This document shows, piece by piece, positions 1-53,709 of a stretch of 53,709 nucleotides of DNA. A model generated the notes under the pieces. It was given only the letters and a program-made list of their open reading frames with translations. It ran no database searches and was not told where the DNA came from. The position numbers and the translations under genes are program-made. The DNA comes from Deltaproteobacteria bacterium. GTDB lineage: Bacteria; Desulfobacterota; Desulfobulbia; Desulfobulbales; SURF-16. Position 1 is the first letter of the stretch, and each line of letters opens with the position of its first letter. The DNA lies in NCBI GenBank assembly GCA_016219175.1, contig JACRCD010000009.1:1-53709 (forward strand), read 5' to 3'.

Positions 1-85
1 AAGTGCCTAAAGTTAAAGGAGTTATCTGATCAGAAAGTACCGCAACTTCAAGTACTTTAGGCATTTTAAGTACTTTAGGCACTCT
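1..85. repeat. Short direct/inverted repeat cluster at window edge
   Basis: The 14-mer aagtactttaggca occurs at 51-64 and again at 69-82. The first 13 bases (aagtgcctaaagt) are the reverse complement of the end of the second copy. The cluster abuts the truncated 5' end of the next gene, so it may mark an insertion or recombination point. No coding potential seen. Confidence 0.5.
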
Positions 86-504
86 TCTCGAATCGCAATC
101 CTGGTATCAAAGTAAAATTTGCCGAGATCAGGTTATCTGAATTTACTGATAAGATGAATGAATTCTTGCTGAAACAGTGGCAGCTTGCTGTTTTTCAAAA
201 ACATCGCCCACCAGTATTACTGGTCCATATCCGTTATCTGGTGGCCCATAATCTCAATTTCGGGTTCTGTATGGATCTTAATCGCCATCTTTTAAGGAAA
301 CAGGGGATCGAGGAAGCCGATATCCGCAAAATAGAGGAGGATCCCTCGCAGTCATTGCTTGAAGAGGGGGAAAACGCCATGTTGGCCTTTGTCGTTAAAG
401 CCGTGAAGTCCCCTGATGTTGTGAGTGTGATAAAGGTCGTGCCTGCTCCCTATTTATCGCACCAATACTTAAATTTTTTAAGACCTGCCCCCGGTTTTGC
501 TTGA
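79..504 (+). pseudogene. Truncated carboxymuconolactone decarboxylase (AhpD-like) gene
   Basis: From 79 to 504 the frame encodes a recognisable CMD/AhpD-like core: a central stretch ending NLNFGFCMDLNRH, where the family usually has an NxCxFCxDxH motif, followed by the typical basic helix and a LLEEGENAMLAFV segment matching the family's third helix. The first of the two active-site cysteines is Phe, so the CxxC redox pair is broken. There is no good start codon before ATG 154, and homology starts upstream of that ATG. After SPDVV the protein runs into unrelated residues and stops where the family would continue with another helix. Both ends therefore look lost, so I call it a decayed fragment. 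It lies just upstream of two redox selenoprotein genes and may once have belonged to the same operon. Confidence 0.5.
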
Positions 505-527
505 GCATCCCCTCGCCCAAAAAAAAC

Positions 528-560
528 TTGACATCAACATATAAATGTATATTTATATGT
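528..560 (+). promoter_or_regulatory. Candidate promoter with overlapping palindromic operator
   Basis: A consensus -35 box TTGACA lies at 528-533. It is followed by a perfect 10-bp inverted repeat ACATATAAAT / ATTTATATGT separated by GTAT (537-560), which covers the spacer and the -10 region (TTTATA near 552). A palindrome over the -10 box is the usual layout for a repressor operator. AT-rich palindromes of this sort are typical of ArsR/SmtB-type metal-sensing repressors, but assignment to that family is inference. The promoter points toward the DsrE-like and membrane selenoprotein genes. Confidence 0.55.
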
Positions 561-639
561 TTACAAAACGACAGGGTCGCAGTTGATGTTTTATGGGCCA
601 TTCGATTTTTAATGGAGTCCTCATCATGAAAGAAAAATT

Positions 640-762
640 GTAACTATCCAGGTAGATAGACTGAAGGCTGTAGACCGAAGGAAAAGCGCCTAAAATATGT
701 AATACGACAGTACCGGCAGCCCTATAGTCTTCAGGCTACAGTCTAACCAGCTGGATAGTTAC
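640..762. repeat. Family A MITE-like element, copy 1
   Basis: A 123-bp element bounded by perfect 12-bp terminal inverted repeats GTAACTATCCAG / CTGGATAGTTAC. The imperfect repeat continues inward for about 35 bp (GACTGAAGGCT... paired with AGCCTGAAGAC). Related copies are at 29705-29838 and 42620-42764, with a one-ended relative at 41300. No ORF is present, so any transposition must have been in trans. It sits in the leader between the promoter at 528 and the gene at 870, immediately after an RBS-plus-ATG start at 626 that it truncates to five codons. Confidence 0.75.
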
Positions 763-869
763 TGTTTTATTAAACTAAACGGCTCGCCGATACCATTGGA
801 CATGACAGTAAATAAAACAAAAACGGAACAGAATCTTTCGGAAAAACTTTAAATTAAAGGGAAAAAAAC

Positions 870-1187
870 ATGAATATCACCCTGATCGCCTGCAGTGGCA
901 ATCCAGAGACCCTCTGGAACTGTTTCCGCATGGGGAATCTCATGCTGGAGCAGATGGACGATGTCACTATCTTCCTCAACGGACCCTCTGTAAACTATGC
1001 ATCCGTGTCCTCGGAAAAATATCCCATTAATGAACAGGCAAAGCTTTTCACGCTTTCCGAGGGAGTACTGCAAGCCTGAGGCAAACTCCTTGACCTCCAT
1101 GGAGTGGAGGATAACTACCACCAGCGGGCAAAACAGATTGACCTCTATCGGCTGATAATGGACAGCGATAAGGTAATCACCTATTAG
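870..1187 (+). CDS. DsrE-family selenoprotein (UGA at codon 70 read as Sec)
   Basis: Predicted 105-residue DsrE/DsrF-like protein, a cytoplasmic sulfur/selenium-relay or peroxiredoxin-like fold. The N-terminus (MNITLIACSGNPETLWNCFR) and the segment LEQMDDVTIFLNGPSV match the family's beta-alpha-beta start. The frame meets TGA at 1077-1079 (codon 70) and then continues for 35 codons to TAG at 1185. The post-TGA residues fit the family's C-terminus, including IDLYRLIMDSDKVITY against the usual DLYxxxxxSDKVVTF. TGA falls at the first cysteine of the conserved A-C-G-x-C motif; here it reads A-Sec-G-K-L, so the second cysteine is absent. A SECIS-like hairpin follows. The RBS is AAAGGGA before ATG 870. 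The next gene starts 17 bp later with its own AGGAGG, so they form one operon. The alternative is a nonsense mutation, but an intact family C-terminus, normal total length and the hairpin argue against that. Confidence 0.82.
1077..1110 (+). promoter_or_regulatory. Bacterial SECIS-like element of the DsrE selenoprotein
   Basis: The in-frame TGA (1077-1079) is followed by a 6-bp stem CCTCCA (1094-1099) / TGGAGG (1105-1110) with a 5-nt loop TGGAG. G is the second loop base and the loop begins 20 nt after the TGA. This fits the bacterial SECIS consensus: loop about 16-37 nt from UGA, small apical loop, G in the first two positions. The element lies within coding sequence, as in all bacterial selenoprotein genes. 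Confidence 0.75.
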
Positions 1188-1204
1188 AAAAGGAGGCAAT
1201 TCCA

Positions 1205-2335
1205 ATGAAATTCACCCCCCTGAAATTTCAAGGGACACTGGCAGCAGCCGGCGTTGCCCTGATGCCTTATGTTTTTTTGAAGGTTAATATATTTAAAAAC
1301 GACGGTCAGATTTCCCTAGCTGACCTCTCTCTGCTGACAAACCCGAGTCTGGAGTATATGGCAGCCTGGTTATTGATTGCCGTGATGGGAAGTTTCATTG
1401 TTATTCATCTCAGCCTTACGGCCTTTTTTGTTCGGGAGCTTGTTAAATGGCTCGCCACCTCCAGCTCCTTTAAAGAAATACTCTGCAATCCAGCGATGAA
1501 CGCATCGCTGTTTTCACCGCTCATCTCCTTGCCCATGACCATGATAGTCCTCTTTGGCCCGTTGAGCTTTTTTGTACCGCAGATTACAGTGAACATGCAG
1601 GCTCTGATGGCCCCGGCATTTGTGGTGTTCTGTCTTTTGTGGCTCCCTCTTCTTATCCTGGAAATGAAAGTCGTCCATGTTTTCTTGACAAACAAGATTA
1701 ATTATCAAAGCTTGAACTTTGGCTGGCTCCTTGACGTGTTGGCCCTCGGTGCACTTTCTTTGTTTGGTTCGAGTCTGGTCAGTGCCTCAGAAAATCCTCT
1801 GATTTCCGGTACTACAGCTATTATGGTTGCCATCTCCTTAGCTGTAGGGGTGGTTATTTTTGCCTTTAAGATATCAGTCCTGGTTTACCAACAGGCAAAA
1901 TCAGCAATCAAGCCCACTGTTAACATTCTTCCCGCCTATTTTTTATTCATACCTCCCATGTGTCTTCTTGGTTTTAGCTCTTTTAAGCTCATGATGTTTA
2001 CCAGTAAGAGTTATGGCGTTGATCTGTCTACAGCTTCATTTCTTACCATGGTTTTTTCTTACGCTGGAGCAATGGCGTGGTTTGTTTTTGCCATATACTG
2101 GTTAAGGGAATATTTAGGAAAGGAGTTTTTGTCTGCCGATTTTTCCCCGGCTCAATGGGGCATGGTCTGAGGCTTTGTTGGCACCCAAGTTTTGGGTACA
2201 ATGGTTTATAAGCTTTACTTCGCCAGCGCCTTTCTCGGGGCTGTAAATTTTTTGAGCATCATTTTTGTCACTGTCGTGTTTTTTCTGATATTCAAAAAAT
2301 TTATTGCCGCATCACGGCGGACCGCGGCTGCTTAG
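1205..2335 (+). CDS. Polytopic membrane selenoprotein (UGA at codon 322), TsoY-like
   Basis: Integral membrane protein of 376 residues if TGA 2168-2170 is read as Sec, or 321 residues if it stops there. About nine hydrophobic segments precede the TGA. The C-terminal part resembles the TDT/SLAC1-like transporter fold. After ...FSPAQWGMV-Sec the same frame gives GFVGTQVLGTMVYK, then a strong transmembrane helix (FLGAVNFLSIIFVTVVFFLI) and a basic tail ending at TAG 2333. A full helix plus positive-inside tail behind the TGA is very unlikely by chance. I recall a membrane (seleno)protein family called TsoY with a Cys or Sec after a QWG-x-V motif; that match is from memory. The start is ATG 1205 with AAGGAGG 9 nt upstream. 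It is co-transcribed with the DsrE-like selenoprotein. The substrate is unknown; a selenium, sulfur or organometal species is plausible. Confidence 0.82.
2168..2197 (+). promoter_or_regulatory. Bacterial SECIS-like element of the membrane selenoprotein
   Basis: TGA 2168-2170 is followed by a perfect 6-bp stem ACCCAA (2183-2188) / TTGGGT (2192-2197) closing a 3-nt loop GTT. The loop starts with G, 18 nt after the TGA, which matches the bacterial SECIS rule. Confidence 0.75.
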
Positions 2336-2446
2336 TTGGTGTCTGAACAATCGGGAGGGAAAAGCGATACCCTTCGCTGGCCACGCTCAACGATGAAAAT
2401 TTGACCCCGATGACCCATAACCAGACGAGAACTGTTCTGCCTCTCG

Positions 2447-3019
2447 TTACTTTCCAGTGCCTGAAACCTCAATAGTATAAGGATTCATGAAATCTGCCCC
2501 TCCTTCGACCTTTCCCCAGAGTTCAATACGCCAGATGACTCGCCGCTCATCCTGGCCTGATGTCGGAGCGCTATTTGCCGGGACAGTGAATTCCGCCGCA
2601 TAATCGAACGCGCCTCCGGAGGAGACGTCGGCAGGTCCGGTGCGAAATATGTTCTGCTGGCAGGGAAAGCTTGATACATATGCCCACTTTTCTTTTCCGG
2701 ATTTCTGGTTTCGAATCGCCTTGCGTGTAACAATTTCACAGACTAAATTGGCTGAAATGGATTTGATCCGGATCGGACCGGGCTGGTGGATGGTGATCCG
2801 GACCGTATCCCCCGCATGGACGGGCAGATGGTCGATCTCGACGATCGTCTCCGGAAGCAGGTTTGCAAATGACTGCTTGATCGTTGCAAAGGCCAGCAGC
2901 AGGCCAAAGAGAGAAAAAATCCCACCCACCAGAAAGGTGACCCAGGACTCGGAGAAAGGCTCCTTCTCCAGACTGGAAAAAGCGAGATAAAGAATAATGC
3001 CTCCGGCAAGGAGGAGCAC
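2447..3019 (-). CDS. Hypothetical membrane-anchored protein
   Basis: Two hydrophobic segments near the N-terminus (LLLAGGIILYLAF and WVTFLVGGIFSLFGLLLAFA) are followed by about 130 hydrophilic residues with a beta-sandwich look (alternating strands, VHAGDTVRITIHQPGPIRI), ending at a stop near 2447. I do not recognise a named family. The start is uncertain. GTG 3019 opens the given frame, but the same frame is open upstream to about 3118 (SSSSSSGKRHARKQAIQSG before the first helix) with no ATG. Either a non-standard start or a frameshift near the true ATG (an ATG at 3107 lies in another frame) is possible. The neighbouring minus-strand gene is also a small membrane protein, perhaps co-transcribed. 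Confidence 0.55.
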   Translation of the reverse strand: MLLLAGGIILYLAFSSLEKEPFSESWVTFLVGGIFSLFGLLLAFATIKQSFANLLPETIVEIDHLPVHAGDTVRITIHQPGPIRIKSISANLVCEIVTRKAIRNQKSGKEKWAYVSSFPCQQNIFRTGPADVSSGGAFDYAAEFTVPANSAPTSGQDERRVIWRIELWGKVEGGADFMNPYTIEVSGTGK

Positions 3020-3239
3020 TCCCCCGAACAGGCCGCTTTGAATCGCCTGTTTTCTTGCGTGGCGTTTCCCGCTTGAGCTGGATGAACTGATCAGTCTGAA
3101 ATTCCATTGTTTTTTCCGTCATACTTTCATCTCATCTCATCTCATCACGTTGCGTTTAGCAGAAATTTGGGACACATCCCGCTCCATCGATTCGCCCATA
3201 GCCCGGATATGCTTCATGCGAAACAACTGCGTCAGACAA

Positions 3240-3659
3240 TCAATAATTTCCCGAGGCGCCGCCACCGCCGAATGAACCTCCGCCGCCCTTCGTGCCCGAG
3301 CCTCCGGTGTCGCCTCCGGCGATACCGCCCGCAACTTCGCTCAACACCTCGCCAGCCACATCCTTTGCGATATCCTCGGCGATATCCGCCATGGATTGCT
3401 TTTTATATATGCGTTGCATGATCACATTGGAAAATACGGCCATCAGGATGGTGAAGAAGACCGCAAACCCGGTGCTGAAAACCACCCTCTCAACGGGATC
3501 AGGAGCACTGCCGACCGAGGCTGCCAGCTCAACGAAGAACTTCAAGTAGATAGCGGCAAAAAGGAGCACGCCGGCGAAGGAGCAGCCGAGAGACTGCCAG
3601 ATTCTCCACGAAAGAGGGATTTCACTGTTGCGGCGGTTCTCCTTTCTCTTTTTTTTCAT
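3240..3659 (-). CDS. Hypothetical membrane protein with Gly-rich tail
   Basis: 139 residues from ATG 3659, chosen because it starts MKKKRKENRR and has a GGGGAGGAG ribosome-binding site just upstream; a longer reading to 3707 lacks one. Two transmembrane helices (SLGCSFAGVLLFAAIYLKFF and VVFSTGFAVFFTILMAVFS) are followed by an amphipathic Asp/Ala-rich segment (MADIAEDIAKDVAGEVLSEV). The tail is composed almost only of Gly, Ser, Thr and Ala and ends GASGNY. Such low-complexity glycine tails are common in small envelope proteins. No function can be assigned. Confidence 0.6.
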   Translation of the reverse strand: MKKKRKENRRNSEIPLSWRIWQSLGCSFAGVLLFAAIYLKFFVELAASVGSAPDPVERVVFSTGFAVFFTILMAVFSNVIMQRIYKKQSMADIAEDIAKDVAGEVLSEVAGGIAGGDTGGSGTKGGGGSFGGGGASGNY

Positions 3660-4162
3660 TTGACTCCTCCCCGGTATTGCTCGTAAACGCACCTGGTCAA
3701 CGTCCACAAACGGTCGAAAAGTTGTCTCTATCCTTGCCGCGTCAGAGACTATGTCCTTCCTTTCTACCCCTCTGCAACATATGGGGTCTTGAAAAATCGG
3801 TTTCCTGTGGCTTTAAAATATCTTGAAATTCATATTTCAAGACCCTGTTTTGCTATTCTCGCTTGCCCCAAAAAGCCCTGAAGCCATCTATGCCGATCCT
3901 TGACGGCAGGAAATAAAACTTAAAATGTTAAGGGCGTCCCCCCGTCCCCCCTCAATAAAGTTATTAAGTGAACACCGTCCCCATATTCCCAAGGGAGCGA
4001 TCACCACTCCGGCAGCATCGAGTCAGGTTTTTTTGCCATAACACCAAAAAAAAGTTGCGTCAACAAATACTTTAAGTTGATGAAGGTGTGACTGCGAACT
4101 TCCTGGATCGCTTTTTTCCAGGTATATGCGGATGCTCGGCGGCAGCCGAAATGGAGTAAGCT
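3660..4162. other. Gene-poor spacer, start of an 880-bp intergenic region
   Basis: Nothing convincing is coded here. Only short frames without ribosome-binding sites are present. The stretch contains poly-C/GTCCCC-rich remnants near 3940-4000 like those seen around other spacers, and leads into a family B repeat and a hairpin repeat before the flxA stop codon at 4544. Confidence 0.5.
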
Positions 4163-4315
4163 GAGGCTCTTGCAAAATGAACTTGAGTGTCATTCCGAAG
4201 GCAGTGAGGAATCTTTATTGGCTTGGTTTTATTAGATTTCTCCCTTCGGTCGAAATGACAGGGGGTACTCTTGAAATGACAGGAGGCACTCTCTCGCTTA
4301 TTTTGCAAGAGGCTC
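4163..4315. repeat. Family B MITE-like element, copy 1 (with internal duplication)
   Basis: Terminal inverted repeats GAGGCTCTTGCAAAAT / ATTTTGCAAGAGGCTC flank a core with TCATTCCGAAGGCAGTGAGG and CTCCCTTCGGTCGAAATGAC. The other copies (27744-27876 and 49581-49713) are both 133 bp. This one is 153 bp because a roughly 20-bp unit (GAAATGACAGGRGGYACTCT) is tandemly duplicated. The 4-bp flanks are AGCT and AGCC, close to a target-site duplication. Confidence 0.8.
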
Positions 4316-4403
4316 AGCCGATACGGCTTTGATGGTTTGGAGGATAAGAGGTGGGGAAAATTGCCCGGCGCGTCAGGGGTGGTGGAAGGAATTCAGCAAT
4401 TGT

Positions 4404-4528
4404 AAATATACCGTTTATCACGTCTCGAAACGTCCGTCATTCCGGGATGTTTTTAGCCGAAATCCAGGTCCTCACTGGATGCCAGCTAAAAGCATGCTGG
4501 CATGACGACATAGATAAACGGTATTTTT
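4404..4528. repeat. Hairpin repeat downstream of the Flx-Hdr operon
   Basis: Terminal inverted repeats AAATATACCGTTTATC / GATAAACGGTATTTTT enclose a core with a second inverted pair (GTCATTCCGGGATG and CATGCTGGCATGAC). It lies 16 bp beyond the flxA stop codon, so besides being a mobile-type repeat it could act as a transcript end or mRNA-stabilising hairpin. Confidence 0.65.
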
Positions 4529-4543
4529 ATAACTTTTAAGTCC

Positions 4544-5377
4544 TTAATATTCCACCGGCAGCTGCCGCACCTGGGTGCGGGTAAAGACCGGGCCGTCCTT
4601 GCAGACCAGGGTGGGGCCGACGTTGCAGTGGCAGCACACCCCTTCGCCGCATTTCATGCGGTTTTCCAGGGAGAGGTAGACCTGGTCGTCGGTCCAGCCG
4701 ATCTTTTCCAGGGGCGGCATGGTGAATTTGATCATGATGGGCGGGCCGCAGATTAAGGCCACGCTGTTTTCAGGCGACGGCGCCACCTGGCCGGCGATGG
4801 TGGGTACGAAGCCGACCAGACCATCCCAGCCCGGAGCCTCCCGGTCGATGGTGACATGCAGGTCCAGGTCGCCCCGCGCGGCCCATTGCTTGAGTTCGTT
4901 CTGGTAGAGCAGCATGCCGGGTGTTCTGGCCCCGTAGATAAAGGTGATCTTGCCGTAATCAGCCCGGTGTTCCAGCAGATAAATGAGGGTGGCCCGCAGG
5001 GTGGTGACGGCGAAGCCGCCGGCGATGATGACGATATTCTTGCCCTTCATGTCGGTAGCCAGGGGAAAGCCGTTGCCCAGGGGGCCGCGCACGCCCATGC
5101 GCTCGCCCGTTTTCATCTGGTGCAGGGCGGTGGTCACCTTGCCGGCCCGGTTGACGGTGAAGAGCAGGTGGCCATCCTCGGTGGGTGAGGAGGCGATGCC
5201 GATGGGGATCTCGCCCTGACCCGCCAGGGACAGCATGGCGAACTGGCCGGGCACGTGGCGCCAAGCCTTTTTCTGCTGCTCGTTTTCAAAGACGAGCTTG
5301 AAGGACTTCAGGTTGCCGTCTTCCGTTTCAACCGTAATGTCGTCGATGCGGACGGGGTATGGCAAATAGGATATCAT
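4544..5377 (-). CDS. flxA: FlxA-like FAD/NAD(H)-binding oxidoreductase
   Basis: 277 residues, ferredoxin-NADP reductase superfamily, like the gamma subunit of sulfhydrogenase. Predicted as the NAD(H) port of the FlxABCD-HdrABC complex. An N-terminal flavin-binding beta-barrel carries VRGPLGNGFPL. The NAD domain carries VIIAGGFAVTTLRA and the CGPPIMI motif. The C-terminus has a [2Fe-2S]-type cysteine set, CGEGVCCHC followed by LVCKDG, as in dihydroorotate dehydrogenase B electron-transfer subunits. It is the last gene of the operon, 3 bp after flxB. Flx-Hdr complexes are known from Desulfovibrio as NADH dehydrogenase/heterodisulfide reductase systems; that role is inferred here from gene order and domain content. 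Confidence 0.85.
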   Translation of the reverse strand: MISYLPYPVRIDDITVETEDGNLKSFKLVFENEQQKKAWRHVPGQFAMLSLAGQGEIPIGIASSPTEDGHLLFTVNRAGKVTTALHQMKTGERMGVRGPLGNGFPLATDMKGKNIVIIAGGFAVTTLRATLIYLLEHRADYGKITFIYGARTPGMLLYQNELKQWAARGDLDLHVTIDREAPGWDGLVGFVPTIAGQVAPSPENSVALICGPPIMIKFTMPPLEKIGWTDDQVYLSLENRMKCGEGVCCHCNVGPTLVCKDGPVFTRTQVRQLPVEY

Positions 5378-5380
5378 ATC

Positions 5381-6418
5381 TTACTCCACCGTCAGGAGGT
5401 CGGCCATGACCTCGCGGATATCAATGTTGACCGGACAATCCTGGACGCAGCGGCCGCAGCCCACGCAGGAAAAGGGGCCGAAACGTTCCGGGAAATATTT
5501 CAGTTTGTGCATGAAGCGGTTTCTGGTGCGCTGCAGCTTGCGGCCCCGGGGATTATGGCCCGTGGTGTGCAAACTGTAGAGCGGGAACATGCAGGAATCC
5601 CAGTATCGTATGCGCCGGCCGCTGCCCTTGACCACCTCGTCCTGGATGTCGAAACAGTAGCAGGTGGGACAGATGAAGGTGCAGGCCCCGCAGTTGATGC
5701 AGGAGTCGCCCAGGGGCTGCCACAGGGGGGCTTCGTAAAGTTTGTTCAGATCCTTGCCTTGCATGGTGTTCAGGATGGCCGTGTCCTTGCCGGGTCTTTC
5801 CTTGCGCCGGTCAGCAAGGGCGGTGATATCGCTGTTTGCGGCCGGGGCCAGGTTGAGGCCCGCCATCAGCTCTTCGCCCTTGGGGGTGAGGATTTCGGCG
5901 AGATAGCCGTTTTCCGCGCGGGAGAAGGCGATGTCAAGGCCGTCGCTGTCAAGGGGCGAGCCGCCCATCTGTTCGCAAAAACAGGTGGACAGGGATTCGT
6001 CGCAGGTGAAGCCGACAAAAACGGTGCGTTCCAGATTGGCCTGATAAAAGGGGTCTTCCCGGAAGGGCAGGTTGTTTAACAGGACGCTTCTGGCGTCGCA
6101 GGGCCGCAAACCGACCACGACCTGACTTTCCGTGAGTTTGGCGGGCTCTTTCATCAGCCCCCGGTCCGGATCACCGGTTTTCAAACTGTAGGTCATCATG
6201 GTTTCCGGCTGGGGAAAGAGAAAGGTCTTGACCGAGCCGGCTGCCGGGCCGATGGGCACGGTAAGCGGCGAAGCGCCCTCTGCTTTCCGCCAGCCCGGTC
6301 CGTAGTCGGGCTGGGCCTGCTGCTGTCTGCCCACGGCGGGCCGGTACACCTTGCGGCTTTGGCTCCACAACGCCACCATGTTGTCCAGTTCGGCTTGACT
6401 GATCTTGAAAACTTTCAC
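5381..6418 (-). CDS. flxB: FlxB-like 4Fe-4S electron-transfer protein
   Basis: 345 residues with a GTG start 2 bp after the flxC stop codon, showing tight coupling. The family is the hydrogenase beta-subunit/anaerobic sulfite reductase A group. The C-terminal third carries two ferredoxin-like cluster motifs, CINCGACTFICPTCYC and CVGCGRCVQDCP. The N-terminal two thirds hold the partner-binding domain with conserved VVGLRPCDARSV and VFVGFTCDESLSTCFC stretches. It should relay electrons between the flavin subunit and the FlxC/FlxD-Hdr part. The FlxB versus FlxC naming follows gene order and could be swapped. Confidence 0.75.
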   Translation of the reverse strand: MKVFKISQAELDNMVALWSQSRKVYRPAVGRQQQAQPDYGPGWRKAEGASPLTVPIGPAAGSVKTFLFPQPETMMTYSLKTGDPDRGLMKEPAKLTESQVVVGLRPCDARSVLLNNLPFREDPFYQANLERTVFVGFTCDESLSTCFCEQMGGSPLDSDGLDIAFSRAENGYLAEILTPKGEELMAGLNLAPAANSDITALADRRKERPGKDTAILNTMQGKDLNKLYEAPLWQPLGDSCINCGACTFICPTCYCFDIQDEVVKGSGRRIRYWDSCMFPLYSLHTTGHNPRGRKLQRTRNRFMHKLKYFPERFGPFSCVGCGRCVQDCPVNIDIREVMADLLTVE

Positions 6419-6420
6419 GG

Positions 6421-7467
6421 TTACTCGCCCTCCTTTCCAGCCCCGGCTTCGGTGACGATAAATTTCTGGGGATCGTTTATCTTATAGGTGGTCAGGGGCA
6501 GGGGAGAGTCGGGCTGCATGCCTGCTTCAATGCCATACAGATTCAGCACATCCTTGTTGAGCTTCTTGGTCAGCAGACGCATGTTGATGCCCATGGGGCA
6601 GACCGACTCGCAGGCGCCGCAGTCGGTGCAGCGGCCGGCGCAGTGGTAGGCCCGCATGACATGAAAAAGCCCGGTGTCCGTGGCGTCGAGGCTTTTGCCC
6701 ACCCACTGCGGTTTGGCGTCGTCCACAAAACAGGTGGGGCAGTAGCAGAGCGGGCAGGCGTTGCGGCAGGCATAGCAGCGGATGCAGGTGGCGAATTCCG
6801 AGGTGAACCAACCCCAGCGCTCGGCGGCGGATTTTGCTTCCAGCTCGTCCACCTGTTTGAAGGGATTGGGGTTCTTGCGGTCGGAAACCGGTTCGCCGAT
6901 GCGCACATCAACGAGGAGCGGATCAGGATGGGTGCAGGTCTGGCAGTTGTCGCGCACCACGCTCCAGCGGTTGATCTTCTCCTCGAAACCGCTGCCCCTG
7001 ACGATGAGATCGTGGTCAAGCTCTTCCACGGCCAGGATCTCCCGGCCGGCAAAGAGGGCCTCCACCTTGCGGCGGCTGACCATGCCGCGGCTGCCCACCC
7101 CCATGACCACCACGCGCTCGCGCTCCACCTGATGTTCCTGGATCTGCACGACGATATTGCGCGACCAGCAGCCGGTGGCCATGATCGCCACCTTGGGCAG
7201 CGGACCTTCCGGTTTGGGATCACGGGGACCGCGCGGCGGCTCCACGGATTTCAGCACCTCGGGCAGGAAATTGGCCAGGTTCAGCACGCAGAAGGTGTTC
7301 CAGAGCAGTTTGCCGCAATCCTCGGGCCTGCGGACCACCAGCGGCTTGACCGTCATCGGCAGGCTGCCCGAGGCATAACCGATAACCGCGGCGACCGTGC
7401 CTTCGGCCAGAAGTTTTTTGGCCTGGGCCCTGATTTCTTCGCTTATTTTTTCGTTTATAGTGGGCAT
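6421..7467 (-). CDS. flxC: FlxC-like 4Fe-4S protein
   Basis: 348 residues. Two C-terminal cluster motifs are present, CIRCYACRNACPLCYCPTC and CTDCGACESVCPMGINMR. They sit behind an N-terminal domain related to the F420-hydrogenase/dehydrogenase beta group (VKPLVVRRPEDCGKLLWN; VAIMATGCWSRNIVVQ; VVMGVGSRGMV). A further CQTCTHPDP lies mid-protein. It is the second Fe-S relay subunit of the complex. The ATG start is at 7467, and the 190-bp gap to flxD holds direct repeats. Confidence 0.75.
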   Translation of the reverse strand: MPTINEKISEEIRAQAKKLLAEGTVAAVIGYASGSLPMTVKPLVVRRPEDCGKLLWNTFCVLNLANFLPEVLKSVEPPRGPRDPKPEGPLPKVAIMATGCWSRNIVVQIQEHQVERERVVVMGVGSRGMVSRRKVEALFAGREILAVEELDHDLIVRGSGFEEKINRWSVVRDNCQTCTHPDPLLVDVRIGEPVSDRKNPNPFKQVDELEAKSAAERWGWFTSEFATCIRCYACRNACPLCYCPTCFVDDAKPQWVGKSLDATDTGLFHVMRAYHCAGRCTDCGACESVCPMGINMRLLTKKLNKDVLNLYGIEAGMQPDSPLPLTTYKINDPQKFIVTEAGAGKEGE

Positions 7468-7530
7468 AAAACAAGGTTTCTAGGTTTAAGGTTTATAACT
7501 TACACTTGTAGACAGATTTAATTTATCCTC

Positions 7531-7617
7531 GGCCCGAGGGGACTGAATTTTATAATTTTGTTGCGCACCGGGGCGAAAGGCCTCGATAATCCCAATAGGC
7601 CGAGGGGACTGAATTTT
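7531..7617. repeat. Direct repeat in the flxD-flxC gap
   Basis: The string cgaggggactgaattttt-like appears twice (from about 7534 and 7601). The first copy sits in a small palindrome CCTCGGCCCGAGG. The gap has no ORF. The repeats resemble intergenic debris seen elsewhere rather than a regulatory site, though an RNA processing role is not excluded. Confidence 0.45.
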
Positions 7618-7657
7618 TTTCGCATTTTTTGCGAAAATCATTCTGTCCCCGGCTTGT

Positions 7658-8122
7658 TTAAGCCGCCTGCATAGCCTCGATTTTTTTGACCAGACGGGTT
7701 GCCGGTCCCAGCTCTTTGACCTTTTCGGTCACGGTTCGCACCACCTCGGCAAACTGCTCGCCCTCAGCGGCCGATACCCAGGAAAAGTTGACCCGGCCCG
7801 GCTCGATGCCGATGAAATCGAGCAGGTTGCCGAGCAGGGCAAAGCGCCTTCTGGCAAAGTAGTTGCCGCTGATATAGTGGCAGTCGCCCGGATGGCAGCC
7901 GGAAACCAGGATACCGTCCGCCCCTGATTTAAGGGCCGACAGGATCATGTTTTCGCTCACCCGGCCGGAACATGGCACCCGGACGATCCTGATGTTGGGC
8001 GGATACTGGAAACGGCTCACCCCGGCCAGGTCCGCGCCGGCATAACTGCACCAGTTGCACAGAAAAGCGATGATCTTCGGTTCCCAGTTGGTCTGACTTG
8101 TCTCATTGGTCTTACTGGTCAT
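7658..8122 (-). CDS. flxD: FlxD (MvhD-like) iron-sulfur protein
   Basis: 154 residues. This is an MvhD/FlxD-type [2Fe-2S] protein that bridges an electron-input module to HdrA. The family core starts WEPKIIAFLCNWCSYAGADL; conserved cysteines follow in VRVPCSGRV and VSGCHPGDCHYISGNYFARRR. The first 12 residues (MTSKTNETSQTN) are not family-like: they are encoded by a 9-bp tandem repeat array, and the ATG itself lies in repeat unit 4. The same frame upstream hits TAG inside the array. No clear Shine-Dalgarno sequence precedes the ATG, so the translation start is odd. Confidence 0.85.
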   Translation of the reverse strand: MTSKTNETSQTNWEPKIIAFLCNWCSYAGADLAGVSRFQYPPNIRIVRVPCSGRVSENMILSALKSGADGILVSGCHPGDCHYISGNYFARRRFALLGNLLDFIGIEPGRVNFSWVSAAEGEQFAEVVRTVTEKVKELGPATRLVKKIEAMQAA

Positions 8123-8195
8123 ATTGGTCTCATTGGTCCTATTGGTCTCATTGGTCCTATTGGTCTAACTGGCCTTACTGGCCTTACTGGTCCGA
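8088..8195. repeat. 9-bp tandem repeat array covering the flxD start codon
   Basis: Twelve units of a degenerate 9-mer, plus-strand consensus YTGGTCYYA (e.g. TTGGTCTCA, TTGGTCCTA, CTGGCCTTA). Units 1-4 code the FlxD N-terminus (units of the form xTN on the minus strand); the rest fill the gap to hdrA. Because the unit is three codons long, copy-number changes keep the frame but alter the start context. Confidence 0.85.
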
Positions 8196-8213
8196 GTAAT
8201 AAGACCAGTCAGA

Positions 8214-11200
8214 CTATTCAAAAGCTGCATCCACCGTGGCCATGATCTGCTCGTTGCCGATATTTTTGAGCGTCACGGCGTCGGAGCGGCAGCCGGCCAC
8301 GCAGGCCCCGCATCCCTTGCACATACTGGTGTTGACCACGGAGATACCGTTGTCGTCCAGGCTCACCGCATTATAGGCGCAGACCTCGGTGCACAGCCCG
8401 CAACCCGTGCATTTGGCCGCAGTGACCACGGCGGTGACGCTTTCCGCCGGCACCGCGTCGTGGGCCAGAATGATGGAGGCCCGGGCCGCGGCGGCCTTGG
8501 CCTGGGCAATGGATTCTTCCATGGATTTCGGATAATGGCAGAGTCCGGCCAAAAACACCCCTTCTGTTGCGAAATCCACCGGACGCAGTTTCATGTGGGC
8601 CTCCATCAGGAAGCCCTGGCTGTCAATGGCGCACTTGAAGAACTTGGCCAGGCTGGTGCTGCTCTGTCTGCGGGGCTGGATGGCGGTGGCCAGCACCAGC
8701 ATGTCCGGCTGAATCACGACATGGGCGTCAATGATCGGGTCGTGGCATTTGATAATGAGCCGGCCCTCTTTCTCGCTGACCTGGGGCAGCCGCTCCAGAT
8801 CGTAGCGGATGAAGACGACGCCCTTGGCCCGCGCTTCCTGGTAGATCCGTTCGCGCTGGCCGTAGGTGCGCACATCCCGGTAGAGCATGAAGACGTCCAT
8901 GTCCGGGTTCATTTCTTTAAGCTTGACGGCGGAATCTATGGCATGGGTGCAACAGACCCGGCTGCAGTAAGGCCTTTCGGCAATGCGCGAGCCGACACAG
9001 TGGATGAAAACAGCCTGTTTGATGTTTTTCAGGGTGGGGTCATCATCAATGAATTTTTTATCGAGTTCCAGCAGGGTGTGGACATTGGGGTTCACGCCAT
9101 GGAGAAACCGCCATTGGCCTTCGGGTTTGTAGGGTTCCCCGCCCACGGCCATCACGGTCACGCCGTGCTCGAAGGTGCGGCCGTCGGAAAAGGTGGTGGA
9201 GAACTTGCCCACTGAACCCGAGGCCTCCTTTATTTCCGTATTGTATTTAACGGTGATGTGCGGATGGCTTGCGACCCTGGCCGTCAGATCGTTGATAAAG
9301 GGCAGAAACTCCACGCCTTTCCAGTTGCGGAAAACCTTGCGGCCGTTGCCGCCCAGCATGTCGCTCTGCTCAATGAGGGTCACCGGATAACCCTGCTCGG
9401 CAAAGGCCAGGGCGGAAGTCATGCCGGAAACCCCGCCGCCGATAACCAGGGCAGCCTTGGTCACCGCTACCGTGTTGTAGGGCAGGGCGCCTTCGCCCCG
9501 CACCCTGGCCACGGCCATGCGCACCAGGTCCTTGGCCTTGGTCGTGGCTTTTTCCGGCTCGCGCTGATGCACCCAGGAGTCCTGGTCCCTGATGTTGGCC
9601 ATCTCAAAGAGAAACTTGTTGAGGCCCGCGTCGCGCAAGGTCTCCTGAAACAGGGGCTCATGGGTGCGGGGTGAGCACGAGGCCACCACCACCCGGTTGA
9701 GGTCCTGTTCCTTGATGATGCTGATCATCTGATTGATGGTGTCCTGGGAACAGGTGAACAGGTTGGCCTGGGAAAAGACCACATCGGGCAGGGTGCCGGC
9801 ATAGGCGGAAACCGCCGCCACATCCACCACGCTTGCGATATTGATGCCGCAATGGCAGACAAAGACGCCGATGCGCGGCGCCTGGGCGTAAATATTCTGC
9901 TCGGCCGGGTAGACTTTTTTGCTCGTTTCCGTCCAGCGCACCGGGGCCAGGATACGGCTCGCCTCGGCGGCGGCGGCGCTGGCCTCCACCACCGACTGGG
10001 GTATGTCCTTGGGTTCGGAGGCGGCACCGCATACGTAAATGCCGGGCCGGCTGGTGGCCACCGGGTTGAAGCTGTCCGTCCTGACGAAGTTGTCCGCGTC
10101 AAGCTCAAGGCCAAGCATGGAGGCCAGTTCAATCGTGTGCCGGTAGGGTTCGAGGCCGGTGGACAGGACAACCATGTCGAATTCCTCAAAGTTGACCTTG
10201 CCCTGCTCATTCACATAGCGGATCTTCAGGTTGCCCTGGTTGTCAGGGGAGGGAATGATGGAGTGCACCCGGGCCCTGTGGAAATGGACGCCTTCCTCCC
10301 TGGCCCGGGTGTAATAATTTTCAAAGCCCTTGCCGTGGGTGCGCATATCCATATAAAAGATGGACGGTTCAAAATCTCCATGGGAATGTTCCTTGGCGAT
10401 CACGGCCTGCTTTAAGGCGAACATGCAGCAGATCGAGGAGCAGTAGGGGTGGCCGGCCCGGTTGATATCACGGGAGCCGACGCACTGCAGCCAGGCTATT
10501 TTTTTTGGTTCCTTGCCGTCGGAGGGCCTTTCCAGATGGCCCATGCAGGGGCCCGACGGGCTGAGAAAACGCTCGAACTCCATGGTGGTGACCACGTTGG
10601 GCAGGCGGCCGTAGCCGGTAAAGTCAAGCGGGGTAGGATTAAAGCGGGAAAAGCCGGGGGCCAGTACCACGGAGCCCACTTCCAGCACATGATCCCTGGC
10701 GGTGTCGTCAAAATTGATGGCCCCGGCCGGGCATTCCTTGGCGCAGACGCCACAGCGGCCCGGCTTGTTGATCCAGATGCAGTGGGCCGGATCAAGGGCG
10801 TATTTCAGGGGCACCGCCTGGGGGTAGCTGAGATAGGCCGCCTTTCTCTTGCCGATGCCCATGTTGAAATCGTTGGTGACCTTTTTCGGGCATTTTTCCG
10901 CGCACAGGCCGCAGGCGATGCACTTGGTGGGATCCACGTAGCGGGGACGCTGGCGCACCACGGCCTTGAAATTGCCCGGTTCCCCTTCCAGGGAGACCAG
11001 ATCGGACAGGGTGAGGAGGTTGATGTTGAGATGCCTGCCGCATTCCACCAGCTTGGGAGAGAGAATGCAGGCGGAACAATCATTGGTGGGGAAGGTTTTG
11101 TCCAGCTGGGACATCTTGCCGCCGATTGCCGTTGTCCTCTCCACCAGGTGCACGAGAAACCCGCTGTTTGCCAGGTCGAGTGCAGCCTGCACCCCTGAAA

Positions 11201-11237
11201 TTCCGCCGCCGACGACTAATACCGATCCTTTGGGCAT
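8214..11237 (-). CDS. hdrA: Heterodisulfide reductase subunit A, long two-lobe form
   Basis: 1007 residues, much longer than the roughly 650 of classical HdrA. The first Rossmann/FAD lobe starts VLVVGGGISGVQAAL (7-20). It includes the conserved CSAC...C (54, 57, 66) and two ferredoxin clusters (C106/109/112/116 and C153/162/165/169). A second complete lobe begins ALVIGGGVSGMTSA (596-609). Both lobes carry the HdrA signature VGSR...PYCSxxCC (near 253 and again in lobe 2), both with cysteine rather than Sec. Two more 4Fe-4S motifs end the protein (C943/946/949/953 and C973/976/979/983). HdrA is the flavin-bifurcating core that splits electron pairs between low-potential ferredoxin and the HdrB site; here it would receive electrons from NADH through Flx. 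Confidence 0.92.
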   Translation of the reverse strand: MPKGSVLVVGGGISGVQAALDLANSGFLVHLVERTTAIGGKMSQLDKTFPTNDCSACILSPKLVECGRHLNINLLTLSDLVSLEGEPGNFKAVVRQRPRYVDPTKCIACGLCAEKCPKKVTNDFNMGIGKRKAAYLSYPQAVPLKYALDPAHCIWINKPGRCGVCAKECPAGAINFDDTARDHVLEVGSVVLAPGFSRFNPTPLDFTGYGRLPNVVTTMEFERFLSPSGPCMGHLERPSDGKEPKKIAWLQCVGSRDINRAGHPYCSSICCMFALKQAVIAKEHSHGDFEPSIFYMDMRTHGKGFENYYTRAREEGVHFHRARVHSIIPSPDNQGNLKIRYVNEQGKVNFEEFDMVVLSTGLEPYRHTIELASMLGLELDADNFVRTDSFNPVATSRPGIYVCGAASEPKDIPQSVVEASAAAAEASRILAPVRWTETSKKVYPAEQNIYAQAPRIGVFVCHCGINIASVVDVAAVSAYAGTLPDVVFSQANLFTCSQDTINQMISIIKEQDLNRVVVASCSPRTHEPLFQETLRDAGLNKFLFEMANIRDQDSWVHQREPEKATTKAKDLVRMAVARVRGEGALPYNTVAVTKAALVIGGGVSGMTSALAFAEQGYPVTLIEQSDMLGGNGRKVFRNWKGVEFLPFINDLTARVASHPHITVKYNTEIKEASGSVGKFSTTFSDGRTFEHGVTVMAVGGEPYKPEGQWRFLHGVNPNVHTLLELDKKFIDDDPTLKNIKQAVFIHCVGSRIAERPYCSRVCCTHAIDSAVKLKEMNPDMDVFMLYRDVRTYGQRERIYQEARAKGVVFIRYDLERLPQVSEKEGRLIIKCHDPIIDAHVVIQPDMLVLATAIQPRRQSSTSLAKFFKCAIDSQGFLMEAHMKLRPVDFATEGVFLAGLCHYPKSMEESIAQAKAAAARASIILAHDAVPAESVTAVVTAAKCTGCGLCTEVCAYNAVSLDDNGISVVNTSMCKGCGACVAGCRSDAVTLKNIGNEQIMATVDAAFE

Positions 11238-11262
11238 GTTTCTTTTTCCGTTTTGTTTAATA

Positions 11263-11430
11263 GTGTTCCAACGTTTCAGCGTTCAAGCGTTTCAGCGTTC
11301 CAACGTTTCAACGTTCCAGCGTTCCAACGTTTCAACGTTTCAACGTTCCAGCGTTTTAGCGTTCAAGCGTTTTAGCGTTCAAGCGTTTTAGCGTTCAAGC
11401 GTTTCAATGTTCCAACGTTCCTGTGTTTAA
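11263..11430. repeat. 8-bp tandem repeat array between hdrCB and hdrA
   Basis: About 21 units of the 8-mer RCGTTYYA (ACGTTTCA, GCGTTCAA, GCGTTTTA and relatives) fill most of the 247-bp gap. Degenerate GCTGGAACG traces continue to about 11482. There is no spacer structure, so it is not a CRISPR. Replication slippage or a repeat-derived linker is the simplest explanation. Confidence 0.85.
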
Positions 11431-11484
11431 AGTTCTATCTTTTCCACGTTTGAACGTTTAATCGCTGGAACGCTGGAACGTTTT

Positions 11485-12705
11485 TTACCGCACCATGGCC
11501 TTGACAATCCAGTTCCACAGATGGGTGGCCTGCCATTTGCCGCCGTAATGGGCGGCCAGATCCTTGATCTGGGTATGGCAGTTATGGCAGGGGGTTATGA
11601 CCACGTCCGCGCCGGTGGCGTGGAGCTGCTCGAATTTCATCAGCCCGTGTTTTCTGCGGTTTTCGGTAAAGCCGGCCTGCAGTGCGCCGCCACCGCCGCC
11701 GCAGCAGTAGTTGTTGGATTTGTTGGGCCAGACCTCAACGAAGTTCTCCTCGCCGCAGACCTGCTTGATGACGAAACGCAGGTCGTCCGCCACCGGGTCG
11801 CCGAGACCCTGGCGCACCAGCTTGCAGGGATCCTGGACCGTGAACTTCAACCCTTCGGTGTTCCAGGCGGGGCTGACCTTGAGCCGGCCTTCCCTGATCC
11901 ACTGGGCATAGAGGCTGATGATGCTGACCACATTGAAATTGTGGGGGATTTTGAATCTTTTCAACCCTTCCAGGGTTGAGAAAAGCATGTGGCCTCACTC
12001 GGTGTTTATGTAGGTCGGGCACCCCAGGGCGTCCACCGTTTCCGCCTGCTTGCGCGTCACGTATTCCCAGTCCTTGGGGTCGCCGGAAAAGAGGCAGTAG
12101 TTGGCCCCGTCCCACCATTCGGAGGAATAGGTCCAGTCAATGCCCACCGCGTGCAGGATTTTCCACAGGAAAACCATCTCCTCCGGCTCCACCGTCGGCT
12201 CCTTGGCGTTCTGGTTCAGGTAGAACTGGGCGCCGACCTTGTCGATGGGCGCGGTGAGATCCGTCCATTCCGGTTCGTTGGCCTTGGTCTCTTCCAGGAC
12301 ATCGCCGACAACCCAGACGAAATCCGCGTTGGGGATGCCGGTGGAGTTGCTTTCCTTCTGGAGTTCGCAGGATTTCTGCAGGTTTTTCGGGCGCAGTTCC
12401 TTGGGGCGCATGCCCTTCAGTTCATAGACGAAACGGCCGACATTGATGCCCATGGGACAGGCGTATTCGCAGCGCTGGCAGATGGAACAGGAGTAAAGCC
12501 AGTTGGTGTTTCTGAGCAGATCGTCCTGGCCCAAGGCGAGGTAGCGTATGAATTTGCGGGGATCCATGCCTTCGATGTCGCTGGCCGGGCAGCCGCTGGC
12601 GCAGAGGCCGCAGGTGAGGCAATAATCGATTCTGGCATTGGGCAGCTTTTCCTGGAAAAGCTTCTTCAGGTCAGCCCGTAAAGGTGAAAGATCAATTTCC
12701 GTCAT
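11485..12705 (-). CDS. HdrC-HdrB fusion (HdrD/DsrK-like) selenoprotein, UGA at codon 237
   Basis: A single 406-residue reading frame if TGA at 11997-11995 is decoded as Sec; otherwise it splits into a 236-residue HdrC-like piece and an HdrB-like piece starting at 11988. The N-terminal HdrC part has two 4Fe-4S motifs (C29/32/35/39 and C73/76/79/83). The first CCG-like region reads SSEWWDGANYCLFSG ... LGCPTYINTE-Sec-GH. In DsrK/HmcF/HdrD relatives this is the conserved ECGH, so Sec replaces a cluster-site or catalytic cysteine. The second CCG domain is complete with cysteine (C294, NYCCGG 334-335, TPCHNC 373-376). The TGA is directly followed by GHMLFSTLEG with no ribosome-binding site for a separate gene. 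Start ATG 12705 (MTEIDLSPL) is preferred over the in-frame ATG at 12798, whose extra 31 residues are not family-like. It is the first gene of the Flx-Hdr operon and carries the substrate/disulfide-reducing site. Confidence 0.88.
11957..11997 (-). promoter_or_regulatory. Bacterial SECIS-like element of the HdrCB selenoprotein
   Basis: On the minus strand, TGA (11997-11995) is followed by a 7-bp stem CAACCCT (11978-11972) / AGGGTTG (11968-11962) closing the loop GGA. A CTTTT/AAAAG extension lies below a 2-nt bulge, giving 12 pairs in all. The loop begins with G, 23 nt after the UGA. This is the most stable of the three SECIS-like hairpins in the window. Confidence 0.8.
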
Positions 12706-12979
12706 GACATACCGCCAGTGTAAGAAATTTCCGGTTGCCGAGGGTTGTAACCTCATTTGTAGTACTGCTCTTATAAACAGCTTCTGGAAGTTTTGCAATA
12801 TGCGCGCCGGAATATTTCTGTTTTTTTATTTGGTAACGCCTTGAATTGGAAATTAAAAATTCAGATTTCAGGGAAATTGTGGTATCGTTTTATGCGGGGT
12901 TTGGAATTTTTTTTGCAACATCCTCAGGGGGCATCCGCGCCTTGGGCTGTGAACTTTCTGACTTAAAGGGGAATGGGCA

Positions 12980-13864
12980 ATGAAGGACTTAGACGATCTG
13001 ACGCGGGACGAAGGTTTTTTGTCGGAAATTATCAATGCCATCACCTCGGGGATCTTTGTCACCGATCTGCAGCAGAACATTCTCATGATCAACAAGCCCG
13101 GCGCGAAAATGGTGGGGAAAAGGGCCGGGGAATGCTTTGACCGGAAGTGTTACGAGATTTTCAATACGCCGCTCTGCAACACCCCGGATTGCCCCAATCT
13201 GATGGCCAGGGAAAATAAATCGATCAACCGGGGCCAAACCATACTACATTTCAACGACCAGGAAATACCCATTGAGTATACGGCCCGGCCCCTGCGCAAT
13301 TATCAGGGCGATATCATCGGCTGTGTCGAAAATTTCATCGATATCAGCGACCGGCTGGATAAGGACAGGATCATTCTGGAGCAGAAGGAAAAGCTCATTA
13401 GAAAACGGGAGGAGGATATCCGTCATCTGCAGGACGAGATCATGGAGCTTTCCACGCCGGTGATCGAGATATGGGACGGTATTCTGACCCTGCCGCTCAT
13501 CGGCACCCTGGACAGCCACCGGGCCAAGATCGCCATGCAGAGAGTGCTGGAAGCCATTGAACGCAGCCGGGCCTCCTTTGTCATTATCGACATTACCGGC
13601 GTGCCCGCCGTGGATTCCGAAGTGGCGGGCCATATCCTGCAGACCGCCAATGCCACCCGCCTCATGGGCAGCCAGGCCATATTGACCGGGGTGGGGCCGC
13701 ACATCGCCCAGATCATCGCCCAAGAAGGGGTGGGTTTGGAAAATCTCACCGTGCGGGGCAGGATGACCGATGCCCTCCATTACGCCATCGGTCAGCTGGC
13801 CCGCAAGGAAGAACTGGTGGCCAGGGCTACCGCCCTGATCGGCGCCAGTAACTCCAATGACTGA
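12980..13864 (+). CDS. RsbR-like stressosome sensor (PAS + STAS)
   Basis: 294 residues. An N-terminal PAS domain (about 10-125; FLSEIINAITSGIFVTDL opening) contains several cysteines (CFDRKCYEIF, LCNTPDCPN), which could bind a cofactor or sense redox state. A coiled-coil linker (about 130-155, EQKEKLIRKREEDIRHLQDE) leads to a STAS domain (about 160-280) with IIDITGVPAVDSEVAGHIL. The Ser in VDSE sits where RsbR proteins have a phosphorylatable Thr/Ser, and the second site region ILTGVGPHIAQII is present. It heads an RsbR-RsbS-RsbT/X-kinase operon and should be the signal-receiving stressosome shell subunit. The start ATG has AAAGGGG upstream. Confidence 0.85.
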   Translation: MKDLDDLTRDEGFLSEIINAITSGIFVTDLQQNILMINKPGAKMVGKRAGECFDRKCYEIFNTPLCNTPDCPNLMARENKSINRGQTILHFNDQEIPIEYTARPLRNYQGDIIGCVENFIDISDRLDKDRIILEQKEKLIRKREEDIRHLQDEIMELSTPVIEIWDGILTLPLIGTLDSHRAKIAMQRVLEAIERSRASFVIIDITGVPAVDSEVAGHILQTANATRLMGSQAILTGVGPHIAQIIAQEGVGLENLTVRGRMTDALHYAIGQLARKEELVARATALIGASNSND

Positions 13865-13881
13865 TTGCGGGCCGGGTAACC

Positions 13882-14226
13882 ATGCAACCCTTTTCCTTCT
13901 TTTCCCTGGGGTCGATACTCCTGGTTTCCATTCAGGAGGATATCGGGGACGTGCACGTCTCACGGATGTTTGCCAGCCTGTCCAGGCTGGTGAATGAAAA
14001 GAAGATCAGGGGCGTTATCGTTGATCTGAAAAATGTCGAGGTGGTCGATTCCTATATGGCCGGCCATCTGCGGGATATGGCCGCCACCCTGTACCTGCTC
14101 AATGCCAGGATGGTTGTTGTCGGACTTTCGGTGCCGGTGGTGATGACCTTGACGGATTTCGGCATCATGCTCAAGGATATGGAGTTTGCCCTTGATGTGG
14201 AAAAAGCGCTGGCGCAACTTAAGTGA
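13882..14226 (+). CDS. RsbS-like STAS domain protein
   Basis: 114 residues, a single STAS domain, the minimal stressosome scaffold. The segment VIVDLKNVEVVDSYMAGHLR contains the serine in VVDS that in RsbS is phosphorylated by the RsbT kinase to release it. It lies 17 bp after the RsbR-like gene and is followed 19 bp later by the RsbT/RsbX-type gene, matching the canonical R-S-T order. Confidence 0.88.
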   Translation: MQPFSFFSLGSILLVSIQEDIGDVHVSRMFASLSRLVNEKKIRGVIVDLKNVEVVDSYMAGHLRDMAATLYLLNARMVVVGLSVPVVMTLTDFGIMLKDMEFALDVEKALAQLK

Positions 14227-14245
14227 CAAGGGGGGCGTGCACCCG

Positions 14246-15310
14246 ATGATTCCCCATCCCCTGTTTGCCGATATCGGGGTCGGTGATCTGGCCAGCGCCA
14301 CCGTTGCCAGACGGGTGGCCGGCGAGATGGCCTCGGTCCTGGGTTTTTCGCGGAACCGCCGGGCCGAAGCCGTGCTTATTGCCAGTGAACTGGCCCATAA
14401 TCACGTCATGCATCACACCGTGCAGGGCCGTATCCGCATCAGCGGCTTTTTTGTTTCCGCCATTCCCTGTCTTGCCATTGCCAGTCTGGATCAGGGGCCT
14501 GGCCTCCATCCTGAAACAGAAGCCTTCAAAAGGAAACATTTTGCCGAGGGCGGCCTGGGCGCCGGTCTGGGCACGGTGTTGCGCCTGTCGGACCGGCTGG
14601 ACATCTTTTCCCGGGCAGCCGGGAAAAACGGGTCATGTCCCTATGCCACAATTATCAGCGCCCTGCTCGGTCCGGACCGGGAAATAAGCAGGCAGATAAA
14701 CCGCATCGGCGGCTCGCTTGCCGTGCTGCTCCAGCCGCGGTCGGATTCGGGCTGGTGCGGGGACGGCTTCAGCGCCTGGCAGGACGAGCGTTACCTCCGC
14801 CTAACCCTGGTGGACAGCCTGGGGCTGGGCAAGGGCGCGGCTGAAATCAGCCGCCTGGTTTTTGAAGAGCTGAACAAACACCCGCTGCTCTGGCCGCCGG
14901 CCCAACTCCTGGAAGAGCTTGAGTTTGCCCTGGCCGGCACCCATGGCGCCGCGGTCCATGTGCTGCTGTTTGACCAGGTGAAGAAGATCCTCTCCTCGGC
15001 CGGGGTCGGTAATATTTCCACCCTGCTGGATGTCGATGGCCGCCAGATCCGGGAAGGCGATCCGCCCGGCATCGTCGGTCATGGCAAATGGCGGAAGATT
15101 GCGGGACAGGATTACGGGGTGCGGTCCGGGGTGAGGGTGTTGATGCATACGGACGGGCAGAACAGAATTGCTGATTTGACAGCCGGTTTGACCCTTTCCC
15201 CCCCGGTTGCCGCCCAGATACTTTTTGATCCTGTCACCCCGCAGCGGGACGACGCAACCCTGGTGACCTGGCAATGGCCGGAGAAATCTACGAATCCCTG
15301 CATATCATAA
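14246..15310 (+). CDS. RsbT-RsbX-type fusion: GHKL kinase plus PP2C-like phosphatase
   Basis: About 354 residues from ATG 14246 (MIPHPLFADIGVG), chosen because it follows AAGGGGGG and removes overlap with the STAS gene. The N-terminal half is an RsbT-like ATPase: N-box-like ASELAHNHVMHH, G1-type DQGPGL, and a glycine-rich GGLGAGLGTVLRLSDR. The C-terminal half resembles the SpoIIE/RsbX PP2C phosphatases (CGDGFSAWQD, LVDSLGLGKGAAEI, MHTDGQNR). In Bacillus, RsbT phosphorylates RsbS/RsbR and separate RsbX removes the phosphate. Here both opposing activities appear to be on one chain. The 3' end overlaps the next gene by 37 bp. Confidence 0.8.
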   Translation: MIPHPLFADIGVGDLASATVARRVAGEMASVLGFSRNRRAEAVLIASELAHNHVMHHTVQGRIRISGFFVSAIPCLAIASLDQGPGLHPETEAFKRKHFAEGGLGAGLGTVLRLSDRLDIFSRAAGKNGSCPYATIISALLGPDREISRQINRIGGSLAVLLQPRSDSGWCGDGFSAWQDERYLRLTLVDSLGLGKGAAEISRLVFEELNKHPLLWPPAQLLEELEFALAGTHGAAVHVLLFDQVKKILSSAGVGNISTLLDVDGRQIREGDPPGIVGHGKWRKIAGQDYGVRSGVRVLMHTDGQNRIADLTAGLTLSPPVAAQILFDPVTPQRDDATLVTWQWPEKSTNPCIS

Positions 15311-16593
15311 CCCTTGTCATCAACCGCCGGCAGGATATTCCCCTGGTCCGGTCAAAGACAAAGCTGTTGGCCGGGGCGGCTGGCTGTCCCCGTCTGGCTG
15401 TCACCCAGCTGGCCACCGCCGCCTCGGAGATGTCCCGGCTGCTCTGGCAGAGGTACGGGGGCGGCAAGGCCCATTTTTCCGTGATTCATATGCTGGACAG
15501 GGGAGAGCAAACCGGCATGGAACTGCATTTCGAGGGCAGGAAACCCTACATCAATCTGGGCGACGGTTCCAGGGCGGATACCGTAAGCAACCTGCGAATC
15601 CGCGAGGATTTCGACTCTCTGGAGCAGGTCCGGGGGGCGCGCTGCGTGCTGGACAAGGTCGTTTTGGCCCAGGGCTTGGTGTGGGGCATGCCCCTGCGCA
15701 TTAAATGCCTGAAATGGGGGCTGGGGCTGGGCTGGGATGAACTCCAGCATGTGGCCGGCAGGATACGGCGGGATCTTTTTACCGACACGGAAGAGTCCTA
15801 TGTGGAAAATCTCAAGATCAAGCACGATGAGGTGCGTAAGCTTCTCAAGGAGAAATCGGCCAGAACCAGGGAGCTTGACCGGGTCAATGGTGAACTGCTG
15901 CTGCTGGGCAAAAACCTGGAGGAACTGGCCGGGGAACGGACCATGGTGGAAATGTCATTGCGGATAGCCGACCGCATCCGCAATCCGGCCGCTATTATCG
16001 GCGGCATCGCCAACCTGCTGCAGGCTAGGAACCTTGGTGACGAAAAAGAAAAAAACAGGCTGCGGGCCTTGCGGAAACAGGCGGAAAAGCTGGAAGAAGC
16101 CGTGCGGGATTTTGACGGGCTGGCCAGGCGCAACAGAAGCCTGTTTGACGACGAAGACCTGGTTGATGCTGTGCGGGAAGCCCTGACCCTCTGCGTGACC
16201 TTAAACAGAAAAAAAATAAGGGTTCAGGTTGTGACGCCGGACAAAAGGGTGCGGGTAAAGGCCAACCGCAGGACCTTGACCATTGCCCTGCTCGACGTCT
16301 TTCGCTATGCGGCCCTGGCCTCCGCCGCCGGGGGCGAGGTGGCCATCCAGCTTGCAACGTGCGCCGACGGGCACTGCGTCACGGTAAACTATGCCAGGAC
16401 CCACCTTGCCGATGCAGGTGAAAAGGGGGAATATAATTTTACCCATGATCTGGTCAGCCAGATCATGGCGGAGCATCAGGGCGCGGTGCGGTTCAGGGAC
16501 ACCGGAAGGGGGGGGCCGCAGAGCATAGAAATCCGTCTGCCCCTTTTCTGGAAGGAGCCCTGTTGCCGGCCTGAAACCATTCCCGCGGGCTGA
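15274..16593 (+). CDS. RsbT-like domain plus histidine-kinase-like protein lacking H-box His
   Basis: 439 residues. The first about 140 residues resemble an anti-sigma-type ATPase (VTQLATAASEMSRLLWQ, like the RsbT TAASELARN motif). A long coiled coil follows (about 175-225). The C-terminal half looks like a sensor kinase whose phospho-acceptor region reads MSLRIADRIRNPAAIIGGIA: the usual H-E-x-x-N-P has no histidine. The catalytic half is weak but keeps the fold (KANRRTLTIALLDVFRYA as a degenerate N-box, FTHDLVSQIMAEHQG). It is probably an output or adaptor partner of the stressosome rather than a true histidine kinase. Confidence 0.65.
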   Translation: MAGEIYESLHIITLVINRRQDIPLVRSKTKLLAGAAGCPRLAVTQLATAASEMSRLLWQRYGGGKAHFSVIHMLDRGEQTGMELHFEGRKPYINLGDGSRADTVSNLRIREDFDSLEQVRGARCVLDKVVLAQGLVWGMPLRIKCLKWGLGLGWDELQHVAGRIRRDLFTDTEESYVENLKIKHDEVRKLLKEKSARTRELDRVNGELLLLGKNLEELAGERTMVEMSLRIADRIRNPAAIIGGIANLLQARNLGDEKEKNRLRALRKQAEKLEEAVRDFDGLARRNRSLFDDEDLVDAVREALTLCVTLNRKKIRVQVVTPDKRVRVKANRRTLTIALLDVFRYAALASAAGGEVAIQLATCADGHCVTVNYARTHLADAGEKGEYNFTHDLVSQIMAEHQGAVRFRDTGRGGPQSIEIRLPLFWKEPCCRPETIPAG

Positions 16594-16909
16594 TATGTCT
16601 TCCCGGTATTTTACGCCGCTTCATTATAAGCCAATTCCTCTTGACAACCAGACTCTTTCGTTGTATTCGCTAACTCATTTTCCTTTAGTGAAAACGTAAA
16701 TTGCCAATTTGCGCATTTTTTTGCGGATTTGCGGGGCTCTTCAAAAATTATCTTTTTGCCGGGAATTTTTTTTGCCGCGTGCCGTCTCGACTCCCAAACG
16801 GTTTTTTTTACGAACTTTTTGATGACTCCGAGCGTCTGAGCATAAGAGGCTTAACCCTCGATTTTTGATACCCTGTAGTTTTTTTCACCAATAAACCAAG
16901 GAGTAACTG
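16594..16909. other. 316-bp promoter region of the glutamate synthase operon
   Basis: No gene seen. A TTGACA box lies at 16641-16646 with only a weak -10 (TATTCG) about 17 nt on. Several T-rich tracts and the short repeat ATTTGCGCATTTTTTTGCGGATTTGCGG lie near 16700. The start codon at 16910 follows CAAGGAG. No riboswitch or recognised operator was identified. Confidence 0.4.
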
Positions 16910-18052
16910 ATGTGCCGGTTAGCGTTAAAAACCGCCAGTGAGCCGTTTTCTCCCTATACTGTGCTGACGGCCATGGAGGCCATGCAGGAGGGATATGACG
17001 GCAGCGGCTTGGGGCTCCTGCTGCGGGGCCTGCAGTTTACTGATTACACGTACAAATCAGCGGACCCGGTCCTTTCGGGCATCGCCCATTCGGAAGGGGC
17101 GCTGCATCGTTTGAATGACTTCATGCAGGATCATGGCTTCGCCTTGAAGCATGACCACGAATTCGATGCCGATCTGAGTAAAATAGAGGCCAAGGATAGA
17201 TATAAATATGTTCTGCGGGTCTACAGAAAGCCCGTGGCCTGGGAAGCCATGTCCGTTGAACAGGTCGAATATGAAATGATGATGACCCGCTTGGCCCTGC
17301 GCCGGGACGGAGAGGAGAACGGCGGCGATCTGACCGTTTTTTCCTTCTGGCCCGATGTGGCCATGATCAAGGAGGTGGGCTGGCCCCTTGGCCTCGGCCA
17401 GGCCCTTGGCCTTGACACCCACCGCATCAAATCCCGGGTCTGCATGGCCCAGGGACGCCAGAACACCAACTGGGGCATCAACCTCTATGCCTGCCATCCC
17501 TTCTTCATCCAGGGCATTGCCACCATGACCAACGGCGAGAACACCGCCTTTATCCCCATCAAGGACTGGCTCACCGGCAAGGGCTATCCCGGCTATGTCG
17601 GCTATCAGTCGGACAGCGAGGTGTTCGCCCACATTCTGCACTATGTGGTGAAACAGCTGAAATTGCCCCTTGAGGCGTATAAGCACATTATCACCCCCTT
17701 GAAAACAGCCGAGCTGCTTAAGCATCCCCAGGGCGATTTTCTCCGCGGCCTGCGTGATGCCTGCCGCCGTCTGATCATTGACGGACCCAATGCGGTTATC
17801 GGCTCCCTGGCTGATGAAACCTGCCTGCTGGTCATGGACGCCAAGAAAATGCGTCCGGCCACCATCGGCGGCAAGCCGGGTGAATGGGCCATCGCCTCCG
17901 AGATGTGCGGGGTGGATGCCATGATCCCGGACCGGGATCAATCCCTGGATTTTCAACCAATGCGTCCTCATACAGTAATAGTCCCTCCAGACAGACAGGA
18001 GTTTAAGATATGGTCTCAATTCGATCAATTCCATCTACCCCAAGCAGCTTAA
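16910..18052 (+). CDS. Glutamate synthase, glutamine amidotransferase subunit
   Basis: 380 residues, class II (Ntn) glutamine amidotransferase domain of glutamate synthase as a separate protein. After Met removal the sequence starts with Cys2 (MCRLALKT), the catalytic nucleophile. Family motifs include DGSGLGLLLRGLQF, VCMAQGRQNTNWGINLYACHPF and TMTNGENTAFIP. It releases ammonia from glutamine for transfer to 2-oxoglutarate on the next subunit. The 3' end overlaps that gene by 43 bp, so translation is coupled. The split arrangement matches archaeal-type and anaerobe GltS rather than the fused E. coli large subunit. Confidence 0.9.
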   Translation: MCRLALKTASEPFSPYTVLTAMEAMQEGYDGSGLGLLLRGLQFTDYTYKSADPVLSGIAHSEGALHRLNDFMQDHGFALKHDHEFDADLSKIEAKDRYKYVLRVYRKPVAWEAMSVEQVEYEMMMTRLALRRDGEENGGDLTVFSFWPDVAMIKEVGWPLGLGQALGLDTHRIKSRVCMAQGRQNTNWGINLYACHPFFIQGIATMTNGENTAFIPIKDWLTGKGYPGYVGYQSDSEVFAHILHYVVKQLKLPLEAYKHIITPLKTAELLKHPQGDFLRGLRDACRRLIIDGPNAVIGSLADETCLLVMDAKKMRPATIGGKPGEWAIASEMCGVDAMIPDRDQSLDFQPMRPHTVIVPPDRQEFKIWSQFDQFHLPQAA

Positions 18053-19650
18053 CCCCAGGGGATCTGCCCTGGATCATCGAGCACAGGGAAGACCGCTGCA
18101 CCCTCTGCGGGCGCTGCACCGCGGTCTGCCCCGTTTATGCCATCAAGCTGACCTATATGCGGCAGCGTATGCCGCGACTGGTGCTGACCTCAAACGAGCG
18201 CGGCAGTTCATTCCGCACCTTTGTCGGCATCCGGCAGAAGACCGAGATCGCCAACAAGTGCATCGGCTGCGGCACCTGCGCCATGGTCTGCCCCAATTCG
18301 GCCATCAAGCCGGTGCCGAACCCCATGGCCGACCGCTTCCGTTTTCAGAGCACGGTGGGCGGCGAGCCGGTGAAACGCGGCGGCCGCAGAAACGACCCGG
18401 CCCCCGGTCTGCTCGACAAGATCATCTTCAACCGTATCTCCATGCTCACCGACCCTGCCCTTGATGCGGGCCGGCACGAGTTTGATTTCAATACCCTGCT
18501 CGGCCGGGTTGTCTCCCCCGAGGAGTACATCCGCCGTAAAACGGCCGGGGAATGGATCCCGCCGGTGCGGGAGATCTTCCCCTTTATCATCGGCTCCATG
18601 TCCTTCGGCGCCCTGTCGCCCAATATGTGGCTCGGCCTGCTGCAGGGCGTGGCCTACTGCAACGAGGTGCTCGGCATCCCGGTGGTCATGGCCACCGGCG
18701 AGGGCGGCTGTCCGCCCTGGGTGCTGAGGAGTCCGTTTCTGAAATACATCATCCTGCAGATCGCCTCCGGTTATTTCGGCTGGGATGAGATCATCCGCGC
18801 CATTCCGGATATGCAGTGCGATCCGGCGGCCATTGAGATCAAATACGGCCAGGGCGCGAAACCCGGCGACGGCGGACTGCTCATGTGGTTCAAGGTGAGC
18901 AAGATCATCGCCCGTCTGCGCGGCGTGCCGGAAGGCGTTGATCTGCCTTCTCCGCCGGTGCATCAGACCCTCTACTCCATTGAGGAATCGGTCATGAAGA
19001 TGATCCAGACCATGTCCATGGCCTGGAATTTCCGGGTGCCGGTTTATCCCAAGATTTCCGGTTCCAACTCCGCCAAGTCGGTACTTAACAACCTGGTGCG
19101 CAACCCCTATGCCTCGGGACTTCTGATCGACGGCATCGACGGCGGCACCGGCGCGGCTTACAACGTCAGCATGGATCACATGGGCCATCCCATTGCCACC
19201 AACGTCAGGGATTGCTATCTGGATCTCTGCGCCCAGGGCAAGCAGAACGAGATTCCCATCTTCGCCGCCGGCGGCGTGGGCAAAACCGGCAATGTCACCC
19301 AGAACGGCATGTCACTGATCATGCTGGGCGCCAGCGGCGTGCACATGGGCAAATACATCATGCAGGCGGCGGCCGGTTGTCTGGGCAGCGAGCAGAACCG
19401 CTGCAACGTCTGCAATGTCGGCATCTGCCCCAAGGGCATCACCAGCCAGAACCCCAAACTGTACCGCCGTCTTGATCCCGATCAGGTGGCCCAGCGGGTG
19501 GTTGACACCTTCATGGCGATCCGCACCGAGATCAAGAAGATCATGGCCCCGCTGGGACGCTCGCAGAGTCTGCCCATCGGCATGTCCGACGCCATCGGCA
19601 TTGCTGATGAGTCCGCGGCTGAACGGCTGAAAATAAAATACGTTTGTTGA
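18010..19650 (+). CDS. Glutamate synthase, FMN/central subunit with ferredoxin domain
   Basis: 546 residues. An N-terminal ferredoxin insert has two clusters, CTLCGRCTAVCP and CIGCGTCAMVCP. The FMN-dependent (beta/alpha)8 synthase core follows, with SMSFGALSPNMWLGLLQG, ATGEGGCPPW, IEIKYGQGAKPGDGG, PKISGSNSAKSVLNNLV and IDGIDGGTGAAYN. The 3Fe-4S-type region NRCNVCNVGICPKGI lies near the C-terminus. It catalyses reductive transfer of ammonia to 2-oxoglutarate. The ATG at 18010 has AGGAG 8 nt upstream, inside the previous gene. Confidence 0.9.
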   Translation: MVSIRSIPSTPSSLTPGDLPWIIEHREDRCTLCGRCTAVCPVYAIKLTYMRQRMPRLVLTSNERGSSFRTFVGIRQKTEIANKCIGCGTCAMVCPNSAIKPVPNPMADRFRFQSTVGGEPVKRGGRRNDPAPGLLDKIIFNRISMLTDPALDAGRHEFDFNTLLGRVVSPEEYIRRKTAGEWIPPVREIFPFIIGSMSFGALSPNMWLGLLQGVAYCNEVLGIPVVMATGEGGCPPWVLRSPFLKYIILQIASGYFGWDEIIRAIPDMQCDPAAIEIKYGQGAKPGDGGLLMWFKVSKIIARLRGVPEGVDLPSPPVHQTLYSIEESVMKMIQTMSMAWNFRVPVYPKISGSNSAKSVLNNLVRNPYASGLLIDGIDGGTGAAYNVSMDHMGHPIATNVRDCYLDLCAQGKQNEIPIFAAGGVGKTGNVTQNGMSLIMLGASGVHMGKYIMQAAAGCLGSEQNRCNVCNVGICPKGITSQNPKLYRRLDPDQVAQRVVDTFMAIRTEIKKIMAPLGRSQSLPIGMSDAIGIADESAAERLKIKYVC

Positions 19651-19767
19651 TGCCGAAAGGCGGAAGGCAAAAGGCAGTAGGCACAAGAAAGAAGGGTGCC
19701 GAAGGCCGGAACTATATAAGAATGCGGGATGAGGGTGACCTTTCCCGTTCCTCGCGGAGGAAGAGAA

Positions 19768-22110
19768 GTGACTGAAGCAATTACCATTAAAGGACTGGAT
19801 GAGCAGGGCAACCGTATCAGTTCCAAGGATTTTGAAGATCTGGTACAGGCCGCCTTCAAGAAATCACCGCAGCTCATCCTTGAAACATATGGCCAGCATA
19901 ATGTTGGCGGACGCCTGAATCCCAAGGGCGGCAAACTGGACATCCGGATCAAGGGTCCCGCCGGGCAGCGGCTCGGCTGCATGGGCATGCCCGGCGCCAC
20001 CATCACCTGTTATGGTTCCGCCTCGGACGATGTGGGCTATCTCAATATCGGCGCGGACATCATTGTCCGCGGCGACGCCACCAACGGAGTGTGCAACGCC
20101 ATGGCCGAGGGCAGGGTGATGATCGGCGGCTCCATCGGCGCCCGCGGTCTGACCATGACCAAATGGAACCCGGAATATAAGCGGCCCCAGCTGTGGGTGC
20201 TCGGTTCGGTTGGCGACACCTTTGCCGAATTCAACTGCGGCGGTATCGCCGTCGTCTGCGGCATCAATCCCAAATGCCCGGAGAACGTGCTGGGCTACCG
20301 GCCCGGCGTCGGCATGGTGGGCGGCGCCATCTATTACCGGGGCCAGACCGATCAGTCGTATGCCCGCGGCAACGTCATGGCGGTATTGCCCAACGATACG
20401 CAGTGGCAGTGGCTTATTGACCGTCTGCCCGGCTATCTTGAGTCCATCGATCGGATGGATCTGCTGGATACCCTCTCCGTGCGCGAGGATTGGAAGATGC
20501 TGGACGCCATTCCTCCCCAGGACAGGGCGTTGATGTCTTCCGGCCCCATGCCCATGCATGAGTTCCGCAGGAATATCTGGGACAAGGGCTTCGGCGGCGG
20601 CGATCCCATCAGGGATCTTGCCCCCGGCCTGGATCGTTCCCCCATCGGCCTGATCGAGACCGGGGATCTCAGACGGCGCAAACCCTTCTGGGCCAACCAG
20701 GAGTCCGCCGCGCCCTGCGCCTATTACTGTCCGGTCCATATCCCGACCATCGACCGTCTGCGTCTGATGCGCGAGGGCAAAGAGAACGAGGCCTACAAGC
20801 TCGTTCTTGAGTACACCCCGTTCCCCGCCTCGGTCTGCGGCTCCATCTGCCCGAATCTCTGCATGCAGGGCTGCTCCCGCCAGATGGTTGACCAGAGTAT
20901 TGATGTGGCCTTGCTGGGCCGGGCGGTCAAGGATTTCCCCGCCCCGCCGGTGGCTGCCGAATCTCTTGGCAAGAAGGTTGCCATCATCGGCGGCGGTCCC
21001 GGCGGCATGAATGCCGCCTGGCAGCTGGCCCTGCGCGGCGTCGAGGCCCATATTTTCGAGCGTGACGACAAGCTGGGCGGCAAACTGGCCCAGGTTATCC
21101 CCTGGGAGAGGCTGCCCCGGGCCATATGGGACGCGGAGGTCAAGCGTTTCATGGATACCCCCAACATCCATGTCCACTTCGGCGTCAGCATGACCAAGGA
21201 CAAGTTTGACGAGCTGAAGAAGGAATATGATTATGTGATTGTGGCTGTCGGCACCCACGAACCCCGCCGTATTCCCTTTCCTGGCCATGAGCGGGTGCTG
21301 GCCGCCCTTGATTTTCTTAAGGCGGCCAAGAGCGATGACCCGCCCAAAATGGGCAAGCAGGTCGTCATCATCGGCGCCGGCAACGTGGGCTGTGACGTGG
21401 CCTGTGAGTGCTACCGTCTGGGGGCCCAGGAGGTTACCCTGGTTGATATCCAGAAACCCCTGGCCTTCGGCAAGGAGAAAAAGGCGGCGGAAGCCTTGGG
21501 CGCCAAGTTCAAATGGCCGGTCGCCACCAAGGAAATTACGGAACTGGGGTTGATTGATGCGGCGGATGAACTCATTCCCGCCCAGACCGTGATCATTTCC
21601 ATCGGCGATGTTCCCGCCCTGAAGTTCCTGTCCGATAGCGTGGAAGTACTCACCGTGGGCGGGGCCGGCTGGATCAAGACCAATGAGGCGTGCCGCACTT
21701 CCGACCCGAAGGTCTATGCCGTGGGTGACGTGGAGCGTCCGGGCCTGGCCACCAATGCCCTGGGTCACGGCAAGAACGCGGCCCATGCCATTATCGCCGA
21801 GATCAAGGGCGAGGAATGGAAACCGTTCACCAAGCAGGTGATCAATATCCAGAACCTCAATCCTGCCCATTATGAGCCGGAAACATGCCCGAGCATCCAT
21901 TCCGACATCCATGAGGCGGATCGCTGCATGAGCTGCGGCACCTGCCGTGACTGCCACATGTGCGAGACGATATGCCCGACCGGCGCCATCTCCCGGGCAA
22001 TCCTCGGAGAAAAGGATTACAAGTATGTCTCCGACGATGAGAAGTGTATCGCCTGCGGCTTCTGCGCCAATACCTGCCCTTGCGGGGTGTGGTTGATGCG
22101 GCCTTTCTAG
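19768..22110 (+). CDS. Glutamate synthase GXGXG domain fused to GltD-type NAD(P) oxidoreductase
   Basis: 780 residues from GTG 19768, preferred to ATG 19729 because CGGAGGAAG lies at the right distance. Residues about 1-240 form the right-handed GXGXG helix domain of glutamate synthase. A GltD-like module follows: Cys-rich linker (SAAPCAYYCPVHIPTIDRL; ASVCGSICPNLCMQGC), FAD site KVAIIGGGPGGMNAAWQL, NAD(P) site VVIIGAGNVGCDVACECY. Two extra ferredoxin clusters close the C-terminus (CMSCGTCRDCHMCETICP and CIACGFCANTCPCG). The fusion places the alpha-helix domain and the electron-input subunit on one chain. Confidence 0.88.
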   Translation: MTEAITIKGLDEQGNRISSKDFEDLVQAAFKKSPQLILETYGQHNVGGRLNPKGGKLDIRIKGPAGQRLGCMGMPGATITCYGSASDDVGYLNIGADIIVRGDATNGVCNAMAEGRVMIGGSIGARGLTMTKWNPEYKRPQLWVLGSVGDTFAEFNCGGIAVVCGINPKCPENVLGYRPGVGMVGGAIYYRGQTDQSYARGNVMAVLPNDTQWQWLIDRLPGYLESIDRMDLLDTLSVREDWKMLDAIPPQDRALMSSGPMPMHEFRRNIWDKGFGGGDPIRDLAPGLDRSPIGLIETGDLRRRKPFWANQESAAPCAYYCPVHIPTIDRLRLMREGKENEAYKLVLEYTPFPASVCGSICPNLCMQGCSRQMVDQSIDVALLGRAVKDFPAPPVAAESLGKKVAIIGGGPGGMNAAWQLALRGVEAHIFERDDKLGGKLAQVIPWERLPRAIWDAEVKRFMDTPNIHVHFGVSMTKDKFDELKKEYDYVIVAVGTHEPRRIPFPGHERVLAALDFLKAAKSDDPPKMGKQVVIIGAGNVGCDVACECYRLGAQEVTLVDIQKPLAFGKEKKAAEALGAKFKWPVATKEITELGLIDAADELIPAQTVIISIGDVPALKFLSDSVEVLTVGGAGWIKTNEACRTSDPKVYAVGDVERPGLATNALGHGKNAAHAIIAEIKGEEWKPFTKQVINIQNLNPAHYEPETCPSIHSDIHEADRCMSCGTCRDCHMCETICPTGAISRAILGEKDYKYVSDDEKCIACGFCANTCPCGVWLMRPF

Positions 22111-22136
22111 CCGGTATGGTCTTGCTGTTTTGCAAT

Positions 22137-22172
22137 AAAAAACCGGGCCTCCTTGTGGAGCCCGGTTTTTTT
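22137..22172 (+). terminator. Rho-independent terminator of the glutamate synthase operon
   Basis: AACCGGGCctcc-ttg-tggaGCCCGGTT hairpin with A-tract before and a T7 tract after, 27 bp beyond the stop codon. It is nearly symmetrical (AAAAAA upstream), so it could also terminate minus-strand transcription. Confidence 0.9.
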
Positions 22173-22223
22173 GTCTGCATGCCGCTCGTGCGCTGTAATG
22201 GTAATTTTTTCGTAGACCTTGAC

Positions 22224-22676
22224 TCAAGGTCTGACAGCCCGGACGTATCCCTTGTAATTCGGCGTGTAGAAACGGGTCAGCTCGCAAGAGGCCTTGTCCT
22301 GCCATGAGCCGGCCATGATCGTGTCCTCGGCGACTTCGCACCAGTAATCACCCTTCAGATGGATGCCCTGATCCCCTTCCTTGGCCTTGCCGAAATCAAT
22401 TACGTGATGCAGGGCAAGCACCTCGTCCGGGGTGGGCAGTCTCCAATCCCTGTATCCGCCGAGATCAAGGTTTTTCACATATTGCAGGGCCTCCTCCCCG
22501 CTTTCCAGCAAGGGGCTTTTCTCTTTCTGCCACATCAGACTTGAGCCAGGTATTTGAAAAATACCGTTTCCCAGGTCGATAAATGTCGAAGAACCCTGTT
22601 TCCCCGAGGTTGCCGCGCAGCCCTGCAGCATGGACAACAACAGAACAACCGCGATGCATGAGAGTCTGAAATGCAT
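22224..22676 (-). CDS. DUF1566-family lipoprotein
   Basis: 150 residues. Signal peptide with lipobox (LLSMLQGC, Cys20), so probably an outer-membrane or periplasmic lipoprotein. The mature part has the Lcl/DUF1566 pattern: LMWQKEKSP, ALQYVKNLDLGGYRDWRLPTPDEVLAL, ending KGYVRAVRP. This domain is common in secreted bacterial proteins of unknown function. A perfect 9-bp inverted repeat (22214-22232) overlaps the stop codon but lacks a T-tract. Confidence 0.75.
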   Translation of the reverse strand: MHFRLSCIAVVLLLSMLQGCAATSGKQGSSTFIDLGNGIFQIPGSSLMWQKEKSPLLESGEEALQYVKNLDLGGYRDWRLPTPDEVLALHHVIDFGKAKEGDQGIHLKGDYWCEVAEDTIMAGSWQDKASCELTRFYTPNYKGYVRAVRP

Positions 22677-22734
22677 GATATGCCTCCTTCTGAAAAGTAG
22701 TAATCAAACGGTATTGAGATACGGATTGCCATGA

Positions 22735-23313
22735 TTATTTTATGCCGGTTTCGTCGTTTTTCATTTCCCCTAACTGCTCGGGATGCAGGAAAATGACGGC
22801 AACGGGCCATCTCTTCCCGCCGAGACTTTCGCCTGCCGCGGCAACGGAATAGTCGTAGAGGCTTTTTTGCAGGGGGGTGAGGTCAAGGGAGGGGTAGGCG
22901 CTGCCCAGGGAAAAATTGGACAGCCCGCAGACATGGGCCGCGCCGTTGATAACCGTCGGCACCCCGTAGGTGCGGCAATTCACCGGCCGGGCCACGTAAC
23001 AGCCGCACCTGCCCCGATCATTTAATAACGGACAGCGGATGCGGGCCAGGGAAGGATCGGTTTGCCGGCTTACGACCTCCTGCCATTGCTGCTCCGCCGG
23101 GCGGCATCTCTGTGTAATCTCCCGGCTGACATCAGGGGGCAGGGCGGCAAAGGTCCGCAGCAGGAAGGAGGCCTCAATATGGGAAAGGTCAAAGACGGCG
23201 TTGCAGCAGTCCGTGCAGCCGCTGGTGCACCGCACTTCGGCCGGAAACTTGGCAAAAAGCATGGCCATGGTCTGGTCGACAAACTGGTAGAGATGCAATA
23301 ATTTAGCAAACAT
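22735..23313 (-). CDS. YkgJ-family cysteine cluster protein
   Basis: 192 residues with the YkgJ/CxxxCxxCC signature: CTSGCTDCCNAVFDLS near residue 29, then RCPLLNDRGRCGCYVARPVNCRTYGVP, which completes the set of cysteines thought to bind a metal or Fe-S cluster. Followed by the DUF1566 lipoprotein gene on the same strand; a functional link is not evident. Confidence 0.8.
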   Translation of the reverse strand: MFAKLLHLYQFVDQTMAMLFAKFPAEVRCTSGCTDCCNAVFDLSHIEASFLLRTFAALPPDVSREITQRCRPAEQQWQEVVSRQTDPSLARIRCPLLNDRGRCGCYVARPVNCRTYGVPTVINGAAHVCGLSNFSLGSAYPSLDLTPLQKSLYDYSVAAAGESLGGKRWPVAVIFLHPEQLGEMKNDETGIK

Positions 23314-23546
23314 GAGGTTGGGATTCCGTGTTTGAAGTTGAAAATTCGAATGGGCGGATCATCATCTTTAATACTTTGTTCTTACCTTAAATAGCGGAAC
23401 CGCGCAAGAAGGGGAGATTGCGCGGAGGGGAGTTGATTTATTGTCTGATCGGTTTAAAGTATGTTTTGTGCGGAGCACACCCCTGCGAATCAAAACAAAA
23501 ATCGATCAGCCTGAAGCGGATACGGGCTGAAAGGAGAACTGATATC

Positions 23547-23981
23547 ATGACCACTAATAAACATATCGTCTGCCCGGTTTGCGCCAGCGTCAACCGGGTT
23601 CCTCTCGCCAAACTAGGGGATACCGCCCTGTGCGGCAAATGTAAAAACCATCTGTTCAGCGGCCATCCCGTGGAACTTACCGAGGCGGCTTTTCAGAAAC
23701 ATATCGAGCGCAACGATATCCCCGTGGTAGTCGATTTCTGGGCGCCCTGGTGCGGCCCCTGCAAGATGATGGGTCCGGTTTATGCCCAGGCGGTGGCCCG
23801 CATCGAACCCCGGGCCAGGCTGGTTAAAGTCAACACGGAACAGGAGCAGGCGCTGGCCGCGCGCTTTGCCATCCGCTCGATCCCCACCCTGGCGGTTTTC
23901 AAGAACGGGGTGGAGGTGGCGCGTCAGCCCGGCGCCATGGATCTGACCAATCTGCTGCAATGGGTGCGGGCTCATATCTGA
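23547..23981 (+). CDS. trxC: Thioredoxin 2-type thioredoxin
   Basis: 144 residues from ATG 23547 (AAGGAG 11 nt upstream; longer readings of the frame lack support). The N-terminal zinc-binding pairs CPVC (9/12) and CGKC (29/32) identify a thioredoxin 2. The active site WCGPC (69/72) lies in FWAPWCGPCKMMGP, and the cis-Pro motif is RSIPTLAVFKNG. A cytoplasmic disulfide reductase and, in this setting, a possible electron donor to peroxide- or selenium-handling enzymes. Confidence 0.92.
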   Translation: MTTNKHIVCPVCASVNRVPLAKLGDTALCGKCKNHLFSGHPVELTEAAFQKHIERNDIPVVVDFWAPWCGPCKMMGPVYAQAVARIEPRARLVKVNTEQEQALAARFAIRSIPTLAVFKNGVEVARQPGAMDLTNLLQWVRAHI

Positions 23982-24063
23982 AAGCGCCGCGCCGCTACGT
24001 TTCTTTTACTTGAGCAATTGAGATCGGGGCTGGCGAGAATCTGATCGGTCCAGAGGTCTACTT

Positions 24064-24621
24064 TTAAACCTTTACCAAATTCTTGATTCCAGACAGAAGC
24101 ACCCTGAAACTCTTGGAGCAATTGGCCTCCAAACTCAAATAGGGTGCGATAGCGCGGGAACCGACGACTTTATCATACGTATTTCTGGTCAGCCTGAAGA
24201 GTTCCTCCGCCGGATTGCCCAGCGTATCCGGATTACGGAACTTCTTCCCTTGCTGTTGTTCCTTGAGCCCTTTGAAGCCAAGCCCCTGTTCCACGGCCGC
24301 CAGATCTCCCAGGTAAAAACTCTCCAGCTCCCGACAGGCAACGCGGACCAGCACCCCCTCCCGCCCTGCCTCGCGGCAGAGATCGGCCAGCTTGGTTTTT
24401 ATCGCTTTGCAATCCCCCGAGTCCTGATCACGCATGACAACAAAAACAGAATCCGGCATCCTCCAGCCGCGCAGCTTCCTTTTTAGGTTTTTTTCCAGAT
24501 CCTGTTTTCCCTGAAACACGAAATAGCGAATCTGGATATTCTCAGGGAGAAAACGCGGCAGAACCCCTACGAGCATCTCTTTCGCCGATGGTTCTTCGAG
24601 AAAAAAGACAATGGTTTTCAT
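24064..24621 (-). CDS. DUF4276-type (TOPRIM-like) protein, partner of AAA ATPase
   Basis: 185 residues. FFLEEPSAKEML (acidic residue near 9) and VVMRDQDSGDC (DxD) fit the TOPRIM-related catalytic layout of DUF4276; VACRELESFYLGDL is another family-typical stretch. It overlaps the upstream ATPase gene by 4 bp, so the two are translationally coupled. ATPase plus TOPRIM-like pairs (OLD, PARIS, RloA/RloB-like) are often nuclease-type anti-phage systems. A nuclease role here is inference. Confidence 0.7.
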   Translation of the reverse strand: MKTIVFFLEEPSAKEMLVGVLPRFLPENIQIRYFVFQGKQDLEKNLKRKLRGWRMPDSVFVVMRDQDSGDCKAIKTKLADLCREAGREGVLVRVACRELESFYLGDLAAVEQGLGFKGLKEQQQGKKFRNPDTLGNPAEELFRLTRNTYDKVVGSRAIAPYLSLEANCSKSFRVLLSGIKNLVKV

Positions 24622-25808
24622 TGTGGATCCGCTCCTTCAAGAAAACCCTGCTCCCAGAGGTAGCCCATTTGGTCCCCTTCAGCCATGTAGGTGGCAAGTT
24701 GTTCATCGTCTTTTGCACGCCGGATCTGGGTGTAGCCGTCCTTTTTTACCAGCCAGAGAACTTCGTCGAGCCTCGCCGCGTTCAGAAAATCCGGGGAATG
24801 GGTGGAAACAAAAACCTGTCCGCCACGGTTGGCATAGGCGCGGAACTCTTCGGCCAGCTCCCACAGGAGCTTCGGATAAAGTTGGTTTTCCGGCTCCTCA
24901 ACGCACAACAGCGGATGGGGTTTTGGGTCGTAAAGGAGCGTGAGGTAGGCGAGCATCTTGATGGTGCCGTCCGAGACATAGCGGGCAAGAAAGGGGTCTT
25001 CGAATGCACCGTCCTGAAATTTCAAAAGAACACGCCCTTCCTCGGTAGTCTTGGATTCGACATGGGATATTCCGGGGACGCGCATCTTTAAAAGCGAAAT
25101 GATCTTATCAAAAGTCTCTTTTTTATTGTTGTAGAGATATTCAATCACCAAAGAGAGGTTTTCCCCCTCGCGGGACAGATGCTCCGCGTATCCGGCTTCC
25201 TGTTCCGGACGGGCCTTGCTGATATGGAAATCCGAGACATGCCAGTTTTCAATGAGATTGCCGAGCGCCATCACGGCCGGGAAACGTTCAAACTGAGCCA
25301 GCCCCTTGATGGCCAGGATATCCGGCGATTTCAGCGGTTGCTCCTCACGATGCAAATCCTTAACATCCGTCACCGAATCAAGCTCGTTGGTGACGGCGGT
25401 CCCTTTTCCCTTGGAAAAATCAAGAAAATGCCATGGCTGGCCGCTGCTGCCCCGCCGGTATTTGAGAACTTCCCGTTCGACAAGAGCCTTGCCCTGCTTT
25501 TCGTTGATCTGCAGAAAATAGGTGATTAACGGACTGTCTTTTCCGGCACGGAATTTCAATTCTATTTCAATTGGGCCTTGCGAATTTCGGCTGCGCACCT
25601 CCTTAAAGCCGCGGCTTCCTCCCAATCTGGCCAGTGCTGCATTGACATTGCTGGTCATGGCATCGCGCAGAAATCCGAAGACTTGAAAGATCGTGGATTT
25701 TCCCGTGCCGTTTGCGCCCACAAAGACACAGAAATTAGGTAATTCAGACAGTTCCGCGTCCTGAAAGGATTTGAAATTCTTCAAGCGAATTGATTCAATT
25801 TTCATCAT
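24618..25808 (-). CDS. AAA family (RecF/OLD-like) ATPase
   Basis: 396 residues. N-terminal MKIESIRLKNFKSFQDAEL, Walker A GANGTGKST (32-40), Walker B-type LLCVEEPENQLYP with conserved Glu, and H-loop VSTHSPDFLNA. This is an AAA_21/AAA_15 ATPase of the SMC/RecF superfamily without a long coiled coil. Together with the DUF4276 gene it forms a two-gene unit of the type found in defence islands. Both genes look intact. ATG 25808 or the in-frame ATG 3 bp later could start it (ATGATGAAAATT). Confidence 0.82.
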   Translation of the reverse strand: MMKIESIRLKNFKSFQDAELSELPNFCVFVGANGTGKSTIFQVFGFLRDAMTSNVNAALARLGGSRGFKEVRSRNSQGPIEIELKFRAGKDSPLITYFLQINEKQGKALVEREVLKYRRGSSGQPWHFLDFSKGKGTAVTNELDSVTDVKDLHREEQPLKSPDILAIKGLAQFERFPAVMALGNLIENWHVSDFHISKARPEQEAGYAEHLSREGENLSLVIEYLYNNKKETFDKIISLLKMRVPGISHVESKTTEEGRVLLKFQDGAFEDPFLARYVSDGTIKMLAYLTLLYDPKPHPLLCVEEPENQLYPKLLWELAEEFRAYANRGGQVFVSTHSPDFLNAARLDEVLWLVKKDGYTQIRRAKDDEQLATYMAEGDQMGYLWEQGFLEGADPQ

Positions 25809-25816
25809 GCACCTCG

Positions 25817-25957
25817 TTATTCCATATCCAGTAATTTAAAAAGCGAAAGCTGCCGCTGCGTATTCGGGCGATCCTTCCGGGTCCGCCAACGCTCGACCAG
25901 TTTGAGTCGCTGTCTGATGGAGTGGCCTGTGTCAGAGTGAGATGTCGGTTTGATGCC
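25817..25957 (-). pseudogene. Orphan 46-codon frame without start codon, upstream of ATPase
   Basis: The minus frame from 25957 to TAA at 25817 has coding-like basic sequence (RQRLKLVERWRTRKDRPN, LSLFKLLDME) and ends 8 bp before the ATPase ATG, but has no ATG/GTG/TTG and begins right after a TAG. It looks like the 3' end of a lost gene that once preceded the ATPase. The family is not recognised. Confidence 0.3.
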
Positions 25958-26159
25958 CTACATGTTTCAGGAACGCCAAGCCGTTTATTTCTCATAGGAA
26001 AAGCTGAGGTAACTGTCAAGCTGTTTGTGCGGAGTTAGTCGAATTAAAGAGGGTGAGGCGTATATTTTCCCATTTTCTTTAGTCGCGGGTAGGCGTATAA
26101 AGTTTACGGTGAATCAATTCGTTTTAGAGTAGATACTGTTAGGAGAAAAAGCCATCCTG

Positions 26160-26387
26160 GTGCTGAGATGCGCGGCCTGCAAAGCCAAACTCTGGCGCTA
26201 TGACAAGATCGGACCGGGTGAGGTGCTGCGTTGCCACAAGGAGCGCATTACCAAGATGTACGGCTCAAAGAGTGACGGCCACAAGATCCAGTGTCTGTGC
26301 GGCAAGGATGTGGGAATCGACAAAGGCGCCTATTACAAGATGATTGCCAAGGCTTTTACCTATTCAGGCACGAAAAAAACGGGATGA
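26160..26387 (+). CDS. Small zinc-ribbon-like protein
   Basis: 75 residues from a GTG start with TTAGGAG upstream. Two cysteine pairs (CAAC near the N-terminus and CLCG at about 46-49), plus Cys24 and His25, suggest a zinc ribbon. Strongly basic (KAKLWRYDK, MIAKAFTYSGTKKTG). No family recognised. It stands alone between two minus-strand genes and is followed directly by a small terminator-like hairpin, which supports its being a real gene. Confidence 0.55.
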   Translation: MLRCAACKAKLWRYDKIGPGEVLRCHKERITKMYGSKSDGHKIQCLCGKDVGIDKGAYYKMIAKAFTYSGTKKTG

Positions 26388-26389
26388 TC

Positions 26390-26408
26390 CCGCAAATCAT
26401 GCGGTTTT
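26390..26408 (+). terminator. Weak terminator-like hairpin after the zinc-ribbon gene
   Basis: CCGCA-aatca-TGCGG stem followed by TTTT, starting 3 bp after the stop codon. The stem is only 5 bp, so strength is doubtful. Confidence 0.35.
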
Positions 26409-26451
26409 CCACACCGGTGGTTGGCCAGCTTTTGCAGCCCAGCCGGGGCAA

Positions 26452-27642
26452 TTATTCTTCCTTGATGGCCAGCAGCGGCTCCATGCGGGCCAAACGCAAG
26501 ACCGGGGCCAGCGCCCCGATCAGGCAGACCGTTATGCCTGATAACATGGCAACCCCACTGAGCAGAATATTTGCAGGTGTCAGAACGGAATGGGCCCCCA
26601 GCCGGGTCAGCAGGTTGAAATCGTCGGCCAGGTAGATGATCAGGCCATGACCAAGTCCGATGCCGAGCAGCCCCCCGGCGAGACTGATGATGAACGCTTC
26701 CCCCAGAAACATCTGTACGATATGGTGGCGGCGGGCGCCAAGGGCGCGCAGAATGCCCACTTCGCGCTGCCGTTCGTTGGTCATGGCGGTAAAGGTCGAC
26801 CAGGCCAGCAGGATGGCCAGGATTGAGGAAATGGCTATGGTGATGGAAAAGATTTTTAAGATGTCCTGCAGGGTATCGCGGACATCGGCGCCGATGGAGC
26901 CCCTGGTCATGATGCCGATTCTGGGATTGATCTTGCGGATCTTGGCCACCACCTGGTCCACATCAGCCCCTTCTTTCACTTTCAGGAAAATGATGGAAAT
27001 ATTGCCGGGCGCATACTCTCCCATGGCTTCCTTGGAGATTTTGTTGAGGTCGTCAATCCTCATGAAAATGCCGCGGTCAAGTCCTGTGCCTGTTTCTTCC
27101 AGATGACCGACAATCTTCACGCCCGAGCCGAAGAGTTTCGCCGTGGAAATCAACCCCAGATAGTCATAGACGTAACTGCCGATAAATACCTCCCCCTCGT
27201 TGAGTTGCTTAGCGCCCTTGAGCCACGGGGTAACGACGAAGTCCGTGTCGGGGTTGAAGGCGATAACCTGTCCTTCATCAATGCTGCAGCATCCTGAACT
27301 CAAGGTGTGCAGGTAAATCTGGTAGGTGCCCGCGGCTATCTCGGGCAGATCCATCACACTGTCAAACACCAGGTCGTCCATGTAAAAGGTTTTGATCACT
27401 GATTCCAGGATGAATTCATCAGCCATGGTTTTTGCCTCGGACGGCACAATGACGATATCGGCGCCGAGACGCCGGGTGGCGGCGTCGATGTCTTCCCGCA
27501 CGGCCTTGGTGAACAGCAGGGCAAAAGAGAGCAGGGCCACGAGCAGGGAGACAGCCAGGGCCAGAATCAGATTGCGGAAGATCTTCCTGGCCACGTTTTT
27601 CCAGGCAATTGCGGCAATGGCCACTGATCGGTAAATCGGCAT
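26452..27642 (-). CDS. FtsX/MacB-like ABC transporter permease
   Basis: 396 residues. One N-terminal transmembrane helix (LILALAVSLLVALLSFALLF), a large periplasmic MacB_PCD domain (about 45-240; DIVIVPSEAKTMADE, with GCCSIDEGQ), then three helices of the FtsX domain with the cytoplasmic motif ERQREVGILRALGARRHHIVQMFLG between them. Such permeases do mechanotransmission or lipoprotein/small-molecule export rather than channel transport. The ATPase partner is probably the plus-strand gene at 29850, across the divergent regulatory region. A family B repeat separates it from the upstream propeller gene. Confidence 0.85.
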   Translation of the reverse strand: MPIYRSVAIAAIAWKNVARKIFRNLILALAVSLLVALLSFALLFTKAVREDIDAATRRLGADIVIVPSEAKTMADEFILESVIKTFYMDDLVFDSVMDLPEIAAGTYQIYLHTLSSGCCSIDEGQVIAFNPDTDFVVTPWLKGAKQLNEGEVFIGSYVYDYLGLISTAKLFGSGVKIVGHLEETGTGLDRGIFMRIDDLNKISKEAMGEYAPGNISIIFLKVKEGADVDQVVAKIRKINPRIGIMTRGSIGADVRDTLQDILKIFSITIAISSILAILLAWSTFTAMTNERQREVGILRALGARRHHIVQMFLGEAFIISLAGGLLGIGLGHGLIIYLADDFNLLTRLGAHSVLTPANILLSGVAMLSGITVCLIGALAPVLRLARMEPLLAIKEE

Positions 27643-27743
27643 GGTGAGGTTCCGTGAGGGCAGCAGGATAGGGGGCTGAGAATTTTATCGGCAGCGGTTC
27701 TCTATCTTTTGTGGATTTTCAAGACGTAAAAAAACTTTAATAC

Positions 27744-27876
27744 GAGGCTCGTGCAAAATGAACATGTGTGTCATTCCGAACGCAGTGAGGAATCTTTAAT
27801 TGCCATGGTTTTATTAGATTTCTCCCTTCGGTCGAAATGACAGGAGGCACTCTTTTGCTTATTTTGCAAGAGCCTC
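27744..27876. repeat. Family B MITE-like element, copy 2
   Basis: 133 bp, bounded by GAGGCTCGTGCAAAAT / ATTTTGCAAGAGCCTC and flanked by the direct repeat ATAC on both sides (27740-27743 and 27877-27880), a likely 4-bp target-site duplication. It occupies most of the 314-bp gap between the permease and propeller genes; nothing else was seen in that gap. Confidence 0.85.
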
Positions 27877-27956
27877 ATACTTTAGAAATAAACAGCTCAG
27901 CCGGCAACAGTTATGCGCAGTTGCCGGCTGACGCTATTATTAGGAGATAAAGCAAA

Positions 27957-29111
27957 TTATTTCCAGTTAACATCCAGGCCGCACAGCACGGCATGGGGCG
28001 CATCCGTTCCGGTGCCGAGCTGGTCGTCATGGCATTTCAGGCAGGCTGAGGTGGGCTTGCCGATGAACTTCTGGGCCGCGACGTCGTAAAGCTTGAGCTG
28101 GCCGTCCATGCGCCATTCTCCGTCAGCCGGCTGGTCCGGGGTCTTGCAATCGGGGAAAACGGACTTGGTCCGGGAGGTGGCGATGATATACTTGCTGTCC
28201 GGGGTAAAGATGGCGTCATGGGTTTCTTCCAGTTTCGGCATGGTTTCCACATCCAGGACCTTGAGGGTCTTGGCGTCAATCAGAAAGAGAATGTCGCCGG
28301 TGGCGTTGGCGATATATTTACCGTCAGGCGAGTAATATTGGCGGAAGCTGATGGTCGTCTTCTTGTTTCCGTCCGCCACGCCCTTGCGCAGCACCTTTAC
28401 CTTGCCCTGTTCAAGGGCCGCGGCATCCAGCGCCACCATGTGCATCTTGCCCACGGTATCGCCAAGCTCCTTGTTGTCCTGGGCGACGTTGGCCTCGTTC
28501 ATGGTGACGAGGATTTCCTTCATATCCGGCGAGTTGATGCCGTGCATATATTTGTAGCCAGTTTTGATGTCGGCCTCGGTGCCTTCCAGGAAGATGTTAT
28601 GTTTCATCTCCATGTCCTTTTTGCTGACCACGCTGATGTAACCGGGCTTGTTCATGGAGATGGGCATGAAATAATCCTGGGTCTGGGCAGAGGCGCAGTA
28701 GCCTGCCTTGGTATTGATGACCTGTTCGGGAATCTTCACGCTGACATCCTTGGCGACCTGGCCGGTTTTGAGATCGGTCTTGCCGTAATGGTAAACGTTA
28801 TTGGCGCTGGCATCCGGTTTATAGGTCGACCAGTACATGGTATCCCGGTCCTTGCTGTCAATACGGGCATCGTGCACGGGGTGGGTGGCTCCGGTGCCGA
28901 TGTCAATTTTATCCAGTGATTCCAACGTGATCGGCGTTTCCGCTTTGGGGTCTATTTTAAACACCGCCTTGGCGAAATGGCCGCCCATGCCGGCGACATA
29001 GGCTGTTCCTCCATACCCGCCTTCCGCCAAGGCATTGCCGATGCCGGCAGCTCCGATAAATAGGGCGCTAAGCGTGATGGTACTGAGAATTTTCCTTCTT
29101 GCTGATTTCAT
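27957..29111 (-). CDS. Secreted beta-propeller protein with one c-type heme motif
   Basis: 384 residues. A clear Sec signal peptide (KILSTITLSALFIGAAGIGNALA) leads into YncE/cytochrome-d1-like propeller repeats (YYSPDGKYIANATGDILFLIDAKTLKVLDVE; AIFTPDSKYIIATSRT). A single heme-binding CLKCH (357-361) lies near the C-terminus. It should be periplasmic and carry covalently attached heme c. The neighbouring NosL, TlpA-like thioredoxin and ABC genes look like its assembly or export set, but the redox partner or substrate is unknown. Confidence 0.75.
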   Translation of the reverse strand: MKSARRKILSTITLSALFIGAAGIGNALAEGGYGGTAYVAGMGGHFAKAVFKIDPKAETPITLESLDKIDIGTGATHPVHDARIDSKDRDTMYWSTYKPDASANNVYHYGKTDLKTGQVAKDVSVKIPEQVINTKAGYCASAQTQDYFMPISMNKPGYISVVSKKDMEMKHNIFLEGTEADIKTGYKYMHGINSPDMKEILVTMNEANVAQDNKELGDTVGKMHMVALDAAALEQGKVKVLRKGVADGNKKTTISFRQYYSPDGKYIANATGDILFLIDAKTLKVLDVETMPKLEETHDAIFTPDSKYIIATSRTKSVFPDCKTPDQPADGEWRMDGQLKLYDVAAQKFIGKPTSACLKCHDDQLGTGTDAPHAVLCGLDVNWK

Positions 29112-29168
29112 GATTTCCCTCCTGATTTATTTGTGGTACGGTTTTGCAAAAGTCTGCTCGCCGCCTGG

Positions 29169-29576
29169 TTAAGCATCTTCATCATTTATCAATATGGAAT
29201 CGTCCAAGATGGACTGTAATACCTCGCATTTACGGCAGACAGACATTTTGTCCTGCCAGTTTTCCTTGTGAGCGCATTCACAGATGGTGCCATTAATAAA
29301 CCAGCAGAGGGTGCCGCAGCGGAATTCCCAGGCAGGGCATGATTTTCTCTGTTCATCAAGGCATTTCTTGATGTCCCAGCACATCTTTGCTGAGGAATGC
29401 CTGATGCTGAGTTTGCTTAAAATGAAAAACAGCTGGCGCTCGACATGGGCGGGCACCGGCCTGTTCCCCTGCTCATAGCTGCGGATGGTTCTCAGGGAAA
29501 TGCCTAGAATCGCAGCAAGTTCCTTTTGGGTTTTTTTTAATTTCTTGCGAATCTGGATCAGCTCATTTTTTTCCAT
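29169..29576 (-). CDS. XRE-type regulator with Cys-rich C-terminal domain
   Basis: 135 residues from ATG 29576 (MEKNELIQIRKKL); the longer frame to 29693 runs into the inverted-repeat operator. Residues 1-55 form a helix-turn-helix (KTQKELAAILGISLRTIRSYEQGNRPVPA). The C-terminal half has ten or so cysteines (CWDIKKC, CPAWEFRCGTLCWF, CECA, CRKCEVL), likely an Fe-S or zinc sensor. It is divergent to the ABC-TlpA-NosL operon and upstream of the propeller gene on its own strand, so a redox- or metal-responsive local regulator is the best inference. Confidence 0.75.
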   Translation of the reverse strand: MEKNELIQIRKKLKKTQKELAAILGISLRTIRSYEQGNRPVPAHVERQLFFILSKLSIRHSSAKMCWDIKKCLDEQRKSCPAWEFRCGTLCWFINGTICECAHKENWQDKMSVCRKCEVLQSILDDSILINDEDA

Positions 29577-29616
29577 GGAGCAGTTCTCGGCAGGTGCAGT
29601 TAATGAATACCGGCAC

Positions 29617-29671
29617 AAATAATTCTTGACAGACGGTGACACACTGTGGCACCATCTGTCAAGAATTATTT
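29617..29671. promoter_or_regulatory. Large inverted repeat in the divergent promoter region
   Basis: Arms 29617-29638 and 29650-29671 (22 bp each) are complementary with a single mismatch: AAATAATTCTTGACAGA.GGTG against CACC.TCTGTCAAGAATTATTT, separated by 11 bp. Each arm holds a TTGACA box facing the centre. It lies 40 bp upstream of the XRE regulator start and before the ABC operon. This is the obvious binding site for the Cys-rich regulator or a divergent promoter pair. Confidence 0.7.
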
Positions 29672-29704
29672 GCGGATAAAATGGAAAGATCACTGTCGAT
29701 TAAT

Positions 29705-29838
29705 GTAACTGCTCAGGTCTGTAAGTGTTTAGTCTGAAGAGTGAATACTCTAGGGCTGCCGGTAGTGACTTATATTATATTTTGTGCCGCATCTCCTTCA
29801 CCCTGCAAGCCTTCAGTCTATCCACCCGGATAGTTCCC
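29705..29838. repeat. Family A MITE-like element, copy 2
   Basis: About 134 bp, diverged ends GTAACTGCTCAGG and CCACCCGGATAGTTCCC, inner motifs TTTAGTCTGAAG and AGCCTTCAGTCTA as in copy 1. It separates the inverted-repeat operator from the ABC ATPase start by only 11 bp, so it has been inserted into the leader of that operon. Confidence 0.65.
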
Positions 29839-29849
29839 GATAATGAATA

Positions 29850-30527
29850 ATGGAGCAACAAGTGCTTATCCAGTGCGAGCATCTGGCCAAGACGTATAAG
29901 GCTGACGAGCAAGTTGTGCGGGCGGTCGATCATGTTGATCTTGATATTGCCCGTGGCGATTTTGTTGTGATCCTGGGCCATTCCGGTTCGGGTAAAACGA
30001 CGCTGCTCAGCCTTATCGGCGGATTGACCAGCCCTGACAGCGGCAGTGTCCGTATTCATGGCAAAGACAATTGGAGCATGGGAGATCAACATCTTTCCCT
30101 GCTGAGAAACAAGACCATCGGCTTTATTTTCCAGTTTGCCAGCCTCATTCCCACCCTGACCGTCCTGGAAAATCTGCTGCTGCCCCTTTATTTCGGAGAG
30201 GCAACGGATAACCGGCGGGAAAAGGGGATGGAACTTCTTGCCCGGGTGGGACTGGCGGATAAGGCGAATGTCTACCCCTCCCAGCTTTCCGGGGGGCAGC
30301 AGAGACGTATTGCCATTGCCCGGGCCTTTATCAACGACCCGGAAATAATTCTGGCTGACGAGCCGACCGGTGATCTTGATGAGGAAACGGAAGGTGATAT
30401 TCTCAAAATGTTCAGGCAGTTTAATGAACAGGGCATGACCTTTCTGGTGGTCACCCATAACGCAAATCTTGCCGCCAGCCAGAATGGTTGCCGTACCCTG
30501 CACATGAAAAACGGGCAATTCGTTTAG
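29850..30527 (+). CDS. ABC transporter ATP-binding protein (MacB/LolD type)
   Basis: 225 residues. Walker A GHSGSGKTT, signature LSGGQQRRIAIARAF, Walker B ILADEPTGDLDEE, H-loop VVTHN. The MacB/LolD-like subfamily pairs with FtsX-type permeases, so the partner is probably the permease at 26452-27642 (or the one at 31922). First gene of the plus-strand operon, 7 bp before the thioredoxin gene. Confidence 0.88.
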   Translation: MEQQVLIQCEHLAKTYKADEQVVRAVDHVDLDIARGDFVVILGHSGSGKTTLLSLIGGLTSPDSGSVRIHGKDNWSMGDQHLSLLRNKTIGFIFQFASLIPTLTVLENLLLPLYFGEATDNRREKGMELLARVGLADKANVYPSQLSGGQQRRIAIARAFINDPEIILADEPTGDLDEETEGDILKMFRQFNEQGMTFLVVTHNANLAASQNGCRTLHMKNGQFV

Positions 30528-30534
30528 GATCGCC

Positions 30535-31089
30535 ATGATTGCCGGTCCGGTGCATACGGGGCTCCTGCCGCGGGGGAGAATGGTTTTTTTGTCGGCTGCA
30601 TTCTTTGCGCTGCTTGCTGTTTGGGCCTGCGGTCAGGATGACCGGCCGGGCGCCTTGCATGTTGGCGACCAGGCGCCTGATTTCAGCGTCACCGATATGA
30701 AAGGCGGGCAGGTCACTCTGCGCCAATGGGCGGGTTTCCCTGTCATCTTGAGATTCTGGAGCACGGATTGCCAATACTGCCGGGCCGACACCCCGGTTTT
30801 CAACAGATATTTCAATGATTACCGGGAAAAAGGGCTCAAGGTGGTTTATCTGAATAACGGCGCCTCCTCGGCGGAGGTGGAAAGTTTTGTTCAGGAGCTT
30901 GACATCCCGTTTCCCGTGGTCCTGGATGATGGCGGCAAGGTTGCGGCGCTTTACCGGGTAAAGGCGGTGCCGCAGACCATCGTCATCGATCCGCGCCAGA
31001 GGATTATTGCCGCCATCCTTGGCGGGGTCGGTCAGGCCGAGCTTGAAGAGCTCATCGGTACATATCTTGATAAGGGAGGACGTCAATGA
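30535..31089 (+). CDS. TlpA/ResA-like exported thioredoxin
   Basis: 184 residues. An N-terminal hydrophobic segment ends VWACGQ (Cys32), possibly a lipobox or simple anchor. The periplasmic domain has DFSVTDMKGGQVTLRQW, active site CQYC (79/82) in FWSTDCQYCRADTP, and cis-Pro in KAVPQTIVID. Such proteins reduce apocytochrome or metal-site thiols. Overlaps nosL by 4 bp (ATGA), so the product probably works together with NosL and the c-heme propeller protein. Confidence 0.85.
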   Translation: MIAGPVHTGLLPRGRMVFLSAAFFALLAVWACGQDDRPGALHVGDQAPDFSVTDMKGGQVTLRQWAGFPVILRFWSTDCQYCRADTPVFNRYFNDYREKGLKVVYLNNGASSAEVESFVQELDIPFPVVLDDGGKVAALYRVKAVPQTIVIDPRQRIIAAILGGVGQAELEELIGTYLDKGGRQ

Positions 31090-31604
31090 AAGGTGTTCGT
31101 TTGCTGCATTACTATGGCATGCTGTTGTTTTTTGCTGTTGTTTTTTCGGGACCTCCGGTCAGCGCCGAGCCGCTGTCAAAAATTGACAGCGGTGAACGCT
31201 GCCCGGTTTGCGGCATGTTCGTGGCGAAATATCCCAACTGGGTTACCCAGATTCGTGATCAGAGCGGTAAGATGAGGCTTTTTGACGGGGTCAAGGATAT
31301 GATGGCCTTTTATTTTGCCCCGGCCTCCTTCGGGGCTGACGCTAAAACGAACATGGGGGAGATCTGGGTCAAGGAGTATTATGGCCTGGAATGGCTTGAC
31401 GGCCGCAAGGCTTTCTATGTGGTCGGCAGCGATGTCTACGGACCCATGGGAGAAGAATTCATTCCTTTTCTTGACCGGGCCGCGGCTGAGAGCTTTCTGA
31501 AGGATCATCACGGCTCGCAGGTGGTGGCCTTTACCGAGATTACGGCCGAAATGGTTGAGTCCATGCGTTCCCAGCATAAGATGAAAGGACAGATGATGAA
31601 ATAG
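31086..31604 (+). CDS. nosL: NosL-family metal chaperone
   Basis: 172 residues. Signal peptide (LLFFAVVFSGPPVSA), then the NosL metal site ERCPVCGMFVAKYPNW (C39, C42, M44) and KDMMAFYF, VVGSDVYGPMG. In denitrifiers NosL delivers Cu(I) to nitrous oxide reductase. No nosZ, nosD, nosF or nosY is in this window, so the client here is different, perhaps the heme propeller protein. The cysteine next to the site is not an obvious lipobox. Confidence 0.85.
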   Translation: MKGVRLLHYYGMLLFFAVVFSGPPVSAEPLSKIDSGERCPVCGMFVAKYPNWVTQIRDQSGKMRLFDGVKDMMAFYFAPASFGADAKTNMGEIWVKEYYGLEWLDGRKAFYVVGSDVYGPMGEEFIPFLDRAAAESFLKDHHGSQVVAFTEITAEMVESMRSQHKMKGQMMK

Positions 31605-31616
31605 CAGGTTGAGGGG

Positions 31617-31910
31617 ATGCGGCCATCATTTTATCTTTTCATGCTTCTGCTGCTCATCGCGGCCATTGACGGCTCCCTGCTGGGGGCATGGCGTATGGGG
31701 CAAGAGGCCAGGGCTCAGGCTGTTGCCGGCCGGCAGGCCGCTGTTTTCGCCATGGGGCTCACCGATCTCTGCGTGGCGACCGAGGCCCGCTACACCAGGC
31801 ACCCCGCGGTGAGCGATCCGGTGGCCCCTTTTATGGATCACCCCGGGGCCATTGAACATTTCCCAACCGGGTCCTTGTGGCGGCCGGTGGGGCTTCTTGC
31901 CGGCTCCTGA
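31617..31910 (+). CDS. Small membrane-anchored hypothetical protein
   Basis: 97 residues: an N-terminal transmembrane anchor (FYLFMLLLLIAAIDGSLLGA) and a short, probably periplasmic domain with one Cys (LTDLCVATEARYTRHPAVSD), two nearby His and a DHPGAIEHFPTGS tail. Start ATG 31617 after GAGGGG, 12 bp beyond nosL. Not recognised, but conserved position between nosL and the permease suggests an accessory role. Confidence 0.55.
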   Translation: MRPSFYLFMLLLLIAAIDGSLLGAWRMGQEARAQAVAGRQAAVFAMGLTDLCVATEARYTRHPAVSDPVAPFMDHPGAIEHFPTGSLWRPVGLLAGS

Positions 31911-31921
31911 TTAAAAAATAC

Positions 31922-33100
31922 ATGAAGATCAATCCGCTGCAACGTCAGCTCAATCTCCTTGACTATGCCCTCTCTTCCCTGTGGCGGCGCAGGATGAAAA
32001 ATGGCGCGATTCTCGCCATCTTCGCCTTCGTCATCTTTCTGCTGGGTTCCTTTCAGCTGCTGAGCCAGACCTTGCAGTCATCCGCCGAGGAGCTCCTGGC
32101 CTTTGCCCCGGATATCACCATTCAGTCCCTGGTGGCGGGACGCCAGACGCCGATAGCGGCAAACAAAATCAGGGAACTTGCCGATATGTACGGCATCACC
32201 GCCAGTTCGCCGCGCATCTGGGGCTACTATTTTGACCACGACAACGGCGCCAATTATACGGTGCTGGGGCTGACCGAAGAAGAGATCGGCGCCATGACCG
32301 GGGTTATTCTCGAATCCGGACGGCTGCCCGGCGCCCCCGGTGAGGTTGCCGTCAGTCCGGCTGTCCGGCAAAGTCTGGATCTGGCCGGGCGCAGCGCCTT
32401 CAGCCTGTTCCGGCCGGATCTGTCCCAGGCCTCGTTTAAGGTCTCCGGCCTGTTCAGCAGGGAGACGGACATTGTGACCGGCGATATCATCCTCATGAGT
32501 CTGGCCGATGCGCGGCATCTTTTTGCCATGCCTGAAGACATGGTGACCGACATCGGCGTCAAAGTGGCAAATCCTGTTGAAATCGATAACGTGGCCCGGA
32601 AAATTGCCGGCAGATTCCCGGAAACCAGGGTCCTGACCCGGGCGCAGATCCGTAAGACCTATCAGGTCGTGTTCGGCTGGCGCAGCGGCTTTGGTTCGGT
32701 CTGTCTGCTTGCCGCCCTGGCCTCCTTTGTCATTCTGGCCTCTGACAAGGCTTCAGGCCTCTCCCGGGAAGAGAAACGCGAGATCGGCATCCTGAAATTC
32801 CTGGGTTTTCAAACAACCGACATTCTGGCCCTGCGCTTCTGGGAAAGCGTGGTTGTGGCGGGGCTGGCCTTCCTCATCGGCCTTAGCCTGGCCTATGTCC
32901 ATGTCGCCTTTTTTGACGGCGGCCTCTTTAAGCCGGTGCTGGTGGGCTGGTCGGTATTGCGGCCTGATCTCTCCCTTGCCCCCTCGCTTAATGGCGCCGA
33001 TCTTCTCCTCATCTTCTCCTGGTCGGTTCTGCCGTATCTGGCCGCCACCATCATTCCCGCCTGGCGCAGCGCCGTCATCCGGGCGGATACGGTCGTCTGA
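31922..33100 (+). CDS. FtsX/MacB-like ABC transporter permease (second)
   Basis: 392 residues from ATG 31922 (MKINPLQRQLNLLDYAL). N-terminal helix (GAILAIFAFVIFLLGSFQLL), periplasmic domain (about 65-245), then three helices with the FtsX loop EEKREIGILKFLGFQTTDILAL. Stop TGA overlaps the ATG of the following ATPase (ATGA), giving a coupled permease-ATPase pair distinct from the 26452/29850 pair. Confidence 0.85.
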   Translation: MKINPLQRQLNLLDYALSSLWRRRMKNGAILAIFAFVIFLLGSFQLLSQTLQSSAEELLAFAPDITIQSLVAGRQTPIAANKIRELADMYGITASSPRIWGYYFDHDNGANYTVLGLTEEEIGAMTGVILESGRLPGAPGEVAVSPAVRQSLDLAGRSAFSLFRPDLSQASFKVSGLFSRETDIVTGDIILMSLADARHLFAMPEDMVTDIGVKVANPVEIDNVARKIAGRFPETRVLTRAQIRKTYQVVFGWRSGFGSVCLLAALASFVILASDKASGLSREEKREIGILKFLGFQTTDILALRFWESVVVAGLAFLIGLSLAYVHVAFFDGGLFKPVLVGWSVLRPDLSLAPSLNGADLLLIFSWSVLPYLAATIIPAWRSAVIRADTVV

Positions 33101-33789
33101 TGGCGGGCCATATGGGTCTGGACATAGAGCTGGAAGAGGTGCGCAAGATTTACAACCAGGGCCGGGCCAACGAAGTCACGGCGCTGCTCTCCGTTTCCCT
33201 AAGGATTGCGGCCGGCAGCATGGTCTGTCTGCGCGGACCCAGCGGTTCGGGGAAAAGCACCCTGCTGTCGATTATCGGCTGCGTCTTTCCGCCCAGCAGC
33301 GGCAGGGCCGTCATCGGCGGCAGACAGATCTCCAGACTCCCCGACCATTTTCTCGGGCGCTACCGGCGTGAGCTGATCGGTTTTATCTTCCAGCGTTTCA
33401 ATATCCTGCCCCAGCTGACGGTACTGGAAAATATCACCCTGCCTCTTCTTCCCCTGGGTATCCCTCCCAAGGAACGGCAGCAGCGGGCCGCGCCTCTGCT
33501 GGAAAAATTCGGCATCGGCCACCGCGTGAATTTCCCGGCCGGACAGATTTCCGGAGGCGAACTGCAGCGGGTGGCCATCGCCCGGGCCCTGATCAATGAT
33601 CCCCCCTACCTGCTGGCCGATGAACCCACCGCCCACCTTGATTCGCATCTCAGCATGGAGTTCATGGACATGGTCAGCACCCTGAAAAGGGCTGGGAAAA
33701 CCGTGGTGTTGACCTCGCATGATCCCCTGGTGTCGGATCATGCGGAAATCGACCGTATTATTGATATCAGGGATGGGCGCCTTGTCTAA
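33100..33789 (+). CDS. ABC transporter ATP-binding protein (second, LolD type)
   Basis: 229 residues. Walker A GPSGSGKST, signature ISGGELQRVAIARAL, Walker B LLADEPTAHLD, H-loop LTSHDP. Partner of the preceding permease. An alternative start is the in-frame ATG at 33112. The operon then meets a roughly 190-bp repeat-like spacer before the last membrane protein. Confidence 0.88.
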   Translation: MAGHMGLDIELEEVRKIYNQGRANEVTALLSVSLRIAAGSMVCLRGPSGSGKSTLLSIIGCVFPPSSGRAVIGGRQISRLPDHFLGRYRRELIGFIFQRFNILPQLTVLENITLPLLPLGIPPKERQQRAAPLLEKFGIGHRVNFPAGQISGGELQRVAIARALINDPPYLLADEPTAHLDSHLSMEFMDMVSTLKRAGKTVVLTSHDPLVSDHAEIDRIIDIRDGRLV

Positions 33790-33794
33790 TTCCA

Positions 33795-33986
33795 AGTCAC
33801 CTTCAGGCCACTACCTTTGCCGGCTACGCTGTGCGGCTCCTCGCCGTACTTCATGTACTGTCTCGTCGGTCGTGCTTTCGCCGTCCATGGCTCGCACGAC
33901 ACTAGAGCGTCCATGCTCGTCGCTGCTCGCTTGCCCTTGTCCCCCCTTGCGGGGTGTTCGCGGTCTTGGTCTGAAGGCAACCTGGC
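33795..33986. repeat. Inverted-repeat spacer, possible family C relative
   Basis: Imperfect terminal repeats CCAAGTCACCTTCAGGCC / GGTCTGAAGGCAACCTGG enclose a core with CCGTACTTCATGTAC. The core resembles the GCGTACCCGATGTACGCC and GGCATACCACATGTATAGCC centres of the two family C copies. No coding sequence. It appears inserted within the ABC operon. Confidence 0.55.
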
Positions 33987-34022
33987 ATGACGCCGGTTGG
34001 CCGTATTGCCCCGGGGCCTGTG

Positions 34023-35036
34023 ATGCTTATTAATTCCTGGGGCCTGGCCCTGTGCATCATCAGTTTGTGTGTCCTTTTTCTGGTCGGCACGGCTTTGCGG
34101 AGTGCTGTCCGGGTGCTGCGGTACTGGCAGCCGGGGTCGGATAGCAATCTGCAGATTGAGCTGGAAAATGAAATATGGCTCTCCTCGACCCTGGTGGAAT
34201 ACGGGCTTGGTTTCCAGATGGTCTCGCTGCTCATTTTCATCATGGCCGCGGACCGCTTCGCCCAGATGATCAAAGGTGCGATGTGCGCCACCGGCTCGCT
34301 GCTGGCCAATGATTACGGGGCGCCGCTGCTTGTGGTCAAGCTGACCGGTATTTTTCTTTATGGATTCTGGATCGTCCTTCATCAGCTGGATATGCGGGCT
34401 GAGTCCTACCCCCTGGTCCGGCTGAAATACCGGTATCTGCTGGCGCTTTTCCCTCTGCTGCTGCTGGAAACCACCCTGCAGACCCTTTATCTGACCGGTC
34501 TGTCGCCGGACATCATCACCTCCTGCTGCGCCGTGGTCTTTGGCGGGGATAAACAGCTGGGGCAGAACCTGATTGGCGGGCAGGCAGGCTGGGAATTGAT
34601 GGCGCTTTTCTACGGGCTGGCCTTGCTGCTGTTTTCTTCCGGCCTGTACCAGCTATCGGCGAGGAGGATTTCGCCTGGGGTGACGTACGTTTCCGGGTTC
34701 GGCTGGTTTGTCTTTTTCATCCTGGCGCTTGTCGTCATCACCATCGTGGTTTCTTCCTATATCTATGCCATGCCCTATCACCATTGCCCTTTCTGCATTC
34801 TGAAAGCGGAATATGACGGCATCGGCTACCCCATATTTGTTTCGCTCATTTCCGCCTGCTTTGCCGGGGGGGTCACGGTTATCGCCGTTCTCCTGCGGAA
34901 TGTTGATGGCCTGGAGGAAACCGCCGGCTGCTTACGGCGTTTCTCCATCCGTTTCTCCCTTGTCATGCTCGCCATGTTTCTTGCCCTTTCTTCCTGGCAC
35001 TTTTGGGCATATTTCATCATGGGCGGGGAGTATTAA
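34023..35036 (+). CDS. Polytopic membrane protein with CPFC motif
   Basis: 337 residues from ATG 34023 (MLINSWGLALCIIS), preferred to ATG 33987, which lies at the edge of the repeat. About eight transmembrane helices. A loop motif YHHCPFCILK after the sixth or seventh helix could bind heme, copper or act as a redox pair; SCC and MCATGS occur elsewhere. No family recognised. As the last gene of the ABC-TlpA-NosL operon it is plausibly the membrane component that uses the delivered metal or electrons. Confidence 0.65.
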   Translation: MLINSWGLALCIISLCVLFLVGTALRSAVRVLRYWQPGSDSNLQIELENEIWLSSTLVEYGLGFQMVSLLIFIMAADRFAQMIKGAMCATGSLLANDYGAPLLVVKLTGIFLYGFWIVLHQLDMRAESYPLVRLKYRYLLALFPLLLLETTLQTLYLTGLSPDIITSCCAVVFGGDKQLGQNLIGGQAGWELMALFYGLALLLFSSGLYQLSARRISPGVTYVSGFGWFVFFILALVVITIVVSSYIYAMPYHHCPFCILKAEYDGIGYPIFVSLISACFAGGVTVIAVLLRNVDGLEETAGCLRRFSIRFSLVMLAMFLALSSWHFWAYFIMGGEY

Positions 35037-35059
35037 AAAATGTCTGTCCGGAGGTGTTC

Positions 35060-35401
35060 ATGAAAAAATTGGAGGAAGCAGTCCGGCAATTCCGGGAAGA
35101 ACGGGATTGGGAGCAGTTTCACAGTCCGAAAAATCTGGTGATGGCTCTCATGGTGGAATGCGCGGAGCTGGCCGAGCATTTTCAGTGGCTCACCCAGAGC
35201 CAGAGCAGAAACCTTTCCCCTGAAAAGAAGGAAATGATCAAGGAAGAGATTGGCGATGTGCTGATTTATCTGGTGAATTTGTCTGAAAAACTCGGTATTG
35301 ATCCCCTGGAGGCAGCCTGGGAAAAACTGGGCAAAAACAGCAAAAAATATCCGGCGGACCAAGCCCGGGGAAAATCATGGAAATATCATGAGTACGAATA
35401 A
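35060..35401 (+). CDS. MazG-like nucleotide pyrophosphohydrolase
   Basis: 113 residues, all-alpha NTP pyrophosphatase. Signature ECAELAEHFQW (ExxE) with downstream EEIGDVLIYLVNLSEKLGID (ExxD). The C-terminal AWEKLGKNSKKYPADQARGKS is typical of the small dCTPase/RS21-C6-like branch. Probably sanitises non-canonical nucleotides. ATG 35060 follows GGAGGT. It overlaps the NUDIX gene by 14 bp. Confidence 0.88.
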   Translation: MKKLEEAVRQFREERDWEQFHSPKNLVMALMVECAELAEHFQWLTQSQSRNLSPEKKEMIKEEIGDVLIYLVNLSEKLGIDPLEAAWEKLGKNSKKYPADQARGKSWKYHEYE

Positions 35402-35903
35402 ACCAGGCGGACAGCAAGAGCAGGTGGCCATTGTCGATGAGAGCAACGTCGTCGTGGGCAGCGCCGGGCGAGGGGAGATGCGGCGGCTGAATCTGATCCA
35501 CCGCGCCACCTATGTTATGCTCTTTAACTCCAGGGGCGAACTTTTTGTGCAGAAACGCACCCTCGGCAAGGACATTTATCCCGGATTCCACGAGGTAGCC
35601 TGCGGCGGCGTGGTGCAGGCCGGCGAGGAGTATGATGTTTCAGCCCGGCGTGAGCTGGCCGAGGAAACGGGTATTGTCGGGGCGGAACTGTGGCCGCTCT
35701 TTGATTTTTATTGGCAGGATGCGGGCAATAAGGTCTGGGGCAGGGCCTATACCTGCCTTGCCGACGCTCCGGTGACTCTGCAGCCGGAGGAGGTGGAGTG
35801 GGGGGAATTCATGGATATCGGCAGTATTCTTGAAATGTCCGGGGAAATGCCATTCACCCCTGATGGCTTGTATCTTCTTGACAGATATCTGCGGGAAATC
35901 TAA
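35388..35903 (+). CDS. NUDIX hydrolase (YfcD/IPP-isomerase-like)
   Basis: 171 residues from ATG 35388, inside the end of the MazG-like gene. Nudix box GVVQAGEEYDVSARRELAEETG is complete (GX5EX7REUXEEXGU). The opening VAIVDESNVVVGSAGRGEM and HRATYVMLFNSRGELFVQKR match the YfcD-type group. With MazG it forms a two-gene nucleotide house-cleaning unit. Confidence 0.88.
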   Translation: MSTNKPGGQQEQVAIVDESNVVVGSAGRGEMRRLNLIHRATYVMLFNSRGELFVQKRTLGKDIYPGFHEVACGGVVQAGEEYDVSARRELAEETGIVGAELWPLFDFYWQDAGNKVWGRAYTCLADAPVTLQPEEVEWGEFMDIGSILEMSGEMPFTPDGLYLLDRYLREI

Positions 35904-36035
35904 AATCTGCGTAATTGCTTGGTGTCGTGTCAAGCCCGAATTGTCCCGCAGCCCGGCAGACCCATGCCGGCGCTGTCCCGCCGGGAGAGGTTTCCCGGCC
36001 TACTTCATATTTTTTACTTGTAAACAGGAGGGGTT

Positions 36036-37226
36036 ATGTCATCAACCGCACCATTTTTATATACGGCCGCCCAGCTTTTTGCCTGGATTTCCGGAAAGCC
36101 TGATTTTATTCTGCTTGATGTCCGCAATGAGAAGGAATTTGCCAACTGGTACGTGGAGGGGCCTTCGCTCTTCCCGTACATCAATATCCCGTATTTCAAC
36201 TTTATGGAGGATTTGCAGGAGAGCATCGGTATGATCCCCGCCGGGCAGAAAATACGGATTGTCTGCGCCAAGGAAGGTTCGGCTAAATATGTGGCCGAGC
36301 AGTTAACATCCTCCGGTTTCGCTGATGTCGGTTATCTGCAGGGAGGCATTGTCGCCTGGGGCAACGTACTTGCCCCACGGCTGGTGAGCCCGCCGGAGGC
36401 CCCCTACAGCCTGTATCAGATGATCCGCCCCGGCAAGGCGGCCTGCAGTCATCTGCTCATCAGCGGCAAGGAGGCCATGGTTTTTGATCCCTCGCGCAAT
36501 GTCGATTTTTACATCCGTTTTGCGGAAGAAAAAGGGGCGCGGATTATCAGAACCTTTGAGACCCACCGGCAGGCCGATTATATTTCCGGCTCCATCCGGA
36601 TGGCAGAAAAAACCGGGGCCGCCATCATGGTCAAAAAAGAGGATTTCCTCGGCGCGGATTTCGTTTTTACCGCCGTGGAGGATGGCGATGTTGTTTCTTT
36701 CAGTCAGTCCGGGCCGCGGGTCAAGGCCATCCATACCCCCGGCCATACCATGGGCAGCACCTCGTACCCGATTGATGATAAATATCTCATCAGCGGCGAT
36801 ACCATTTTCATCAATACGGCGGGGCGTCCCGATCTGGGGGGCAAGAGCGAGGAATGGTCCCGTTATCTGTATCTGACCCTGACTTTGAAGATCCGTGATC
36901 TGGGGGATGAAGTCCTGGTTCTGCCCGGCCATTATTCATCCTGGGATGAGGCGAACAGCGACGGCATCTTCATGGATACCCTGGGTGATCTCCGCCAAAA
37001 AAATGTCGCCTTTCATCTGCCGACCGAACACAAATTTGCTGATTTCATCAAAGCCAATTTGCGCCCGCAGCCCGGCATCTATGCGACGATCAGGCGGGTC
37101 AACGGCGGCTGGCTCCAGGTTGACGAGGCTGAGGCTGATGTCATGGATCTCGGTAAGAATGAATGCGGGGCCAGTAACTACGGCAAGATCGGCGTGAGCG
37201 CCGAAAAAAACAGGGAAGGCGATTGA
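36036..37226 (+). CDS. Rhodanese-metallo-beta-lactamase fusion with altered metal ligands
   Basis: 396 residues. The N-terminal rhodanese domain (about 5-115) has the Cys77 loop RIVCAKEGSA. The C-terminal metallo-beta-lactamase domain (about 125-370) belongs to the persulfide dioxygenase/ETHE1-like group: HTPGHTMGS (H233, H237) and SGDTIF (D255) are intact. The hallmark H-x-H-x-D-H reads THRQADY (177-182), so the second His is Gln and the last His is Tyr. The second His is an iron ligand in ETHE1, so activity is doubtful or altered. Domain order (rhodanese first) is the reverse of CstB-type fusions. A cytoplasmic persulfide-handling role is likely. Confidence 0.82.
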   Translation: MSSTAPFLYTAAQLFAWISGKPDFILLDVRNEKEFANWYVEGPSLFPYINIPYFNFMEDLQESIGMIPAGQKIRIVCAKEGSAKYVAEQLTSSGFADVGYLQGGIVAWGNVLAPRLVSPPEAPYSLYQMIRPGKAACSHLLISGKEAMVFDPSRNVDFYIRFAEEKGARIIRTFETHRQADYISGSIRMAEKTGAAIMVKKEDFLGADFVFTAVEDGDVVSFSQSGPRVKAIHTPGHTMGSTSYPIDDKYLISGDTIFINTAGRPDLGGKSEEWSRYLYLTLTLKIRDLGDEVLVLPGHYSSWDEANSDGIFMDTLGDLRQKNVAFHLPTEHKFADFIKANLRPQPGIYATIRRVNGGWLQVDEAEADVMDLGKNECGASNYGKIGVSAEKNREGD

Positions 37227-37445
37227 GCCGGCGCCTTTTGCTGCCCACCGCCCTTGAGGCGGCCCTGGCCGGCGCCGCGCAAAGAGGACCGGCCGCTGAT
37301 CCGTTTCACTGCCGCCCTTGATGTCTCTGGTAATGACATTGTTGCCGGAATAGAGTAATACTTTGTAGTATTGCTTCCGGTACGTAAGGTGTAAACCCGC
37401 TCCGTGCCGGGAATACCGGCCAACACAAGCTCAGGAGGCCCCATC

Positions 37446-38306
37446 ATGAACAGCTTTGTGAAGCTCGCCCTGGGGGTGGTTATTGCCCTCGTCCTTGTCC
37501 TCCCTCCTCCGTTGCATGCTGCTTCCGGAGATAAGGCGCTTCTACTCGGCGTCTTCCCCTATCTGTCGGCCAACCAGATGATGGAACAGCTCTCCCCCCT
37601 GGTCAAACGCATCGAAGAGGCGTTGGGCAAGAAGGTCACCATGGTGTCCGCTCCGGACTTCATGAGCTATGTGGAACGTACCGCCAAGGGTGAATACGAT
37701 CTGGTGCTTACGGCCCCCCACATGGGGCGGCTGGCCCAGAAACGCGACGGCTGGCAGCTTGTCGCCATGACCGGGCAACAGACCACCACCGTGATTCTGG
37801 TGCGCAAGGACTCCGGCATTGACAAAATTGAGGATCTGCGCGGCAGGAAGATGGCCGTCGGCAACCGGCGCTCCGTGACCTACCTGCAGGCCGATGAGGC
37901 CCTCGGGCAAAAGGGGCTCACCCCGGGCCAGGATGTGGAAATCGTGGAAACCGCCACCTTCTCCAACGTGGTGCAGTCCGTGTTCATTGGAGAGGTGGCT
38001 GCCGGGGCCACCCCGACCCTGCTCTGGGACAAGTGGGAACATGTCAACGCGGAACAGCACCGCCAGCTCCGCGAGATCTTCCGGGCGAAAAAACCGGCGC
38101 CCCCCTCTTTTCTGGTGATGGTTCCCGCCAAGACCGGCCAGGAAACCATCCTCCGGTTGCGCGAATCGCTGCTCACCTTTCAGGATACCCCGGAAGGTAA
38201 AATTTTTCTGCAGAAAAGTCAGTTCGAGTCCTTCCTGCCACCTGACGATGAGGCCATGGCGCGCATCGACCCCTACGTGCACGTCCTGATTGAACCGCGG
38301 AAATGA
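37446..38306 (+). CDS. PhnD-like periplasmic substrate-binding protein
   Basis: 286 residues from ATG 37446 (AGGAGG 9 nt upstream). Signal peptide (LALGVVIALVLVLPPPLHA). PhnD/phosphate-phosphonate binding fold (DLVLTAPHMGRLAQKR, DKIEDLRGRKMAVGNRRSVTY, FSNVVQSVFIGEVAAGAT). No ABC permease or ATPase follows. Instead the stop codon is 1 bp before a hybrid histidine kinase, so it probably acts as a periplasmic ligand sensor for that kinase. An AATACT-TTGT-AGTATT palindrome lies upstream near 37350. Confidence 0.85.
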   Translation: MNSFVKLALGVVIALVLVLPPPLHAASGDKALLLGVFPYLSANQMMEQLSPLVKRIEEALGKKVTMVSAPDFMSYVERTAKGEYDLVLTAPHMGRLAQKRDGWQLVAMTGQQTTTVILVRKDSGIDKIEDLRGRKMAVGNRRSVTYLQADEALGQKGLTPGQDVEIVETATFSNVVQSVFIGEVAAGATPTLLWDKWEHVNAEQHRQLREIFRAKKPAPPSFLVMVPAKTGQETILRLRESLLTFQDTPEGKIFLQKSQFESFLPPDDEAMARIDPYVHVLIEPRK

Positions 38307-38307
38307 G

Positions 38308-41298
38308 ATGAACGATCAGGCCCGCTTCGTTCCCTGGTACCGCTCGCTGCGTTTCCGGCTGGTGGTGACCGCCCTCGCCATCGAAGGCGTCATGCTTAGC
38401 CTGCTGCTCGCCAACAGCTTCCGTCTGCTTGACAGGGCGGTCGAGGCGCAGACCCAGACGCGGCTGGAGGCCTTTTCCCCCTTGCTTGACGCCGCCCTGG
38501 CCGGCCGGGTCTTCCACCGTGATCACACCGAGGTGGAGGCCATCCTCAACCGTCTGACCACCTCAAAACGCGCCGAGATCCGCTATATCGCCGTCCTCGA
38601 CCCGGACGGCGGGATTATCGCCGCCGCCGGCGATTTTCAACTGGCAACACCTCCCGAGGAAGACCACAGCGTCGCCACGGCGTTGGCCGACCTTACCTAC
38701 GACACCCGTCTGCCCTTGACCATCCTCGGCCAGGAGGTAGGCAAGGTGCACTACGGCATTTCGCTTGCTTCGCTGGTGGCCACGCAAAACCAGGTGGTCC
38801 GGGAGGGGGTCGTCATCGCCGCGATCGAGATCCTGCTCAGTCTGCTTCTGCTAGCCACCGGCGGTTATCTGATCACCCGGCACATCCGCGCCCTGACCGA
38901 CGGGACACGACGGGTGGCCCAAGGTGACTACAGCGCCAAGATCCTCATCCCGGGCCACGACGAGATCAGTATGCTGGCCGGGGATTTTAATACCATGGCC
39001 GCCGCCGTCGCGGCCCATGTCAGCGATCTCAGGGCGAGCGAGATGCGCTTTGCCGCCATCTTCAATGCGGTGGGCGAGGCCATCTTTGTTCATGATGGCG
39101 TGACCGGCGAGATTCTCGACGTCAACCAGCGGATGTGCGAGATGTACGGCTACACCCGCGAACAGGCGCTGCGGTGCGATGCCGAGGATATCAGTGCAAA
39201 CATCCCGCCGTACACAGGAAAAGAGGCCCTGGCCAAAATTAAGGATGCCATGGCTGGAGTCCCGCAGATCTTTGACTGGCGAGCCCGGGCCAAGGACGGC
39301 CGTCTTTTCTGGGTTGAGGTCAGTCTGCGTTCATCCAGAATCGGCGACGCCGACCGCCTGATCGCCGTGATACGGGACATCACGGAGCGCAAAAAGGCGG
39401 AAGAGGAAAGGAATACGGCTATCGCCCGCTTCAGAACGCTGGTTGACAGTCTTGACGCCCTGGTCTACGTGGCGGACATGGAAACCCATGAGTTGCTCTT
39501 TATCAATAATTACGGCGAGGAGGTCTGGGGCGACATCATGGGACAGTCCTGCTGGCAATCCCTGCAGTCCGGCCAGAACGGCCCATGTTCCTTCTGCACC
39601 AACGACAAACTCCTGGATGCCGACGGTAAACCCACCGGCACCTGTGTCAGTCTGATCCGCAATACGGTAACCGGGGAGTGGTTTGAATGCCGAGACCAGG
39701 CCATCCAATGGACCGACGGCCGCCTGGTCCGCATGGAAATTGCCATCAATGTCACCCCGCGCAAGGCCGCGGAAGAGGCGCTGGCCGCCGAAAAAGAACG
39801 TTTGGCCGTCACCTTGCGCAGCATCGGCGACGGGGTCATCACCACCGATATAGAGGGCAGAATCGTTTTGCTGAATACCGTGGCTGAAAAACTGACCGGC
39901 TGGAGCCAGAAAGAGGCCATGGGCCGGCCGCTCGCGGAGGTGTTTAACATTATTAATGAGCAAACCCGCAGACCCTGCGAAAATCCGGTGGAGAAGGTAC
40001 TGGTGTCCGGGCAGATCATTGGGCTGGCCAATCACACCGCCTTGATCGCCAGGGACGGGAGCGAACGGAAGATAGCGGACAGCGGCGCGCCGATCCGCGA
40101 CAGGGAAAGCCGGATTGTCGGCGTTGTCCTGGTTTTCCGGGATGTCACGGAAAAATGCCGGATGGAAGAGGAACTGCTGAAGATCAAAAAACTTGAGTCA
40201 GTAGGCGTTCTGGCGGGCGGTATCGCCCATGATTTCAATAACATCCTGGCAGCCATCCTGGGCAATATCAACCTGGCCCTGCTGGACTCCAAGCTTGAGG
40301 ACGGGACAAAGAAACTGCTGACCGAAGCGGAAAAGGCCTCACTCAGGGCCAAGGATCTCACCCGCCAGTTGCTCACCTTTTCCAAGGGGGGCGAGCCGGT
40401 AAAAGAGACGGCATCCATTGCTGAAATTATCCGGGACTCGGCGGAATTCGTCCTGCACGGCGGCAACGTGGCCTGCCGCTATGCCGTCCCTGATGATCTC
40501 TGGCTGGTTGATATTGATAAAGGCCAGATGAGCCAGGTCATCCAGAACATCATCATTAACGCCAAGCATGCCATGCCGTCCGGCGGCATTATCCAGGTCA
40601 GCTGTGAAAATATTGCCTCCTCGCTAAACACGGATGTCTCCCTGCCCGGCAAGGGTAATTTTATTAAAATCACCATACAAGACAGCGGCATCGGTATTCC
40701 GGACAGCATCATCGATAAAATCTTTGATCCCTATTTCAGCACCAAACAGGAGGGGAGCGGCCTGGGTCTTGCCATCACCCATTCCATAATCATCAAGCAT
40801 AATGGTCACCTGTCCGTGCAGTCCAAACCAGGGGAGGGAACAGCCTTTTTCATCTATCTCCCCGTCTCAACCGGGGAACAGAGCAAGGAAGAGGGCAAGG
40901 AAGCCGTGACGGCCGGGACCCGCAAGGCAAAAATCATGATTATGGATGATGAGGCCATGGTGCGGGACGTCACCAGGGCCATGCTGTTGAGCCTCGGCCA
41001 CGAAGTGATCCTGGCCCGGCATGGTGAGGAAGCGATCGATTTGTTCAAGAAACACCATGAGGCAGGGGAGCCGATTGATATTGTCATCATGGATTTGACT
41101 ATCCCGGGCGGCATGGGCGGCCGGGATGCCGTGGCTGGGATCCTGGCCGTCAATACCGAGGCGATGGTTATCGTCTCCAGCGGCTATTCCAACGATCCGG
41201 TCATGGCTCACTGTCAGGATTACGGCTTTGTCGCCGCCATCGTTAAACCGTTTCAGATTCAGGACATCATGAAGGTTCTCAATCAACTGTTGGAATAA
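38308..41298 (+). CDS. Hybrid sensor histidine kinase with HAMP, three PAS and receiver
   Basis: 996 residues from ATG 38308; an overlapping ATG at 38290 lies inside the previous gene. Order: transmembrane helix (about 17-36), periplasmic sensor (40-170), second helix (172-195), HAMP (196-250), PAS (about 255-375, 380-490, 495-625), HisKA with phospho-acceptor His641 in AGGIAHDFNNILAAI, HATPase (DSGIGIP, GSGLGLAI), and a C-terminal receiver with Asp929 in VIMDLTIPGG. Paired with the PhnD-like protein, which would present the ligand. No separate response regulator is adjacent, so the output regulator lies elsewhere. Confidence 0.92.
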   Translation: MNDQARFVPWYRSLRFRLVVTALAIEGVMLSLLLANSFRLLDRAVEAQTQTRLEAFSPLLDAALAGRVFHRDHTEVEAILNRLTTSKRAEIRYIAVLDPDGGIIAAAGDFQLATPPEEDHSVATALADLTYDTRLPLTILGQEVGKVHYGISLASLVATQNQVVREGVVIAAIEILLSLLLLATGGYLITRHIRALTDGTRRVAQGDYSAKILIPGHDEISMLAGDFNTMAAAVAAHVSDLRASEMRFAAIFNAVGEAIFVHDGVTGEILDVNQRMCEMYGYTREQALRCDAEDISANIPPYTGKEALAKIKDAMAGVPQIFDWRARAKDGRLFWVEVSLRSSRIGDADRLIAVIRDITERKKAEEERNTAIARFRTLVDSLDALVYVADMETHELLFINNYGEEVWGDIMGQSCWQSLQSGQNGPCSFCTNDKLLDADGKPTGTCVSLIRNTVTGEWFECRDQAIQWTDGRLVRMEIAINVTPRKAAEEALAAEKERLAVTLRSIGDGVITTDIEGRIVLLNTVAEKLTGWSQKEAMGRPLAEVFNIINEQTRRPCENPVEKVLVSGQIIGLANHTALIARDGSERKIADSGAPIRDRESRIVGVVLVFRDVTEKCRMEEELLKIKKLESVGVLAGGIAHDFNNILAAILGNINLALLDSKLEDGTKKLLTEAEKASLRAKDLTRQLLTFSKGGEPVKETASIAEIIRDSAEFVLHGGNVACRYAVPDDLWLVDIDKGQMSQVIQNIIINAKHAMPSGGIIQVSCENIASSLNTDVSLPGKGNFIKITIQDSGIGIPDSIIDKIFDPYFSTKQEGSGLGLAITHSIIIKHNGHLSVQSKPGEGTAFFIYLPVSTGEQSKEEGKEAVTAGTRKAKIMIMDDEAMVRDVTRAMLLSLGHEVILARHGEEAIDLFKKHHEAGEPIDIVIMDLTIPGGMGGRDAVAGILAVNTEAMVIVSSGYSNDPVMAHCQDYGFVAAIVKPFQIQDIMKVLNQLLE

Positions 41299-41299
41299 G

Positions 41300-41348
41300 G
41301 TAACTGGTCAGGTATTCAGGCTGAAGGCTGAAGGCTGAAGGCGGAAGG
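41300..41348. repeat. One-ended family A relative
   Basis: GTAACTGGTCAGGTATTCAG followed by a tandem GCTGAAG run (three 7-bp units). It matches one terminus of family A, but no opposite end is found before the next gene. It is probably a decayed or solo end. Confidence 0.5.
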
Positions 41349-41375
41349 GCCTGCCCACGGACGGAGGGGGAAGTC

Positions 41376-41813
41376 ATGAAGTTGCGTATCATGTTGATGC
41401 TTGCGTTTTTAGTTTTTGCCTTTGCCAGCGGAGAATCCGGAGCAAAGGAAGTGCGGCTGGGGGTCGGCGAAACTTATCGAGAAGGGGACCTCTCCATCAT
41501 CTGTGGAGAGGCGAATCCGGGTTTTGCCTCGGAGGAGCCTGTGATGCTGAAGGAGTGTCAGCACTGGGATGATTTCCACAAGAAATGTTTGTTTGAACAG
41601 AAAATTTACACCTATAATGATCTGGAATGTATCGAGGAATGCCAGCACTGGGACTCCTTTCACAAGACCTGCGACTACCAGACCAGATGCGCCTTCCATC
41701 GCTCCCAGGGCGCCTTTGTCCGCACCAGCTGCGACGAGTTTGATGATTACAGCCGTAAGTGTCTGAAGAGCAACGAGACGAAAATCGGCGGCTCCGGCCG
41801 GGGGCGCCATTAA
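41376..41813 (+). CDS. Secreted Cys-rich repeat protein
   Basis: 145 residues. Signal peptide (LMLAFLVFAFASGESGA). The mature part has three related units: ECQHWDDFHKKC, ECQHWDSFHKTC and SCDEFDDYSRKC, each Cys-x(9-10)-Cys with aromatic and acidic residues, plus further cysteines that suggest disulfide-linked hairpins. RBS GGAGGGGGAAG. No family recognised. It stands alone after the sensor kinase operon. Confidence 0.6.
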   Translation: MKLRIMLMLAFLVFAFASGESGAKEVRLGVGETYREGDLSIICGEANPGFASEEPVMLKECQHWDDFHKKCLFEQKIYTYNDLECIEECQHWDSFHKTCDYQTRCAFHRSQGAFVRTSCDEFDDYSRKCLKSNETKIGGSGRGRH

Positions 41814-42014
41814 CCCAACTTCCGGTCTTGCTGGAACGGTTAATATTGCCGCTGGTAACATGGCAAATTGAGGCAACGGGAGCAGCGCCGACCTGGTAAG
41901 TCTTTTGGCTCGCGCCTGTTTTTGGTTATTTGCCGGATAAAATATATCACCGCTAAACACTAAAACTTGACTTTCGGTCCTAATTTGATACCATAAAAAG
42001 ACTGGAGGTGGCTT

Positions 42015-42290
42015 ATGAATATCACAAACGACATCAAGCCCGTGACCTATCTAAAATCACACGCTGCTGATCTTCTCAAACAGATAAACGATACACGTCG
42101 TCCTGTTATCATTACCCAAAATGGTGAACCCAGGGCTGTGCTTCAAGATCCGCAAAGCTATGAAAACATGCGGAATGCGATCGGCTTGTTAAAACTCGTT
42201 TCGCAGGGCGAAACTGACATCCGAAATGGCAAAACAATGACACAAGATGACGTCTTTGAAAATATAGAAAAGATGTTAAAGAAAAAATGA
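42015..42290 (+). CDS. Phd/YefM-type antitoxin
   Basis: 91 residues. N-terminal DNA-binding fold with PVTYLKSHAADLLKQINDTRRPVIITQNGEPRAVL, diagnostic of Phd/YefM. The C-terminal acidic tail binds the toxin. ATG follows CTGGAGG. Overlaps the toxin gene by 4 bp (ATGA), the standard antitoxin-first order; probably autoregulated with the toxin. Confidence 0.92.
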   Translation: MNITNDIKPVTYLKSHAADLLKQINDTRRPVIITQNGEPRAVLQDPQSYENMRNAIGLLKLVSQGETDIRNGKTMTQDDVFENIEKMLKKK

Positions 42291-42613
42291 ATCGCAAGGA
42301 CAAAATAATTTGGTCAGCGACAGCCAATGCCGACTTATCCGGAATCATAGAATATATCGCTCAAAATAGCCCCGCTAATGCGAAAAAAATATTGATAACC
42401 ATAAAAAACAAAGAAGCAGATCTCTACCTGTCGCCCCAGAGGGGTCGAGTTGTTCCAGAATTACAAGATCAAGGCATTACTCAATATCGTGAGATAGTCA
42501 TCACTCCTTGGCGTCTGATATACAGAATCACCGACGATACGGTGTTCGTCTTGTCTGTTCTTGACGCAAGACAGAACGTGGAAGACATCTTGCTGACCCG
42601 GTTAACAAAATAA
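42287..42613 (+). CDS. RelE/ParE-family toxin
   Basis: 108 residues. RelE/ParE fold: IIWSATANADLSGIIEYIAQ, LYLSPQRGRVVPEL, YREIVITPWRLIYRITDD, VFVLSVLDARQ. The RY-type C-terminal residues and the ELxxxG-like region fit ParE/RelE plasmid-stabilisation toxins; whether it cuts mRNA or inhibits gyrase cannot be told. Followed within 7 bp by a family A element. Confidence 0.9.
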   Translation: MNRKDKIIWSATANADLSGIIEYIAQNSPANAKKILITIKNKEADLYLSPQRGRVVPELQDQGITQYREIVITPWRLIYRITDDTVFVLSVLDARQNVEDILLTRLTK

Positions 42614-42619
42614 CAAATT

Positions 42620-42764
42620 GCTAACTGCCCAGGTGAATAGACTGAAGGCTTTTAGGCTGAAGGCCTGGCGGTACTGACTGTATAAGAAAATGTTTCCCCA
42701 GCCATTCTCTGCTTTCTTTGACTAACACCCTTCAGGCTACAGCCTAATCAACCTGGATAGTTAC
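42620..42764. repeat. Family A MITE-like element, copy 3
   Basis: About 145 bp with ends GCTAACTGCCCAGGTGAATAG and CAACCTGGATAGTTAC and inner GACTGAAGGC / CCTTCAGGC. The sequence AAATTGCTA occurs at both edges (42615 and 42768), possibly a duplicated target. The rest of the 316-bp gap to 42930 shows no gene. Confidence 0.7.
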
Positions 42765-42929
42765 AAAAATTGCTACCCAAGTGCCCCGCAGGGGGAAATA
42801 GGACTCCGGCCTATTTCCCAGTGAGCTTTGCCGTTCAACCTTCGACATTGCCGCATTTGATCTCTGTCAGTGATAAGGCAGGCGCCGGAAAAAAACATCC
42901 GGCTATCTTGAGCAATTCCATGAAGGGCT

Positions 42930-43880
42930 TCATTGGGGGGACGACGGACAGGGGCTGGCCTCAATCTCGTTTATGGTCTGTCTGAATTCTTCCTGGAGAG
43001 GGCCGCCAAGCTCCACCGCCTTGCGGGCCGCGGTCAGGGCCTCATCGCGCTTGCCCAGCTTGCCCAGCGCCGCCGCCAGGTTGTTGAAGGCCGGGCCGGA
43101 CTCGGGAAAGAGCCGGGTCGCCCGTTCGAAGGCCACGGCTGCGCCGTTCATGTCCCCCGAGGCATAGCGGGCGTTGCCCAAACCCAGCCAGGCGCCGAAA
43201 CTTGCCGGCCACTTTGTCCGCGCGGTTTCATAGGCCGTGACGCTTGCTTCACGCTGCCCCGTCCTTTCCAGTCCGGCTACTGCCTGGATCCAGGCATTTT
43301 CTTCCGCAATGGCGGGAAGTTCCCCGGGCGGGAGGACCAGCAGTCCCCAATATTCACCGCGCGCCCAGATATTGTTGAAAACCCGCAGGGAAAGCCTGTC
43401 GTTTTGCACCTTGCCGGAGTGGAGGATGATTTCCTCGGCTGGTCCGTCGTAGCCGACCGCCACGGCATAGTGCCATTTGGGAAACCAGGACAGACCCCGG
43501 TTAACCAGCACTATGACGGGATGGTTGGCGCTAAGCTCGGCATGGAGATGATCCAGGCCGGCAATGGGGTAGGCAACACGGCCGTGGCGGCGTGCCGCCG
43601 CAATCAGGGAGGACTGCAGACTGCCTTGCCGGGACGGGGTGTACACCTCGCCGGCCAGGTCAGCGGGTCCGGCCTGGATGCCGCTCCAGCCGAGGGCCAT
43701 GGCCAGGGCCGCGGGGCCGCATTGATATTCCTCCTGGGGGAAAAAGGGGACATCGGCGAGCAGGACCCGGTCAGGCGCGTTCTCAGGCCAGGGTTGCGCC
43801 GTCCGGGAAGGCATGGCGCAACCGCTTAAGGCCAGAAGCAGTACGACAAGCAGCATGCCGGCGGTTTTTGCCGTCAACAT
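42930..43880 (-). CDS. PA2778-like lipoprotein: C39-type peptidase plus TPR repeats
   Basis: 316 residues from ATG 43880 (MLTAKTAGML); lipobox LALSGC. A C39-like cysteine peptidase fold begins FFPQEEYQCGPAALAMAL with catalytic Cys in QCGP, and has WHYAVAVGYD for the His. Two to three TPR units follow (AWLGLGNARYASGDMNGAAVAFERA; AFNNLAAALGKLGKRDEAL). In Pseudomonas the homologous pair PA2778/PA2779 is likewise adjacent. Probably processes or anchors a periplasmic partner. Confidence 0.82.
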   Translation of the reverse strand: MLTAKTAGMLLVVLLLALSGCAMPSRTAQPWPENAPDRVLLADVPFFPQEEYQCGPAALAMALGWSGIQAGPADLAGEVYTPSRQGSLQSSLIAAARRHGRVAYPIAGLDHLHAELSANHPVIVLVNRGLSWFPKWHYAVAVGYDGPAEEIILHSGKVQNDRLSLRVFNNIWARGEYWGLLVLPPGELPAIAEENAWIQAVAGLERTGQREASVTAYETARTKWPASFGAWLGLGNARYASGDMNGAAVAFERATRLFPESGPAFNNLAAALGKLGKRDEALTAARKAVELGGPLQEEFRQTINEIEASPCPSSPQ

Positions 43881-43902
43881 GCATATGAACTCCCGTCCTG
43901 CT

Positions 43903-44310
43903 CTAACGGCGATGATTGACAAAGTAAAAAACGTCGGTATAGCCGAGGATATCGGTAATGAGCAGGATGATAAAGACAAACAGGGCCGCGCCGACAACGG
44001 TGCCTATGCCGTTCCCGCCGGCCGGCAGCTGATCGAGAGCCTGGGCGATACTTATCACTTCGGCATCGGAAAGGCTGCTAACCCTTTGCGCGGCTTCATC
44101 CGCGACAACACCTTGGCGCGCCAGGGCCTGTTGCACGTCCTGACGGCCCAGGAAGGCGGTAATCCGGGCCCGTTCGTTTTGGTGTTGGGCCGTAGCGATT
44201 GCCGTGGCGGTGTCGATCATCCCGGCTCTGGCCTTCAGCGCGGAAAAGTCAAGCAGCAGAAAGGAAAAGATGAGGAAAAAACTGATGGCTCTGGCAAAAG
44301 GTCTCTGCAT
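43903..44310 (-). CDS. PA2779-family small membrane protein
   Basis: 135 residues. An N-terminal signal-like segment (FFLIFSFLLLDFSALKARAG) is followed by a helical domain (RARITAFLGRQDVQQALARQG, EAAQRVSSLSDAEVISIAQAL) and a C-terminal transmembrane helix (GTVVGAALFVFIILLITDILGYTDVF). This matches the PA2779 pattern. Lies 22 bp upstream of the C39/TPR gene on the same strand and is its likely partner or substrate. Confidence 0.82.
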   Translation of the reverse strand: MQRPFARAISFFLIFSFLLLDFSALKARAGMIDTATAIATAQHQNERARITAFLGRQDVQQALARQGVVADEAAQRVSSLSDAEVISIAQALDQLPAGGNGIGTVVGAALFVFIILLITDILGYTDVFYFVNHRR

Positions 44311-44501
44311 ACTCTGCTCCTCTTGTTGGGATTGAAAAATAAAGGGTATTATATTTGTGTATAATATGGCGGCGGGCGCGATGCAAGAGAACTTTTCAGG
44401 TATCAGGGCTGAATGACACCGCGTAAGGTGTATAACCTTTTTTTGTTGCGCGCCGATCGAGGCAAAACACCCATTAAGAGAGCCCCTATGCGAGCCATCT
44501 C

Positions 44502-45677
44502 TTAGTCCTCGGCCGGTTCACCGGCGAGAACCGCGGGTTTGATGGTCTGGGAGCCGAAACGCTTATTGATCAGATCAATGGCCTTGTTTAATTCCTGGCG
44601 GTCCGCTGTGATCTTGCCGCCGAAAAGATCAAGCTGTCTGGGCAAGGAGTCTTCCTGGAGTTTGCCGGCCGCAAGCCCGACCAGACGCACGGGTCGGGCG
44701 CCGACCCTGGTTTTGGACAGCAGGCCGACCGCGGCCTGATAGATGCGGCGGGAGTCGTTGGTGGGCCGGGGCAGGGTGATGGCCCGGCTGATAGTGGTAA
44801 AATCATCATATCGGACCTTCAGGGTTATGGTGTGGCTGCTTAGGCTTGCACGGCGCAATCGCTCACCCACCTTGGTTGCCAGGCGCAGCAGCTCCTTTTT
44901 TATCCGGTGCGGATCCGTGATGTCGGAGTCGAATGTTTCCTCGTTGCCGATGGATTTGGCTGACTGGCTTGTTTCCACCTCCCGCTGGTCAATGCCCCTG
45001 GAGCAGTAATACATGTGCAGACCGTGCTTGCCGAATTTTTTTTCAAGAAAATCACGGGAGAAACGGGTGAGATCGCCGATGGTTTTCACGCCAAGCAGGG
45101 CAAGAACGGGAATCGTTTTTTTACCTACCCCCCACAGCCGCTTGATGGGCAGCGGGGCAAGAAAATCAGCCTCCGTGCCCGGGGCAACAATGGTCAGGCC
45201 GTCTGGTTTTTGGTAATCCGAAGCAATCTTGGCCACCAGCTTGGAGCTGGCCACCCCTGCTGAAACCGTGAGCCCGATCTCTTCCCGGACCCTTTGGCGG
45301 ATGATAGCGGCAATGTGCTCGGCGGAGCCGAAAAGGCTTTCGCAGCCGGTGACATCAAGAAACGCCTCATCCACGGAAATCTGTTCCATCCTGGGGGTGT
45401 AGTCGCTGAAAATGTCCATGATCCGTTCGGACACCTCCAGGTATCTTGACATGCGCACCGGCAGGAAAATCCCCTGGGGGCAAAGGTTTCTGGCAACGGC
45501 AATGGCCAGGGCCGAATGGACGCCATAGGTTCGTGCTTCATAGGATGCGGCCGAGACCACGCCACGGTTGGAGCTGCCGCCGACAATTACCGGCAGGCCG
45601 GCAAGTTGCGGGTTATCCAGGATTTCCACGGAGGCGTAGAAGGCGTCCATGTCCAGATGGATGATTTTGTGGGTCAT
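44502..45677 (-). CDS. dinB: DNA polymerase IV (Y-family)
   Basis: 391 residues from ATG 45677. Catalytic motifs HLDMDAFYASVE and ISVDEAFLDVTG are intact. Helix-hairpin-helix around KRLWGVGKKTIPVLALLGVKTIGDL, and a C-terminal little-finger domain. Translesion polymerase. A weak TAAGAG/CTCTTA hairpin overlaps the stop codon. No LexA box was identified with confidence upstream, where a family C repeat begins 17 bp from the start. Confidence 0.94.
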   Translation of the reverse strand: MTHKIIHLDMDAFYASVEILDNPQLAGLPVIVGGSSNRGVVSAASYEARTYGVHSALAIAVARNLCPQGIFLPVRMSRYLEVSERIMDIFSDYTPRMEQISVDEAFLDVTGCESLFGSAEHIAAIIRQRVREEIGLTVSAGVASSKLVAKIASDYQKPDGLTIVAPGTEADFLAPLPIKRLWGVGKKTIPVLALLGVKTIGDLTRFSRDFLEKKFGKHGLHMYYCSRGIDQREVETSQSAKSIGNEETFDSDITDPHRIKKELLRLATKVGERLRRASLSSHTITLKVRYDDFTTISRAITLPRPTNDSRRIYQAAVGLLSKTRVGARPVRLVGLAAGKLQEDSLPRQLDLFGGKITADRQELNKAIDLINKRFGSQTIKPAVLAGEPAED

Positions 45678-45693
45678 GGCCACATTATAATCA

Positions 45694-45840
45694 TGATGGC
45701 GTCGCAAAAAATTCGATCTACTGCGTTGCGGCGGGATCGCGAAATGCTCGGCGTACCCGATGTACGCCTCCGCTTTCGCGACACCACCGCGCCTTGTATA
45801 TCGGATTTTTATGCTTAGCCATCCAGATATTTATTGCGAG
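45694..45840. repeat. Family C MITE-like element, copy 1
   Basis: Imperfect terminal repeats ATGGCGTCGCAAAAAAT / TTTATTGCGAG, an ATTCGATCTACTGCGTTG block, a central GCGTACCCGATGTACGCC palindrome and CGCCTTGTATATCGGATTTTTATGCTTAGCCATCC. The second copy is at 53537-53709 and shares the same order of blocks. No ORF. Confidence 0.75.
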
Positions 45841-45861
45841 TTCATCAATCATGCCTTTCTC

Positions 45862-47376
45862 TTATTTCATCTTTTGTTCCGCCGGCAGCAGGAAGCCCTG
45901 CTCGATGAGTTTACGAATTAATTGACAGGCAAAGGGGGTGACCTGAGGTGCGGAAGTACCCATGGCCGCCGCCATGTCCTTGACGAGGTTCCGGAGTTTT
46001 TTCCGCCCGTCGCAATGGATCATCAGGTTGGCGATGACCGTGTCTGAATTCCCCTTGTAGGCCAGACCCTTTGTCAGATGGATCAGGGAGCTTTTTACCT
46101 TCCAGCCCTGGCCGGAGGGTTCGAACTGCTGCTCCAGCCGCAGGTCCGGTGAGTGGCGTAGCGAGGTGTTGAGCAGGGCGTCGTCGTCCCCCACGGTTTC
46201 AAGAAAATCCCGCAGCAGAAAGCCTTGTTCAACAGACGCGCCGCATTGCCCAAGCATGTTTGCCGGGCTCTCATCCGCGCGGAACCAGTTTTTTTGTTTG
46301 TCTGCCTTGCGCATGGTGATCAGTCCGGCGCCGAATGATTCGATACCGAGTTTCTCATAATAGGCCATCCAGTGGTGGAAGCGGTGCGGGAAATCCATGT
46401 CCCGGTCGTCCAGTTCGGTGTGGCGTATCCACTTGGAGGCATAGGCCGCCGCGCTCAGTGATTCGGAGCGCATGACCCAGACATCGCAGCCGCTGCCCTC
46501 AAACCATTCTTCCATCTCTTTCTGCCAGTACTCTCCGTTTTTCTGGGCCCAGTTGCACAGGATCTGGCAGAATCCCCCCTGGTTGAGAAGGCGCGGCGCC
46601 TCATGCACGATCTGGCGGCAGACCGAGTCGGCCTCCATGCCGCCGTCCCGGTAGATGAAACGCGTTTCAGGCGAAATGACAAAGGGCGGGTTGCTGATGA
46701 TGAGGTCAAATTTTTCATGGGCCACGGGGTCAAAAAAATTGCCCTGCCGGCAGTCGAGGTTGGCAATGTTGTTTAATCCGGCATTAAACTCAGCAAGCCG
46801 CAGGGCGCGGGGGTTGATGTCCACCGCCACGGTCCTGTCGCTGTGCGGGGCGGCCAGAAAGGCATGCACCCCGCAGCCGCAGCCAAGATCCAGCGTTTGC
46901 CGGGAGTGTTTGCGGATGGTCAGATTAGCCAGGGTGATGGTGCTGCCGCCGATGCCCATGACGTACTGTTGCCTCTGTCCGCTCCGCAGCATGGCGGGCA
47001 GGTCAAAGGCCAGGACCAGGTTCTGGAAGGGCAGGAGTTTCACCGCCGCCGAGACCTTTTCTCCATGGCGGCGGATCAGACCTGCCTGTTGCCAGCTCTC
47101 AATGGTCATGGGGCGGATGGCTTGCCGCAGGATGGCTGCCTCAACCTCCAGTTCCATGAGAAAGAGACGTATCAGGGTATGCAGGGGCGAGCCGCTGCCG
47201 GTGCGGTCAAGCAGCAGCGGGTGATCATTTTCCACGGAGGGCAGGTCGGTCAGGCCAAGGGTTTGCAGAACACCCGCATCGAGAAACCCTGCCTGATGCA
47301 GCAGATCTCGTAATCTTTTGTAATCATTGACGTCAGGAAAAAAGAAAACGGGGCTGCTGTCTTGTTTTGGGATCAT
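45862..47376 (-). CDS. Class I SAM-dependent methyltransferase (RlmG/RsmC-like)
   Basis: 504 residues. SAM motif I DLGCGCGVHAFLAA (about 180), motif II VAVDINPRALRLA, and catalytic IISNPPFV typical of N-methyltransferases acting on rRNA guanine or on glutamine/adenine. The long N-terminal domain (1-160) and C-terminal winged-helix-like domain (420-500) match the DUF7059/DUF7782-type architecture. The target nucleic acid or protein is not determinable here. Confidence 0.8.
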   Translation of the reverse strand: MIPKQDSSPVFFFPDVNDYKRLRDLLHQAGFLDAGVLQTLGLTDLPSVENDHPLLLDRTGSGSPLHTLIRLFLMELEVEAAILRQAIRPMTIESWQQAGLIRRHGEKVSAAVKLLPFQNLVLAFDLPAMLRSGQRQQYVMGIGGSTITLANLTIRKHSRQTLDLGCGCGVHAFLAAPHSDRTVAVDINPRALRLAEFNAGLNNIANLDCRQGNFFDPVAHEKFDLIISNPPFVISPETRFIYRDGGMEADSVCRQIVHEAPRLLNQGGFCQILCNWAQKNGEYWQKEMEEWFEGSGCDVWVMRSESLSAAAYASKWIRHTELDDRDMDFPHRFHHWMAYYEKLGIESFGAGLITMRKADKQKNWFRADESPANMLGQCGASVEQGFLLRDFLETVGDDDALLNTSLRHSPDLRLEQQFEPSGQGWKVKSSLIHLTKGLAYKGNSDTVIANLMIHCDGRKKLRNLVKDMAAAMGTSAPQVTPFACQLIRKLIEQGFLLPAEQKMK

Positions 47377-47532
47377 GAAATCATTCTCGAAAGTGGGTTA
47401 AAAGAGCTTTAATAAATTGACATGCACCATTTGACTCAATACGCTGTTTCTATGAAAATAGACGATCGGTTACGCTACGTAAAATAAATTTCATTTTTTT
47501 TTAGCGCTGCCAGTTGGCAGAGGAGTTTCGCC

Positions 47533-49077
47533 ATGCCTGATCCCATCACAATCAGTGAACATGATTTCGAGATTGTTTCCTCCCTGGAGAAGAGAGAGGG
47601 GAAACCCCAGCCTGAAACCCCTTTTCGCATGCTGGTCATGGCTGACTTCAGCGCCAGGCTCAAACCCGCCGCGAGCGGGCCGGCTGCCGCCCCCCCCGGC
47701 AAGCCGCGGCCGGTCCGGGTTGACCGGGATACTCTTGATGCGGTGTTTGCCAGGATGGGGGTGGAGATAGCCCTGCCCATTCTGGGTAAAAACAATGCGC
47801 CGGTGAGAATCCGTTTTTCCGAACTGGACGATTTTCACCCTGACAGCATCTACCGCCGTGTTGATGTTTTCAAGGAATTGCGGGACACCCGGGAGAGTCT
47901 GCGGGATCCAGCCGTTTTCGCCGCCTTTGCCGAAACCCTGCACCCCGAGCCCCGGCGGGATGAGAAGATGCCCCCGCCTCCTGGGCCGCCAATACCGGGC
48001 GGAGGCGGTCTGCTTGACCAGATCATCGAGCAGGAGAGCGGCCAGCCCTCATCCCGCCCCGCTTCGCCGCAATCGCGGTCGGAGCTTGATTCCTTTGTGC
48101 GGGACATAGTGCGCCCTCATCTGCTGCGCGCGGACCATCCGAAAGCGCGGGAAGCGATAGGGGCGGTGGATGCCGCTGCCGCGGAGCTGCTGCGCATGAT
48201 TATCAGCCACCCTCGTTTTCAGCAGACGGAAGCGGCCTGGCGCGGCCTGAATTTCCTCCTGTCAAGGCTTGAAACCGATGACATGCTTGCTGTTTATCTG
48301 CTTGATATGACCAAAGAGGAGCTTGGCGCTGATCTGGCTGGCGTCTCTGATCCGCGTAAAAGCGCACTGTACAGGGTGCTGGTGGAGGAAACGGTGCGGA
48401 CGCCGGGCGGAGAGCCCTGGGCGGTGGTGGCCGGTTGTTATACCATGCGGGAGACCCTGGCGGATGTGGGCTTGCTTGCCCGCATGGCCCAGGTTGCCCA
48501 GGCGGCCGGGGCCCCCTTTATTGCCGCGGCCAGTGACACCATGCTCTGCGCTGAAGCCCTGTACCGGACCCCTGATCCGGATGATTGGCAGCCCTGGGCG
48601 GAACCGGAGGCGCGGGAGGCGTGGCAGCTCCTGCGCCAGCTGCCCGAGGCCAGCTCCCTCGGCCTTGTTTTGCCACGTTTTCTGCTGCGTTTGCCCTATG
48701 GCGCCGACACGGAGCCGCTTGACACCATGAACTTTGAGGAGTTGGGGGAGGAGGACGAGCACGAAAATTACCTGTGGGGCAATCCGGCTCTGATCGGCGC
48801 GCTGCTCCTCGGCCAAGCCTTCAGCCAGCAGGGCTGGCGGATGGAGCCGGGAGCAGTGGCGGAAATCGATAGTCTGCCGCTGCACATCTATAGCCGGGAG
48901 GGGGAAAGGAGGACGATGCCCTGTGCCGAGGCCATGCTTTCCCATCGCGCTGCTGAACGCATCCTGGACGCGGGCCTCATGCCGCTGCTGTCATTTCTGA
49001 ACCAGGACATGGTGCGGCTGGCCCGTTTCCAATCTCTTGCCGAGCCGCCCACCAGACTGGCCGGCCCCTGGAGTTAG
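47533..49077 (+). CDS. TssB-TssC fusion, type VI secretion-type contractile sheath protein
   Basis: 514 residues. The N-terminal TssB (ImpB) part (about 1-135) has PFRMLVMADFSARL, RIRFSELDDFHPDSIYRRV and FKELRDTR. A Pro/Gly linker (about 140-180) follows. The TssC (ImpC) part has HPRFQQTEAAWRGLNFLLSRL, LVLPRFLLRLPYGA, MNFEELGEED and ENYLWGNPALIGALLLGQAF. In ordinary T6SS these are separate sheath subunits with a TssC of about 490 residues. Here the fused chain is short and no other T6SS gene (tssJKLM, clpV, hcp, vgrG) is in the window. It may be a divergent T6SS or a repurposed contractile device. A GNAT gene follows 6 bp later. Confidence 0.82.
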   Translation: MPDPITISEHDFEIVSSLEKREGKPQPETPFRMLVMADFSARLKPAASGPAAAPPGKPRPVRVDRDTLDAVFARMGVEIALPILGKNNAPVRIRFSELDDFHPDSIYRRVDVFKELRDTRESLRDPAVFAAFAETLHPEPRRDEKMPPPPGPPIPGGGGLLDQIIEQESGQPSSRPASPQSRSELDSFVRDIVRPHLLRADHPKAREAIGAVDAAAAELLRMIISHPRFQQTEAAWRGLNFLLSRLETDDMLAVYLLDMTKEELGADLAGVSDPRKSALYRVLVEETVRTPGGEPWAVVAGCYTMRETLADVGLLARMAQVAQAAGAPFIAAASDTMLCAEALYRTPDPDDWQPWAEPEAREAWQLLRQLPEASSLGLVLPRFLLRLPYGADTEPLDTMNFEELGEEDEHENYLWGNPALIGALLLGQAFSQQGWRMEPGAVAEIDSLPLHIYSREGERRTMPCAEAMLSHRAAERILDAGLMPLLSFLNQDMVRLARFQSLAEPPTRLAGPWS

Positions 49078-49083
49078 CCGGCC

Positions 49084-49554
49084 ATGGACCTTCTTGTCAA
49101 GCTCTATGAACTTCCCGAGGCTGGAGAAGCCCTGCACCGGTTGCGGACCGCGGGCATCGTTATCCGGCGGGCCATGGTCTACGAGAAATTTCAGGTGGTG
49201 GCCTGGGTGGAGGAGAATTTCGGCCGTGGTTGGGGTGCTGAGTGTGATGTGGCCTTCAGCCGCAACCCCGTTGCCGTTTTTGTCGCGGTCCGGGAGGGCG
49301 AGATGGTCGGTTTTGCCTGCCATGACACCACCATGAAGAATTTTTTCGGCCCCTTGGGCGTTGGCCTGGAGTGGCGCAAAAAGGGGGTGGGCGCCGCCCT
49401 GCTGCTCGGCTGTCTGCGCATGATGGCCGCCGACGGCTATGCCTACGCCATCATCGGCGGGGTGGACAACGTTGATTTTTACGCAAAGACAGCTGGCGCC
49501 GTAGCAATCCCCGGCTCATCGCCAGGGGTGTATGGGGACAGGCTGCGAGGATGA
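49084..49554 (+). CDS. GNAT-family N-acetyltransferase
   Basis: 156 residues. GNAT core with VAVFVAVREGEMVGFACHD, the acetyl-CoA pyrophosphate loop GLEWRKKGVGAALLLGCL and the C-terminal beta-bulge NVDFYAKTAGAVAI. Six bp after the TssBC fusion, so the two are in one operon; it might acetylate a sheath component or effector. Substrate unknown. Confidence 0.85.
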   Translation: MDLLVKLYELPEAGEALHRLRTAGIVIRRAMVYEKFQVVAWVEENFGRGWGAECDVAFSRNPVAVFVAVREGEMVGFACHDTTMKNFFGPLGVGLEWRKKGVGAALLLGCLRMMAADGYAYAIIGGVDNVDFYAKTAGAVAIPGSSPGVYGDRLRG

Positions 49555-49580
49555 AGGGGAGAAATTAATAATTGATAATT

Positions 49581-49713
49581 GCGGCTCTTGCAAAATAAGT
49601 AAAAGAGTGCCTCCTGTCATTTCGACCGAAGGGAGAAATCTAACAAGATCAAGGCCATTAAAGATTCCTCACTGCGTTCGGAATGACATACAAGTTCATT
49701 TTATAAGAGCCTC
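49581..49713. repeat. Family B MITE-like element, copy 3 (inverted)
   Basis: 133 bp, in the opposite orientation to copies 1 and 2: GCGGCTCTTGCAAAATAAG ... TTCATTTTATAAGAGCCTC. Flanked on both sides by AATT (49577-49580 and 49714-49717), consistent with a 4-bp target-site duplication. Confidence 0.85.
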
Positions 49714-49789
49714 AATTGTTAATTACAAGGGAAGAAATGATTCCCTTGCAAAAGCCAGGGATTTGCTCTATCACTGGTTGCCCGATAAC

Positions 49790-50608
49790 CTAAAGCGGTT
49801 CGCTGAGGATGGCCAGGGATGCCATGGCATGATAGGTGGCGTCGAGAAAAGGCGCGGCCCTGCCCCGTCGGCCAAAACCGCCGCGGAGGGTCTGGCAGCC
49901 CGAGATGAAGGAGACGGCACCGCTAAGGTCCCTGGGCTGGGAATCCAGCAGACGCAGGGCCTGCAGGCAGAAATGGCTGTTTTCGATAAATGAGGTGGTG
50001 CCCGGCAGGAAGCCGAAACCGCCGTCCGCGGTCTGGCACTCCTGAAACCAGGCTGCAAGATCGTTTCCGGGGAGAGCAGCCCCTGGCCCGCCTCCGGCCC
50101 TGATGATCGTGAGCCCCATCATCATTTCCTCGCAGGTGTGTCTGGCGGGAAAGAGGCGCTGGGGCCAGTTTGGGCCCAGTTGCTCCTCAAGCAATGGGGC
50201 GCAGGCCTTGCCCAGAATGAGGCCGGCATGGTAAAAGGTCGGCAGCGAGGGGCGCTGCTTCAGCCGCTGGGCGGCAAGTTTTCTGACCGGCACGGGATCA
50301 AGGGGGGCGTGCAGGTCTGCCGCGGTGGCGAAAAGCTGATAGACGGATTTCAAATCGAGCGTGTCGCCGGGCCACAGGCCGGCAATGAATTTGTGCAGCA
50401 GTGCGTCGTCCCGGCAACCGGCCAGCTGTTCCGGGCGGGAAAACTGTTCAGCCAGGAATTTAAAAATGGCGACACCATGGAAGGTATCTTCGATGGTGGC
50501 GGGCAGCCTCCGCGTGGCGCCGAATCCTCCTGTCTCTTTTTGCAGGGAGCGGACATAGCTGATGACCTTGTCGAGTTCCAGGGCGCCAATGATATGATTG
50601 TCAGACAT
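49790..50608 (-). CDS. Prenyltransferase/squalene-cyclase-like alpha-barrel protein
   Basis: 272 residues from ATG 50608 (MSDNHIIGALEL); a longer start at 50644 is possible. Repeats of the QxxxGGFG kind, each at the start of an alpha-hairpin: QKETGGFGATRR, QTADGGFGFLPG, QTLRGGFGRRG. This is the toroid fold of protein prenyltransferase beta subunits and squalene cyclases. The catalytic DxDD of cyclases and the zinc ligands of prenyltransferases are not evident, so it is likely a non-catalytic or unusual member. Confidence 0.65.
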   Translation of the reverse strand: MSDNHIIGALELDKVISYVRSLQKETGGFGATRRLPATIEDTFHGVAIFKFLAEQFSRPEQLAGCRDDALLHKFIAGLWPGDTLDLKSVYQLFATAADLHAPLDPVPVRKLAAQRLKQRPSLPTFYHAGLILGKACAPLLEEQLGPNWPQRLFPARHTCEEMMMGLTIIRAGGGPGAALPGNDLAAWFQECQTADGGFGFLPGTTSFIENSHFCLQALRLLDSQPRDLSGAVSFISGCQTLRGGFGRRGRAAPFLDATYHAMASLAILSEPL

Positions 50609-50699
50609 TTTCTGATCCCAAAGGTAATGTTTTTTGTATATCAAAATATATCATTAAATTCATCTATTACAAAATAATTCAAATCGGGAATAGACGCTG

Positions 50700-51566
50700 G
50701 TGCTGAAACGCTTCACCATAATCTGCTGGGTCTGCCTGCTGTTTCTGGCGGGCTGCGAGGACACTGACGTCAGGCTGGCCGCCGAGGCGGGACTTGATGC
50801 GGTCAAGGCTGTCACCCTGTCGGATGAAAATATCCGGCAACTGGCCATGCAGTCGGCGGACTATGCCGACGCCAAGCATGCCATGGCGCCGGCGGACGAC
50901 CGGTACGCCAGGCGGCTGCAGCAGCTCGTCGGAGACCTTCAGCAGGAGGAAGGAGTGACTTTTAATTATAAGGTGTATCTGGCCACCAATGAGGTCAACG
51001 CCTTTGCCATGGCGGATGGAACAATCCGCCTTTACAGCGGTCTAATGGACATGCTTGACGATGGGGAGCTGCGGTTTGTCATCGGTCACGAGATGGGCCA
51101 TGTCGCCCAAAAACATATTCGCAAAAAAATGCAGCTTGCCTATGCCTCCAGCGCCCTGCGCAAGGGTATTGCTTCCCAGAGCGGCGTGCTCGGGGAGATT
51201 GCCCGTTCGCAGCTTGGCGGGTTTACCGAATTGATCATGGGCGCCCAGTTCTCCCAGCTGGAGGAAAAAGAGGCGGATGATTACGGACTGTCATTTCTTA
51301 AAAGAAAGGGATACAATCCCCAGGCTGCGGTTTCGGCTTTGCAAAAGCTTGCCGCCTTAGGGGATGGTCATTCATTTCTGTCAAGCCATCCGGCCCCCGG
51401 CAAAAGGGCCGAGAGGCTGGAGCTGCAGTTGCAGGGCAAAGCCGTGCCGATAGAGGAGAGTAAACGGAATATTTTTGTTCGTTTCCGCGAATTCATTGAA
51501 CAGCAATTTCCGCAACTTTTTGAGCAGTTGAACAGTTTTTTCCCCTGGCTCGGAAAAGAGACGTGA
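50700..51566 (+). CDS. M48-family lipoprotein metalloprotease
   Basis: 288 residues with GTG start. Lipobox LFLAGC (Cys19). Zinc site HEMGH (H130, E131, H134) in FVIGHEMGHVAQKH, third ligand region LEEKEADDYGL near 190, then SSHPAPGKRAERLE. Similar to LoiP/YcaL-type envelope quality-control proteases. The RBS is weak. Confidence 0.88.
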   Translation: MLKRFTIICWVCLLFLAGCEDTDVRLAAEAGLDAVKAVTLSDENIRQLAMQSADYADAKHAMAPADDRYARRLQQLVGDLQQEEGVTFNYKVYLATNEVNAFAMADGTIRLYSGLMDMLDDGELRFVIGHEMGHVAQKHIRKKMQLAYASSALRKGIASQSGVLGEIARSQLGGFTELIMGAQFSQLEEKEADDYGLSFLKRKGYNPQAAVSALQKLAALGDGHSFLSSHPAPGKRAERLELQLQGKAVPIEESKRNIFVRFREFIEQQFPQLFEQLNSFFPWLGKET

Positions 51567-51677
51567 AAAGAGGGCTGGTGGTTCGTCTCGCCCTGATGCC
51601 GGTCACCCGGCTAAAATGTCACAGTTATTTTTTTACAAAGGCTTAGTTCATCCTTATTGATTCCCCGAGGAGGCATC

Positions 51678-53498
51678 ATGAAGGCTGCAAACATCTTTTA
51701 CAGGTTGACCGGTCTGTTCATCATCTTTTTACTTTCCTTGCCGTTGCCGGGATATGCCCAGGACACCGAGGAAGAAGAGCCCCCCCAGCTCTTCACCAGG
51801 GAGCAGCTGGCCCAGATGCTTGCGCCGATCGCCCTTTATCCCGATGCCCTGTTGTCCCAGGTGCTGATGGCGGCAACCTACCCGATTGAGGTGGTTGAGG
51901 CCGACCGCTGGCTCAAAAAAAATTCGCAGCTGCAGGGAGAAGGTCTTGATGATGCCCTGGAGAATGAGGATTTTGATCCGAGCGTGAAATCTCTCTGCCA
52001 TTTTCCGTCGATTCTCGCCTTGATGAGCGAGAGGATCAGCGAGACCACCAATCTGGGCAACGCCTTTCTGGCCCAGGAGACCGAGGTGATGGCCATGGTG
52101 CAGGAGCTCAGGCTCAAGGCCCATGAACAGGGGAACCTCACCTCCACCCCGGAACAGAAGGTTATTGTGGAAAAAGAAACGATCATCATCGAACCGGCAA
52201 AACCCGAGGTTGTCTATGTGCCGTATTATGACCCTCTTTATGTCTACGGTCCCTGGTGGTATCCCTACTATGAGCCCTATTACTGGGGCCCCGGCCCGGT
52301 GGTCAGCGGCGCCGGCATCTATTACTGGTCCGGGCCTCATGTCAGTTACGGGGCGATCTCCTGGAGTTATTTTGACTGGCGCAGCCGCTATATTTATATC
52401 GATGCGCACCGACACCCCAGATATTTCAGGCATCATGACCGGGAAACAATACCCGATCACTGGCGCCATGCCCCCAGACATAGAAGGGGGGTTGCCTACC
52501 ACGATAAGCCGACGGCCCGCAGGTACGGACAGTCTCCAGCTTTTCAGAGGGAGAACAGGCGCGATGACCGGGGCATTCCGGAAAAAAGGGATATGGACAG
52601 GGGAGACCGTGATGGCCGGGAGCAGAGAGGGGACAGCCGGGACCGGGACAGGGCTGACCGGGATCAGCAGGAAAGAGTGAGACCCGGCCAGGATAACCGT
52701 GAGCGGCAACACATCGACCCTGAGAAACAGACACAGCCAAAGCCTGACCAGGACAACCGGGAACGGCAACGCATCGAGCCCGAGAAACAGACACCGCCGG
52801 AGCCCGGCCAGGAGAGCCGTGAGCGGCAACGCATCGAGCCCGAGAAACAGGCACAGCCGGAGCCCGGCCAGGAGAGCCGTGAGCGGCAGCGCATCGACCC
52901 CGAGAAACAGACACCGCTAAAGCCCGGCCAGGAGAACCGTGAGCGGCAACGTATCGCCCCGGAGAAACAGGAGCAGCCAGAGCCCGATCAGGACAGCCGG
53001 GAACGGCAACGCATAGATCGCGAGAAGCAGGAACGGGCCAGGACTGATCAGGATAACCGCGAGCGGCAACGCATAGACCGTGAAAGCCGGGAAAAAGCCC
53101 GGTCTGCCCAGGAGCTGCAGGAAAGGGAACGGGTCGACCGCGAGAAACAGGAACGGGCCAGGATCGACCAGGACAACCGGGAGCGGCAGCGGATCGAGGC
53201 TGAAAACCGGGAAAAAGCAAGGGCTGTTCAGGAAATGCAGGAACGGGAACGCATTGAACGGGAGAAACAGGAACAGGCCAAGGGAAGCCAGACGAAACCG
53301 GCAAAAAAAGGTGGTGACCACACCGATGGCGCCCAGGACGAGGAGATAGAAGAGACTGACGGGACTCCCTTGGGCGGGGCCGGCGCCGGCCGGGAAGAAA
53401 ACAACTCGAGCAAGCGCGGCCGTTCCGGCCGGGGAGGACAGGGTTCGAGCGGCGATGCGGAAGGTGGACGTTTTGACCGGGGCCGCATGGGACGATGA
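51678..53498 (+). CDS. DUF3300 secreted protein with 20-residue repeats
   Basis: 606 residues from ATG 51678 (GAGGAGG 5 nt before). Signal peptide (FIIFLLSLPLPGYA), then the DUF3300 domain (QLFTREQLAQMLAPIALYPD, LLSQVLMAATYPIEVVEADR, FDPSVKSLCHFPSILALM). A Tyr/Trp/Pro-rich segment (YGPWWYPYYEPYYWGPGP) and a hypervariable charged tail follow. Ten tandem 20-residue units with core RERQRI(D/E)xEKQ fill about residues 335-534. The gene may encode a structural surface or matrix protein. Function unknown. Confidence 0.82.
   Translation: MKAANIFYRLTGLFIIFLLSLPLPGYAQDTEEEEPPQLFTREQLAQMLAPIALYPDALLSQVLMAATYPIEVVEADRWLKKNSQLQGEGLDDALENEDFDPSVKSLCHFPSILALMSERISETTNLGNAFLAQETEVMAMVQELRLKAHEQGNLTSTPEQKVIVEKETIIIEPAKPEVVYVPYYDPLYVYGPWWYPYYEPYYWGPGPVVSGAGIYYWSGPHVSYGAISWSYFDWRSRYIYIDAHRHPRYFRHHDRETIPDHWRHAPRHRRGVAYHDKPTARRYGQSPAFQRENRRDDRGIPEKRDMDRGDRDGREQRGDSRDRDRADRDQQERVRPGQDNRERQHIDPEKQTQPKPDQDNRERQRIEPEKQTPPEPGQESRERQRIEPEKQAQPEPGQESRERQRIDPEKQTPLKPGQENRERQRIAPEKQEQPEPDQDSRERQRIDREKQERARTDQDNRERQRIDRESREKARSAQELQERERVDREKQERARIDQDNRERQRIEAENREKARAVQEMQERERIEREKQEQAKGSQTKPAKKGGDHTDGAQDEEIEETDGTPLGGAGAGREENNSSKRGRSGRGGQGSSGDAEGGRFDRGRMGR
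52681..53280 (+). repeat. 60-bp tandem repeat inside the DUF3300 gene
   Basis: Ten consecutive 60-bp units in perfect length register, each about GCCCGGCCAGGA..CCGNGAGCGGCAACGCATCGA..C.GAGAAACAG. The frame is kept, so unit number could vary without a frameshift. The first five or so units carry PEPGQ/PKPDQ spacers, the later ones RARxDQ/KARSAQ. Confidence 0.9.
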
Positions 53499-53536
53499 CC
53501 TGCCCCCCTGCCGGAGCCATGACCCCGACAAAACAT

Positions 53537-53709
53537 GATGGCGTCGTAAAAAATACCCTGAAGGGCATAAATCCGATCTACTGCGTTGTAGCGCATTTTT
53601 GTTCGTTCGGCATACCACATGTATAGCCTCACTCTCAAAAATACACTACGCCTTGTATATCGAATTTTGTTACTTAGCCATCCGGACTTTGTCGCCGACT
53701 TTTTACGAG
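53537..53709. repeat. Family C MITE-like element, copy 2, at window end
   Basis: TGATGGCGTCGTAAAAAAT ... ATCCGATCTACTGCGTTG ... GGCATACCACATGTATAGCC ... CGCCTTGTATATCGAATTTTGTTACTTAGCCATCCGGAC ... GTCGCCGACTTTTTACGAG. It has the same blocks as 45694-45840 and reaches the last base of the window, so it may be cut by the assembly end. Confidence 0.75.

Follow-up and report, generated by a model that had tools for sequence, protein, structure and literature searches.

Does the TGA between an hdrC-like and an hdrB-like reading frame separate two genes, or does it stand for selenocysteine (Sec) within a single one? The question arises in a 53,709-nucleotide stretch of the genome of a Deltaproteobacteria bacterium (contig JACRCD010000009.1; henceforth 'the window'), for which a mechanical list of open reading frames gave a TTG-started frame that ends at the TGA and a separate frame of 167 residues. 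The frame reads ...GCPTYINTE-TGA-GHMLFSTLEGLK... and contains no second stop as far as position 11485; when the TGA is read as Sec, it yields 406 residues with one TGA only, at codon 237. An earlier note on this DNA had proposed that both pieces form one selenoprotein gene, and this is borne out by the exchange of Sec and Cys, a covarying SECIS, the purifying selection acting before and after the TGA and the full Sec machinery of the genome.

An internal TGA in a single reading frame

The features that bear on the reading of the TGA are the following:

11485..12705, (-) strand: hdrCB(Sec), 406 codons with TGA at codon 237; HdrC-like ferredoxin domain with a degenerate and a complete CCG domain (HdrD/DsrK-like architecture)
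11995..11997, (-) strand: in-frame TGA, Sec237 within an E-U-G-H motif; TGC or TGT stands here in some relatives
11986..11988, (-) strand: ATG that starts the 'hdrB-like' frame, six bases after the TGA; start not conserved
11962..11978, (-) strand: SECIS upper stem, 7 pairs with loop GGA; nucleotides 20-26 pair with 30-36, counted from the T of the TGA

We compared the codon under residue 237 in 111 rows (the matches from 58 genomes together with the best 80 of 215 genome_contigs stretches encoding a relative, some rows being one genome under two names) and found TGA in 100, TGC in 10 and TGT in one. The joint had been described as the ECGH motif of DsrK-, HmcF- and HdrD-type proteins, and this held for the relatives that have ECGH with TGC or TGT and for the DsrK of the same genome, which reads ...ILGGECGHMW... 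with Cys and whose ECGH falls at the E-U-G-H site when aligned; HmcF was scored by profile only. A nonsense mutation, a pseudogene or an assembly error has the stop codon itself in its favour and nothing else, and we consider such an origin vanishingly improbable: the identical TGA recurs across many assemblies, and both halves are under purifying selection, with dN/dS of 0.06-0.12 in the 200 codons before the TGA and 0.06-0.14 in the 160 codons after it (6 usable pairs of 9; the N-terminal ratios of L038 and L040 were dropped because an inserted codon had probably shifted them, and L044 because dS was saturated). TGA conservation and purifying selection together rule out a pseudogene or assembly error.

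Downstream of the TGA, all 7 pairs of the hairpin are intact in 79 of 83 distinct Sec genes; three keep six pairs and one keeps three, apparently in a shifted register. Randomisation of synonymous codons according to each gene's own usage gives an expectation of 2.0 such genes among the 83, and no other register between -60 and +99 nt has more than two sequences with 7 pairs. None of the 10 distinct Cys genes has the complete hairpin; the 86%-identical Cys gene of L042 keeps six pairs and its loop begins with C, the first base of the 3-nt loop being G in all 83 distinct Sec sequences. The arms covary, with ACC...GGG-TTG in 27, GTC...GGA-CTG in 49 and TTC...GGA-ATG in 2 sequences (together 78 of 83), and the switch between GGG-TTG and GGA-CTG, which is synonymous (Gly-Leu), is matched by ACC or GTC on the opposite arm. 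A later sample gave 7 pairs in 27 of 28 Sec loci and six in the other, while its two Cys loci keep four and three; eight of the 28 repeat 48-nt fragments of the first set, which leaves the hairpin in 19 of 20 new loci. A scan of the window at the Rfam gathering cut-offs returned zero matches. The hairpin had been noted as a 12-bp form with loop GGA starting directly after the TGA: the 7-bp upper stem and the GGA loop stand, whereas the five outer pairs, set apart by a 2-nt bulge and missing from several close relatives, are not conserved (the minimum free energy fold here has an 8-bp stem), and the stem begins 16 nt downstream of the TGA.

We also considered two genes, that is, a 236-residue HdrC-like protein and a 167-residue HdrB-like protein made from the ATG after the TGA. 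The ATG is there, and contrary to the claim that it lacks a ribosome-binding site, GAGG sits 4 nt 5' of it; these bases belong to the codons of E-U-G-H. However, only 17 of the 83 distinct Sec genes have ATG at that codon as their first start, ATG, GTG and TTG are all absent from the next 20 codons in 47 of them, the Cys homologues are uninterrupted, and the hairpin is complete only where the codon is TGA. Two genes are thus exceedingly unlikely, and two independent ones are ruled out by the unconserved start; the view that the downstream piece is no separate gene stands.

The genome of origin (4.2 Mb in 97 contigs, 98.4% complete) contains tRNA-Sec, selB, selA and selD, each over its cut-off, and its selD itself carries one TGA. 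Overall, it is nearly certain that the locus is one gene with an internal UGA decoded as Sec, because of the TGA/Cys exchange, the conserved hairpin and the presence of selA, selB, selD and tRNA-Sec. We propose that UGA 237 would be decoded through the downstream 7-bp SECIS hairpin; selenium incorporation into hdrCB(Sec), like its function, is a prediction from sequence.

Selenocysteine and cysteine among relatives

Among the 58 genomes searched (including the genome of origin, which yields a single match), 15 had matches at 1e-40, and their 26 matches comprised 20 with exactly one TGA and 6 without. A wider draw comprised 296 genomes from the phylum, of which 122 had a match at 1e-60 (six candidates were scored per genome); by hand count, 98 of the 150 matches listed have one TGA and 52 have none, stop-free rows being commonest among the lower-scoring matches. 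Thirty loci taken from this draw had TGA in 28 cases and TGC in two. A tree of 103 distinct proteins (93 Sec, 10 Cys), built from the 111 rows minus identical and short ones, needs 4 label changes, and 4 are also forced by its starred branches; it is rooted at the midpoint and several long branches meet in it. In this sample the Cys rows are nested inside Sec groups, and most changes are therefore read as Sec to Cys. This direction is a tentative reading for the sequences sampled, a third of the listed wider-sample rows being TGA-free.

SelB scored over its cut-off in 14 of the 15 genomes searched for it, the exception being G002, which is 88% complete, has a Sec gene and gave partial SelB matches only. 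Since SelB is also present in G051, G050 and G041, which have a Cys codon, and in G296, which has a match without a stop, loss of the machinery does not explain the exchange in the Cys genomes examined, and loss of Sec through loss of SelB is ruled out for them. As Cys forms persist in genomes with SelB, the fold does not depend on Sec, and neither, in L042, does the operon.

Three genomes of one genus (G001, G003 and G005) each have a Sec copy and a Cys paralogue of about 50% identity (L024, L025 and L026 with L010, L014 and L012), which makes them natural material for a selenium-switch test. Two Sec copies lie within a few kb of each other at one locus, L107:2803-3966 and 4442-5656, and likewise in L073, L095 and L052. 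Paralogue pairs of the former kind are what a dual output would call for, in which the full protein would be made when selenium is available and, when it is not, a 236-residue HdrC-like fragment would result and Cys paralogues would take over; replacement by a Cys paralogue was suggested for Desulfobacterium autotrophicum HRM2 by the authors of its genome paper (PMC2702500). We consider this improbable for the present gene, as its own genome yields only the one match at 1e-40.

Domains, predicted fold and the surroundings of residue 237

The N-terminal part of hdrCB(Sec) matches HdrC chains of solved complexes and its C-terminal part matches HdrB chains. The residues that carry the argument are listed here, with their conservation in 39 aligned rows:

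12457..12621, (-) strand: two [4Fe-4S] motifs, Cys29/32/35/39 and Cys73/76/79/83 (HdrC-like); the eight Cys are invariant in 39/39; Pfam Fer4_17/Fer4_8
12094..12096, (-) strand: Cys204 (NYCLF), candidate partner thiol of Sec237; in 30/30 NTE-type rows, absent in the 9 others
11989..11991, (-) strand: His239 of the UGH motif, predicted equivalent of EtfD His583 from the profile alignment to 9ojn_A; in 38/39 rows
11578..11826, (-) strand: C-terminal CCG motif, Cys294, Cys334-Cys335, Cys373 and Cys376; invariant in 39/39; Pfam CCG 5.2e-11

By homology, Cys294, 334, 335, 373 and 376 would be the ligands of a noncubane cluster. In NTE-type rows Cys204 occurs whether residue 237 is Sec or Cys. None of the Cys between Cys83 and residue 237 is invariant; Cys229 is present in 32 of the 39 rows and Cys204 and Cys113 in 30 each. 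The check by structure prediction that had been suggested gave a confident model (pLDDT 91.3 and pTM 0.90, from 39 aligned sequences), which we compared with solved structures by Foldseek and structure alignment. The best solved match was EtfD (9ojn; Z 26.9, rmsd 2.5 over 364 residues), followed by the LutA model 9a6l_A (21.0 over 226), HdrB chains (about 20 over 237) and 3kwl (20.0 over 314, rmsd 3.8). A sequence search for a solved DsrK structure, in which this genome's own DsrK served as the query, found none; the sole match was EtfD at 0.0027.

The HMMER profile alignment places E-U237-G-H239 over T-C581-P-H583 of EtfD, with spacings to the next ligand of 57 and 56 residues, respectively. 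Against HdrB it places residue 237 over Cys81, three residues off the EtfD register, which makes the HdrB register uncertain. We prefer the EtfD register because of the shared C-x-H motif and the spacing, and take EtfD Cys581 to correspond to the Cys78-type position of HdrB. In mycobacterial EtfD, five Cys together with His583 bind the noncubane cluster D2, and the ligands of the linear cluster D1 are Cys503, Cys538, Cys581 and Cys584 (PMC13083937). EtfD differs from hdrCB(Sec) in having a membrane domain and, in these four Cys, every ligand that a linear [3Fe-4S] cluster requires (PMC13083937). In hdrCB(Sec) and its relatives the four-Cys set was not found, residue 240 at the Cys584 place being Cys in none of the 39 rows and the Cys503 and Cys538 places being judged solely from the absence of invariant Cys. 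Nor were two complete CCG motifs found as in HdrB, the C-terminal set being the sole invariant one. We infer that there is a single noncubane cluster with His239 as its cap, and that Sec237 occupies the place of the second cluster of HdrB and EtfD.

Residue 237 might also be a structural or tuning ligand of the noncubane cluster, or of a remnant cluster with Cys204, and set its redox potential, the protein being a pure conduit of the kind proposed for EtfD. U237 aligns with the D1 ligand Cys581 and His239 with the D2 ligand His583, and Cys204 is a constant companion in NTE-type rows. The EtfD authors describe the His-capped noncubane cluster as non-catalytic (PMC13083937), which favours electron transfer over disulfide chemistry. 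On the other hand, the place of the D1 ligand Cys584 lacks Cys throughout, the region between Cys83 and residue 237 has no invariant Cys, and the 9 rows without Cys204 nevertheless keep Sec or Cys at 237. We regard a ligand role as a genuine possibility, albeit one that we would not bet on.

Operon, known family and proposed role

hdrCB(Sec) is the first gene of a cluster whose conserved order is hdrCB(Sec)-hdrA-flxD-flxC-flxB-flxA. The Flx names in the window are given by resemblance to the proteins of the literature and should be read as putative. Counts refer to 16 close loci (L035-L050, at least about 74% identical; the codon is TGA in 15 and Cys in L042):

8214..11237, (-) strand: hdrA, of 1007 aa and with two FAD modules, second gene of the operon; found after the Sec/Cys gene in 15/16
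7658..8122, (-) strand: flxD/mvhD-like; Pfam FlpD 3.3e-56; 13/16
6421..7467, (-) strand: flxC-like 4Fe-4S protein; 13/16
5381..6418, (-) strand: flxB-like (HydB/AsrA-related); 12/16
4544..5377, (-) strand: flxA-like FAD/NAD(P)H-binding reductase; 7/16

Where hdrA or flx genes are missing, they would lie at or past a contig end or the end of the fetched flank, except in L050, in which about 280 bases after flxB show no flxA match. All 16 loci have the fused hdrCB gene in place of separate hdrB and hdrC (L043 has lost its first codons at a contig end). Among relatives at a greater distance (L051-L114), hdrA and an mvhD-like gene are frequent neighbours; a tblastn search of these loci found no complete flx set. 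The spacers of the operon contain tandem repeats, with an 8/16-bp unit between hdrCB and hdrA (11265-11421) and one of 9 bp that spans the hdrA/flxD junction (8088-8193), where it overlaps the TSKTNETSQTN start of FlxD. Arrays of 7, 8 or 16 bp, some of other units, occur in the hdrCB-hdrA spacers of L035, L036, L037, L040, L042 and L047, and none were found in those of L046 and L048. Measured as the distance between tblastn matches, the hdrA-flxD spacer is long in L036, L037, L038 and L042 (about 0.6, 0.3, 1.3 and 0.9 kb) and about 20-110 bp in the others.

The kind of protein is already known, because a Sec family of UGH Fe-S oxidoreductases and Sec-containing HdrD/HdrF proteins are in print, and the novelty implied by the earlier note is to that extent withdrawn. 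The printed GlpC/UGH family has Fer4 and CCG domains, and hdrCB(Sec), a Fer4 and CCG protein with the UGH motif, belongs to it. A 2026 review lists it as 'Fe-S oxidoreductase-like protein, PTHR43551, UGH' and credits it to Kryukov and Gladyshev 2004 (PMC13188914), and a marine deltaproteobacterial genome paper also mentions a Sec Fe-S oxidoreductase (PMC8318568). The family has been described beside hdrA and frhD in some Deltaproteobacteria, in an operon glpC-hdrA-frhD-frhG-frhA (PMC13188914, PMC9312934, PMC1794560); it shares the UGH motif with Sec first, and its partner there is a hydrogenase, whereas here it is FlxABCD (NADH). The 2009 genome paper of D. autotrophicum HRM2 reports Sec in HdrD4 and HdrF2, likewise HdrC-HdrB fusions with predicted Sec, of which HdrF has transmembrane segments (PMC2702500).

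The DsrK encoded by this genome, which has both dsrA and dsrK, shows the ECGH motif and the C-terminal CCG domain to which hdrCB(Sec) corresponds, and there are partial profile matches to DsrK, HmcF and TmcB; the scores stayed far below the NCBIfam equivalog cut-offs (HmcF 177 of 750, TmcB 173 of 735 and DsrK 124 of 400 bits), and hdrCB(Sec) differs from all three in its hdrA and flx neighbours and in having Sec instead of Cys. With EtfD it shares, besides the closest fold, the C-x-H motif at the equivalent place. With HdrABC (5odc) and FlxABCD-HdrABC it has in common the HdrC- and HdrB-like domains and the HdrA and FlxABCD partners, flxABCD lying beside hdrA in the window and the close loci; HdrB, however, is a separate subunit with two noncubane clusters, whereas here the domains are fused and only the C-terminal CCG motif is complete. 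Among the literature matches listed (most subscription journals lying outside them), no title or abstract start dealt with Sec in a Flx-Hdr subunit or with the structural place of the UGH-family Sec, and a search for Sec together with DsrK, HmcF or TmcB likewise listed none on Sec in a Flx-Hdr subunit. Our additions are that the gene precedes hdrA-flxDCBA in close relatives, that its predicted fold matches EtfD and HdrB and, more conjecturally, that Sec stands in for one of the two noncubane clusters of HdrB.

Taken as a whole, the explanation we favour, and hold to be very probable, is that hdrCB(Sec) encodes a soluble HdrC-HdrB Sec fusion, the first gene product of a Flx-Hdr cluster, through which electrons would reach disulfide chemistry at Sec237. 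Where FlxABCD-HdrABC has HdrB and HdrC as separate subunits, the fusion would take their place. FlxABCD would oxidise NADH and electrons would bifurcate at HdrA, one branch going to ferredoxin and the other through the two HdrC-like ferredoxin clusters to the noncubane [4Fe-4S] cluster of Cys294/334/335/373/376 and His239. The Sec237 selenolate would form the end point and reduce a disulfide or persulfide substrate, e.g. a DsrC-type protein. The path from NADH through FlxABCD, HdrA and the clusters to Sec237 is reasonably likely; that Sec237 is a disulfide-facing nucleophile is plausible, if somewhat short of an even chance, and the disulfide or sulfonate chemistry that the earlier note ascribed to this residue is likewise conjectural.

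The usual DsrC has a C-terminal arm, unlike the two DsrC-like proteins of the genome of origin (L160:1459-1842, (+) strand, and L161:1438-1887, (-) strand; 63-65 bits), both of which end in ...EECC. A DsrC with a canonical score was not found in this assembly, whereas each of the 11 relatives searched has one (97-110 bits); the likely cause is an assembly gap. The missing DsrC counts against the simple reading of DsrC as the substrate, a reading modelled on Flx-Hdr, in which two NADH are reportedly oxidised and one ferredoxin and one DsrC reduced (PMC10553843).

A more specific and doubtful form of this proposal is that one noncubane cluster of HdrB has given way to a lone selenolate, that of Sec237, for which Cys204 would be the resolving thiol in NTE-type members. 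The active site would then be the His239-capped cluster facing the selenol, and it would cleave a disulfide or trisulfide of a protein as the last step of an NADH-driven bifurcating complex. If true, this would be a type of disulfide-reducing site unlike that of HdrB and unlike that of ferredoxin:thioredoxin reductase.

Plain calling of open reading frames splits hdrCB(Sec) in two and hides a subunit of a predicted electron-bifurcating complex of sulfur bacteria. Most of the relatives sampled have the Sec form. The natural Sec/Cys pairs, one of them 86% identical, provide material for studying the role of selenium in heterodisulfide-reductase-like enzymes. If our structural reading is right, selenium would be tied to the poorly understood hand-over of electrons from CCG-domain proteins such as DsrK to sulfur carriers.
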